Below are positions 1-53,056 of a stretch of 53,056 bases of DNA, piece after piece (position 1 is the first letter of the stretch; every line of letters begins with the position of its first letter). The notes beneath the pieces were generated by a model that saw only the letters and a program-made list of their open reading frames with translations, ran no database searches and was not told where the DNA came from. This DNA is from Candidatus Saccharimonadota bacterium (GTDB lineage Bacteria; Patescibacteriota; Saccharimonadia; Saccharimonadales; AQU-01). Made by a program: the position numbers and the translations under genes. The stretch is taken from assembly GCA_018499905.2 (NCBI GenBank), contig JAHBAU020000001.1, forward strand, positions 1 to 53,056, given 5' to 3'.

Positions 1-2311
1 CTACCAGTTTCTTCTCCATCTCTTCTTTGAGGGATTGAGCTTCCGGAGTTGTGAGGCGGCAGCGCTCGATAACATCCATGACCAGGTGAAAGCGATCCAT
101 GTCGTTGCGCACGGTCATATCAAAGGCGGTCGTAATGGTGCCTTCTTCTTTGTAGCCTCTGACATGCATGTTGGGGTTGTGGCGGCGGGAGGTTAAGCGG
201 TGGGTGAGCCACGGGTAGCCCTGGGAGGCAAAGATAATTTCTTTATCGCGGGTAAATACCTCGTCGTAGTCTGGGTCGCTCATACCGTGTGGATGCTCCG
301 TGTTTGGCTCGAGTCGCATCAGGTCGACCACATTAACGACACGGACTTTAAGTTCGGGTAAGGCTTTGCGCAGGATGCTCACGGCAGCCATGATTTCTTG
401 CGTCGGAATGTCACCAGCTGCAGCCATTACCACGTCCGGTTCCTGACCCTGATCGTTACTTGCCCACTGCCAGACACCGATGCCATTGGAGCAGTGCTCG
501 ACAGCTTCCTCCATGCTCAGCCATTGGGGGCTGTCGTGTTTGCCAGCAATCATAAGGTTGATGTAGTTGCGGCTCTTGAGGCAGTGGTTCAGAACCGATA
601 ACAAGCAGTTAGCATCGGGTGGCAGGTAGATTCGGATAACCTCAGATTTCTTATTGACTAAATGATCAATAAAACCCGGGTCCTGGTGCGTAAAGCCGTT
701 GTGGTCTTGGCGCCAGACATGCGACGTGAGTAGATAGTTGAGTGAAGCGATTGGGTTACGCCACGGCAGCTCGTTGGCCATCTTGATCCACTTAGCGTGC
801 TGATTTACCATCGAGTCGACAATGCGAATAAAGGCCTCATAGCTATGAAAAATGCCATGCCGCCCGGTGAGTAAATAGCCTTCAAGCCAGCCCTGAGCCT
901 GGTGTTCGCTGAGCATGGAATCCATGACTGCCCCTTCCAGCGCCAAATGCTCGTCTGACGGTTTGGTGCGGGCCATCCACTGCCGGTTGGTGACTTCAAA
1001 CACCCGCTCAAGTCGATTTGAAACCAGTTCATCAGGACCAAAGAGTCTGAAGTTGCGCTGTTCGAGATTGAGTTTGATAACATCTCTGAGATACGGGGCG
1101 GCATTATAGGTGTTGCCGGTACACGGCTGGCTGCGATATTCAAAACTAACACCGTAATCACGAAAATCAGGCAAACGGAGTTCACGCAGTAGCCCGCCGC
1201 TATTGGCAAAGCGGTTCGCACCCATACGCTGCTCACCACGCGGCGCGAGTTCGGCTAGTTCCGGTACGAGCCGTCCTTGGTCATCAAACAGTTCCTCTGG
1301 ATGGTAACTGCGCAACCAATCTTCTAGGAGTTTGAGGTTGCCCGGATGTTTTTCGTCAACAGCTAGTGGCACCTGATGTGACCGGAAATTAGCCGTTACT
1401 TGCAGACCATCAACCTTTTCGGGACCGGTCCAGCCTTTTGGCGAATTCAGGATGATCATCGGCCAGCGCGGTCTGGTTAAATCATTGTTGTTGCGGGCAT
1501 TGGCTTGGATTCGCTTAATTTCCCGGATCGCCTCATCGAGTTTTTCGGCCATCAGCTGATGCATTCTCTCGGGTTCGTCGCCTTCCACAAAATATGGTGT
1601 CCATCCATAACCGCGGAACAACTGATCAAGCTCGTCGTGTTCAATTCGTGCGAGCACAGTTGGGTTGCTGATTTTGTAGCCATTTAGGTGCAGTATAGGT
1701 AGGACGGCCCCATCCGTCTTAGGATTGAGGAACTTATTGGAGTGCCAGGCTGTGGCGATTGGGCCGGTTTCGGCCTCACCATCGCCTACCACACAAGCAG
1801 TAATGAGGTCAGGATTATCGAAAACAGCACCAAAGGCATGACTCAGCGAATAGCCGAGTTCGCCACCTTCATGGATCGAACCAGGTACTTGCGGTGACAC
1901 GTGGCTAGACAATCCGCCCGGAAACGAGAATATTTGAAACAGTTTTTGCATCCCTTGTTCGTCCTGTGTCACATCTGGATAATACTCACTAAACGTTCCT
2001 TCTAAGTACACATTGCTGGTGAGCGCCGGACCACCATGGCCTGGGCCCGAAATGTAGATCATGCTGAGGCCATACTTATTAATAACCCGGTTTAGGTGCG
2101 CATAAATAAAATTCTGGCCTGGCGTTGTGCCCCAGTGACCAAGCAAAATCTGTTTGATATGGCTTTGCTGGAGCGGTTCTTTGAGTAGTGGGTTCTGTCG
2201 AAGGTAGATCTGACCGACTGCTAAATAATTTGCCGCACGCCAATAAGCGTCAATTTTTCGCAGCTCATTCGTATCTAGAATTTGATCTACCGAATCCACC
2301 CTACCCTCCAT
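1..2311 (-). CDS. xfp: phosphoketolase (Xfp), 3' end beyond window
   Basis: Open minus-strand frame from ATG at 2311: [43 protein letters not shown]...[21 protein letters not shown]...[21 protein letters not shown]...[31 protein letters not shown]; classic phosphoketolase. Not in ORF track because it runs off the edge. Confidence 0.95.
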
Positions 2312-3500
2312 TCTTTTCTGTTAACAGGTTTACTGTGTCCTGCGCAATGATTATTGATTCATCTGATGGTAAAACAAAGACCCGAGCCCCTGACAGTCGA
2401 TGCGAGATAACCGTGGCCTGTTCCTGGTTTTTTAGGTGATCTAGTTCGATACCCAAGTGATCGAGCTCACCGGCAATGCGCTGGCGTATTTCAGCCGACT
2501 TTTCGCCAATTCCGCCAGTAAATACTAGTGCGTCAATACCGCCAAGAGCAGCAGCAAGACTGCCGATGGCTTTCCGAACTTGATAACAAAAGACGGACAC
2601 AGCTTCGGCGGCTGACTGATTCGTCGCTTGGGCTTCTAGTAGGGTGAGCATATTGCCAGACAACTCAGACATCCCTAGCAGTCCTGATTTTTCATGAACC
2701 AGTTCATTAAAAGCGTTGACATCCAGATTATATCGCGTTGCTAAGTATGAGACGACGCCTGGGTCAAGATCGCCAGAACGCGTGCTCATGGGGATGCCCG
2801 ATGCTGGGGTAAAGGCCATGGTGGTGTCAACGGGATGACCGTCTTTGATGGCCGCTACGCTCGCACCGCTGCCCAGGTGGGCGACAATTAACCGATGCGG
2901 CACTGGGTAGCGGTGCTCCATGTCTTTAAGTTTCTGTAAGATTGATCGATATGACAGTCCATGAAAGCCATACTTCCGCAATCCTTCGCTGTAGTACTCG
3001 CGGGGCAATGGAAGCAACTTGACTTCAACAGGCAGGTCATGAAAAAAGCCAGTGTCGAAGCTGGCGTACTGCCTGATTCCCTGAAAGTGGTCATAAAATC
3101 GACGAATGAGTGACACGGCTGCCGGAGCATGTTCGGGGTCATAAGCCTGCAGCTTTTCCAGCTCACTGAGCACGTTGGGCGCGATTTCAGTGGTGGTGTG
3201 AAGCTTGGGACCGCCATGTACAACGCGATGACCAACTGCGTCCAAGGATGCTCCCTGCAGCAGTTCGTCCAGTTGTCCAAATAAGAATTCCTGTGCCTCT
3301 GTCATGGTCTCGAGTGAAAGCGCTCTCGACTCGTGCTGCTGTCCGGGCATCGACTGACTATAGATAGCATCGCCTTGCCCAATACTAGCAATCTCTAGGC
3401 GGCTCAAAGCCTGCAGTTTAGTGCTTTCATAAGAGTAAAGGCTGCATTTAATGCTTGAAGAGCCGGCGTTGACGGTTAAAATGTTTATGCTTTTTGCCAC
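2301..3500 (-). CDS. ackA: acetate kinase; start probably GTG at 3500 rather than ORF-track 3518
   Basis: [65 protein letters not shown] motifs; overlaps the phosphoketolase start. Confidence 0.95.
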
Positions 3501-3636
3501 GTTGTCATAGTAGCACAACGGATAAGAATTAGACCGTGACCATGGTCATGTTTGACTGGTCCATACGACGCTCTTCTTGTGATTCACGCCAAACAATGCC
3601 ATAGAAATGGACATTTCGCGCTATAATAATAAGTAG

Positions 3637-4140
3637 ATGCAAAAATTTGTCCTCATAGAGGACCAGGGCGGCAAAGAAATATATATTGACTTGATCTCAT
3701 CGCAAGCCGGACATTACTTAAGCCGCCGTCCGCATATTGCTAGCTTGCTACGCGAATTGTTAAACCAAAAAAAACTATCTGGCGCGCGCGTTGTTTTGGA
3801 GCAGGATATGGGCCGCGGTATTGGCACGACTGATATCGTAACTACCAGCGACAAAGATTCAATTTATTACGCCAAACCAGTCAAATCAGAAATCTACATT
3901 CGTTTTGTTAAGAACCGCGGTCCACAGCCAAGCAATACGCTGACTGTCATAGCCGAACTCGATGACGATGGCAATTACGAGATAAGCAACGCTTGGATAG
4001 GCCCGAAATGTCCGGCCTTCCCTGGCGAAGAGCAAGAATCAGCCGATAGCAAAGCCTATTGGCAGTCACACGCCTTAGCGCACGACACACACGTGGTGCA
4101 GTCGCGCTCCATCACCAAAGATTGCCCGTACGACTGGTAG
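3637..4140 (+). CDS. hypothetical protein (167 aa)
   Basis: ORF with TATAAT 9 nt upstream of ATG; no family recognised. Confidence 0.7.
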   Translation: MQKFVLIEDQGGKEIYIDLISSQAGHYLSRRPHIASLLRELLNQKKLSGARVVLEQDMGRGIGTTDIVTTSDKDSIYYAKPVKSEIYIRFVKNRGPQPSNTLTVIAELDDDGNYEISNAWIGPKCPAFPGEEQESADSKAYWQSHALAHDTHVVQSRSITKDCPYDW

Positions 4141-4167
4141 CTTTTACATATTCTAGTCTAGTAATTG

Positions 4168-4305
4168 GCTCAGTTAAAACCCTAATAAAAAATTATGGGG
4201 TGGCAGTCGGCGGGGTGGCCCCAAATTTCTCTTACTTTAGTAAGAAAATTAGGGGCGGACCGACTGACAGGACCCCGGCCTATCAAGGGTTTTGAGTAAC
4301 TGAGC
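4168..4305. ncRNA. candidate structured RNA or 5'UTR element: rod-like nested inverted repeat
   Basis: GCTCAGTTAAAACCCT ... AGGGTTTTGAGTAACTGAGC outer arms; GGGGT/ACCCC; CAGTCGG/CCGACTG; CCCC/GGGG; CTTAC-TTTA-GTAAG apical hairpin, all nested. Confidence 0.55.
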
Positions 4306-4437
4306 TTGCTATCGCCGTCACATTGTGCTAAAGTTATTCTAATTGTTTTTAATGAATCCAGACACAGTTTGACTGACTCGATTATCATTGCAGACAATCG
4401 ACGACAGTAAAAACTAAGTAAAAAGGATTCATTTTTT

Positions 4438-5631
4438 ATGCCTCAATATCAACAACGCCGCCGGCCAACTTATGGTCGCGCCAATTATCCGCGGGCCAAC
4501 CGTAGTGCCAGCCGCGCTCCTAAGAAGGAATATATTAACCCAGCCAAGTTTATCCAGCCGGCTAAACCAATTGACGAAACACCGTACGTGCCAACGCATA
4601 TGTTTGCCGACTTTGATCTACACCCTGGTATTCACCGGAACCTCGAGGCTATGGGCTACACGGCTCCCTCGCCTATACAGGACCAAACAATTCCGAGCGG
4701 TCTTGCAGGAAAGGATGTCGTTGGTATAGCCAACACCGGAACTGGCAAGACGGCTGCTTTTGCGATCCCCTTGCTCAACCGCTTGATTGCTGACCCAGGT
4801 AGCACTGCGCTCATCATGGCCCCGACCCGCGAGCTCGCACAGCAGATCGAAGAACAATGTCGCTTAATTGCAAAAGGTAGCGGTCTGCGCGGCGCAATTT
4901 TGATCGGTGGTGTTTCTATGGGCCCTCAACAGCAGGACCTGCGTAACAAGCCGCGAATCATTATTGGTACACCTGGGCGTATTAAGGATCACTCGGAAAG
5001 GCGAACGCTTAACTTGGCGCAGTGCAATATTATTGTGCTTGATGAAGTTGATCGCATGCTCGATATGGGCTTCGTGAATGACATTCGGCACATCTTAAGC
5101 CTTACCAACCCCGAAAAACAAAGTTATTACTTTTCAGCCACACTTGACGCCAGAGTTCGATCCATCATTGAAACTTTCTCGGCTGATCCGGTGCATGTTG
5201 CAGTCAAAACTGCTGACACCAGCGAAAATGTTGATCAAAATGTCGTCGTCTACAAGTCCCGTCACGAAAAACTGGATATCCTACACGCCCTTTTAGCCAA
5301 GGATCATGTTGTAAAGACGCTGGTATTTGACGATACTCACCACAGTGTTGAGCAGCTTTCAAAAGAACTCGCCGCCCGTGGTTTTCAGGCTGACGCCATT
5401 CATGGCGGCAAGTCCCAGTCACAGCGTCAACGCGCACTTAAGCGTTTCAAAGACAATCACATCTCGGTATTAGTGGCGACTGATGTTGCCGCCCGTGGCA
5501 TCGATGTTTCCGATATTACGCACGTCATTAACTATTCCCTGCCACAATCCTACAGTGACTACGCGCACCGTATTGGCCGCGCCGGCCGCGCCGGCCGACA
5601 AGGTCACGCCCTAACTTTCATTGAAGGCTAA
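4438..5631 (+). CDS. DEAD-box ATP-dependent RNA helicase
   Basis: ANTGTGKTAAF (Walker A), PTRELAQQ, TPGRI, VLDEVDRMLD, FSATL, VATDVAARGID, HRIGRAGRAGRQG. Confidence 0.95.
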   Translation: MPQYQQRRRPTYGRANYPRANRSASRAPKKEYINPAKFIQPAKPIDETPYVPTHMFADFDLHPGIHRNLEAMGYTAPSPIQDQTIPSGLAGKDVVGIANTGTGKTAAFAIPLLNRLIADPGSTALIMAPTRELAQQIEEQCRLIAKGSGLRGAILIGGVSMGPQQQDLRNKPRIIIGTPGRIKDHSERRTLNLAQCNIIVLDEVDRMLDMGFVNDIRHILSLTNPEKQSYYFSATLDARVRSIIETFSADPVHVAVKTADTSENVDQNVVVYKSRHEKLDILHALLAKDHVVKTLVFDDTHHSVEQLSKELAARGFQADAIHGGKSQSQRQRALKRFKDNHISVLVATDVAARGIDVSDITHVINYSLPQSYSDYAHRIGRAGRAGRQGHALTFIEG

Positions 5632-6611
5632 GGGACAATAGTTTCCGAGGTCACCTCGGCAGCATCCAGCCACCGGTAGCCGCAGGTATTACAGGCATCA
5701 ATTATGATTTTGCTGCCATTGTAAGTTACATGTTGCATCTCGCTATCACATGCTGGACAGATCACCATATCTGGTCGTTTGTGTTCGCGCTGCAGCACCG
5801 TATATGGGATGAATAGCTCACCGGCATGGAGCCGAAGCAGCGCGCTACCTTTTAGCAAGACTCCATCACCCGTCTGACACAGCAAGTAGTCGAATTTATT
5901 GTGTAGCTGATTATGACAAATCGGACATTTTAAATCTTGGCGCAGTTCTTTGCCGAGTGGTGTCAGCTGTTGTAGCTTGGCTGGAGACACCGGCCGAGTA
6001 ACCGCTGGACGAATCTGACTCACAAACTCTTCAAGGTCTTCAAACATAGTTGTTGGGTCGTCAGGAGCATTAGCCGTTGCTTGTACAAAATACAATTGAT
6101 TGTCTACAATCTCCCAGCTATGGGATTGGCAGAAGTCAATTGTAAATACCATTGCTTTCGGATCCATAGCATAGCGGCTGTCAGTTTGCATGCCATTTTC
6201 AGCAAAAAGTGTGAAATAGTTTGGGTAGTCACCCTCAAGCTCGACCTTTTCCATAATGCTTCCAGCCGGGTTTAGTTGAGCTACCGGTGTCATTTTCGGG
6301 ATCCCCAATAAGTGTAGTGTGCTGCTAAACGGTAAGGTTACTTGGTAAATCAACGCGGGGTAATTCAGTTCGTTCGGACGGGAAAATGTTCCAATTGCCT
6401 GATAGTAAAAATCACCAATTCGACCGCTTTTGACTGGAAATAATTCTGAGCCATACGTGTAGTATGCCAAGAGCACCGAACTACCCGGCATATGCACGCG
6501 ACGATTGAGGTGTCGGTATTTTTTTATTGGCCCTTCAAGCACCGCATAAACCACTGCAAAGATAATAACCAGCCATGGGAACATGTCCAGATATCTAATC
6601 AATTCGATCAT
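5628..6611 (-). CDS. membrane-anchored protein with C-terminal zinc-ribbon motifs
   Basis: N-terminal hydrophobic segment WLVIIFAVVYAV; C-terminal CPICHNQ...CPACDSE...CNTCGYRWLDAAEV. Confidence 0.75.
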   Translation of the reverse strand: MIELIRYLDMFPWLVIIFAVVYAVLEGPIKKYRHLNRRVHMPGSSVLLAYYTYGSELFPVKSGRIGDFYYQAIGTFSRPNELNYPALIYQVTLPFSSTLHLLGIPKMTPVAQLNPAGSIMEKVELEGDYPNYFTLFAENGMQTDSRYAMDPKAMVFTIDFCQSHSWEIVDNQLYFVQATANAPDDPTTMFEDLEEFVSQIRPAVTRPVSPAKLQQLTPLGKELRQDLKCPICHNQLHNKFDYLLCQTGDGVLLKGSALLRLHAGELFIPYTVLQREHKRPDMVICPACDSEMQHVTYNGSKIIIDACNTCGYRWLDAAEVTSETIVP

Positions 6612-6683
6612 TAACTTAACGATACCACAACGGGCGTTAGCGGCCGTAGTTTACAGGCTTGTTTACAGTGCTATACTGAAATT

Positions 6684-6887
6684 ATGGCTAAATCAGAGAA
6701 AAATTTTATTAAGATCAATAAAAACAATGGCCCAGCTGGCTTTGCAATGTTTTTAGGATGGGTCGGCGCACTGGTTTACTTTGTCAACCAAGTCGACGGC
6801 TTCTGGAACATTATCGCCGCCTTTTTTAAGGCCTGCGTCTGGCCCGCAATATTGATCTACAACGTTCTGCAGTTACTGACCGCTTAA
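6684..6887 (+). CDS. small membrane protein (67 aa)
   Basis: Two hydrophobic stretches; strong promoter TTTACA-16-TATACT immediately upstream. Confidence 0.6.
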   Translation: MAKSEKNFIKINKNNGPAGFAMFLGWVGALVYFVNQVDGFWNIIAAFFKACVWPAILIYNVLQLLTA

Positions 6888-6900
6888 TATAGCAAACGTG

Positions 6901-7431
6901 TTATGAAGCAGCTGGTGGTATGAGTACGCCACTTTTGGCGACTTCGGGTATGCAGCACATATTGCGGTTAAAACAGCACGGTCGACGCATGCCACGTGTC
7001 AATTTTGAGCGCGAAACTTCAATGCGTTTCAGTCTAGTATCGTGATTGGTTGTTGAGTTGACCCAACGCAGCCATTCCCAATGTGCCATCGGTGTCGCTT
7101 TATCCCAGGTAGTTTTCGCAACCATATCAGTTTTGAGCATGCTAGAAAAATCTTCAGGCAAAGTCGGTTCTGGCCACTCTTTACTCGCTTCAAATTCAAA
7201 CGTAATCTTGTCGCCATATTTAATTTTTAGCTCTTTTGCTAACTCGCTGTCCACATGCAGCCAATGACTGCCCTGGCCGTCCGGCTCCAGCGGCCGCTGA
7301 AAAGAATGGTCATTGATACGGCCATTAATCATCACTTGACTGCGCGATGGCAGCTGCTGACTGGCATCATCTGGCAGACGCGCAACCAGCCAAGAATTCA
7401 CTTCATAAATCTCAAGTTCGGAATGTATCAT
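6901..7431 (-). CDS. DUF1905/YdeI-like protein
   Basis: SRSQVMINGRINDHSFQRPLEPDGQGSHWLHVDSELAKELKIKYGDKITFEFEASKEWPEPTLPEDF resembles DUF1905 architecture. Confidence 0.65.
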   Translation of the reverse strand: MIHSELEIYEVNSWLVARLPDDASQQLPSRSQVMINGRINDHSFQRPLEPDGQGSHWLHVDSELAKELKIKYGDKITFEFEASKEWPEPTLPEDFSSMLKTDMVAKTTWDKATPMAHWEWLRWVNSTTNHDTRLKRIEVSRSKLTRGMRRPCCFNRNMCCIPEVAKSGVLIPPAAS

Positions 7432-7492
7432 ATGGCAATAGTATACAGTTCAATATCCAAGATGCGGTACATCCTTTGTAGACAGACGATAT

Positions 7493-8014
7493 TTATAAAA
7501 TCGCTAGTAGTTTCTCGGCCCGCCGACTAACGGATTTGTGACGACTCTTAGTCAATGCTTCCAATTCAGGAATCAGCCACGCACGAAGTTTTGGTGCTTT
7601 TTTTGCAAAATACGCGAGCGATTCAGCTGTCGTGTTCTGTACGATCCAATCGTCATAATGAAGATTGTTTTTCATAACTGTAATTGCGGCCTTTCGCTGT
7701 GCATCCGACATATAATCATCTAGTAGCGTGAACAATATCGATAAGGTCCACTTAGTGGAAGCCTGATCAATCGTTGAGATGTCTGTAGTCAAACCATCCA
7801 AGTACTTTGCCACCCACTCAGGATGTACCTTGCAAACCCTTTTCATGCAGCTTGATACTCGCAGGCGGACAACTGCATCGGGACTTTGATAGCAGTCATA
7901 AAGTTGCTGTAGGCGCTTCTCATCTTGCAGAATGTGGTCAACCACTTCAATAGTTTTGCCGAGAGAGTTCGGGTGACCGCCGGTCAAAAGTGATTCGTAA
8001 GCATTTATGGGCAT
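7493..8014 (-). CDS. HEAT-repeat-like helical protein
   Basis: Helical repeat pattern (VVRLRVSSCMKRV..., WIVQNTTAESLAYFAKKAP..., KSVSRRAEKLLAIL). Confidence 0.6.
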   Translation of the reverse strand: MPINAYESLLTGGHPNSLGKTIEVVDHILQDEKRLQQLYDCYQSPDAVVRLRVSSCMKRVCKVHPEWVAKYLDGLTTDISTIDQASTKWTLSILFTLLDDYMSDAQRKAAITVMKNNLHYDDWIVQNTTAESLAYFAKKAPKLRAWLIPELEALTKSRHKSVSRRAEKLLAIL

Positions 8015-8038
8015 TACGTGCTCTGTTACACTACTACT

Positions 8039-8566
8039 ATGATTAAAAATCTTATCATAGTTATACTAATTGTCTTGGTGGCAGTGTTTGGTGTGGTGGT
8101 ATTTAGCAAAGAAGGAACAACTCCTGGCACTAATAACACGTCCAATACTCAGTCCTCAGAGAGTACCCCATCTTCAAAAACTTCTTCAGGTAAGACAGTC
8201 GATCTATCAAATAAAGGCTTGAAGCAAGTTGCTTCATCGGTTTTTGAAGATACGCAGACAGGCGCTCTCGATGTGAGTAATAACCAGCTGACAGGTGCCT
8301 TGCCTGGCGAACTACGCAAACTGCGCAATCTTGAAGTACTCGATGCTTCTGATAACAATCTAACAGGCATTCCGGCCGAAATTGGCCAGCTATCGAAGCT
8401 TAGAACAGCCAACTTCGCCAACAACGATATCTCAGGTTTGCCGCTTGAGATTGGTAACCTATCCAGCCTTGAAACACTTGATTTACGTGGCAATCCCAAT
8501 GTATCTAGCTACGATCTAGGCCTGATCCGATCAAAAATTCCCAACGCCAATATTTTAGTTGATTAG
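8039..8566 (+). CDS. leucine-rich repeat protein with N-terminal membrane anchor
   Basis: MIKNLIIVILIVLVAVFGVVVF then LRR units LRNLEVLDASDNNLTGIPAEIGQLSKLRTANFANNDISGLPLEIGNLSSLETLDLRGNP. Confidence 0.85.
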   Translation: MIKNLIIVILIVLVAVFGVVVFSKEGTTPGTNNTSNTQSSESTPSSKTSSGKTVDLSNKGLKQVASSVFEDTQTGALDVSNNQLTGALPGELRKLRNLEVLDASDNNLTGIPAEIGQLSKLRTANFANNDISGLPLEIGNLSSLETLDLRGNPNVSSYDLGLIRSKIPNANILVD

Positions 8567-8660
8567 ACATCGTTGCAAGTGAAGATAAACTCGGTTGTTA
8601 TCTTGAACCGTTAATTTTCAAACAATATGCTTACAGTAGCTTAAGACAAGAACTACAAGG

Positions 8661-10295
8661 CTATTCTACATAACCACGGGCACGGAGAGAGGCTTGGATT
8701 GCATCTCTGTCCATGCCAACTATCCTGGCTACCCTATCGGCGTGGCTGGTAGTTGATACGCCTGGGATAATTCTGTAGGTGGGTTCGCCGTCCTTGAACT
8801 CAACTTGCACTTGTTGGCCGATCCCATTCTGGGCCGATTGCTGCACAAGTTCGGTCGCATGTGTTGAAAACACCGTTCGTCCACCAATTGTGTCAAAACC
8901 TCTGACGATATCTCCAAGGATCTCTATGCGTTCCTGATGCGTTGTGCCGTCCATGCAATCATCCAGGCCGATCAAGCTGTGGGGCGTGGCTCGTTCAAAA
9001 ACAGTGCGTAATTCACCAAGTTCATAGCCAAAGCGGCCGGTTTCGTCTACCAAATTTGGTGCACCTGGAACCATATAATGCATAAAATCAGCCGGCGTTG
9101 TTGCAAATGAATCGGCTACAACCGGACCGCCGGCTTCAGCGAGTGCTTGGCTGTGCAAGACAGCTTTAAGGGTAGTTGATTTGCCGCCACTATTTGGTCC
9201 GGTGAGCATAGTCATGCCGGTAAGTTCAAAATCATTGGGGGTTACTTGGTTGGCGGGCCGTGTAAACGCAAGAATTGGGTTTTTTAAACCATCAGCTCGA
9301 ATGTAGGGGCTGTCGCTAGATTCTACAACCGGCTGGTACACGTCATGCCCATTCCTTTCTGTCACAGTGGCAAAATTCGCAAAACTTTGTAAGACATCCA
9401 GCTCGGAGTAGTCGGCAAACGCTTGCCCGAGTCCTGCATCAGCCTGCCAGCGTTTACGTACCGGGTCGATAAACATGGGTCCATGAATTGCGTCGCCAGT
9501 ATTGTTCACCATAGCAGCGACACCGGCTGACATGACACCGCTTAAACCCAGTGCAATTTGCCAGTCCGGCAAGACATTTGCTGCTTGCTGAGTAGCTTCG
9601 GTGACTGCAGCGGCTTGATTCGTATCACCCTTACTAATTAACAACGCTCCGTATGAAGTGAGTCCGACCAATAAGCCCCGTCCCGTTATGGAGCTGCCGC
9701 GATATGCCAATCTAGTTGGTGGCAGCCATCGCCAAGCGCTATCATGCGGTCTTAAGCCAGCTGGGGTTAGATAAACTTTTCCCACAGCAAATTTGGCATC
9801 ATCGCTGTCTGCATAGCCGGCGAGTGATTCAAGAGTACTCTTTAAGAGTGGTGTTTCAATTTTAGAAGTATCCACTGCTTCGGCTAAATCAGTAATAACC
9901 CGAACGCCTGCCCTTGCAGCATTGTAAAATCTTCTGGGCACCGTATATCTATCGGTTCGGCCATCGAGAAAATCTAGGAGTCCTCGCTCATTTTGAGCAA
10001 CTGCCGATAATCCACTGGTCAATGCTTCGCGCGTAGTACTGTCAGCCCGCAGTTCGTCGACAGACTCTTGGCGCTGCTGTCGAAGTTCTGGATCGACACC
10101 ACCTAAGAGGTCAGCCATCAGGGTCGCACCGCCTAAGAGTGTTCGTGGCCCAAGAACACTATGCAGTCTCTGCATTTCCAGAGGGTCGTCATTGACATTA
10201 AAAGTGGTAACTCTGCGCTGGTTAGCACTTATGCTCGCAAGGAGTTCTTGACTGTACATACGGTACATCTTAAAAGCAAAAGGCATAATAATCAA
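8661..10295 (-). CDS. MutS-related ATPase (short, MutS domain V)
   Basis: MTMLTGPNSGGKSTTLKAV Walker A, LIGLDDCMDGTTHQERIEI, GRTVFSTHATELVQQ; no obvious MutS domain I mismatch-binding motif. Confidence 0.8.
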   Translation of the reverse strand: MIIMPFAFKMYRMYSQELLASISANQRRVTTFNVNDDPLEMQRLHSVLGPRTLLGGATLMADLLGGVDPELRQQRQESVDELRADSTTREALTSGLSAVAQNERGLLDFLDGRTDRYTVPRRFYNAARAGVRVITDLAEAVDTSKIETPLLKSTLESLAGYADSDDAKFAVGKVYLTPAGLRPHDSAWRWLPPTRLAYRGSSITGRGLLVGLTSYGALLISKGDTNQAAAVTEATQQAANVLPDWQIALGLSGVMSAGVAAMVNNTGDAIHGPMFIDPVRKRWQADAGLGQAFADYSELDVLQSFANFATVTERNGHDVYQPVVESSDSPYIRADGLKNPILAFTRPANQVTPNDFELTGMTMLTGPNSGGKSTTLKAVLHSQALAEAGGPVVADSFATTPADFMHYMVPGAPNLVDETGRFGYELGELRTVFERATPHSLIGLDDCMDGTTHQERIEILGDIVRGFDTIGGRTVFSTHATELVQQSAQNGIGQQVQVEFKDGEPTYRIIPGVSTTSHADRVARIVGMDRDAIQASLRARGYVE

Positions 10296-10443
10296 GCAAT
10301 ATCATATAATCCTTAGTATTACAAAACACCTATAATTGTCTTGTCTCACAGCACTAACTCGTAATTTCATAGCCATGTGCGTGACTCTAAGAGGTCTATG
10401 TATTGCGAGAGTGCAAATGCGTATTCTTATTGATTTTGTTTTG

Positions 10444-10983
10444 TTAAGCTTGCTGGCAGAGTTCGGCAAGCTTTAAGGTGGTGTTGGCGTTGCGGATGGT
10501 GACAAACTGATAAGCGCGGGTACCGACGATTTTACTGTATCTTGTGCGGCTAAATGTCTTCAAAGGTGCTGTCCAGAAGATGATTGGGTGATAGGCGGCT
10601 ACTTGTTCGTATTCGTGCTTTGCTTCCCCTACCTCTGTCATTATTTCTTCAGCTGTTTTCGGGGCAATCACAAAAATTGCATTGTGCTTCGCATCACCCT
10701 TGTTCCACCACTTTGGTGCATGATCTAATGCGTTTAGTAAATCGTCGGCCGAAATAATCGAACAAACCACATGAAACCCGAAGCGCTTTTCTATTGCTGC
10801 TTCACAAATAGTTACGAGGTTGACGGTATCGGTTTCTTGCGAGTCAAATAAAACATTACCCGAGTTTATATATGTCGTGACGTCCGTAAAACCCTCTGCT
10901 TCCAAACAGGCCTTCAGCTCGGTCATGGCCACTTTGTTGTTGCCGCCAACATTAATCCCACGAAGCAGGGCTATGAATCTCAT
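10444..10983 (-). CDS. DUF1697 family protein
   Basis: MRFIALLRGINVGGNNKVAMTELKACLEAEGFTDVTTYINSGNVLFDS, typical DUF1697 N-terminus. Confidence 0.9.
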   Translation of the reverse strand: MRFIALLRGINVGGNNKVAMTELKACLEAEGFTDVTTYINSGNVLFDSQETDTVNLVTICEAAIEKRFGFHVVCSIISADDLLNALDHAPKWWNKGDAKHNAIFVIAPKTAEEIMTEVGEAKHEYEQVAAYHPIIFWTAPLKTFSRTRYSKIVGTRAYQFVTIRNANTTLKLAELCQQA

Positions 10984-11071
10984 ACCTTGATTATACGCAA
11001 TAAATGCCTAAGAATGCTCCAAATAGTAAGTGCATGTTGTTGTAGTGTCCGCCATATGACCAGTGCTTACA

Positions 11072-11842
11072 TCATTTTTTTGTCTTGAGAAAGTCCGCAG
11101 TGCTGTCAATAAGGAATAGGCTGACGTCGTCACGTGTCTTGCCCGACTCCTGAAAGGGCGTGCTGATAACGCCGATTAATATCATCATGTAGATCAGAAC
11201 AAAACTGATTATGCCAATGATGGCAAGACTTCCATAGAACGGGTCCACATTGGTAAGTATAAGCAAACCAATGACAAAAAACACGATTGATTTAAGCAGA
11301 ATATTAGCCGATGGGATGAACTTTATGCGCTGAATATAAGTCACTCGTTTACGGTGCTTAAGTAGCAATAGCTGCTGTTGTTTTAGCTTGACGATAAAAT
11401 TAGGTGGTACGCCCGCCGTTTCCATTTCACCAAAGTATGGGCTCAGCGCATGGATTTTTGCGCTCATGCCTCTTGAGGCATTGCGTGTATCATCCTCGAA
11501 TTTATATGCAATTTTCTTAAGCTGCTTGCGAAATCCCTCTAAATCAAACTTTGGATATGTTTTATGTATGACTGCAGCATCGACATACATGTCTTCAATG
11601 TTTGCGGCAAATTCTGATGGAATACGCTCCGACTCTTTATAGTCAGCTATGGTCGCAGACAGCAAGAAGCCAATGACCAGCGTTGCACTAGAAATCACAC
11701 CATTATGCAGCGAACTTTGTTCGATCGGCTCCCACCCAAAATCGTGAAACACATACTTAACAGCCACTATAAGTAGAGCTGATACGAAAGAGACAAGAAA
11801 TATTTTGTATGTATTAATGTTTTTAAACACCGTACACATCAT
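11072..11842 (-). CDS. multi-pass membrane protein, hypothetical
   Basis: Several hydrophobic segments; no family recognised. Confidence 0.6.
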   Translation of the reverse strand: MMCTVFKNINTYKIFLVSFVSALLIVAVKYVFHDFGWEPIEQSSLHNGVISSATLVIGFLLSATIADYKESERIPSEFAANIEDMYVDAAVIHKTYPKFDLEGFRKQLKKIAYKFEDDTRNASRGMSAKIHALSPYFGEMETAGVPPNFIVKLKQQQLLLLKHRKRVTYIQRIKFIPSANILLKSIVFFVIGLLILTNVDPFYGSLAIIGIISFVLIYMMILIGVISTPFQESGKTRDDVSLFLIDSTADFLKTKK

Positions 11843-12020
11843 TATACAAGAATGCCAACGCTGTAAATTAAAAGTTTGTCATTGTAATGAATAAAGCCGT
11901 GCCCTGGCATCAGCTCGGGCTGCTGTAGTTGCCGTTAAAATCGAATCCCATGAGCCTGAACATAACTCTCGACTTCATGACTGCATTGTCCTGGCTCCAT
12001 CTAGTGGATACAATTCACAG

Positions 12021-12629
12021 CTATACAGTTATTTTTGACGTGCCTTCATGTTCGATCAGTGAGCCCAAAAATATAAAGTTTCTATCGTGTTTTCCGCTCG
12101 TAAACACTTGTACGAAATCACACGATCCTAATTCTGAAACTACGGAGTCATACGTCATGTGGGTAGGAGCGTAGATTACTATATCATTCGTTATATGTGA
12201 GCGGATGTTTGCAATAAGTGTGCGTAGGTCTGGGTTCTGTCTTGCTGGGTCAACTTTGCCTGAATGATCGCTCCAATAAGGAATATCATATAAGACGACA
12301 TCCGCTTTAATCTTAGATAAGGCATTTGTACTACTTATGTCGCCTAACAAGAGAATAAAGTTTCTGATATTAGCTTGCACAAGGTTAGTTTTGCAATCAC
12401 GAATTATTGCTTCGTCATTATCCACACCAATAACTTTATCAAAAGATTTTGCTAGCTCAATCAAACTTACACCAATACCGCAACACAACTCGCATACAGT
12501 GTCTCCCTTGCCTTTTAGTCTTTGAGCAAGGTATTTTGCTGTAGCCGGATAGCTTGCAATTTTTAAAGATAACTCACTTCCGGCAATATTTTCGTCATAT
12601 CCGCGCTTATCTATGATTTCTTCACGCAT
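12021..12629 (-). CDS. SAM-dependent methyltransferase
   Basis: VCELCCGIGVSLIELAKSFDKVIGVDNDEAII motif I/II, DVVLYDIPYW motif IV-like. Start at 12629 (MREEIIDKRGYDEN) favoured by TATCAT 6 nt upstream; ORF track gives 12698. Confidence 0.75.
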   Translation of the reverse strand: MREEIIDKRGYDENIAGSELSLKIASYPATAKYLAQRLKGKGDTVCELCCGIGVSLIELAKSFDKVIGVDNDEAIIRDCKTNLVQANIRNFILLLGDISSTNALSKIKADVVLYDIPYWSDHSGKVDPARQNPDLRTLIANIRSHITNDIVIYAPTHMTYDSVVSELGSCDFVQVFTSGKHDRNFIFLGSLIEHEGTSKITV

Positions 12630-12870
12630 TAAGTAATGATAACAAAAAGACGCTCTGTTTTCGCAAAGTGGCTTGAATGAGTAGCTGACAACATCCATTT
12701 TATTTTGTTCTAACGCCGTTCTGTAATCTGCTTCATTCCAAATGTAAGTAACCTTTAGTCGTGTAGACCGTCCTAATCTATTATCACTTAATCTTCTCGA
12801 TCCCGTTCTGCAATAGCAAACATGACCAATAGCTTTTTCTGTACAACTACTATGATTCTGCTACTCTAGG

Positions 12871-14349
12871 GTGTATTATCACTTACTAAGTAACAAAACG
12901 CATAGCACTGTATTTGATAAATATATGAAAAGCATCAAACCTGAACCAGTTATTGTTTTAGTTGGCCTTGGACTGCACGCCAAGCGTATATATTTGCCTT
13001 ATTTAGCCCAGAATAAGCAAAGATTGGGTTTGGTTATTGACCTAGAGTCTAATAGTGATGCAGTGAACCAATATCTTAAGGATAATGGCATTGACTGCCA
13101 GACTTATTTTATTGCAAATAAGCAACGAGACGACGAGAAGTTAAACAAACGAGATGAATCTAATATCGCAGTATTGTGCAGAGATCTGGGCATTACTCAT
13201 GCGATTATTTCTACCGAACCCAAAGCTCATAAGGCTTACGCTAAGTTTTTTGTTCCAAACGGGATTGATACATTGGTAGACAAGCCGATAACCTCACCAT
13301 TGCACCCGAGCACTAAGCCAAAACAGGCTCGAAAAATATATAAAGATTATAAAGAACTTGCATTACTCGCAAAGAATCCGAGCCATGGCAGGCTGACCGT
13401 ACAGGCGCAGCGCCGTTTCCATGTTGGCTACTTGTTTGTATACGATTTAATTAACAAAATCATCGCTGACTACAACGTGCCGATAACCTATCTAGATACT
13501 TACCACTGTGATGGTCTGTGGTCTATGCCTCCCGAATTTGTGTTTCGTGAAAACCATCCGTATAAATACGGTTATGGCAAACTGATGCATAGTGGGTATC
13601 ACTTTGTTGATGTGGCGGCGTGGTTCCTTGACCTAAACAACCAGATTGTCAACAAGTGCCCTGATAACGCAGAAGTCGCCAATTATATGTTACGGCCAAG
13701 TGATTTTACATCTATAGTTGACGAAGATAATTATAAGCAATTCTTTGGTGAGCAAGTATTTTCCGACCACTTTAATACAAAGCACCAGATGGCCGCATAC
13801 GGTGAAATTGACTCCAGCTCTGTATTGCGCATGAAGCGGGGCGATAAAACAGTAGCCCTTTGTAGCATCAACCTGTTGCAAAACGGATTCTCCCGGAGAA
13901 GCTGGCCAGATTTGCCACAAGATACTTACAAGTCAAACGGACGTATCAGACACGAGCGCTTAAGTGTTCAGGTCGGTCCGTTATTAAACGTTCAGATTCA
14001 TAGTTACGAATCGTACGAGATAAAAGACAAGCATAAACACGCTCATGAGTTATTTGATACTGGTAATAACGAACATTTTGATATCTACATATATCGAAAT
14101 TCTGACCTGATTGGTGGTAAGGCTTATGAGAAAATAGGCATTGAACAACTGTATAAGCATGAGGGCTCGATTGGCCATAACGAAGCGGCGCGCGAAAAGT
14201 GCTTGATGCAGTTTTTGAGCGGCTCAGCAGATATTTCCGATATAGCTGCCCATAACAGCACGAATCGACTACTGTCAAATCTCTATCTAGCTGCTTGCAA
14301 CGACTTTAAGGGCCGACCAGCAATTAGCAAGTTCAAGCTTGGTATTTGA
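12871..14349 (+). CDS. Gfo/Idh/MocA-like NAD-binding oxidoreductase
   Basis: PVIVLVGLGLHAKRIYLPYLAQNKQ Rossmann start; ITHAIISTEPKAHKAYAKFFVPNGIDTLVDKPIT resembles the GFO_IDH_MocA EKP region. True start uncertain (GTG 12871 or ATG 12925). Confidence 0.65.
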   Translation: MYYHLLSNKTHSTVFDKYMKSIKPEPVIVLVGLGLHAKRIYLPYLAQNKQRLGLVIDLESNSDAVNQYLKDNGIDCQTYFIANKQRDDEKLNKRDESNIAVLCRDLGITHAIISTEPKAHKAYAKFFVPNGIDTLVDKPITSPLHPSTKPKQARKIYKDYKELALLAKNPSHGRLTVQAQRRFHVGYLFVYDLINKIIADYNVPITYLDTYHCDGLWSMPPEFVFRENHPYKYGYGKLMHSGYHFVDVAAWFLDLNNQIVNKCPDNAEVANYMLRPSDFTSIVDEDNYKQFFGEQVFSDHFNTKHQMAAYGEIDSSSVLRMKRGDKTVALCSINLLQNGFSRRSWPDLPQDTYKSNGRIRHERLSVQVGPLLNVQIHSYESYEIKDKHKHAHELFDTGNNEHFDIYIYRNSDLIGGKAYEKIGIEQLYKHEGSIGHNEAAREKCLMQFLSGSADISDIAAHNSTNRLLSNLYLAACNDFKGRPAISKFKLGI

Positions 14350-14752
14350 CACCTTTCTGGATAGATTCAAGAGTTTTTGGAGTTAGAATAGACTCCTCTA
14401 GATCGGCTACGTTCCACCACTTTACTTCCACAGTGTCCTCTAGTGGTTTGGGTTCGCCACTGGTAATTTTGGCCAAAAAGATAATATATATTTTGGATTT
14501 ATCATCGCTAACCCTGGCTGAACTATCTAGATAGCCAATAATTTCAACCGCGATACCCATCTCTTCTAGGGTTTCGCGTTTTAGGTTTTCCTCAAATGTA
14601 TCCGGTCCAGTGATTGTTGTTTCAACTTTACCACCGGGAATACCCCATAGACCAGGAAAAACATCCTCGTCCATGCTTCTTTTACCGAGCAACACCTGAC
14701 CTTGCTCATTAAGAATGACACAACTAATAATCACCTGGTGTTCAGTTTTCAT
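14333..14752 (-). CDS. NUDIX hydrolase
   Basis: GIPGGKVETTITGPDTFEENLKRETLEEMGI Nudix box. Confidence 0.9.
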   Translation of the reverse strand: MKTEHQVIISCVILNEQGQVLLGKRSMDEDVFPGLWGIPGGKVETTITGPDTFEENLKRETLEEMGIAVEIIGYLDSSARVSDDKSKIYIIFLAKITSGEPKPLEDTVEVKWWNVADLEESILTPKTLESIQKGVKYQA

Positions 14753-14766
14753 CAGTTTAGTATAGC

Positions 14767-15579
14767 CTAAATGCCAAGCCCATCACCATTTAGTAAGTCT
14801 GGGTGTCTCCTAGCTATAGCGCCGACGACAGCTCGGTGTACGTGCTCGGCAGGTGGGACGCCGCTAATATTGACAACTTGATCACGTAAGTCATCAGGCA
14901 TAAGGCCAAGTGCTAGCGGGTAGAGATGGGCGCAATTGACGATATTTCTAGCTCTAAACCTCAGCTTCGGGTCATCATCATCTAGACGTCTCAACAGAGC
15001 GCCGATCGGTGCATCGAATAGAAACAACGTGTCGGGCATGGCGTCTTGGAAGCTAAGCTCTGTTTCTGTATCGATAGCATTATTATCAACTGGCCTGCCG
15101 ACAATTTCTGGTGCGAACGATGGAAGCTCAAATCCAGGAAGTTGCGGGTCCCTATATAGATCATCTAGATTAGAGTCGGTATCTAATTGCCCGCGTTCAA
15201 GTGGTATCATCATTCGTGATATAACAGAACGGTCGATTAGTATAGCTGCATGTTGCGAGCCCTGGTCTGTTGCCATGCTTGGCAGTACTTCTTGTTTTAG
15301 GTACCGCATTTCATGGGTCAGCCGGATCGATGCCGCTTGCCAGTGTTCGGGAGTTGCGTCGGGACCTCTTAAAGCATGAGTCATTGAATTCCACCACATA
15401 GAGTCAGGATGATCGCTTCCCCATTGGGCTTCTTTGGAGCCATCGCCACGGACTTGAAGATTAGGTACATTCATCGTATCCAAACGTTCAGACAGCATAT
15501 CCATCTGTGTGCCCTTGCCTACTCTGTGGACACCTTCAAAACCTAAAGCTATAACAGTCGGAAACGATTCTGCTGACAT
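14767..15579 (-). CDS. thymidylate kinase-like P-loop kinase
   Basis: IALGFEGVHRVGKGTQMDMLSERL Walker A; AAILIDRSVISR resembles the dTMP kinase DRY/S motif. Confidence 0.65.
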   Translation of the reverse strand: MSAESFPTVIALGFEGVHRVGKGTQMDMLSERLDTMNVPNLQVRGDGSKEAQWGSDHPDSMWWNSMTHALRGPDATPEHWQAASIRLTHEMRYLKQEVLPSMATDQGSQHAAILIDRSVISRMMIPLERGQLDTDSNLDDLYRDPQLPGFELPSFAPEIVGRPVDNNAIDTETELSFQDAMPDTLFLFDAPIGALLRRLDDDDPKLRFRARNIVNCAHLYPLALGLMPDDLRDQVVNISGVPPAEHVHRAVVGAIARRHPDLLNGDGLGI

Positions 15580-15747
15580 ATGCTTTAATTATAACACAAA
15601 AGCATAAACAATACAACTTTGACACGATATGGCCTTCACCACCATGAAAATTTAATAGATATCCTGAACCTACTAGTGACTAAGGTTGTACAGGTTGTCA
15701 ATTAATCGAAATCTGCTGCGGTTGGAGTTTCAAAGTAAGTCTCATAA

Positions 15748-15780
15748 CAAAAAAACGAGCCCATAAGGACTCGTCTTTTC
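15748..15780 (-). terminator. intrinsic terminator of the split tRNA
   Basis: Minus strand: GACGAGTCC-TTAT-GGGCTCGTTTTTTTGTT; GC hairpin then T7. Confidence 0.85.
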
Positions 15781-15821
15781 TTGGCTCCGGGGACTGGATT
15801 CGAACCAGCGACCTAGTGGTT

Positions 15822-16361
15822 ATGCTTATCCTGTGTTTTCACACAGGGACGGACTATCTTATCATCCCTTTCAGGATGTTGGGCGCTCTATGAGAGATTA
15901 TTGTTAGGCTCACTCTCTAGTCTCTGAACCTTCCAGTTTCTATTAACCTAAAACTGGCTTGGCTGCGGATTACCATATCTTTCGACGTAGGCTTCCCGAC
16001 AATTCACCCAATGTTCACTATTTGGTTTCCCAAATAGGCTGCTTGTAGCCTGCGTGAATCTCTCTATGACAGTTCGCACAAAGCAGTACGCATTTATCTG
16101 CTTCTGCTTTGTTCTTTTCAAAAGACCGTGAGGCCACTTGATGAAATACCAAAATCTTTTTGCGATGCATCCATATGGTGTAGGTCGAGCGCATCAATAC
16201 ACTCGCTGTAGCCACAGAGTATGCATCTACCGCCTTTGTGTTCTACAAGTAATTGTCTGACACGCTTGCGACGTTTGGTAACTGCTGCCTTGAGATATTC
16301 AGCGCGATCGGCGTATGTGCGACGTTCTGGCATACATAAAATTGTATACCAGTGCATATCG
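15822..16361 (-). other. group I intron in tRNA (about 540 nt; boundaries +/-3 nt)
   Basis: Minus-strand core AATTGTCGGGAAGCCTACG ... GGTAATCCGCAGCCAAGCC ... GGTTCAGAGACTAGAG (R/P7) ... GATAAGATAGTCC (S) then P9-like CCTGTGT-GAAA-ACACAGG; inserted exactly in the anticodon loop. Confidence 0.9.
16018..16333 (-). pseudogene. intron-encoded HNH homing endonuclease, frameshifted
   Basis: MPERRTYADRAEYLKAAVTKRRKRVRQLLVEHKGGRCILCGYSECIDALDLHHMDASQKDFGISSSGLT | RSFEKNKAEADKCVLLCANCHREIHAGYKQ in two frames joined near 16120. Confidence 0.85.
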
Positions 16362-16553
16362 AACAGCCACCCGCTCTACCGCTGAGCTACCCCGGAATAT
16401 AACTGTAAGGTGCGACTTCTTATTCCACCTTAGAAGTACGAAGGTAAAGTATAATGAAAGTCCTTTATAGCGTCAAACTGTTGCGCGGTGTTTCCTAAGG
16501 TTGTTGTAAGTCTTATTCTTGCGATCATGATAGTAAGGAATTAAGCTTGTTCC

Positions 16554-18281
16554 ATGAATCTGCCAGATTCGTCACTTTTTGGAGGTGGGCTCACTCCTGC
16601 GACTGGCCTGCATGAGTTGTCTGTTCAAGTCGGAGAAAGTGCCGCTGCATTCGATTGGCGGGCACGTACCTACTACCCTTTCTCAAACGATATTGCTTAT
16701 CAAACAGCCGAACTGCTTGACGGCGCGAGTATCTATGATCTAGCACCAGAAGCTATGCCTGTTGTAGCTACCTCAGCCGTTGGCTGGTGTCTCGACGCTG
16801 CCAAAAAGCCGGCGATGATGATCGGGCGGGAGCTATATGAACATCCGGCTCGCGATGCAGCCGACGTTATCCAGTTCGTAACTGAGGGTGCGATTAGGCA
16901 TGTTCAAACTCTATGGCACGATCCAACTACAATTAGCGGCCCAATAGAGCTCCAACATCGATTGGTGGCACGTTCTTCGGCGCGGTTAGCTACCGCCTTA
17001 ACTTTAACTGTGTTGGATGAAGTAGTTGACGACCTGCCGACAGTAAAACCTCCCAAACTTGCCAATAAGCTTTCGGCAATTGGAAATCTTCATGCCCATT
17101 TGTGTGAAATTGCCGAAGGCGCGCGGCCAGATGTCGATCAAGTAACAGATGATTTAAACTGTCTGAGACTGTCCACGGCCAACGGCTTTTCACCTGAAGA
17201 CAGAGGTCGATACGAGGTATATGTTGGTTTACTCGAACCAGTAATCGACATGACCAGCCGGGTAAGAGACGACAGGTGGAGGAGTTTTGATTTTCTGACA
17301 ACCACGGCTGACTTTAGCCGAGCGGCAACAGACAGACTATTTGGCTTTGTGCATCGACTTGATGAGGATGAATCGGCACAGATATTGCGCGATCCGTGCC
17401 TGACATCTCAGGCAGCAGGTCACATATGTGAGCAAGCAATTGGAGATATGTCATGTCTTTTTCTAGATTCTGTCCCGGAAATCGACAGCATCATCAATAC
17501 AGGTCGGATAGATTACAGAATCACAGCAGCCGAAGCGCAGCATGAGCGTGCACTGTACGAAGTTCCTCCTAATACCGACGAATATGTTTCAAAAAGCGAA
17601 GTGCTGCATGCATATTTACCGGAAGTCCGGAAGATAGGAATTATGAAAGGTGGGTTGTTCGCCTACCATCACGAAGCAGCAGTAGTCGCTGCAACTTTGC
17701 TTGATAGTTATTATCAGGCATCGACTACTGATAGGACAGTGTTCCCCGATTTTAATGACATGATGATCGAGATTGCTCGACAAACAGGTCTACTTGTGGC
17801 GACAGAACAAGGTGCTGCAGTGGCTGAATTGTCGAGAGCACAGCGAGCTGCCACGCTCGACGGGTTGCATAAATTGTATGCCGCACAAGTAGAAAGACAA
17901 TCAACACTACAGGCCAACTGTTTTGGTGCGGACACCGCAGTATTCTTTACTAAACGAGGGGCTAGTCAGAAGGTTGCAAATCATATTTGTGAGGCATGTC
18001 CTGAAGATAAGTATGCAGACTGTTTTGAGCAAGGATTATCTGTAAAATTTGGCGTTTGGGCGGGACAGTCCGAGAAAGCTAGGCGACGTATTCGCAAGCA
18101 GCGACAACTACCGGAACCAGAACTACAAGACTTCACGAGTATCCTGCAGCCAGCAAGCGTTGCCAATGATTTTGAATTGGTCGCATTGCCCTTAGAAGCA
18201 GACGACGGTGCGTACGATCTTGATCAGCTAGACGACCAATTTAAAGGCTACCTGGACCAGTTTACCGGTAAAGCCGTTTAA
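16554..18281 (+). CDS. large protein with C-terminal WhiB-like Fe-S domain
   Basis: C-terminus NCFGADTAVFFTKRGASQKVANHICEACPEDKYADCFEQGLSVKFGVWAGQSEKARRRIRKQR: four Cys (C-x22-C-x2-C-x7-C) followed by GVWAG and RRxxRK, WhiB-like layout. Confidence 0.7.
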   Translation: MNLPDSSLFGGGLTPATGLHELSVQVGESAAAFDWRARTYYPFSNDIAYQTAELLDGASIYDLAPEAMPVVATSAVGWCLDAAKKPAMMIGRELYEHPARDAADVIQFVTEGAIRHVQTLWHDPTTISGPIELQHRLVARSSARLATALTLTVLDEVVDDLPTVKPPKLANKLSAIGNLHAHLCEIAEGARPDVDQVTDDLNCLRLSTANGFSPEDRGRYEVYVGLLEPVIDMTSRVRDDRWRSFDFLTTTADFSRAATDRLFGFVHRLDEDESAQILRDPCLTSQAAGHICEQAIGDMSCLFLDSVPEIDSIINTGRIDYRITAAEAQHERALYEVPPNTDEYVSKSEVLHAYLPEVRKIGIMKGGLFAYHHEAAVVAATLLDSYYQASTTDRTVFPDFNDMMIEIARQTGLLVATEQGAAVAELSRAQRAATLDGLHKLYAAQVERQSTLQANCFGADTAVFFTKRGASQKVANHICEACPEDKYADCFEQGLSVKFGVWAGQSEKARRRIRKQRQLPEPELQDFTSILQPASVANDFELVALPLEADDGAYDLDQLDDQFKGYLDQFTGKAV

Positions 18282-18389
18282 AAGTAGGCATTGCCTGAAA
18301 TAAAAATGAACATAGTTAAAAGTGCCCATGCTTATGGTAAAATCTAAGGTGAAAACGGATAAGTTTGAGGGGATATTATTCGGCTAGGC

Positions 18390-21300
18390 ATGAGCAATCA
18401 TCATTTGTCGAGTTTGAGCCACGCTTTTAGGCGTGATTTACGACGTATCGGAGTTCGGCTGAGACGTATTCTTTCTTTGTCACGTAGACATATCAAGCCA
18501 ATGCTAAAGATGTATCACCATATGGCTAAGCAGATGACGGTGTTCGCAGCAAAGCAAACGAAACAGTTTGTAAAGTTCTATGCCCGCTTTAGTAAGCAGC
18601 TGGCCAAACGACTCCATCATCACCTGGCTAAGCGTCCCCATGGATTTATGCTGACTAAATGGCGATGGTATGCCCGTTGGCACAGTTGGAAATACCATGC
18701 CTATGCCCATGGCGCTGTTTTGGCGATGTATGTTGTGGTTGTGTTAAGCGTCGTTATTGGTGCGTACAGGACCATGGTGCTAGCCTACGACTTGACTGAC
18801 ACTTGGGACTTTACAACGGCCAGCAATTACACCATTGACAACGGCCTCGAGACGAGCGGCGGCAGTGTGCGATTAAAAGCTCAAAATTACGCGACTGATG
18901 CAAACACCGCAGCACTATATCATCTCGATGAATCGCTGGGTACGACTGTGGACGATGCATCGGTAAATGCCAATGACGGCACCACCAGCGGTTCGCCGAC
19001 TTTTGTAACTGGCAACTTAAATAACGGCCTTGACCTTGATGGCACTGATGACTTGATTAGCGTGCCGGACAGTTCGTCACTTTCATTTACGCAATCGCAC
19101 ACGCTTGAGGCTTGGACGAAGCTCGATAGCAGTTTTAGTGCTGGCAGTCATGCCCAGCGCCAAGGTATTTTTGATAAGGGTGACTACCAGCTGTATTACG
19201 ACAACGAGACAGGGCGGCTCAGCTATGAGATTGCCAATGCAAGCGCAACAACCTGGACACAGGAAGCGGGTAATGACATAAAGAACAGCTGGGACTTGAA
19301 CGGGAACCCAAATATTGAGGCGCAAACCGTCATGGGCACTAATCTGTACGCTGGTACCGGTAACGCTACGAATGATGCCGAAGTGTGGCGTTGGAATGGC
19401 ACCAGCTGGACCCAGATAGGCGGCGATGGATTAAATGATAGCTGGCTCACGAACACTTACGAGAGTGTGCATTCACTCGCAAACGACGGCACGAACGTCT
19501 ATGTAGGCGTTGGCACGGGTACTGGCGATGCTGAAGTTTGGTCATGGAACGGCACTACCTGGACCAAAATTGGTGGCGACGCGCTCAATAGTAGCTGGGC
19601 AATAAATACCTATGAAGGTGTCTATTCCCTGCGCCATTTTGGCGGCAACTTGTATGCAGGCATAGGTAACGGAGCGAATGATGCCGAAGTTTGGCGCTGG
19701 AATGGCACTAGTTGGACGAAGATTGGTGGCGATAGCCTAAACAGTGGTTGGACGACTAACTATGAGTATGTGTATTCGCTGGCTGATGATGGCACAAATC
19801 TTTATGCCGGCTTAGGTCTGACGGCTGGCGAGGCTGAAGTCTGGCGCTGGAATGGCACCGCTTGGACCAAAATTGGCGGTGATACCGTCAACTCGAGCTG
19901 GGATAGTGCAAGCTTTGAAGTAGTGCTTAGTATGACCTTCGCGGGTGGAAATCTATATGCTGGTCTTGGAACAACTGCAGACGATGCTGAGGTCTGGTCA
20001 TGGAACGGCACTGCCTGGACCAAAATTGGCGGTGATAGTTTGAATAGTGGCTGGACAACCGGTTATGAAGGAGTGTATGGCCTTGTGAGTGATGGCACCA
20101 CAATCTACGCTGGCCTGGGTGCCACAGCTGGTGATAACGAATTATGGTCATGGAACGGCACTGCCTGGACCAAAATTGGCGGTGACGCGCTGAACAGTAG
20201 CTTTACAAATACGCACACGCTAGTGAGCTCTTTGGCATATGGCAACAGCACCTTATACGTTGGTCTAAACTCAGCAAGCGCTACCCTGTCGGCACAAGTC
20301 TGGTCTTATAGTGCGAGCACCTGGGCCAGAATTGGCGGCGACAACATCAACTTTAGCTGGGGCTCCCGAGGCTTGAGCGGAGTTAATGTGATGACCGTTT
20401 CAGGCGACAAGCTGTATGCGGGAACAGGTATTGCGACTGCGGGTACGGCACTGGTCTGGGAATATGATGGCTCTACCTGGAATTTGATTGGTGGTCAAGG
20501 TGTTAATAGTAGCTGGGCGGCCTATACGTACGAGACAATCACAACCATGATTAGCCTGGGCGGTAACTTATATGTTGGCCTTGGCACAACGGCTAATGAT
20601 GCTGAAGTCTGGCGCTGGAATGGCACGACGTGGACGCAAATTGGTGGCGACAGTCTTAATAGCGGTTGGACGACTAATTATGAAGAAGTTACCGCCATGG
20701 CCATATATAACTCTCAGCTCGTTATCGGACTAGGAAATAGTGCCAACGATGCCGAAGTCTGGCAATGGAATGGTGCTGCCTGGACCAAAATTGGCGGCGA
20801 TAGCTTAAATAGCGGCTGGACCACAAACTTTGAGCGCGTGGCAGCTATGGCAAACTACAATGGCCAGTTGTACGCCGGACTTGGTTCTAGCGCTGGAGAT
20901 GCCGAAGTGTGGCGTTGGAATGGCACTAGTTGGGCGCGTGTGGGCGGCGATGCGGTCAATTCAAGCTGGGATGCTATTAACTACGAGCATGTTGACGCAA
21001 TGATTGTCTATAACGGTCGTTTGTACGCTGGCCTTGGGACAAGCACTGGCGATGCGCAAGTTTGGGAATATAACGGCACGGCCTGGACCAAAATGGGCGG
21101 TGATGATCTGAACGATAGCTGGACTGTTGCGTTGTATGAGCGGGTGAGGACTTTGGTAGTCTATAACGGCGATTTGTATGCAGGGTTGGGCAATACTGCA
21201 GGAGATGGTGAGGTTTGGAAGTACAACGGCACAACCTGGTCGGTTGTTGCTGGTGATAGCCTAAACTCAAGCTGGACGAACGCTATTGAGGAAGTCCTGA

Positions 21301-24300
21301 GCTTTAGCCCATACAAAGGAAAACTCTACGCAGGTACAGGTAACTCTGCTAACGCCGACGGCATGGTCTGGTCGTTTGGCAATAACGGCTTTTTGCAGTC
21401 ATCTCAAACCACGTTTGATACAAACTGGCATCATGTTGCGGCTACGTATGATGGCGCGTCAATGAAATTATTTGTTGATGGCACGCAAGTCGCCACAACG
21501 TCAGTGTCGATGTTTATTCCAGATACGACACACAATTTACTCATTGGTGCTACGCAGGCTGGGCGTGAATCGGGTAAACCGTCAGGACACTTCCAGGGAC
21601 TACTGGATGAATTACGCATAAGTAATATCGCGCGCTCTAGTTTTACGACCAAACCCTACAGCGAAACAGCTCAAGCCATTACCCTCAACACTCCTGTGCA
21701 TGTCAGTGGCATATGGCACTGGGATGATTTTATTACCAACGAAACACCCAATGGCGGTACGGTGAGTTACCGATTATCTGATGACGGCGGTCTATCATGG
21801 AAGTACTGGAACGGCAGTGCCTGGGTATTGTCCAGTTCGACGGCCCAGACAAGTACCGCTGCCCAGATTGATACGAATATTCTGACCTTCCCGGCAACAT
21901 TCAGCGGAATTGTGTGGCAAGCCGTACTAGATGGTGACGGTAACCAGCGTGTGCAGCTCAACGAGGTCGAGCTCAATTCTACTTCTGATGTTGCGGCGCC
22001 TGCTACGAATGCAAGTAGTATCACGGCGCTGAAAGCCAGTGGTGGCTCTGCACTGAGCGCTGATGCGTGGACCAATGGGTCGTCACCCTATTTTGATTGG
22101 ACGGCTGGCACCGACACCGAATCGGGTATCAAAGGCTACTGTTTGTATCTTGGATCGGATGTTGGTGGTGACCCGGTATCAACCAAGGGGCTATTAGGCG
22201 TTAGTCCAGTTACCACCGGCGGAAATTGCCAGTTTATAGTTGGGACGAGCGAGATTGATCTGTCTACCGCTGGTTACATGGGCTCTCCCCTCGTCACCAG
22301 CAGTTCACGGTATTATCTTCGAATAAAAGCCATCGATAATGCCGGTAACGTGATTGGTTCAGCCGCGAGTTTTTCATTCTTTTTTGATAACACTGCCCCA
22401 ACAAATCCAGGTTTCGTTACGTCACCATCGGGCTTCATTAATACCAAAGCTGTCACTCTCACCTGGCCGACGAGCGGCGGTAGTGCAGCTAGTGATGGGC
22501 ATTCAGGACTGGCTGGCCTGCAATATAGAGTCAACAACACCACTTGGTATGGTGATGCCCATACCGGAACTGGCGACATTAACGATCTACTATCCAATGA
22601 TGGCAGCTACTCAACCGCCGATCCGCCAGATTATGACAATCTGAGTGATGGTATCAACACGATTTACTTTAGAACCTGGGACCAGGCAGGTAATGTGACA
22701 AGTTCGTTTGTTACAGCTACCGTCAAGATAAACACTGCGGGTACGCCAAGCGAACCGCAAAACGTTCAGGCCACACCGGGAACAAATACGGTTAATGCCT
22801 TTACCTTCAGCTGGGACGATCCATCATCATTTGTCGGTGACGCGAACAACTTGACCTACTGTTACACCATTAATGCTCTGCCAAATAGCACCAACTGCAC
22901 CTTTACGCCTGCAGGTGCGAATAGTCTGGGAACCGGGGCTTATGCAACTTTTCCTGGAGTAAACACGTTTTATATTGTTGCTCGTGATGAAGCAAATAAT
23001 ATTAACTACGCGACATTCTCGAGTGTGAATTTTACGGCGAATACCACTGCGCCAGGGATTCCCTTGAACGTTGATATTGTTGACGTTTCAATTAAGTCTA
23101 CGAATAATTGGCGACTCGCCCTAACATGGGATCCGCCGACAAGTGTTGGCTCAGGTGTTGCCTCGTATCGGGTATTTCGCTCGACGGATAACAGCAACTT
23201 TAGTCTCGTTGGGAGCAGTAGCAGTACGACCTATATTGATGCCGGATTGTCGCCAATAACTTACTACTATCGGGTTGCTGCTTGTGATAATACTAACAAT
23301 TGTGGTGCCAATAGTAGCGTGGTTTCGTTGCTGCCGACCGGAAGGTTTACGTCCCCCGCTTCGTTGGTATCTGATCCATTGGTGCTGAATCTGACAACCA
23401 GACGTGCAACGGTTCGTTGGAGTACCGACCGTGCCAGTGATTCCAAGATTGCCATAGGCACAACCAGTGGCTCGTATGGACCATCAGAGATTGGCAACAG
23501 TGACCAGGTGAGCGCCCATGAGATCAATCTCGATAACCTGTCAGCGGGCACAACCTACTACTTTGTGGCCAAGTGGACGGATGAAGACGGCAACACCGGA
23601 CAGAGCCCGGAACAAAGTTTTACCACCTCACCTGCCCCGACCGTTAAGGAGATTCAGCCAACAAAAGTCAGCCTTAGCGGTACGACCATTCAATTTACCT
23701 CAAAAGACTCTACCAGCGTGAAGATTTACTATGGTCCGTCAGAAAGTTTTGGCGGTGTTAAAACTTTGAACACCTCTATTTCTGAATCAAGTTATGTCTT
23801 TGACCTTTCCGGTTTAGCAGATGGCACAAAGTACTATTTCCGCCTGAGTGCGTTTGATTCTGAAGGCGGTGAGTACCAGGGCAATATTTTCTCGTTCTCG
23901 ACTCCCCCGCGTCCCAAGATTACAAATCTGCGATTCCAGCCAATTGATGGCGAGCCGACTAGTACCCAAAAAGTTACCTGGCAGACCAATGTACCGTCAT
24001 CAACCATCGTAAGTTACGGTAAAAACAACACCGTGGGAACAGAGACTCAGGACTCACAGCTGGTAACCGAACACGAAATTATAATTCGGGATCTGGAAGA
24101 TGACAGCGACTACTATCTCATGGCCCAAAGCCGAGATGCCGACGGTAATCTGGCTGTCTCGGATCGACAACAGTTCCGCACAGCACTGGATACGCGACCG
24201 CCAAAGATCACTAATATCTCCATTGAAACCGCTATTCGTGGGACCGGGGCAGAAGCTCGTGGACAGGTAATCGTGTCGTGGACGACAGACGAACCAGCCT

Positions 24301-24560
24301 CCAGTCAAATTGAGTACACAGAAGGCTCCGATGCAGTTACCTATAACAATAAGACCGCAGAGGATGCTGAGCTATCGCTAGAACACATTGTCATTGTCTC
24401 TGACCTGCCGACATCCAGAGTATATAGCCTGCGTCCGGTTTCACGTGATCGATCCCTAAATGCCGGCTTTGGTGATACACAGTCTGCGATTATTGGCAGG
24501 GCTTCCGACAGCGTCTTAACTATCATTCTCAACACACTTAAAAACGTTTTTGGACTTTAG
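18390..24560 (+). CDS. giant cell-surface protein: basic N-terminus, TM, LamG with embedded propeller repeats, multiple FN3-like domains
   Basis: TM AVLAMYVVVVLSVVIGAY; LamG halves; ~14 repeats AEVWRWNGTSWTKIGGDSLNSGW...LYAGLG; downstream FN3-like units (VTWQTNVPSSTIVSYG, VSWTTDEPASSQIEYT). Confidence 0.9.
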   Translation: MSNHHLSSLSHAFRRDLRRIGVRLRRILSLSRRHIKPMLKMYHHMAKQMTVFAAKQTKQFVKFYARFSKQLAKRLHHHLAKRPHGFMLTKWRWYARWHSWKYHAYAHGAVLAMYVVVVLSVVIGAYRTMVLAYDLTDTWDFTTASNYTIDNGLETSGGSVRLKAQNYATDANTAALYHLDESLGTTVDDASVNANDGTTSGSPTFVTGNLNNGLDLDGTDDLISVPDSSSLSFTQSHTLEAWTKLDSSFSAGSHAQRQGIFDKGDYQLYYDNETGRLSYEIANASATTWTQEAGNDIKNSWDLNGNPNIEAQTVMGTNLYAGTGNATNDAEVWRWNGTSWTQIGGDGLNDSWLTNTYESVHSLANDGTNVYVGVGTGTGDAEVWSWNGTTWTKIGGDALNSSWAINTYEGVYSLRHFGGNLYAGIGNGANDAEVWRWNGTSWTKIGGDSLNSGWTTNYEYVYSLADDGTNLYAGLGLTAGEAEVWRWNGTAWTKIGGDTVNSSWDSASFEVVLSMTFAGGNLYAGLGTTADDAEVWSWNGTAWTKIGGDSLNSGWTTGYEGVYGLVSDGTTIYAGLGATAGDNELWSWNGTAWTKIGGDALNSSFTNTHTLVSSLAYGNSTLYVGLNSASATLSAQVWSYSASTWARIGGDNINFSWGSRGLSGVNVMTVSGDKLYAGTGIATAGTALVWEYDGSTWNLIGGQGVNSSWAAYTYETITTMISLGGNLYVGLGTTANDAEVWRWNGTTWTQIGGDSLNSGWTTNYEEVTAMAIYNSQLVIGLGNSANDAEVWQWNGAAWTKIGGDSLNSGWTTNFERVAAMANYNGQLYAGLGSSAGDAEVWRWNGTSWARVGGDAVNSSWDAINYEHVDAMIVYNGRLYAGLGTSTGDAQVWEYNGTAWTKMGGDDLNDSWTVALYERVRTLVVYNGDLYAGLGNTAGDGEVWKYNGTTWSVVAGDSLNSSWTNAIEEVLSFSPYKGKLYAGTGNSANADGMVWSFGNNGFLQSSQTTFDTNWHHVAATYDGASMKLFVDGTQVATTSVSMFIPDTTHNLLIGATQAGRESGKPSGHFQGLLDELRISNIARSSFTTKPYSETAQAITLNTPVHVSGIWHWDDFITNETPNGGTVSYRLSDDGGLSWKYWNGSAWVLSSSTAQTSTAAQIDTNILTFPATFSGIVWQAVLDGDGNQRVQLNEVELNSTSDVAAPATNASSITALKASGGSALSADAWTNGSSPYFDWTAGTDTESGIKGYCLYLGSDVGGDPVSTKGLLGVSPVTTGGNCQFIVGTSEIDLSTAGYMGSPLVTSSSRYYLRIKAIDNAGNVIGSAASFSFFFDNTAPTNPGFVTSPSGFINTKAVTLTWPTSGGSAASDGHSGLAGLQYRVNNTTWYGDAHTGTGDINDLLSNDGSYSTADPPDYDNLSDGINTIYFRTWDQAGNVTSSFVTATVKINTAGTPSEPQNVQATPGTNTVNAFTFSWDDPSSFVGDANNLTYCYTINALPNSTNCTFTPAGANSLGTGAYATFPGVNTFYIVARDEANNINYATFSSVNFTANTTAPGIPLNVDIVDVSIKSTNNWRLALTWDPPTSVGSGVASYRVFRSTDNSNFSLVGSSSSTTYIDAGLSPITYYYRVAACDNTNNCGANSSVVSLLPTGRFTSPASLVSDPLVLNLTTRRATVRWSTDRASDSKIAIGTTSGSYGPSEIGNSDQVSAHEINLDNLSAGTTYYFVAKWTDEDGNTGQSPEQSFTTSPAPTVKEIQPTKVSLSGTTIQFTSKDSTSVKIYYGPSESFGGVKTLNTSISESSYVFDLSGLADGTKYYFRLSAFDSEGGEYQGNIFSFSTPPRPKITNLRFQPIDGEPTSTQKVTWQTNVPSSTIVSYGKNNTVGTETQDSQLVTEHEIIIRDLEDDSDYYLMAQSRDADGNLAVSDRQQFRTALDTRPPKITNISIETAIRGTGAEARGQVIVSWTTDEPASSQIEYTEGSDAVTYNNKTAEDAELSLEHIVIVSDLPTSRVYSLRPVSRDRSLNAGFGDTQSAIIGRASDSVLTIILNTLKNVFGL
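19246..21387 (+). repeat. ~14 in-frame ~51-aa repeats (beta-propeller-like blades)
   Basis: Repeated LYAGLGxxxxDAEVWRWNGTxWTKIGGDxLNSSW; visible at DNA level as recurring tggaatggca..tggacc/gaaaattggcggtga. Confidence 0.9.
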
Positions 24561-24561
24561 T

Positions 24562-25374
24562 ATGTCGGATTCACAAACGCCCACAAAAAAACAAGTCAAA
24601 CCGTCAATCATTGAAGCCACAGCTATCTCACAGTCATTTGGCGAAGAAGGTGTGCGTTTTATGGCACTACAAGAAGTTAGTTTCAAGATTTTGCATAATT
24701 CCTTCACTGTTGTTTATGGGCCGAGCGGTTCGGGTAAATCGACGCTGCTAAATATCCTGACTGGCTTACAGCCACCGACAACCGGCAAGATTGTATACAA
24801 CAACCAAAACATCTACGAGCTCGATTCTGACAGCCTGGCACAGTTCCGTGCGAGTCGGATTGGTATCATCTACCAGCAAAATTACTGGGTCAAGAGTTTG
24901 AGCGTGGTTGAGAATGTTGCATTACCGCTTTTCTTCCGTGGGTATAATCGGACACTCGCAAAGGAGCTGGCGCTTATAGCCCTGGAACGAGTTCGTATGC
25001 AGGATTATGCTACAAAAAACCCAACCCTATTGTCTGGTGGTGAGCAGCAGCGTGTGGCAGTGGCGAGAGCCTTGGTGAATGACCCAATGATTATTATTGC
25101 TGATGAGCCAACCGGTTCGCTGGATTCTAAGAACGGCGATTTAATTATGGATCTGCTGCATAAAGCTCAAACTGACTCGATGCGGACGATCATTCTTGTG
25201 ACACACAATATGGAGTACCTGCCATTAGCAGATCATTTGCTCCACATCCAAGACGGCAAGGTGCAAGAACTACAGGCTGCCAGTATTCGTGCAACTGTCG
25301 ATGGTTTGATGACTGATATGAAGCAACGCATCGATCGACTATCGGTCATGAACCAACGTAAGGATCACGCATGA
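24562..25374 (+). CDS. ABC transporter ATP-binding protein, MacB/LolD type
   Basis: VYGPSGSGKSTLLNILTGL, LLSGGEQQRVAVARAL, IIADEPTGSLDSKNG. Confidence 0.93.
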   Translation: MSDSQTPTKKQVKPSIIEATAISQSFGEEGVRFMALQEVSFKILHNSFTVVYGPSGSGKSTLLNILTGLQPPTTGKIVYNNQNIYELDSDSLAQFRASRIGIIYQQNYWVKSLSVVENVALPLFFRGYNRTLAKELALIALERVRMQDYATKNPTLLSGGEQQRVAVARALVNDPMIIIADEPTGSLDSKNGDLIMDLLHKAQTDSMRTIILVTHNMEYLPLADHLLHIQDGKVQELQAASIRATVDGLMTDMKQRIDRLSVMNQRKDHA

Positions 25375-26603
25375 AACTAAGATTTCCCCGCTTACCTGCT
25401 AAACTCCAGCGCAACAAGGATTCAATCGCCACTGTTACCGTCTTGTATCTGGCCTGGAAGAATCTCACGACCAAGAAGTTACGAACATTCTTGACAATTT
25501 TTGGCATCATTATCGGTATTGGCGCAATATTCTTCCTGCTGTCCTTTGGTCTTGGACTGCAGCATATCGTCACTGAAGAAGTGATTGGCAATCAGTCAAT
25601 TAAATCTATAGATATCACGTCGCCAAATTCCAAAATTCTTGCGTTGAATCAAGAGACCTTTGATCGAATCGGCAAACTACCGCACGTCGATCGTATGGGC
25701 CGCTCTTTCTCGTATCCAGGCAGCCTAAGTTATTCCGGAAGTGAGACCGACACCATAGTGTATGGCGTTGATCCAGTCTATCAAGAATTATCCAATCTGA
25801 CCGTCATTAAAGGCCGTCAGATCGCTTCCGAGGACAGTCGAGTGGCTTACTTGAATACGGCGCTACTGCAGTCTCTAGGCATCGAAAACGTTGAATCAGT
25901 ACTTGATCAGCAGATTCGGCTTTTGGTGCCTCTCGCCGCTGGCGCTGAACCTATCGCCGAGGATCTTACGGTTATTGGCATTATCGATACGGGCTCAGGC
26001 GGAGAAATTTTTGTGCCCAACCACCTCTTCGAGAGTGCTGGGCAAACATCGTACAAACAGTTCAAGTTAATTGCCGATGACACTAACAATATTACGGACC
26101 TGCGTAAACAAATAGAGAGCCTTGGTTTTTTGACAACTTCACCAGTAGATACGATTGACCAGATCAATCAAATTTTCCGGTTTTTCAACATAATCCTGGT
26201 AAGCTTTGGCGCAATTGGTATGATTGTTGCCGTACTTGGTATGTTCAATACGTTGACTATCTCCCTGCTTGAAAGAACCCGTGAAATCGGCCTCATGATT
26301 GCCCTTGGCGGTCGTCAATTTGATATGAAACGACTATTTATCATTGAGGCGGTCATGTTGTCCGTTGCCGGCGCTGTTATCGGTATGATATTGGCCACGA
26401 TCAATGGTGAAGTTATTAACATTATTATGAATCGATTAGCGCGATCACGTGGCGTACTCGAAACATTCGATCTATTTGCAACCCCATATTGGCTTGTCAT
26501 GGGCATTCTGGCTTTTATGGTCATGGTCGGACTAGCGGTGGCGTTCTTCCCGGCACGCCGAGCACAACGCATTAATCCTATCGATGCACTGCGTCGTGAA
26601 TAG
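25371..26603 (+). CDS. ABC transporter permease, MacB/FtsX type
   Basis: AWKNLTTKKLRTFLTIFGIIIGIGAIFFLLSFG N-terminus and FtsX C-terminus LLERTREIGLMIALGGRQFDMKRLFIIEA...PARRAQRINPIDALRRE; ATGA overlap with the ATPase. Confidence 0.93.
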   Translation: MKLRFPRLPAKLQRNKDSIATVTVLYLAWKNLTTKKLRTFLTIFGIIIGIGAIFFLLSFGLGLQHIVTEEVIGNQSIKSIDITSPNSKILALNQETFDRIGKLPHVDRMGRSFSYPGSLSYSGSETDTIVYGVDPVYQELSNLTVIKGRQIASEDSRVAYLNTALLQSLGIENVESVLDQQIRLLVPLAAGAEPIAEDLTVIGIIDTGSGGEIFVPNHLFESAGQTSYKQFKLIADDTNNITDLRKQIESLGFLTTSPVDTIDQINQIFRFFNIILVSFGAIGMIVAVLGMFNTLTISLLERTREIGLMIALGGRQFDMKRLFIIEAVMLSVAGAVIGMILATINGEVINIIMNRLARSRGVLETFDLFATPYWLVMGILAFMVMVGLAVAFFPARRAQRINPIDALRRE

Positions 26604-26617
26604 GCGCTATTTGTTGC

Positions 26618-27067
26618 CTACCGAACAACTCGCTGGGCATCTCGTAGCGCATCTCGTTTTTTAAGCGTCTGCCGTTTGTCGTACTGCTTCTTGCCTCTAC
26701 CTGCCGCCACGCGCAGCTTGATAAATCTACCTTTGGTCAAAATGTCGAGTGGTACTAGCGTTCTTCCCTGTTGTTTTGCGGCAATAAACGATTCAATTTC
26801 GCGTTGTTTGGCAAGGAGCTTGCGCGTTCGTGTGGTATCTTCAAGCGGTATGCCATTGGTGCCATGAATAGTTGCGCCAAGCAGCCATAACTCGCCGTCT
26901 TTAACGGTTACGTAAGATCCGGTCAGATTGCCGTGCCCCATGCGCAATAGCTTTGTCTCAGCGCCAGTTAGCTGTATACCCAACACCAAAGAATCGTCGA
27001 GCTCATAGTCATGTCTGGCTCGCCGATTGCTGATGATTTTATCGGTAGGACGCTTTTTCTTGCCCAT
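26618..27067 (-). CDS. smpB: SsrA-binding protein SmpB
   Basis: NRRARHDYELDDSLVLGIQLTGAETKLLRMGHGNLTGSYVTVKDGELWLLGATIHG...GRTLVPLDILTKGRFIKLRVAAGRGKKQYDKRQTLKKRD. Confidence 0.97.
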   Translation of the reverse strand: MGKKKRPTDKIISNRRARHDYELDDSLVLGIQLTGAETKLLRMGHGNLTGSYVTVKDGELWLLGATIHGTNGIPLEDTTRTRKLLAKQREIESFIAAKQQGRTLVPLDILTKGRFIKLRVAAGRGKKQYDKRQTLKKRDALRDAQRVVR

Positions 27068-27139
27068 ATCTGTTTATTGTACCAGAATGTAAGCATAAGT
27101 ATAGACCAGTAAGGTAAAATGTTATATAATAATTAACTA

Positions 27140-28141
27140 ATGAGCACGGCTTCTCGTCTAGAAAGGTTCGGATTATTTAGTGATGATCTTATAGGCCGTG
27201 TGTCTGAGATTGCTGAACAGCAGGCACGAAATGATTACCGGGATTTTTTGGTTGAGCAAGGTGTAGGGTCGCCAATAATGCTCGCAACTGCCAGTGGCAA
27301 ACTGGCCAGTCTCGTTGACATTGTGCCTACATGTGATTATGACAATAGCCGTGCTAGGGTAATGCATGCACCACACGGCAACCCTCTTGACACAAACACC
27401 CTGTACCAGGCAGCGACAGTGTTTGCCGTTGATCCGACAGTACGTATGATAGTTACGGCCAATCCAAGCTCACATCGATACCCAGGCAATCACCTGACAG
27501 TGAGTGAACGCCGTGATGTGTCACGAGGTGATGTTACCGCCACAATACTTCCGGTTTTGGACTACATGGGCCAGCAAGGCATTCATACAAGTGATCAAAT
27601 TGGATATTCATGGGGTGTGAAAAAAGCTACGTCAACTGCCATAAATGCTGCAGAGACCAATCACACTGTCCATAGTATGGTTCACATTGAGCCTGTTCAT
27701 GTCATTGACAGGGGGATGCTTGCCCTTGGAAGGGCTTTCAGCGCATCGAATTCGGGGCTGCAAGGTTATATTGAAGATGCCGACTGCCCCGCATTCATGG
27801 AAGCGCGTAAAGACGGCATAAGTGCATTAGACTTTTATCAAGGAGTGTTGTCGCCTAGTGGTGTGGCTATAGCTCGTTCAATGCGACATGGTACATACGA
27901 AGATGAGGTCCGTGCTGCCCTAACAAAACAATCTGGGTCAAGGGTATTTGCGGCTGTTGGCGATGCTAGCGAATTAGTCCCTACAAGACCATTCGTGGAA
28001 GCGCTGTCTAATCTAGAAGCAGACTTCAATGAAGATACTGCCCACCGTGTTAGCGGCATTGTGTTGCCAAATGAAAGACATTCTTTAGCCAACGATATTT
28101 ATCTACAAGCAGCACTCGTGCACCATGGTTTGCGAGCTTAG
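27140..28141 (+). CDS. hypothetical protein, possible alpha/beta-hydrolase fold
   Basis: GYSWG nucleophile-elbow-like motif; otherwise unrecognised. Confidence 0.5.
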   Translation: MSTASRLERFGLFSDDLIGRVSEIAEQQARNDYRDFLVEQGVGSPIMLATASGKLASLVDIVPTCDYDNSRARVMHAPHGNPLDTNTLYQAATVFAVDPTVRMIVTANPSSHRYPGNHLTVSERRDVSRGDVTATILPVLDYMGQQGIHTSDQIGYSWGVKKATSTAINAAETNHTVHSMVHIEPVHVIDRGMLALGRAFSASNSGLQGYIEDADCPAFMEARKDGISALDFYQGVLSPSGVAIARSMRHGTYEDEVRAALTKQSGSRVFAAVGDASELVPTRPFVEALSNLEADFNEDTAHRVSGIVLPNERHSLANDIYLQAALVHHGLRA

Positions 28142-29274
28142 TCAGCGTTTTTGAATTCGTTGCGGGCGACGTCCCACAGGCTGGGGTCGTCATGGTGAAC
28201 CATTCGCCAATACCACCATTCCACACCCCAAAGGTCGATGGTTCTCATGCCACTGGCACGGCCGTATTCAAACCTGTCTTTTAGCCGCTGGGCATTGAGC
28301 GATTTATTCTGCTCTTCTAGTGGTGCGGTCAGCATGTTGTAACCCTCTGGCAGCCAGGATTCGGCCTGCAGCTCATGAATGATCATATCCTTGCCGGTTA
28401 AAAGCTCACCTGCTCCTGCCAAAAAGCCATAAAACCAAGCTGGGAATGGATACTCAAAGTACCTTTTGGTAATCGTCTTATCCCAGACTCGCTTGTAGAC
28501 TGATACGGCAAACTCATCAGGTCGAGGCTGGCCAATTGGCAGGCCAACGGCATTATTACTGCGGCTAATAATCAGCTTAGTGTCGGGATCAAGCTGCCTG
28601 ACAAGATTGTATTCATCAATTAAGCGCTCTCGGTCAAAGTCTTGACATTCACCGAATACACTCAAGAAAAATTCATTCTCAAGCTGGTAGCTATCGAGCG
28701 CTGGATGATCTTTGTACCTTTCAATCACGGCCGTCATAAATTCTTTGAGCTGCGGATACCACACATCACGCGGCTCGGTTTTGAGCCGTTCGGGCATATG
28801 ACATTCTGGCCACCGCGGCTGGCGCAGACCAATTGCCAGGCTGACCTTTGCATTTACCTTATCGGCTTTCTCAAACTGCCAGTCAAGCTCTGAGAAATCA
28901 TATGTTCCAGGGTTGGCTTCTATGACTTCCCAGTAGCTGACCAAACGGAAACGCCTTACTCCCAGGTCGTTAATAATGGCGTCCATAGTTTCTTGGGGGT
29001 CGAGGCCGAAGTAGCGCGCATAACTTGGGATAAAGGTGACGCCGTAGTTTAAGGGCTTGTCGCGGTTATGCCAGATATACCATTGGGCTATCCCATACAT
29101 TGATCCGGTCGCAATCAATACCAACGCAATAATGCTAAGCATGATCCGGCGTAGCCAACGGTTTTTGGGCAGCTTTGATACCGCATGCCCGCGAGCCTTG
29201 GCGGCGTGGTGCTTCACATGGTGTTTGACGCGGTGAACTTTGGAGCTAGATGACTTTTTCTGTTTCTTTGGCAT
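28138..29274 (-). CDS. membrane-anchored glycoside-hydrolase-like TIM-barrel protein
   Basis: TM IMLSIIALVLIATGSMYGIAQW; GVRRFRLVSYWEVIEANPGTYDFSELDWQFEKADKVNAKVSLAIGLRQPRWPECH, LDSYQLENEFF (clan A-like acid position), IIHELQAESW. Confidence 0.7.
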   Translation of the reverse strand: MPKKQKKSSSSKVHRVKHHVKHHAAKARGHAVSKLPKNRWLRRIMLSIIALVLIATGSMYGIAQWYIWHNRDKPLNYGVTFIPSYARYFGLDPQETMDAIINDLGVRRFRLVSYWEVIEANPGTYDFSELDWQFEKADKVNAKVSLAIGLRQPRWPECHMPERLKTEPRDVWYPQLKEFMTAVIERYKDHPALDSYQLENEFFLSVFGECQDFDRERLIDEYNLVRQLDPDTKLIISRSNNAVGLPIGQPRPDEFAVSVYKRVWDKTITKRYFEYPFPAWFYGFLAGAGELLTGKDMIIHELQAESWLPEGYNMLTAPLEEQNKSLNAQRLKDRFEYGRASGMRTIDLWGVEWWYWRMVHHDDPSLWDVARNEFKNAD

Positions 29275-29299
29275 TGCCTGTTATCCTATGATAAGCAAC

Positions 29300-30169
29300 A
29301 TGTCTATAAAAGCATTAACGGTATCTATAGTTATACCAGTTTACAACGAAGAACACCATATCGATGGGTGTTTGCAGGCGATTGCCGCCCAGACTGTTAT
29401 GCCCGATGAAGTTATTGTGGTTGATAATAATTGCACCGACAAGACTATAGAAAAAGCTCGCAAGTTTCCATTCGTCAAAATTGTTCGAGAGACTAGACAA
29501 GGGCATGCACCGGCTCGGAACGCTGGTTTTGACGCTGCCACCAGTGAGATTATTGGTCGAATCGATGCCGAAAGTCTTATTGCGAAAAATTGGGTGGAAC
29601 GGCTTAAGTTTAGCTTCTCGGACGACTCAATGGCGGCGGTTACCGGTTTGGGTCAGACAGATTTTATGCCAAGGCTCCATTTTGCACATGCCCGGTCAAC
29701 TTTGGCCTGCCGCGGGTATTATTGGAACGTTCACGCCTACTTTAATACCATTACTACCTGGGGAGCCAATATGGCCGTCCGGCAAAATTGGTGGCAGAGA
29801 GTGCGAAAAGATGTGCAGTCAGATGACAAACTTGTGCACGAAGACCAAGACGTTGCGCTGTTAATTGCCGGCGAGGGTGGCATCGTTAAACAAGATAATC
29901 AGCTGCTGATTACCACCAAAGGCCAAACCTATCTGTATTTTCCAAAAATTCTGCACTATTTGCGGCTTCTGTACACCACCAAACAGCATCACAAGCACCT
30001 CGGGACATTTGATAAACCAACCTTTCAGCGGCTTGGGTTTTTCCATACCCTACCTGGATGGCTGGCAGGTTTTGTCCCGGGCATATTGTTCTTTTTAACT
30101 GGTCTTTTGTTCTGGCCGCTAGATGCGATAATGATAGAGCGTATAGGGAGTAAAAAATGGCTACATTAA
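29300..30169 (+). CDS. glycosyltransferase family 2
   Basis: VSIVIPVYNEEHHIDGCLQAIAAQTVMPDEVIVVDNNCTDKT; ATG 29300 lies 7 nt after TATGAT. Confidence 0.9.
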   Translation: MSIKALTVSIVIPVYNEEHHIDGCLQAIAAQTVMPDEVIVVDNNCTDKTIEKARKFPFVKIVRETRQGHAPARNAGFDAATSEIIGRIDAESLIAKNWVERLKFSFSDDSMAAVTGLGQTDFMPRLHFAHARSTLACRGYYWNVHAYFNTITTWGANMAVRQNWWQRVRKDVQSDDKLVHEDQDVALLIAGEGGIVKQDNQLLITTKGQTYLYFPKILHYLRLLYTTKQHHKHLGTFDKPTFQRLGFFHTLPGWLAGFVPGILFFLTGLLFWPLDAIMIERIGSKKWLH

Positions 30170-30897
30170 AGGTATCGGTAGTAATTCCTGCGTACAACGA
30201 AGCGACCTACATTGACCGCTTGTTAGACGGTTTAGCGAATCAGGATTTTGATGCGTTTGAAGTGATTGTGTCCGATGCCGAGTCGAAAGATGGTACCGAT
30301 GACGTCGTGCGGCAGTTTTCAAAGAAGCTGAATGTGACATTGCTAACTTCCCCGCCCAAAGGCCCGGCTCATGGCCGTAATGTCGGGGCTGCAGCTGCGA
30401 AGGGTGAATGGCTACTCTTTTTGGACGCTGATGACGATATCAGCGACCCATTGTTTATGCAAAAACTTGTCAGTGAGGCTGAAGCGAACGGCTGGAACAC
30501 GGCTTCCGCTACAGTGAAGACGATTGATGGCAACCTGGTTGAGCGGTTTGGTAACTGGGTAAATTATCGCTATGTTCGGCTGCTCGCTCGAAGTAAGCAC
30601 CCCGTTGCCGCTGGCTGGTGCATCTTGACCCGGCGTGACGTTTTTGAGTCCAACGGCGGTTTTAATGAAAAAATCCATTTTGGCGAGGATTATGACTATG
30701 TCTCACGGGTGGCCAAAGGCAAGTTCGGCTTTGTTACCAGCACCTGCTATTACATAGACTTACGCCGCTCGCGAGAGGAAGGCTGGCGTTTTGCGGTCAA
30801 AGGCGTGGCCAACGAAATTTACCGGCATAGCCACGGTTATAATCTCGAAAACAACCCAAATACTTACGAATTCGGCAAACACAAACCAAGGGGCTAA
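30157..30897 (+). CDS. glycosyltransferase family 2
   Basis: VSVVIPAYNEATYIDRLLDGLANQDFDAFEVIVSDAESKDGT...LLFLDADDDI. Confidence 0.9.
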   Translation: MATLKVSVVIPAYNEATYIDRLLDGLANQDFDAFEVIVSDAESKDGTDDVVRQFSKKLNVTLLTSPPKGPAHGRNVGAAAAKGEWLLFLDADDDISDPLFMQKLVSEAEANGWNTASATVKTIDGNLVERFGNWVNYRYVRLLARSKHPVAAGWCILTRRDVFESNGGFNEKIHFGEDYDYVSRVAKGKFGFVTSTCYYIDLRRSREEGWRFAVKGVANEIYRHSHGYNLENNPNTYEFGKHKPRG

Positions 30898-30900
30898 AAA

Positions 30901-31323
30901 GTGGGTTATCTTCGTCGTCTCGTTAAACATCGCCGCGTCGTCCAGTTTTTTGAATTCCTGGTTGGTGGCAGTGTTTATTTTTGGGTAGGACTCGGAGTCT
31001 TTTCAATCCTGTATCATGTGTTCGACCAAGGTTGGCTATTTGCCAAGATCTGCGCCGACATTATCGGCCTGACACTCAGTTTTCTTATCCAGCGATACTG
31101 GGCATTTTATGACAAGCGATTAGCCGGCCAGGATTTGCCAGTGATCATAAAGTTCTATTTTATTAATGGTATCGATTTTATCTTTGATTACGGCATTGTA
31201 GCCCTGGTTGTTAGCGCTGGCATTACCCCATACGTTGGTTTTGTTATTTCGGCAGCTTATACCACCGTCTGGGATTATTTCTGGTATCGATTCTGGGTAT
31301 TTAAGCCGACGAAAAGGAGTTAG
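30901..31323 (+). CDS. GtrA-like small membrane protein
   Basis: QFFEFLVGGSVYFWVGLGVFSILYHVF...LSFLIQRYWAFYDK...YTTVWDYFWYRFWVF; GtrA-like four-TM pattern. Confidence 0.8.
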   Translation: MGYLRRLVKHRRVVQFFEFLVGGSVYFWVGLGVFSILYHVFDQGWLFAKICADIIGLTLSFLIQRYWAFYDKRLAGQDLPVIIKFYFINGIDFIFDYGIVALVVSAGITPYVGFVISAAYTTVWDYFWYRFWVFKPTKRS

Positions 31324-31326
31324 CCC

Positions 31327-32559
31327 ATGCGGATAGGTTTGTTCACGGACTATTTTCTACCTCATACCGGCGGAACTGAAACATCTGTCTATCATCAATA
31401 CCGAGCCCTGGTGAATGAAGGCCATGAAGTTTTTGTTATAACCCCTCCCGCAAAGGGGTCTCAGCATCAGACAGTCAAAGATGAGAATCTTATTCAAATA
31501 CCGAATCGTGGTATAAATTTTCGAAGACATGGCCTAGACATATTGATCTATAACCCAAAAGCTTTAGATCAAGTCAAAAAATTGAACCTTGATGTTATTC
31601 ACACACAGACGGAGTTTGGGATTGGTATACTTGCGCGAAAGTTCGCTTGGAGCGTTGATAAACCGATGATTTATACCGGCCACACCTTTTATCCTCAATT
31701 CCTGTCAGGCAAGTTTTCGGACAAAATAGCATCGGTGGTACCGCTACTAATGCAGAAAGCAAAACTTGGTTCTGCGGTTCATTTACGTCTCAAGAATATG
31801 TCGAAAGATTTTGAAGGAATAGCATCCAAAACAAAGGAAGAGCAGTTTGTGCTCAAGTATTGGTTGAATTATGCAAACCTGGCAGATCACATAATAGCTC
31901 CCTCCAAAAGAATGCAGGATTTTATGGAGTACTACTTGCCGCGGAAGCATATTAGCTTCATTCCAAACCCTTTTGAAGGAGCAAAAGTTCTTCCAAAGCC
32001 CGTAGCCATAACAGATAGAGGAGGCAAAATTAAAATTGTTTGGGCTGGTCGTGTTACTGCTGAAAAACGACCGGACGTGTTTATCAAAAGCCTGTTGAAG
32101 CTCGACTCGCAGCTCAAGAATAAAATCCGAGTTGATGTTTTTGGTGAAGGCGATATGTTGCCAACTTTAAAGAACGAGGTTCACAAGTCTAACTGGGCAC
32201 AGACTATTCATTTCCATGGCAATGTAGATAACCTTGTCGTCCAAGCTTCATTTAAGTGTTCCGACTTACTGGTTATTTCATCGCATGGATTTGATAATCA
32301 ACCAATGGTTATTCTGGAGGCATTAAGTGCAGGGCTCGGCATTGTTTATTGTGATTCTGGTCTAAAAGAAGGTTTAAACCGACACAATTCTGAGTTGATA
32401 GGGCCCGATCCAGCTGATTTTGCCAGAATACTGTCAAAACTGATCAATGACAGACGAAGAGTTGATACTATGAAAATGTCTTCTAAAAGTTTGGCTGACG
32501 ATTTTTCCTACGAAAAATTTAACAGTCATTACAGTAAGATACTAAAAAGCTTGGCCTAA
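31327..32559 (+). CDS. glycosyltransferase family 4 (group 1)
   Basis: MRIGLFTDYFLPHTGGTETSVYHQYRAL; IVWAGRVTAEKRPDVFIKSL; SHGFDNQPMVILEALSAGL. Confidence 0.93.
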   Translation: MRIGLFTDYFLPHTGGTETSVYHQYRALVNEGHEVFVITPPAKGSQHQTVKDENLIQIPNRGINFRRHGLDILIYNPKALDQVKKLNLDVIHTQTEFGIGILARKFAWSVDKPMIYTGHTFYPQFLSGKFSDKIASVVPLLMQKAKLGSAVHLRLKNMSKDFEGIASKTKEEQFVLKYWLNYANLADHIIAPSKRMQDFMEYYLPRKHISFIPNPFEGAKVLPKPVAITDRGGKIKIVWAGRVTAEKRPDVFIKSLLKLDSQLKNKIRVDVFGEGDMLPTLKNEVHKSNWAQTIHFHGNVDNLVVQASFKCSDLLVISSHGFDNQPMVILEALSAGLGIVYCDSGLKEGLNRHNSELIGPDPADFARILSKLINDRRRVDTMKMSSKSLADDFSYEKFNSHYSKILKSLA

Positions 32560-32655
32560 CAAGCTTCTAAAAAGTCACTCACCATATCTACGGTGTTTAA
32601 GAATTAGGTAACCCATTAGCAAGAGTATAATTAATGTTTAGGAGGTAGTAAGATT

Positions 32656-33024
32656 ATGTTTTCAGATAGTAGAGTTTTTGCAACGGTTGCGGTGAGCGAC
32701 ATTACCAAAGGTAAGGAGTTCTACGGCACGAAACTGGGCCTACAACAAGTGGATGAAAACCCTGGTGGTGTAACTTATGAAAGTGGCGGTGGGCGGTTGT
32801 TTATCTACCAGTCACCGACTGCTGGCAGCGGACAGGCTACCTGTGCAGCTTGGGAAGTCTCAAATATATCGGAAGTAGTGCAGGAACTAGTCGCCAAAGG
32901 AATTACATTCGAGCATTATGATTTTCCTGGCGGAACAAGAGACGGCGATATTCACATTATGGGTCCGATGAAGGCCGCTTGGTTCAAAGATCCGGATGGC
33001 AACATCTTAAGTGTGGCCGGCTAG
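32656..33024 (+). CDS. VOC/glyoxalase superfamily protein
   Basis: VFATVAVSDITKGKEFYGTKLGLQ...KAAWFKDPDGNILSVAG; SD AGGAGG upstream. Confidence 0.88.
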   Translation: MFSDSRVFATVAVSDITKGKEFYGTKLGLQQVDENPGGVTYESGGGRLFIYQSPTAGSGQATCAAWEVSNISEVVQELVAKGITFEHYDFPGGTRDGDIHIMGPMKAAWFKDPDGNILSVAG

Positions 33025-33599
33025 TTAGCGTTATCTGAAGTATAGCCACCAAACTCGTTGACGGTAGGCGTGCAGTCGCGCCACAGCCCTCTTGATTGTT
33101 CGCGGGCTTCTCTCTCGAGTGCGGCAAATTCGTCTGACTTACTAAACGGGAACCCAAGGTACGCAAAGCCATACCCTTGTTTGATAATTTCGGCGTTCAC
33201 GAGTTGTCCGTCAGGTAAATACACATACCGGAGTAGTCGGTTATAGCGGTCCCGATTGGTATTGAGCGGGTCGGCCTCAAGGCGAATCCGATTGCTGCCA
33301 ATTAAAGATCTGGTAAAATTCGACGCTGCTTTACCAAAACATTGCACCGTTTTGCGCGGGTCGTGGACTTCAGGCGTATCTACTCCAATAAATCTGATCG
33401 TTTCGTCGGTCCCATTCATATCAACTGTCACCGTATCACCATCCGAAAAATCAACGACCTGATACAATCCAGGCTGATTCGCTTCGGTAGCAGTTTGAAA
33501 CCTATGTAACCAACCCGCTTGTTGCGCGTAAGCCACCACAAGCCCAATAACCAGAACAATCAGTTTTCGCTGCCGCCGCCGGGTCAGAAACCTCGCCAT
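33021..33599 (-). CDS. thermonuclease (staphylococcal nuclease-like), membrane-anchored
   Basis: VVDFSDGDTVTVDMNGTDETIRFIGVDTPEVHDP...LEADPLNTNRDRYNRLLRYVYLPDGQLVNAEIIKQGYGFAY. Confidence 0.92.
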   Translation of the reverse strand: MARFLTRRRQRKLIVLVIGLVVAYAQQAGWLHRFQTATEANQPGLYQVVDFSDGDTVTVDMNGTDETIRFIGVDTPEVHDPRKTVQCFGKAASNFTRSLIGSNRIRLEADPLNTNRDRYNRLLRYVYLPDGQLVNAEIIKQGYGFAYLGFPFSKSDEFAALEREAREQSRGLWRDCTPTVNEFGGYTSDNAN

Positions 33600-33656
33600 G
33601 GCAATAAGTATAGAACCGTGGCTATTGATCTAAAAATGCTTAGTGCTTAAATGTGT

Positions 33657-35162
33657 CTACTCGTCTTCCAATTGCTGTTTCTGTCTAACCATCTCGATAA
33701 CAAAATCTTCAACAGTCCTATAGACCCGTTTGGCCACAGCCGTTGCTTCAAACATAGAAGCAAGGCCAACTTCTAACCAGCCGTCATTGTTAAGCCCGTC
33801 GTCGGCAACTAAGCCATTGATTTGTTCTGCAGCCATAAATGCCAGTGCGTCCATGTATTTGTCTGACGCAGCATCAAGTTTTGGCTCGCAATTAGCAACG
33901 TCATCTGTAAGTGGATCGGCAAATGACTCAAGCGTGTCATACCACAACGAGGCGGCTTCACGTAAGCTCAGATTAAATATATAAGGATCTGGCTCGTAAT
34001 CCGAGTCCATAAAGTCCTGCAAGTCTCTAGTTTGTGACTCTAAAGCAAGCATCTCCAGTTGCGTAAATCCACCTGAATCAAGATGGGTGCGGTAAGCATC
34101 GTTAAATCGCTTCAATGCATCATCCGGGTCACTGTCGGTGTATTCGGTCACATACTCAAGGGCATGTCGTGCTTCAAAAGCTTCTTGAAGTTTTTTGGCA
34201 GTGGACACATCGGCGGCATCATCTGGAAATACTGAAGCAAGAAGCGCCGAATCCAAGTCAACGAGTTCCCCGGCAATTGACCAATTACCTGGGTGGGGGT
34301 ACTTATGATAGGCGCCTGTGTTATGAAACCTTGCCAGATTCTGCCCCATGATACTTGGTAGGGCTGTCGTAAGATACGTCTCGCGATCACGAGGTTTGGT
34401 TGGGTCGAGATCATTTACAATTTCACCGGCTACAAAAGTGTGCAGATCCCGTTGCTGCAGCGCTTCGATGCTCTTAGTAAGTCTCTTCGTTAAATCGCCG
34501 CGTTTCGCAAGTAGCGGTATATCTGCTACTCGAATATTTGTAAGCATCGCTCGATACATAACCCCAAATTGCATGCCGAGTAGTCCTTGTGCGACTGCTC
34601 CTGCCTTGCCAACACCCTCAACACGAGCCGGCTCAACACGTTGATAGGCTCGTTGCATTTCAACGTAAGCATCATAAACCATGTACTTGAATTCGAGCAG
34701 CCCAACATCGCCTTCGCCATCTGGGAATTTTTTGGGCCGTGCATGATATAGCGGCCATTCTACAAGCACACCTTGGCCACGTAATTCTCTGCTCACATCA
34801 CGACATCTGGTGAAAGTTGATGAATCAAGCATCCCGTGCACTCTCACACTGCTTGGTTCTATCCTGCTGTAGGTCGCTACCGGGTGTGTTGCGTCGGCTC
34901 CCTTAATAGAAAACGCACCATAATAGTTTCCGAATTCATCGTAAATTGGCTGATTTGTTAGCACAAGCTGTTGCGGATCTTCGGCATTTCGCCCGTGGAT
35001 CGGCGATGGTCTGACCAGCGGCGACTGGCTACACTCCACTAACGGCACCCAATGTGGATCTTGCACAACATTATGCGCCAATGGATCAATATACACACTG
35101 TCGGTTACAGCTGGACGACGTTCAAATCTTTCGAAAAAACCATCATCTGACTTTGAGGGCAT
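33657..35162 (-). CDS. hypothetical protein (501 aa); weak phosphotransferase/kinase-like motif
   Basis: LARFHNTGAYHKYPHPGNWSIAGELVDLDSALL resembles HxxN...DxD of kinase-like folds; rest unrecognised. Confidence 0.55.
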   Translation of the reverse strand: MPSKSDDGFFERFERRPAVTDSVYIDPLAHNVVQDPHWVPLVECSQSPLVRPSPIHGRNAEDPQQLVLTNQPIYDEFGNYYGAFSIKGADATHPVATYSRIEPSSVRVHGMLDSSTFTRCRDVSRELRGQGVLVEWPLYHARPKKFPDGEGDVGLLEFKYMVYDAYVEMQRAYQRVEPARVEGVGKAGAVAQGLLGMQFGVMYRAMLTNIRVADIPLLAKRGDLTKRLTKSIEALQQRDLHTFVAGEIVNDLDPTKPRDRETYLTTALPSIMGQNLARFHNTGAYHKYPHPGNWSIAGELVDLDSALLASVFPDDAADVSTAKKLQEAFEARHALEYVTEYTDSDPDDALKRFNDAYRTHLDSGGFTQLEMLALESQTRDLQDFMDSDYEPDPYIFNLSLREAASLWYDTLESFADPLTDDVANCEPKLDAASDKYMDALAFMAAEQINGLVADDGLNNDGWLEVGLASMFEATAVAKRVYRTVEDFVIEMVRQKQQLEDE

Positions 35163-35199
35163 GAAAAATAATTATAAAACAAAGTTAACGAATTAACAA

Positions 35200-35721
35200 C
35201 TATATACTGAGTTCTCGCTTAATATAGCCGCTTGTGATTTTTGTGCCGTCTAACTTCATATATTTTTCATGTGGGTGTGGTTCTTCAAGCTTGTTGCAGA
35301 GGCGGTTGAAGGTTTCATCGTCCATATCACCGATTACCTGCGCGAGTGGCCGGGTTGGCTGGCTGGCGGCATCTTTGGTGGCCCGTTGCTTGGCGGTTTC
35401 TCTGTCGGTAACCACCCAGAGCAGTATGGTTTTTGCACCAGTGAGCTCGGCTATCGCATACATTCGTTCTCGGTCCGCATAGCCATTAAAGCTTGTGTCG
35501 TAAATCACGCTTTTGCCGGATTTTAGAAGTGAGGCAGTTCGGTCGTTCAGTGAGGTATGAAGCGTGAGATTTTCGTCGTGGGTAAACGTTGGTCTACCAA
35601 ACATCTCTTTACGTTCCTTATCTTCCCAGATCATTTCGGCACCAGTTAGTTTTGCCAGCTCGAGTGCCGTGGTCGTCTTACCCGAACCGGGGTAGCCGAG
35701 GAGCATGTAGAGGGTGGGCAT
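35200..35721 (-). CDS. P-loop (AAA_33/zeta-type) kinase
   Basis: MPTLYMLLGYPGSGKTTTALELAKLTGAEMIWEDKERKEMFG...SVIYDTSFNGYADRERM. Confidence 0.8.
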   Translation of the reverse strand: MPTLYMLLGYPGSGKTTTALELAKLTGAEMIWEDKERKEMFGRPTFTHDENLTLHTSLNDRTASLLKSGKSVIYDTSFNGYADRERMYAIAELTGAKTILLWVVTDRETAKQRATKDAASQPTRPLAQVIGDMDDETFNRLCNKLEEPHPHEKYMKLDGTKITSGYIKRELSI

Positions 35722-35722
35722 G

Positions 35723-36292
35723 TTAAAAATCGATCCCTCGGTTAGCCAAGAACTTATCATCAAAATGATGTTTTAGCTTTGTCATACTGGTGGCAATATC
35801 AACATGTTTGAGCAGGTCTTCTGGAAAATGACGCCCAGTAAGACAGAGGCTGGTATGGGGTGCTTTGGTGGTGATGAGTTTTTTAAGATCGCTCTTCTTG
35901 AGTAGTCCGTCATTGACCGCATTGTTTATCTCATCGCAAATGACCAAGTCGTAGTCCCCACTAGTGGCGCAGCGCAGGGCTTCAAAAAAAGTTTCTTGGG
36001 CGGCTGCTTTATGTTGCGCTTCAGTAATGTGTTGCGGGCTCAGGTCACCTGCGTTATAGAAGCCCTTGCCGCCTTTAAAAAAATGTAGCTGATCTTTGTA
36101 AACTCCTTGAATGTCGCGAATAAACACATGTTCGCCTACACCCCAGTGTTTAATAAATTGGATAAACGCAACGTTCCAGCGGGTCCCAAGCGCTCGCACC
36201 ATAAGGCCCAGCCCTGCGCTTGTTTTGCCCTTGCTATCGCCAGTGTAGACAATCACTACCGATTCTTTTTGTTCATACCCTTCAAAAGCCAT
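35723..36292 (-). CDS. cobO: cob(I)alamin/corrinoid adenosyltransferase (CobO/CobA/BtuR type)
   Basis: VVIVYTGDSKGKTSAGLGLMVRALG P-loop, FIQFIKHWGVGEH, YDLVICDEINNAVNDGLL, SLCLTGRHFPEDLLKHVDIATSMTKLKHHFD. Confidence 0.9.
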   Translation of the reverse strand: MAFEGYEQKESVVIVYTGDSKGKTSAGLGLMVRALGTRWNVAFIQFIKHWGVGEHVFIRDIQGVYKDQLHFFKGGKGFYNAGDLSPQHITEAQHKAAAQETFFEALRCATSGDYDLVICDEINNAVNDGLLKKSDLKKLITTKAPHTSLCLTGRHFPEDLLKHVDIATSMTKLKHHFDDKFLANRGIDF

Positions 36293-36302
36293 ACCTACTA
36301 GA

Positions 36303-36896
36303 CTACCGGTTTTGTGCGGCGGGGTCTATGGTTGGTAGTGCTGGTTCGTACATTTCAACAACGGCTTGCAGATGATTCGGGTGCGCTCGATGGATACTAG
36401 CTAAAACAAGATCGATCCCATGATTCGCCTTTTCCCATAATCTGACATCATTTTGGCTATCGGGATGCAACCCCTTGTACGTGTCGTGCAAGGCGTCGGC
36501 GACCAATATAGCAGGATCTTCAGCGGTCCTGAGTGCTTCAATCTCACGCGCCGATAGCGAAAGTTGGCTTCGAGGATCTTCCATAGCCACAAACGCATTT
36601 ACTTCCAGCCAATCATGATAAACTGGCCACTCTTCAGGTGTCATGTCGACACCGGGTAAGAGTCGGCGAAAGACACCGGCGTGTACTGTGTAGTTTTGTG
36701 ACAAACGACCTACACCAAAGAACACGCCAGCTTCTTCTTCGAGTATTTGTGGCGCATACGGCAATCTTCTGGTTACAATCTCCGCCGAAACATCATCGAT
36801 AGATGCGAGGGCTGAAATTTCTCCTCCTATGCGTCGACCACTCATACTGGCACTCTGCACCAGCTGTAGCGTGCCTACAGTGATAAAGGTCACCAT
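36303..36896 (-). CDS. hypothetical protein (197 aa)
   Basis: ORF in operon context; no family recognised. Confidence 0.55.
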   Translation of the reverse strand: MVTFITVGTLQLVQSASMSGRRIGGEISALASIDDVSAEIVTRRLPYAPQILEEEAGVFFGVGRLSQNYTVHAGVFRRLLPGVDMTPEEWPVYHDWLEVNAFVAMEDPRSQLSLSAREIEALRTAEDPAILVADALHDTYKGLHPDSQNDVRLWEKANHGIDLVLASIHRAHPNHLQAVVEMYEPALPTIDPAAQNR

Positions 36897-36906
36897 AGAT
36901 AGTGTT

Positions 36907-37158
36907 TTAAGCGAGTTTGTGGGCCTTTAAAGCAGCGTCAATTTTAGGACGGTCAAAACCAACTATTATCTCGCCACCGATATCAATTACCGGAATGCCC
37001 ATTTGACCGGATTTGCTGACTGCTTCGGTAGCGGCAGCCATATCCTGTTCAACATCGCGGTCTGTGTAAGCGACACCTAATTTATCAAAATAGTTTTTTG
37101 CCATATGGCAAAATGCACACCAGGTTGCGCTGTAAACGGTAATTGTTGCATTGCTCAT
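36907..37158 (-). CDS. glutaredoxin
   Basis: ITVYSATWCAFCHMAKNYFDKLGVAYTDRDVE...GQMGIPVIDIGGEIIVGFD; CxxC and cis-Pro. Confidence 0.9.
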   Translation of the reverse strand: MSNATITVYSATWCAFCHMAKNYFDKLGVAYTDRDVEQDMAAATEAVSKSGQMGIPVIDIGGEIIVGFDRPKIDAALKAHKLA

Positions 37159-37222
37159 TGTTTAATTCTACCAAAAGTATAGTAATACTTTCAAGCCGAT
37201 TATTAAATGATCTATATCACGT

Positions 37223-37252
37223 TTGCCACAGATGAAGGCTCTCTGTTATACT
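37223..37252 (+). promoter_or_regulatory. putative promoter of the ATP synthase operon
   Basis: TTGCCA (37223-37228), 18-nt spacer, TATACT (37247-37252); only 11 nt to the first ATG. Confidence 0.65.
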
Positions 37253-37263
37253 GCGACTCGTAG

Positions 37264-37578
37264 ATGGGTGCCAAAGTAAAGACAACGCAAGTCGCGCCAA
37301 GCGATAAGATTGACGACCTGTTGTTAAAGCAGGCCGCGAAAACCCAATTCTTTACATCGACTGCCAATTTGAGCTGGCGGCTGGCAATTACCATCGTGGT
37401 GCCTTTGGTTGGGGGGGTAAAGCTTGATGAAAAATTCAACTCCTCACCATCTTGGACACTTACCGGTATTTTTATAGCGGTAGCAGCCGGGTGTGCGGCC
37501 GTGTGGGCAACGGTCAAAGAGGTCAACCAAGAACAGGCTGAAACAGAAGCTCGTATTAAAAAGGGAGGATCAAACTAG
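37264..37578 (+). CDS. AtpI-like/AtpZ-like ATP synthase accessory membrane protein
   Basis: Two TM segments (WRLAITIVVPLVGGVKLDEKF..., WTLTGIFIAVAAGCAAVWATV) directly upstream of atpB. Confidence 0.7.
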   Translation: MGAKVKTTQVAPSDKIDDLLLKQAAKTQFFTSTANLSWRLAITIVVPLVGGVKLDEKFNSSPSWTLTGIFIAVAAGCAAVWATVKEVNQEQAETEARIKKGGSN

Positions 37579-38414
37579 TGCTGGGAGTTTTGTCACGATT
37601 TGCTGCCGAACCGGTCATCCACATTACGCCGCTTGAGATTTTTGAGATCAACGGTTTCTCTGTTACGAACTCGATGTTTTATGGGTTAATCTGCGCCATC
37701 TTAACTATCACTATTCTGATTACTGTCGCCCGTCGCATGACTTTGCGTCCTAGGGGTGGGCTTACTCAGTTTGTCGAGATCGGCACTGATTTTATAACTA
37801 ATTTATTAAAAAGTGCTTTAGGCAGTGAAGAAAAAGCAGTTAAATATGCGCCGTACTTTGTGTCCATCTTTTTCTTTATTATGTTTAGTAACTGGCTGGG
37901 GCTGTTGCCCGGGGTCGGCGAGGCTTTTCAATCAAACGGCGAGCCTTTGCTGCGACCATTTACTGCCGATCTTAACGGCACGTTAGCTGCAGCCATCATT
38001 ACCTGGACGTTGGTGCAGTACCTGTCGGTCAAGGAATCGGGCTTCTTACCGCATATGCGGCACTATTTTAACGGCAGCCTCAAGAATCCAATTACCTTGC
38101 TGCTTGGTATCTTTGAAATGTTTAGCGACATGACGCGCATTGCCAGCCTAGCGCTTCGGCTATTCTTGAACGTTGCTATTGGCGAAATTATTATTGCGGT
38201 CTTCTCGGCTCTGGGCGGCACCGCCGGGTTCATAACTGCCCTGCCGTTCACCATCTTAGAGCTTATGGTTGGCGCTTTGCAGGCGTATATTTTTGTCATG
38301 CTGTCCATCATGTACCTGGCGGTTGCCGTCAAGCATGCCGCCCATGATGCGCATGACGAGCCCTTAACCATAGATAGTGTTGTTGAGGCAGAAGTTGGAA
38401 AAGTAAGCAATTAA
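37578..38414 (+). CDS. atpB: F-type ATP synthase subunit a
   Basis: SLALRLFLNVAIGEIIIAVF (essential Arg helix), LMVGALQAYIFVMLSIMYLA. Confidence 0.96.
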   Translation: MLGVLSRFAAEPVIHITPLEIFEINGFSVTNSMFYGLICAILTITILITVARRMTLRPRGGLTQFVEIGTDFITNLLKSALGSEEKAVKYAPYFVSIFFFIMFSNWLGLLPGVGEAFQSNGEPLLRPFTADLNGTLAAAIITWTLVQYLSVKESGFLPHMRHYFNGSLKNPITLLLGIFEMFSDMTRIASLALRLFLNVAIGEIIIAVFSALGGTAGFITALPFTILELMVGALQAYIFVMLSIMYLAVAVKHAAHDAHDEPLTIDSVVEAEVGKVSN

Positions 38415-38441
38415 TAAGGTAAGAAAAGGAGCATAACAGCT

Positions 38442-38666
38442 ATGTTTGCAGAAACAATTAACACCGCCGTTTTAGCCAAAGGTATCATGATGGGTTTTGG
38501 TATGTTCGGTCCTGCCATCGGCATCGGCTTGATTGGTAGCGCGTTCATGAACGCCGTTGGCCGTAACCCGGAAGCATCGAAGTACCTCGGACAGGTATTG
38601 GTGATCATCGCTATCATCGAGTTGATGGCGCTGCTCGTGTTTGCCTCTGTCTTCATCATTAAATAA
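38442..38666 (+). CDS. atpE: F-type ATP synthase subunit c
   Basis: KGIMMGFGMFGPAIGIGLIGSAFMNAVGRNPEASKYLGQVLVIIAIIELMALLVF; E followed by L (no Na+-type ES/ET), suggests H+. Confidence 0.96.
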   Translation: MFAETINTAVLAKGIMMGFGMFGPAIGIGLIGSAFMNAVGRNPEASKYLGQVLVIIAIIELMALLVFASVFIIK

Positions 38667-38694
38667 CGCGTGGCGAGAATATAGGAGAGCTAGA

Positions 38695-39237
38695 ATGACG
38701 AACCTGATCTTTGCAGCCGAAGAAGCCGCTGCGTCTGATTCACCCCTGGCCGCCCTGGGCGTTGATGCCAGAAGCCTGATATTTCAGCTTTTGACCTTTG
38801 TGCTGGTTTTTTTGGTCTTGCAGCGGTTTGCTTTCAAGCCTATTAGCCGATTGCTCGCCGAACGGCGCAAGACTATTGATGAAGGTGTCCGTGCTGGTCA
38901 AGAACTGGCCAAAGAACGTGCCAAACTAGAAAAACAGTACGCCGAAACGGTCAAAGAAGCCCGACACGAAGCTGACAAAATTGTAGCAAATGCTCACAAA
39001 GAAGCTCGTGAAGTTGTGCGTGAAGCCGAAAAAACAGCTGCTCGTAAGGCCGATACCATCATTAGCGATGCCGAAGTCAAAATTGGCGAAGAAACTGCCC
39101 GTGCCAAAAAGGCGCTCGAGAAAGACATTGTATCTTTGGTATCCGAGGCTACAGAAGCATTGGTTGGCGAAAAAGTTGACCCCAAGAAGGACGCTGCCTT
39201 AATCGATAAAATTCTAAAGGGACACCTTAAGGCGTAA
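38695..39237 (+). CDS. atpF: F-type ATP synthase subunit b
   Basis: TM plus long charged coiled coil (RKTIDEGVRAGQELAKERAKLEKQYAETVKEARHEADKIVANAHKEAREV). ATG 38695 with SD aggaga; ORF-track start 38641 lies in atpE. Confidence 0.95.
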   Translation: MTNLIFAAEEAAASDSPLAALGVDARSLIFQLLTFVLVFLVLQRFAFKPISRLLAERRKTIDEGVRAGQELAKERAKLEKQYAETVKEARHEADKIVANAHKEAREVVREAEKTAARKADTIISDAEVKIGEETARAKKALEKDIVSLVSEATEALVGEKVDPKKDAALIDKILKGHLKA

Positions 39238-39244
39238 CGCACAG

Positions 39245-39646
39245 ATGAAACAGAGTCGCCATTTGCTTGCCCAGGCCGTCGCAGACAAAACGCTGCATAT
39301 CAAAGATATGAAGCAGCTGTCTCGCGAAGTTGCCGCATATCTGCTGCACGAAGGACTTGTCGATGAACTAGACTCTTTGCTGCGCGATGTGATTGCTATT
39401 CGGGCTGAGCATGGACTGGTAGAAGCCGAAGCGGTCAGCGCCCATCAATTAAGCGATGCTGATCTTAATGATGTCCGGGCAATCTTAAAGGAGTATTACC
39501 CTCACGCCAAGCAAGTGACGGTGCATCAGCGCTTGGATGCGAACCTGGTTGGTGGTATCAAACTGGTTATGCCACACCAGCAACTTGATGAATCCGTTCG
39601 GGCAAGCATCAGTAAATTTAAATCCTTAACAGCTGAAAGGGCGTAA
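39245..39646 (+). CDS. atpH: F-type ATP synthase subunit delta
   Basis: Position between atpF and atpA; C-terminal [40 protein letters not shown]. Confidence 0.9.
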
Positions 39647-39650
39647 TTTC

Positions 39651-41210
39651 ATGACACAACCCGCTATTGACGTATCAATCAAAGAATTATCAGACGACAT
39701 TCGAAGCGCAATTGCCGAGCTCAAAGTGCGCCCCGAAATCGAAAGCACTGGCGTTGTTACCCGGATTGGTGATGGTGTGGCCTGGATCTATGGCCTAACG
39801 AGCTGTGGTTATAATGAGATGCTCACTATTGAAGGCACCGGTGACGAGCACATTACAGCTTTTGCCTTTAACCTTGGAGAAGATGAAATTGGCGCGGTTA
39901 TATTGGGTGACGACACGGCAATCAAGGCCGGTGCGACTGCTCGTTTGACCGGTAAAGTACTTGAAGTCCCAGTTGGGCCGGAACTTGTGGGCCGTGTGGT
40001 CAATCCTTTAGGTCAGCCGCTTGATGGTAAAGGTGCAATTAAAGCATCAGAAACAGACCGAGTTGAGAAAGTTGCCCCTGGTGTGTTGGACCGTAAAGGT
40101 GTCCATGAACCATTGATGACAGGTATTACGGCTATCGACGCCATGGTGCCGATTGGCCGAGGCCAGCGTGAGCTATTAATTGGCGACCGACAAACCGGTA
40201 AAACCGCAATTGCCGTCGACACCATGATTAACCAACACCGACAAAATACTGGTGTCATCAACATTTATGTCGCTGTTGGCCAAAAATTAAGCAAGGTTGC
40301 CCGCTTGATTGAGCGCTTAAAGCGTGAAGGCGTCATGGATCAAACAATTGTGGTAGCGACCAGCGCCTCTGATCCGGCCAGCATGCAGTACCTTGCACCG
40401 TATGCTGGTGCGACCATGGGTGAATACTTCCGCGACCGTGGACAGCACGCGTTGATTATTTATGATGATTTGTCTAAGCACGCGGCTGCGTACCGCCAAA
40501 TGTCGCTGCTTCTGCGTCGCCCGCCGGGTCGTGAGGCCTTCCCTGGCGACGTCTTCTATCTGCACTCACGACTTTTGGAGCGCGCCGTCAAGTTGTCCGA
40601 TGAAAAAGGTGCTGGCTCACTGACTGCCCTGCCCATCATTGAAACACAGGCCGGTGACATCAGTGCCTACATTCCGACCAACGTTATTTCCATTACCGAT
40701 GGTCAGATCTTTATGGAAACTAACTTGTTTTACCAAGGTATTCGTCCGGCTATTTCGGTTGGTTTGTCGGTGTCACGTGTGGGTGGCAATGCTCAGACCA
40801 AAGCCGTTAAAAGCGTCGCGAAGAGCTTGCGTATTAACTTGGCGCAGTTCCGTGAGCTAGCAGCGTTTAGTCAATTCTCGACCGATCTCGACCCCGAAAC
40901 CCGTCACCGCATTGAACGCGGACAACGTCTGACAGAACTGCTCAAACAGCCGCAATATACACCATATAGTGTGTGGCAGATGTATGCCATTTTGCTGGCG
41001 GCCACCGAGGGCTGTTTTGATACTGTACCTCTCGATAAAATCAAAACTGCTGAAGCTAACCTATTGCGTGAACTCAAGCACGACCATCCCAAGGATATGG
41101 AAAAAGTCAATACAGGCGATGAGCCAGATGACAAGCTTCGTGAAAAGATTGTCAAAATTGCCCACAAAATTGCCGAAAGCTATAGATCTGAAGACAAAGA
41201 GACTAAATAA
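39651..41210 (+). CDS. atpA: F-type ATP synthase subunit alpha
   Basis: [81 protein letters not shown]. Confidence 0.98.
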
Positions 41211-41229
41211 GGGTGGTAAGGAGATAGGT

Positions 41230-41898
41230 ATGGCAAGCGGACCCTTTCACACAAAAGCAGACATGATCAAGGCAACACCAGTCGAGGGGCTTACAAGTGA
41301 TCAATTACCGGTTGCTGCTGCAATTGTTGTGGGTGATATTATGGCCGTGACAGATATGAGGGGCATGGGAGCACCTGAAACAGGCATACTTGATCCATCG
41401 GTAGTGCGTGTACTTGAGGTCGTTGCAAACTATCCAGAAAGGCACGCAGCCGCAGCGGCGCGAGCTGAGTATTTAGGCTATCCTTGGACACAAATTGCTC
41501 GAGATCGCAATGACCAAGTTATGACAGCATATGTTGCGGACATTGCTGATCAACCGCGGTCAGCAACAAGTCAAGTCGCTATTCCGCCGATGGATCTTGG
41601 CCACCGACCGGATTTTGTTCACACTATGGGAGAGGATGCGAGAAGATTAATTGATACCGACATGAGTGAGAGATACGAAACTCTTGCTTCTCTTGTTGCA
41701 AACAGAATTATTGAAAGGCTTCCATGTACAGGAGCATATCGTCAGGATGTCGTTAACCTTGCCGGCGAACTAGTCAGCGAGCAGTTACTCGGTTATGAGG
41801 TAGGTGTTCAGCGAGGCCTTGACATGGCAGATTTTGAGCGTCGGAGACAGCTTGAGGTTTTACAGGCAGCTATTGAGCCACAAGGAGGCGTTTACTAA
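41230..41898 (+). CDS. uncharacterised soluble protein inserted between atpA and atpG (222 aa)
   Basis: ATG 41230 preceded by SD ggtaaggag; stop 41898 and atpG ATG 41902; no recognised family. ORF-track start 40969 overlaps atpA and is rejected. Confidence 0.85.
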   Translation: MASGPFHTKADMIKATPVEGLTSDQLPVAAAIVVGDIMAVTDMRGMGAPETGILDPSVVRVLEVVANYPERHAAAAARAEYLGYPWTQIARDRNDQVMTAYVADIADQPRSATSQVAIPPMDLGHRPDFVHTMGEDARRLIDTDMSERYETLASLVANRIIERLPCTGAYRQDVVNLAGELVSEQLLGYEVGVQRGLDMADFERRRQLEVLQAAIEPQGGVY

Positions 41899-41901
41899 CC
41901 T

Positions 41902-42774
41902 ATGGCAAACACCATAACCTTAAAACGGCGTATCGGCTCGGTTAAGAATACCAAGCAGATTACCAAGGCTATGGAGCTTGTGGCTGCTAGTAAGATGCGC
42001 AAGGCCCAAGAATTTGCCGCTCAAGGCCGTGTCTACCGTCAGGCTGCTTATTCCCTTCTGACCCGTTTGAGCGCTATTACCGAAGTTAATGATCATCCAT
42101 TGTTCGTAAAGCGAACCGTCAAAACTCGGTTGTATGTCGCTATTTCCAGCAACCGCGGATTGGCTGGGGCGTACAACGCCAATATTATGCGCTTGCTGGC
42201 CAAGAGGACGCTTGAAGATCAGAAAGACCACGTTGCTACCAAAGTTATTGCCGTTGGGAAGCAGATTGCACGTTTTGCTCGGCGGCTAGAAGGCGTCGAA
42301 CTTGTGGCTGCATATGATGCGTACGATGATCATCCAACTGCTAATGATATGCGTCCCCTGCTCGACACTTTAACCAAACTGTACAGCGACAAGTCTGTTG
42401 ATGAAGTCGTGTTGCTCTATACCGACTTCAAGTCCAATATTCTACAAGTTGCAACCGATCTAAGTCTCTTGCCTGCCCGCTTTGAAGGCGAAGATTCTAG
42501 TATTGGCCAGGGACTTTCCAGTGCCACCTTTGAACCGTCAATTGAAGCAGTGCTTGATAATGTCACCGAGCGATTGCTCGAGGTGCAGCTATGGCAGACA
42601 ATGCTCGAGAGTATTGCCTCAGAACACTCTATGCGAATGCTGGCCATGAAGAATGCTACCGACAACGCAACTGACCTCATTGACGATCTAACCCTAGCCT
42701 TCAACACCGCCCGCCAAGCAGCCATTACTCAAGAACTTGCCGAAATTACCGGCGGCGCAGAGGCTATGAAATGA
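41902..42774 (+). CDS. atpG: F-type ATP synthase subunit gamma
   Basis: LKRRIGSVKNTKQITKAMELVAASKMRKAQ ... SEHSMRMLAMKNATDNATDLIDDLTLAFNTARQAAITQELAEITGGAEAM. Confidence 0.98.
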   Translation: MANTITLKRRIGSVKNTKQITKAMELVAASKMRKAQEFAAQGRVYRQAAYSLLTRLSAITEVNDHPLFVKRTVKTRLYVAISSNRGLAGAYNANIMRLLAKRTLEDQKDHVATKVIAVGKQIARFARRLEGVELVAAYDAYDDHPTANDMRPLLDTLTKLYSDKSVDEVVLLYTDFKSNILQVATDLSLLPARFEGEDSSIGQGLSSATFEPSIEAVLDNVTERLLEVQLWQTMLESIASEHSMRMLAMKNATDNATDLIDDLTLAFNTARQAAITQELAEITGGAEAMK

Positions 42775-43223
42775 CCCAAGATGCTGTAGACTTTGACCGA
42801 ATTCGTGAGCAGTTTATGTCGTACGAATTTCAGATTGTTCCTTCAGAAGTAGAGACAGAAGAATTGCATCAACGTTGGGCAGATGCGAGGGGGCACTGGA
42901 TCGACACCATGCTTGATCCGACAGCAGCTGAAGGGCTTGAGGCCAATTTTTACTCCGAGCAAGTCGATGCAACCGGACATGCTTTTGAGCAATCAATGTC
43001 GATACAAGCGGAATGCTTCAGACTACACAGAGACGAGTCGACCGAGCTGTCTGCATTTAACGCTGCCTGGAGGAATTACTTCCCTGATGAGTTATATGTC
43101 AATATTCGGAGACTGCCGCAGGCCTTCCATGCTCTTGTTGTCCAGCCGTCAGTCCATGTCCGTGATTATCAGCTGGCTATGGGCCGAGTAATGCAGGCAT
43201 CTTACGGAGTTATCAATGGGTAA
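42771..43223 (+). CDS. uncharacterised soluble protein inserted between atpG and atpD (150 aa)
   Basis: ATGA start/stop overlap with atpG; no recognised family. Confidence 0.85.
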   Translation: MTQDAVDFDRIREQFMSYEFQIVPSEVETEELHQRWADARGHWIDTMLDPTAAEGLEANFYSEQVDATGHAFEQSMSIQAECFRLHRDESTELSAFNAAWRNYFPDELYVNIRRLPQAFHALVVQPSVHVRDYQLAMGRVMQASYGVING

Positions 43224-43557
43224 TGTGAACTACCCTAAAGTTACGATTATACATGGGCCTGAGCATGGCGATATATTTCAGATTTCAGATGCCTTTGGCC
43301 TGCGTCCACCTCTTGACATTGTGAGCTTTACCGATACGTTCCCTCACGATAATCCACACGCTCCATTTGAAGCGGTCATGGGGCGTGTTATAGAAAGTGA
43401 CTATCTTCTTTTGCAATCTGACACAGCACATTTAAGCCTGTCGTTAACGGGTGGCATAGCGTCATCGTTAACTGCCCATGAAGGGTATGGCGGATACGTT
43501 GGATATTTCGATCAACAATATAATCGTGCTTCTGACCCATGGTGGCATACAAGATAG
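43216..43557 (+). CDS. second uncharacterised soluble protein between atpG and atpD (113 aa)
   Basis: Overlaps the preceding ORF by 8 nt; followed by SD aaggag and atpD. Confidence 0.8.
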   Translation: MGNVNYPKVTIIHGPEHGDIFQISDAFGLRPPLDIVSFTDTFPHDNPHAPFEAVMGRVIESDYLLLQSDTAHLSLSLTGGIASSLTAHEGYGGYVGYFDQQYNRASDPWWHTR

Positions 43558-43582
43558 TACAATAGAGATAAGGAGTATATAG

Positions 43583-44970
<1,388 letters not shown>

Positions 44971-44971
<1 letters not shown>

Positions 44972-45390
44972 TGCCAGAAGGTATTTTCCGTGACACTGGT
45001 ACACTTCACGTCGATCAAGCGTTACAGAGGTTTCATGAACGTAATCGTGGTGCAACTTGGCTAGAAGCGGGTGTCGCAGAGACCAGTCCCGATGGCAACT
45101 GGGTACTTGAAGCCGATGGCCGGGCGAGATTTGATGATATTCATCCACCTCAGACTCCATTTGGGCCAAACCCGACAGAGTTTGTCTCTGTTGCAACTGG
45201 TGTAGATGTTGCGGCCACCGACTCAGGGAGGGTTGTAATCGCAATGAACGGCATGCCAGGTATGCCTGTAATGGATACAGATACGGGTTTTGATCTCGCG
45301 GCTTACGCGGCAATGGAACCAACCGATGATGAACTGCGAGCCGCACATGTGGCTAAGATAACAGCGCAAGGATATACATTCGGTGATTAG
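44971..45390 (+). CDS. uncharacterised soluble protein inserted between atpD and atpC (139 aa)
   Basis: TAATG overlap with atpD stop; its 3' end overlaps the atpC start; no recognised family. Confidence 0.85.
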
Positions 45391-45811
45391 ACTGCAGCTT
45401 GTATCACTAGATGGACTTAAGTTTGATGATGATGTCTATGAGGTGATTTTGCCGACCATGGACGGTCAAATTGGCGTTATGCCCGGGCATATGCCATTGG
45501 TCAGCGTCGCCAGTCGCGGTGTGATTGGCGTTCGCCGTAAGGCAACCGATCGTGACGACATGATGGAATATTTTGCCATCAGCGGAGGCGCAGTCGAAGT
45601 ATCTGACAATAAATTGAGTGTATTAGTTGATGAAGCCGATGCATCAGACGAAATCAATGAACAAGAGGCTCAAAAGGCCTATGAGATGGCGCAAAAAATG
45701 AAAGCCGAAGCCAAAGACCAGGTTTCACTTGAAAAAGCCCAAAGCCTCATTGACCGCTCGAGCGTCAGATTGCAAGTAGCTGGTCTAAAACGCAGGCACC
45801 ACAGACAGTAA
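45383..45811 (+). CDS. atpC: F-type ATP synthase subunit epsilon
   Basis: VSLDGLKFDDDVYEVILPTMDGQIGVMPGHMPLVSVASRGVIGVR; GTG start within the preceding ORF. Confidence 0.95.
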   Translation: MIRLQLVSLDGLKFDDDVYEVILPTMDGQIGVMPGHMPLVSVASRGVIGVRRKATDRDDMMEYFAISGGAVEVSDNKLSVLVDEADASDEINEQEAQKAYEMAQKMKAEAKDQVSLEKAQSLIDRSSVRLQVAGLKRRHHRQ

Positions 45812-45980
45812 GCTGGCTGACGCTTCGCTCGTGTCTACATAAAAGTCATCAGAACTTTTATGGGTCTAAATCGCCGACATTACTGACTGTAGATCGTTTA
45901 AATACCTTGAGTATATACTCGCTTATCACGCGCTGGGATAACCCGGAAACCAATAGCGGAGCGATTAAACAAGCTCAAAT

Positions 45981-46262
45981 TCATAATGTGTCAAGTCTAG
46001 GGTGCCAACTTGTTTCAAAATCAGCTCGCTCAGCCAAGGAGTGTAGTTCTGCCACCAAAGATAAACAAGCACCCAGCGGATTGTCGGACACGCTCACCAG
46101 TTGCTGAGCCCTGATCTGAACAAAGTTTCTTAATGAATCATCCATGGTGTCTAGGTGGTGAGCGTGAAAACTAGGGTCACGTTCTATATCTACCGCAAGA
46201 CTCTCAATCATACCTTTACTAATGCTTGATGGAAGGGGCATTAATAAGACCTCATGTAACAA
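45981..46262 (-). CDS. hypothetical short protein (93 aa)
   Basis: ORF in an otherwise empty interval; no recognised family. Confidence 0.45.
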   Translation of the reverse strand: MLHEVLLMPLPSSISKGMIESLAVDIERDPSFHAHHLDTMDDSLRNFVQIRAQQLVSVSDNPLGACLSLVAELHSLAERADFETSWHPRLDTL

Positions 46263-46415
46263 TTATTACAAAAGCGCTATTGATAGTGCGTGATGTTCAT
46301 CACATGACGCTATATATAATTATAGTATTGACCTAGTTTATAGAAAGGCGTAGAATCTGCTACGGTCATATCTGGCCCATAAGATTATGAAGTAGTAGGC
46401 ATAAGCAAGATATCT

Positions 46416-47663
46416 ATGACAATTGAATCAGACAGACAAGCACATGCTACACCAGCGGAGGTGCCCCTAAATCCCGGTGATTTTGATATGGGTACTTCAG
46501 GGCCGGCACTTCACAGTACTGTTGATATTGTCGTGCCATCTGGCAGAAGTAGTACCGTAGCTGCTGCTTTGATGAAAGGATTAGAAGTCTATAGCAACGT
46601 TTCTGGTGGCTTGGTAACCGCCGATCCAACACGAGCAGAAGAAATTCTAGGTGTTTATGAAAATCTTGGCTTAATTGGGCAGACAGACACCGCCTACCCA
46701 GTGGGTGTTAATGTAAGCCAGCGTCTTGCACAGCACACAACATGGCCTGGCACTATTAGCCTTGATGCCAGGATAGCAGCTGGGGAGCTTTCACACGAAG
46801 ATGTTGTTGCACGAGTTGAACTCATGTCGCGGCTCTATGTCCCCGCATCTGAAGGCGCCCCTATACGTTGTCCTGACCCTAGATTCCTCAAAAATTTTAA
46901 TGGTTTTGATTTTGCGCATGTGATGCGACCGATTGGGCCTCAGGTTATAGCGGGAACTCTGGGTGCGGCCATCGCCCGTCGACTAGGTGAAGGAGCAGAA
47001 AACTGGGATAATATTACACTTCGTGACGATGTTGAAGAGTTGTCTGATATTGAAGAGAGGACGGGTTATAAACCCGGCGACCACATTCATGAGGATGCAA
47101 AAGCGGGTGAAATGGGGTGTAAAGGTGTAGACAGCGCGCGGCAGAATCTAGCTAACCTTCACGACGTAGCACTATCTGAAGACCTGAATAGCTTAACAAG
47201 GTCGATTATTGGACAAAGCGGTTATCATGGCAGAACCATGAGTTTGCTGAGAGGACACGCGATAGAAATGTCAGCTCATGCCGATACCTATTTAACAGAT
47301 CAAGCAGCTTTGGTTGAACAGCTTAAGGGTCGGTATGACAATAGCCTCGAGGTTTTGGCCGGCCCTAATAATGCTGCCATTGTAGCGATTAACTATGTTC
47401 CTCGGACAACGTTTCATCGCGATTTATATAATTACATGACCGGTAATGATATGCAGGTTGTAAATTATGACTACTGGAGATCGATCGGTGTGGCGACTGA
47501 CCTAGCAACTAATAGATCCGGCCAGGTTGATGGTGAAGCACGACGTAGCTTTTTGCACGCTCGCGTAGCATATACAGTTGGCACACTGATGAGCATGATT
47601 GATGGGTCACAATTTGCTGTTGAACGAGTCCCAAATGACTTCCATACTGCACGTAGTTTATAG
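46416..47663 (+). CDS. uncharacterised protein, paralogue of the next gene; beta-carbonic-anhydrase-like motifs
   Basis: RCPDPRFL ... GPQVIAGTLGAAIARRLG ... GDHIHEDAKAGEMGCKGVD ... shares AIVAINYVPRTTFHRDLYNY/YWRSI/GTLMSMIDGSQ with 47676..48620. Confidence 0.75.
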   Translation: MTIESDRQAHATPAEVPLNPGDFDMGTSGPALHSTVDIVVPSGRSSTVAAALMKGLEVYSNVSGGLVTADPTRAEEILGVYENLGLIGQTDTAYPVGVNVSQRLAQHTTWPGTISLDARIAAGELSHEDVVARVELMSRLYVPASEGAPIRCPDPRFLKNFNGFDFAHVMRPIGPQVIAGTLGAAIARRLGEGAENWDNITLRDDVEELSDIEERTGYKPGDHIHEDAKAGEMGCKGVDSARQNLANLHDVALSEDLNSLTRSIIGQSGYHGRTMSLLRGHAIEMSAHADTYLTDQAALVEQLKGRYDNSLEVLAGPNNAAIVAINYVPRTTFHRDLYNYMTGNDMQVVNYDYWRSIGVATDLATNRSGQVDGEARRSFLHARVAYTVGTLMSMIDGSQFAVERVPNDFHTARSL

Positions 47664-47675
47664 CGAAAAAAATCT

Positions 47676-48620
47676 ATGCCTAAAGTAACTAAATCTACCA
47701 AGTCAACCAAAATCGATCACGCAACAGTAATTGATTATGGAACTTTAAGTGACATTACCTGGCCAGGTTCAGTGTCTGCAAGGAATATGATTGCCTCTGG
47801 TAAGATTAACGATATAACAATTAGTCACGCGATACAGGCTTTGAATGAGTTTTACGTCTTGGTTAGTCCCGCAGCAAGAACCCGGTGTATTGATGGTCGC
47901 CACGATCCAGAGTTAGACGAGAAAGTATTAGGAGCGCAAGTTCCAGGTGGCGCACCTGGCGCTGCCCTTGCCTACCGTTTAGGGGTTGATAAAGACGATC
48001 TTACGAGAGGAACATTTGTCGTTGATGCAGAAGAAATGATTGCCCGCTATTTGCGTCTGGGATTTGCGCCCGGTGGGCATCGTGACGATCATAGTGCTGG
48101 GAAGACAGCTGTTGGTTGTGGAGCGATCGACGGTATGGACGTCATTTTGGCGACGATGATGCGTCCGGACTTAGTTGACGATCACAAAAGAGTTGTCAAA
48201 GAGCTACTTGGGCCTTTATTCAATAGAGATAACTACTTGCGAAATATGGGTGCTGCCGCTGTCCTAAACGGCCGTTCCGCAGACTATTTCCGTGGACGCG
48301 AAACGATTATTGATATTTTGGAAAAGCGCGTCAAAAACAGTATTGCTACTTTAAAAGGTGAACATCAAGAAGCTGTGGTTGTTGTGAACTTTGTACCAGG
48401 TACTACTTTGGCATCTAACAGGTTTTCTGAAACTTTTGGTCTCCAAGCATTTGGCTATGACCTATGGCGTTCAATGCAGATGGCTGAGAAGATTATGCCA
48501 CGTTCAGATCAGGCTGAGGACAGAGAGCGGTTTATTATGGCTCGAGTTATGAGTACCGTAGCGACGCTTATGGCATTGACTGATGGTTCCCAGCGACTCG
48601 TACTACGAATGCCAGTCTAG
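47676..48620 (+). CDS. uncharacterised protein, paralogue of the preceding gene; beta-carbonic-anhydrase-like motifs
   Basis: RCIDGRHD ... QVPGGAPGAALAYRLG ... GGHRDDHSAGKTAVGCGAIDG ... AVVVVNFVPGTTLASNRF/LWRSM/ATLMALTDGSQ. Confidence 0.78.
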   Translation: MPKVTKSTKSTKIDHATVIDYGTLSDITWPGSVSARNMIASGKINDITISHAIQALNEFYVLVSPAARTRCIDGRHDPELDEKVLGAQVPGGAPGAALAYRLGVDKDDLTRGTFVVDAEEMIARYLRLGFAPGGHRDDHSAGKTAVGCGAIDGMDVILATMMRPDLVDDHKRVVKELLGPLFNRDNYLRNMGAAAVLNGRSADYFRGRETIIDILEKRVKNSIATLKGEHQEAVVVVNFVPGTTLASNRFSETFGLQAFGYDLWRSMQMAEKIMPRSDQAEDRERFIMARVMSTVATLMALTDGSQRLVLRMPV

Positions 48621-48697
48621 CTACTTCGGTCACGAATTTGCATTACTGGGGGAATACCAGTATTATGCTCGTATTAAGCTCTAATAGGAGGGATTCT

Positions 48698-49426
48698 ATG
48701 TTCTCAAGAAAAAATATTGCCATGGTGGTGGCGGAGTTTTTGGGTGCCGCAACACTCGTGGCAGCCGTCTACACCATTATGGCCCGGACGTCTTTTCCGC
48801 TGTTTTCAGCGATGGCAGCTGGTGGCGTCGTAGCTCTATTCACGCTTGGGGTTGGCCGAGCATCCGGTGCGCATCTTAATCCAGCCATAACATTTGGCCT
48901 TTGGTCGGTCCGCCGGGTCCAAACCGCCCGTGCATTGGTGATGATTGCTGCTCAGTTTGCTGGTGGTGCCGCTGCTTGGGCTTTGCTCAAGTACTTCCTT
49001 GGCCATTCTCTGACCAGCATTGCTGGCACAGAATTTGAATGGAAGGTGTTTGTTGCTGAAGCCGTTGGTACAGGCATCTTTGCCTTTGGTTTTGCTTCGG
49101 CTGTCATGCAGCGCTTCGATGAGGCAAAACTTGCTGCAGGCATTGGTCTATCACTATTCATTGGTGTTTTGGTCGCTTCACTCGCGTCCAATGGTGTCTT
49201 GAACCCAGCAGTCGCTGTTGGTATTCAGTCATGGAGCTGGGCATATGCTGCCGCTCCGTTTGCCGGTGCACTTGTTGGTATGAATGTCTATAGCATGTTG
49301 TTTGCTGATGCATCTGCCTTAAGTGCTAGCGCATCGGTAGCTAGCTCTGTAACCCGGTCTAGCAAGAAATCTGCTGCCAAAGCAGCTCCCAAGCGTAAGA
49401 CAACCGCTACACGCCGCAAGAAGTAA
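48698..49426 (+). CDS. aquaporin/MIP family channel
   Basis: Two NPA boxes: SGAHLNPAITFGLW and NGVLNPAVAVGIQ; basic C-terminal tail KKSAAKAAPKRKTTATRRKK; SD aggaggg upstream. Confidence 0.93.
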   Translation: MFSRKNIAMVVAEFLGAATLVAAVYTIMARTSFPLFSAMAAGGVVALFTLGVGRASGAHLNPAITFGLWSVRRVQTARALVMIAAQFAGGAAAWALLKYFLGHSLTSIAGTEFEWKVFVAEAVGTGIFAFGFASAVMQRFDEAKLAAGIGLSLFIGVLVASLASNGVLNPAVAVGIQSWSWAYAAAPFAGALVGMNVYSMLFADASALSASASVASSVTRSSKKSAAKAAPKRKTTATRRKK

Positions 49427-49442
49427 ATAAAAAATAGATAAT

Positions 49443-49477
49443 AAGCTCCGGTCACATAAAGATCGGAGCTTTTTATT
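49443..49477. terminator. intrinsic (likely bidirectional) terminator
   Basis: AAGCTCCG-gtcacataaagat-CGGAGCTTTTTATTT between convergent genes. Confidence 0.85.
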
Positions 49478-52400
49478 TGCCTGAGTAAGTTTCAATAAGA
49501 TAATTTTCGAACTCAACAATCCCGCTTAAATCCGGTGAGTAAGATTCGGTTTCGGGCAGTATTAAGTTACTGATACAGTGCCACACGGCTTGAATAAGTT
49601 TTACAATTCGTTCAAGTTCGTCCGGTTCAAACTCAACCCATAATGTTTCTGTCAAAGTATCTGAACCGCTTTCGGTTTCGACAAACTCCAGTCCGCCACG
49701 ATTAGTCGTGTAACGCTTGCCAAACGATGACGATTCATCAACCAATAGTTTATAAAAGTACAGCTGTTGACGATAGCGATGCAGCTTACGTCGCTCAAAC
49801 TCGTCTGCACCTTGCCAATTGCGTGACGGCTTGCCAGTTTTGTAGTCGATAAGTTCCAGTTGATTGCCTTCTAGCCGGTGGATTGCATCAATTTTGCCAC
49901 TTAACTTAGCCACACCAATGACAACACCCTCTTTAATAAAGTTTCGCTCTGCAATGATATCGCTTGCCAGCAGTGACCCACGCGCTTCAATATAGGTTTT
50001 CAGCGCTAGCTTACCGCGACTTTTAAAGCGCGTAAAATCATCGTCTCGCAGATGCTTGCAGGCTAGTATGTCTTCAAAATAATCGACGATGCGCTTATGG
50101 GTTGGTAACGTAGCTTGGCTTTTTGCGTTACTAGTGACCATTTTAAGTGTCTGGTGGATGGCATCACCATAAGCTGCCGAAGGTGACATCGCTTCAGGGA
50201 ATCTAAGCAAATTGTGTTGCAAAAAGTATTCCGGCCCGGCGTCAATAAAATTCAAGAAATTGTTTAAATGAGTCGCGCTTAAACGGTAATTTTCTAGGAT
50301 CGGCCCAAATAGGGTGTGCTTATCAGCAATAATTTGACGGAAGCGATACGCCCAAGATGTCGATAGTAATCTGACTGCTTCCCCGCCGACCTGGCGTTCG
50401 ATAAACTGTGGTTGTAGGGCTTGGTGTACTGACTGACTTTCATGATTGTTGCCACCGATAAAACTTAAGCCGACAGATAATTTGTCGTCAATATTATGGC
50501 TGTAGCTCACAATATGTAGCGTGTGCTTGGCGCGCGTCAAAGCCACAAAGAAGAGGCGTAGCTTGTCTGCTTCACTATCTCCCGCTGGTTTTACCGGAAC
50601 ATTGCGTGGCAAACGGATTCTATCTACATACTCACGAGCACCAATACCCCACACTTCATCTTGTGAATTGATGACAAAAACAATCTCAAACTCTAGTCCT
50701 TTGGCTTTATAAGCGGTCATCAGCTGAACCGCCCGGACCGCCTGCACATGGGGATTGGTGCTTAAGATATTGGCGCCTGCTTGTCGATGCAAGTTAGCAA
50801 ATTCTAACAAGTCTTTTACGTGCAAGGTTTTTTCTGGCTGCCAAGATCTGAGCCGTTGGCGCAATACCGTTAGTTGACCTAAATGTGAAAGATATTTTTC
50901 GGTGTCTGCATCACGTGCTTCGGCAGAAAAGTGAAAGCTGTTAAATGGCGATACAAATGGACCATCGTCACTATTGTTGGGTTTAGCTGTCGGTCTGCCG
51001 CCGCCGAGTTCGTCAAGAATGTATTCCAGCGGCTCTATCGCCGCCTGCTGGCTCAAAGCAAGCAGCCATTCAGCGATACGACGCAGCGGCTTGTACGATG
51101 CTTCGAGCAGTGCCGGTAGCCAATGACTGTGTTGCTCGTAGCAGTGAACGCTAAAGGTAACAAGTTCTTTGGTCGAAAGTCCCCAGAATTCGTAACTGAG
51201 CACCTCACTTAGTAATACATCACTGTCTTGATAACGATTATCGGCAATGGCTTGTACGGTTTCGGCCATGGCAAGCAGCTGCTTCACGAGTGGTGCGTCT
51301 AAGATATCTTCGCGGCGCTCATAGGCAATTGGCAGCGCGTTCTCTGCCAAATACGGCACGATTCGCTCCAGATATCGATGCCGCGGCGCGATAACGGCAA
51401 TCTCTTCTGGTGCTACACCAGCGTCTATATACTCCTTTATTTTGTCGGCGACCCATTGGTAATGTGCGAGCTCACTAGCTAATACATCGTGCTCAACTAC
51501 GTCTTGTTCGTGGACAGCGTGCGCTGCTAGTACAAGCTGTTCATGCGATAACAGCCCATAATCATCGGGATTTTGTTTTATCACCTCGTAGCTAGCTTCT
51601 AGAATGGTCTTGGCTGAGCGGTAATTATCAGTAAGATTCACGACTTTGACGTCTTGATAGCGCCTGGTGAATTGCTGAAAACTTGTATTAAAAGCACCCT
51701 GGAATGCATAAATTGCTTGATTGGGGTCGCCAACCACCATGATGTTTGGTTTTTTCTCATTGGGCGCAGCATCACCTAGAGCCCACAGTATTCTCAGTTG
51801 CGCTTGATTAGTATCTTGGAACTCATCAACCAAAACATACTGGTAACGTTCGCTGATCGTCAGTGCCAGTTCGGGATATTTCTCGAGAGCTACCACAACC
51901 TCTAGTAACATGTCGTCAAAATCATACAAGCCATCATGTGCCATCACTTGTTGCAATTCTTCATAAACCCCCTGCACTGCCTGAAGTTTGGGTAATTGTC
52001 GCCAATCTTTAAAGACCTGTCGGCCGGTGGAGTCTTTTTCCAGCCAGCGCCGCCGCCAAGCTGTGATAGCCGGCGCATACCTTCCAACAGGATCGGTTGC
52101 TTCTATGGCTTCGGTAAGCTCTCGGGCGCTTAGTTCTGCATAAGCCAGCAACCCGCCCGGCAATGCCGACGTAGGTGCTTTAGATAAGGCAACAACAGCA
52201 GTCGCATACGTGTCGAGCTGCTTGGCAGAAGGTGTTACTGCAAAGGTGTCGGCTATGATATCGGCGGTATGGGGAAAGAAGGTTTCATTCTGGCTTCAGA
52301 TTGTTGCGAATTTAGCGGCTGCGATACCTGCCTGCTTCAACCAGCCAATAGTGCGCCTGGCGTCCTTCAAAAAAAGATACTCATCACCAAGCTTCGTACC

Positions 52401-52811
52401 GAGTGGATTGCTATAGGGCAGTTTGTCAAAAATACGTCGTAAAAGCTGAAACTGGCCGAGTTCATCAATCGGACGCAGTAGCGGCCGTTCAATAAAGTAA
52501 TCTGGATAATTATTGATAATTCTATCTGCAAAGCTATGGAAAGTATGTATAGCCACGTGATATGCCGGCCGACCGACGATACTGACCAGTCTGTCTTGCA
52601 TGTTGCGAGCCGCGCTGTCGGTGAACGTTAGGCAAAGAATCTGGTCGGGTGTGGTGTTCGGCTGCTGCAATATAGCAGCAACGCGCATGCTTAACAGCTG
52701 TGTCTTGCCAGTGCCGGGCCCGGCAATCACCACCAACGGCCCTTCAGTCGTATCGACTGCTAAGCGCTGATTTGCATTCAGGTTATGATAATTTGTGGCA
52801 TAGTCCCGCAT
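49473..52811 (-). pseudogene. UvrD/PcrA-family helicase, interrupted by one in-frame TGA at 52296-52298
   Basis: N-part LNANQRLAVDTTEGPLVVIAGPGTGKTQLLSMRVAAIL, LCLTFTDSAARNMQDR, HTFHSFADRI; C-part YDFDDMLLEVV, YVLVDEFQDTNQAQLRIL, VVGDPNQAIYAFQGA, VQLMTAYKAKGLEFEIVF, LRLFFVALTRAKHTLHI, PD-(D/E)XK-like IDAIHRLEGNQLELIDYKTG. Both ORFs are in the same frame, with no other stop between. Confidence 0.85.
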
Positions 52812-52844
52812 AGTGCTTGCTTCTATTATCGCACTTTTAAGGGA

Positions 52845-53048
52845 TTATGGCGTTACTTGCGGTGCTTTACAGACGGTACAGGTTTCTTCAAACTCATCGA
52901 GTTTAGTCCAGGTCATTATAGCTCTAGGCCAGCCCATAACATCAGAGTAGCCAATCAGGTCAGCTAACCCTCGCAAAATCCCGGCAATCGGCCCGCTAAA
53001 AGCTTTGCCGCGCCATTCCACCACCGCGTCACGGTTACCCAGTGGCAC
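52845..53048 (-). CDS. hypothetical protein, possibly partial
   Basis: ORF at window edge with C-terminal CTVCKAPQVTP; no recognised family. Confidence 0.4.
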   Translation of the reverse strand: MPLGNRDAVVEWRGKAFSGPIAGILRGLADLIGYSDVMGWPRAIMTWTKLDEFEETCTVCKAPQVTP

Positions 53049-53056
53049 TGCATAGA

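Follow-up and report, generated by a model that had tools for sequence, protein, structure and literature searches.

A probable double propeller nested in a LamG domain marks a conserved surface-protein operon in Patescibacteria

We find that an uncultured and probably host-attached Candidatus Saccharimonadota bacterium (assembly GCA_018499905.2) encodes a large surface protein whose single LamG domain is interrupted by 14 blade-like repeats, best read as two seven-bladed propellers, and that its gene lies in a conserved operon with a MacB/FtsX-type ABC transporter. The split LamG domain, the 14 blades and their fixed number, the exchange of heads between related proteins and the conserved gene order were established from sequence. 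With moderate confidence, we interpret the whole as a recognition or adhesion head, formed by the split LamG domain and the double propeller, that stands on a stalk and is encoded in a MacB/FtsX-type operon. Our searches of the literature, which covered the head, surface proteins, the transporter and split domains, did not turn up this module.

The window, which is the whole 53,056-nucleotide stretch of DNA that we analyzed, contains the protein as one open reading frame. The reading frame at 18900-21645 on the forward strand matches that quoted in the original prediction and falls within this ORF. Only one such gene was found in this 1.09 Mb draft genome. The relatives of this genome are mostly Saccharibacteria, and the 14-blade homologs are mostly 1924-2150 aa long. 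The N-terminal stretch is little conserved (mean identity 22%), while the C-terminal tail has the highest mean identity of the regions measured (66%). An AxA-like motif, which is short, follows the hydrophobic segment in 35 of 51 members and weakly suggests a cleaved signal peptide, which would place the head at the distal tip of the stalk; if the segment is instead an uncleaved anchor, the head could lie close to the membrane.

Features of the surface-protein gene and its operon in the window
Feature	Coordinates	Strand	Details
Surface-protein gene	18390..24560	+	Single ORF, 2056 aa, predicted exported
N-terminal basic stretch (+25/-1) and hydrophobic segment (residues 108-126)	18390..18779	+	Export signal or anchor
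LamG N-terminal half (residues 171-286)	18900..19247	+	PF13385 positions 1-61
Nested array of 14 blade units, starting at strand D in unit 1 and ending at strand C in unit 14	19248..21395	+	Anchors; AlphaFold pLDDT 88, residues 138-1095
Probable propeller 1 (blades 1-7)	19278..20342	+	Modelled alone as 19275-20348
Probable propeller 2 (blades 8-14)	20343..21395	+	Divergent blades 8 and 14; closing D strand probably 19248-19277 (putative pairing)
LamG C-terminal half (residues 1003-1085)	21396..21644	+	PF13385 positions 70-146, E=1.9e-17
Linker domain, conserved	21645..21986	+	No Pfam match; mean identity 49%
Beta-sandwich stalk	21987..24479	+	fn3 and Pur_ac_phosph_N matches
C-terminal tail, conserved, amphipathic-looking (GRASDSVLTIILNTLKNVFGL)	24480..24557	+	Conserved in all stalk ORFs listed
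ABC transporter ATPase	24550..25374	+	PF00005 E=1.5e-30; likely ATG start 24562
MacB/FtsX-type ABC permease	25371..26603	+	PF12704 E=4.2e-21, PF02687 E=2.5e-14

To one side of the insert, the LamG N-terminal half matched the first part of PF13385 (Laminin_G_3), although alone it scored under the curated cut-off (E=6.8e-5). When the two halves were joined, Pfam returned positions 1-146 of 151 in a single stretch (E=1.3e-23), so that the whole profile of this LamG/concanavalin A-like family is covered once and in order. The joined halves also aligned without interruption to the intact LamG domains of other proteins, L028 (35% identity over 201 columns, E=3e-21), L029 and L085 (28% identity over 198 columns). 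Since the halves are complementary parts of one profile and together align to intact LamG domains, we conclude from these comparisons that the flanking pieces are one LamG domain and not two, in line with the original prediction. That prediction located the domain correctly but began it at HTLEAWT, while the domain starts ahead of this motif, with ANTAALYH at position 18900.

Counting units in the protein by the anchor W..IGGD gave exactly 14, each of 50-52 aa except for the last, which is longer and runs into LamG. These values, with a measured insert of ~715 aa, bear out the predicted ~14 repeats of ~51 aa in an insert of ~714 aa. Both edge repeats are incomplete, as had been claimed, but neither is cut in half: the first lacks three strands, so that the insert starts on a D strand (the last of a blade), TTWTQEAGN, and the final repeat lacks one, ending on a C strand (the third of a blade), MVWSFGNNGFLQSS.

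We searched for homologs in 393 genomes of the order (Saccharimonadales) and in GTDB contigs. Using a blade profile trained on these same homologous proteins, we found that all 30 complete arrays have 14 blades (26 proteins, including that of the window, together with L119, L123, L124 and L126); the repeat number thus shows no variation among relatives. Members from WWE3, Moraniibacteriota and Microgenomates, at 41-50% identity, also have 14. Deviating counts, which could have pointed to a slippage-prone adhesin of variable repeat number, came from arrays at contig ends (L061, with 13 units, L078 and L079) or, for the four units of L022/L049, from a fragment broken by unread bases. Between species, blades at the same position share 53% identity, compared to 43% between positions. 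The lowest-scoring blades are 1, 7, 8 and 14 (49, 43, 54 and 52 bits; the others score 62-67 bits), as would be expected if the array consists of two units, 1-7 and 8-14, each with its own edge blades. Single seven-unit arrays of the same blade type occur in two other, tail-fibre-like saccharibacterial proteins (L023 and L024), and the array of L023 ends in a GDN motif, as does the last unit of the window protein.

Some homologs are broken into two ORFs. One (L074:8109-14162) is interrupted within the N-terminal LamG half, giving ORFs of 211 and 1788 aa with all 14 blades complete. In two others (L076:8007-14017 and L126, from genome G577), head and stalk are on separate ORFs, which overlap by 4 bases in L076; this state reflects either gene fission or an assembly frameshift.

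Structure prediction supports a propeller fold. An AlphaFold model of residues 138-1095, made with 26 sequences, was all beta with four strands per unit (pLDDT 88.0, pTM 0.80), with lower certainty around blades 7-8. Blades 1-7 modelled alone gave 28 strands (pLDDT 90.9, pTM 0.92), the number expected of seven four-stranded blades, though the construct was cut to seven units and this outcome is partly by design. In Foldseek searches, the head best matched two-propeller proteins (GH74, OXG-RCBH, PorZ, Elp2 and AIP1), with modest TM-scores to solved structures of at most ~0.4, and the T. rangeli sialidase was also among the matches; blades 1-7 matched GH74, WD40 and kelch propellers, with TM-scores up to 0.68. 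The predicted propeller fold is thus supported by the all-beta models, the four strands per unit and the dominance of propellers among the matches. By sequence, the insert had no Pfam family over cut-off and no significant relative among known structures. Kelch, WD40, RCC1 and EPTP profiles in Pfam did not match the window protein, although Kelch or Rax2 matches appeared in 2-3 of 26 relatives; comparison with the EPTP protein LGI1 was not significant (E=0.2-1).

Because the count is constant at 14, blades 1, 7, 8 and 14 are divergent and arrays of seven occur singly elsewhere, two seven-bladed propellers, as originally predicted, are the best reading of the array. The edge strands, hairpins and model confidence all agree with ring closure. 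Most likely, the first D strand pairs with the last C strand, closing the array as a whole. We favor this arrangement because the turn between C7 and D8 keeps an ordinary NGTSW hairpin in homologs, while the insert edges do not; for the same reason, a strand swap between blades 1 and 7 (D1 with C7) is less likely. Pairing of the first D with the last C strand would also join up both LamG connections.

Within corresponding blades, the most variable sites are the loops D-A and B-C, together with two alternating positions of strand A. With positions mapped from general propeller anatomy, this pattern would fit a binding face.

The stalk occurs across Patescibacteria without the propeller head, and its tail is recognizable phylum-wide. 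Other heads on the same stalk include DUF2341 with an intact LamG domain (L085, L088, L091 and L097), discoidin domains (L080), an RCC1 head with 13 matched repeats (L084:5367-10808) and a kelch-repeat head (L102:5907-13043). The RCC1 and kelch heads are other propeller types at the same place. A further head (L089:1-4017) has no Pfam match but reads like a formylglycine-enzyme/C-type-lectin fold, with NVWEW and GFRCAS motifs; we considered a diversity-generating retroelement for this head, but found no reverse transcriptase in that genome.

On a tree of the stalk, four changes are required to explain where the propeller head occurs, and well supported branches make three of these unavoidable. 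The propeller-headed L074 is sister, with full support, to L077, whose head reads from its sequence as DUF2341-type with LamG. The head changes and this sisterhood indicate that head and stalk are separable modules. We rejected L077 as an exact empty site, as in BLAST its LamG domain resembles that of the window protein only in the C-terminal half; because the likeness is limited to this half, a replaced head is likelier in L077 than simple loss of the insert.

The two genes behind the surface-protein gene are closely packed: the likely ATPase start adjoins the surface-protein stop codon, and the permease gene overlaps the ATPase gene. The MacB core domain, the FtsX permease domain and the ABC ATPase all score over their Pfam cut-offs (Table), which places the transporter in the MacB type, while scores against curated MacB, Lol and FtsX models were well below cut-offs and the MacB equivalog cut-off was not reached. 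The ATPase is close to LolD and FtsE, and the permease, with its MacB core and FtsX domain, likewise resembles MacB/LolCDE/FtsEX-type transporters, but this transporter is tied to a large surface protein. Among 58 stalk loci with enough sequence, 54 have an ABC ATPase within 1 kb downstream on the same strand and 54 have a MacB/FtsX permease nearby; in an upstream control, ABC genes were found at 0 of 41. In three of the four exceptional loci, the stalk gene is the first member of a neighboring pair. At L091, L093 and L097, stalk-type surface genes stand in tandem, with one ABC gene set behind the second.

From these results, we infer how the system may work. The LamG beta-sandwich of the exported protein would form a split base, from which the chain would exit in a loop between two strands to form two seven-bladed propellers. 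These would project off the axis of the protein before the chain re-enters to complete LamG. The head would sit on the beta-sandwich stalk with its conserved tail and most likely binds some partner, for example a protein or glycan of another cell. The most likely target of the transporter is the surface protein, which it may export, release or control mechanically.

We weighed three alternatives to a recognition or adhesion head. The first, which we consider unlikely but which survives best, is an envelope factor that partners the MacB-type transporter, as FtsEX partners do, in cell-wall control or protein release, with a head that is not directed at other cells. The tight linkage to ABC genes, the tail being the most conserved part and the structural neighborhood of PorZ, which is a surface component in a secretion system, all favor it. 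However, stalk and transporter are kept when one head is replaced by an unrelated module of the binding type, which suggests an outward-facing role, and the module is missing from most genomes. The second is an enzyme, such as a glycan-degrading head like the GH74 xyloglucanases, which consist of two seven-bladed propellers. Foldseek ranks GH74 and OXG-RCBH first for both the head and blades 1-7, but Pfam and NCBIfam gave no match to GH74 or any other enzyme family, most of the residues that are invariant in the blades are Gly and Trp that belong to the repeat itself, and the other heads on this stalk are binding-type domains; we regard an enzyme as improbable. Finally, two independent LamG domains around ordinary, non-closing repeats can be dismissed as highly improbable, since the two stretches returned by a whole-protein Pfam scan are complementary within one profile, joining the halves raises the score and yields an alignment to intact LamG domains, and the repeat number is constant.

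A recognition or adhesion head has precedents in RTX adhesins with split domains, such as AhLap of Aeromonas hydrophila (PMC12077191) and FrhA (PMC10865825). They resemble the window protein in that the beta-sandwich of a long surface chain is broken by an inserted domain, which projects from it in the adhesins and probably does so here, and in that extender domains form a stalk. The RTX adhesins have a ligand-binding insert, Ig-like or beta-roll split domains and type I secretion, and belong to Gram-negative organisms, whereas the window protein has a LamG base, a 14-blade double-propeller insert and a MacB/FtsX-type neighbor, and comes from Patescibacteria. The folded insert within LamG is present, and ligand binding by it is putative. 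As no RTX or hemolysin-type repeats were matched by Pfam in the window protein, and as its export segment is N-terminal and hydrophobic and the neighboring transporter is of the MacB/FtsX type, not pointing to type I secretion, we rejected its identity as an RTX adhesin. Thus, the nested double propeller is a new form of an already known split-domain principle. By analogy with the split-domain adhesins of other bacteria, it most likely works as an exchangeable recognition or adhesion head.

Other known proteins share parts of this architecture. Sialidases and trans-sialidases combine a LamG-like lectin domain with a propeller, the lectin domain following the propeller or, as in the Vibrio cholerae enzyme, being inserted in it; here, the nesting is reversed, with the propellers inside LamG. 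GH74, PorZ, AIP1 and Elp2, the best Foldseek matches, also have two seven-bladed propellers per chain, but share only 10-14% identity with the window head at low TM-scores, and to our knowledge none is nested in a LamG domain. Among cultured Saccharibacteria, PilX2 of Nanosynbacter lyticus is a surface protein with a seven-bladed propeller and a candidate host adhesin (PMC12206443); it differs in being pilus-associated and in having RCC1 repeats and one propeller. In one cultured Saccharibacterium, surface proteins that bear glycan-binding domains are essential (PMC10633639). Because such glycan-binding surface proteins are essential and a propeller-containing pilus protein is a candidate adhesin in cultured Saccharibacteria, it is plausible that the window protein binds a host.

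Elsewhere in the window, the gene upstream of the surface-protein gene (16554-18281, forward strand) encodes a 575-aa protein whose C-terminal part matches WhiB (PF02467, E=4.9e-9, residues 453-512), a GVWAG motif included. WhiB proteins are best known from Actinobacteria. We found no homolog beside related surface-protein genes and rejected this gene as part of the module. At 37578-45811 (forward strand), ATP synthase genes seem interleaved with small, function-unassigned ORFs (such as 42771-43223, 43216-43557 and 44971-45390).

The double propeller of ~715 residues within LamG is a large and sharply defined domain insertion, with a blade number that, unlike in many repeat adhesins, is constant across distant lineages. 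The conserved surface operon that it marks is the more consequential lead. The module is patchy, with stalk matches in 39 of 393 Saccharimonadales genomes and in 56 of a phylum-wide sample of 380, so that episymbiosis does not generally require it. We tentatively propose, as a possibility that goes beyond our main interpretation, a three-gene surface system shared by Patescibacteria, in which a stalk protein carries an exchangeable and often propeller-type N-terminal head, and its conserved C-terminal tail would be engaged by a dedicated MacB/FtsX-type transporter; the transporter may control the head mechanically, or expose or release it, when the cell meets other cells. In Patescibacteria, whose host-recognizing molecules are largely unknown, the exchangeable heads of this operon are concrete candidates for host specificity.
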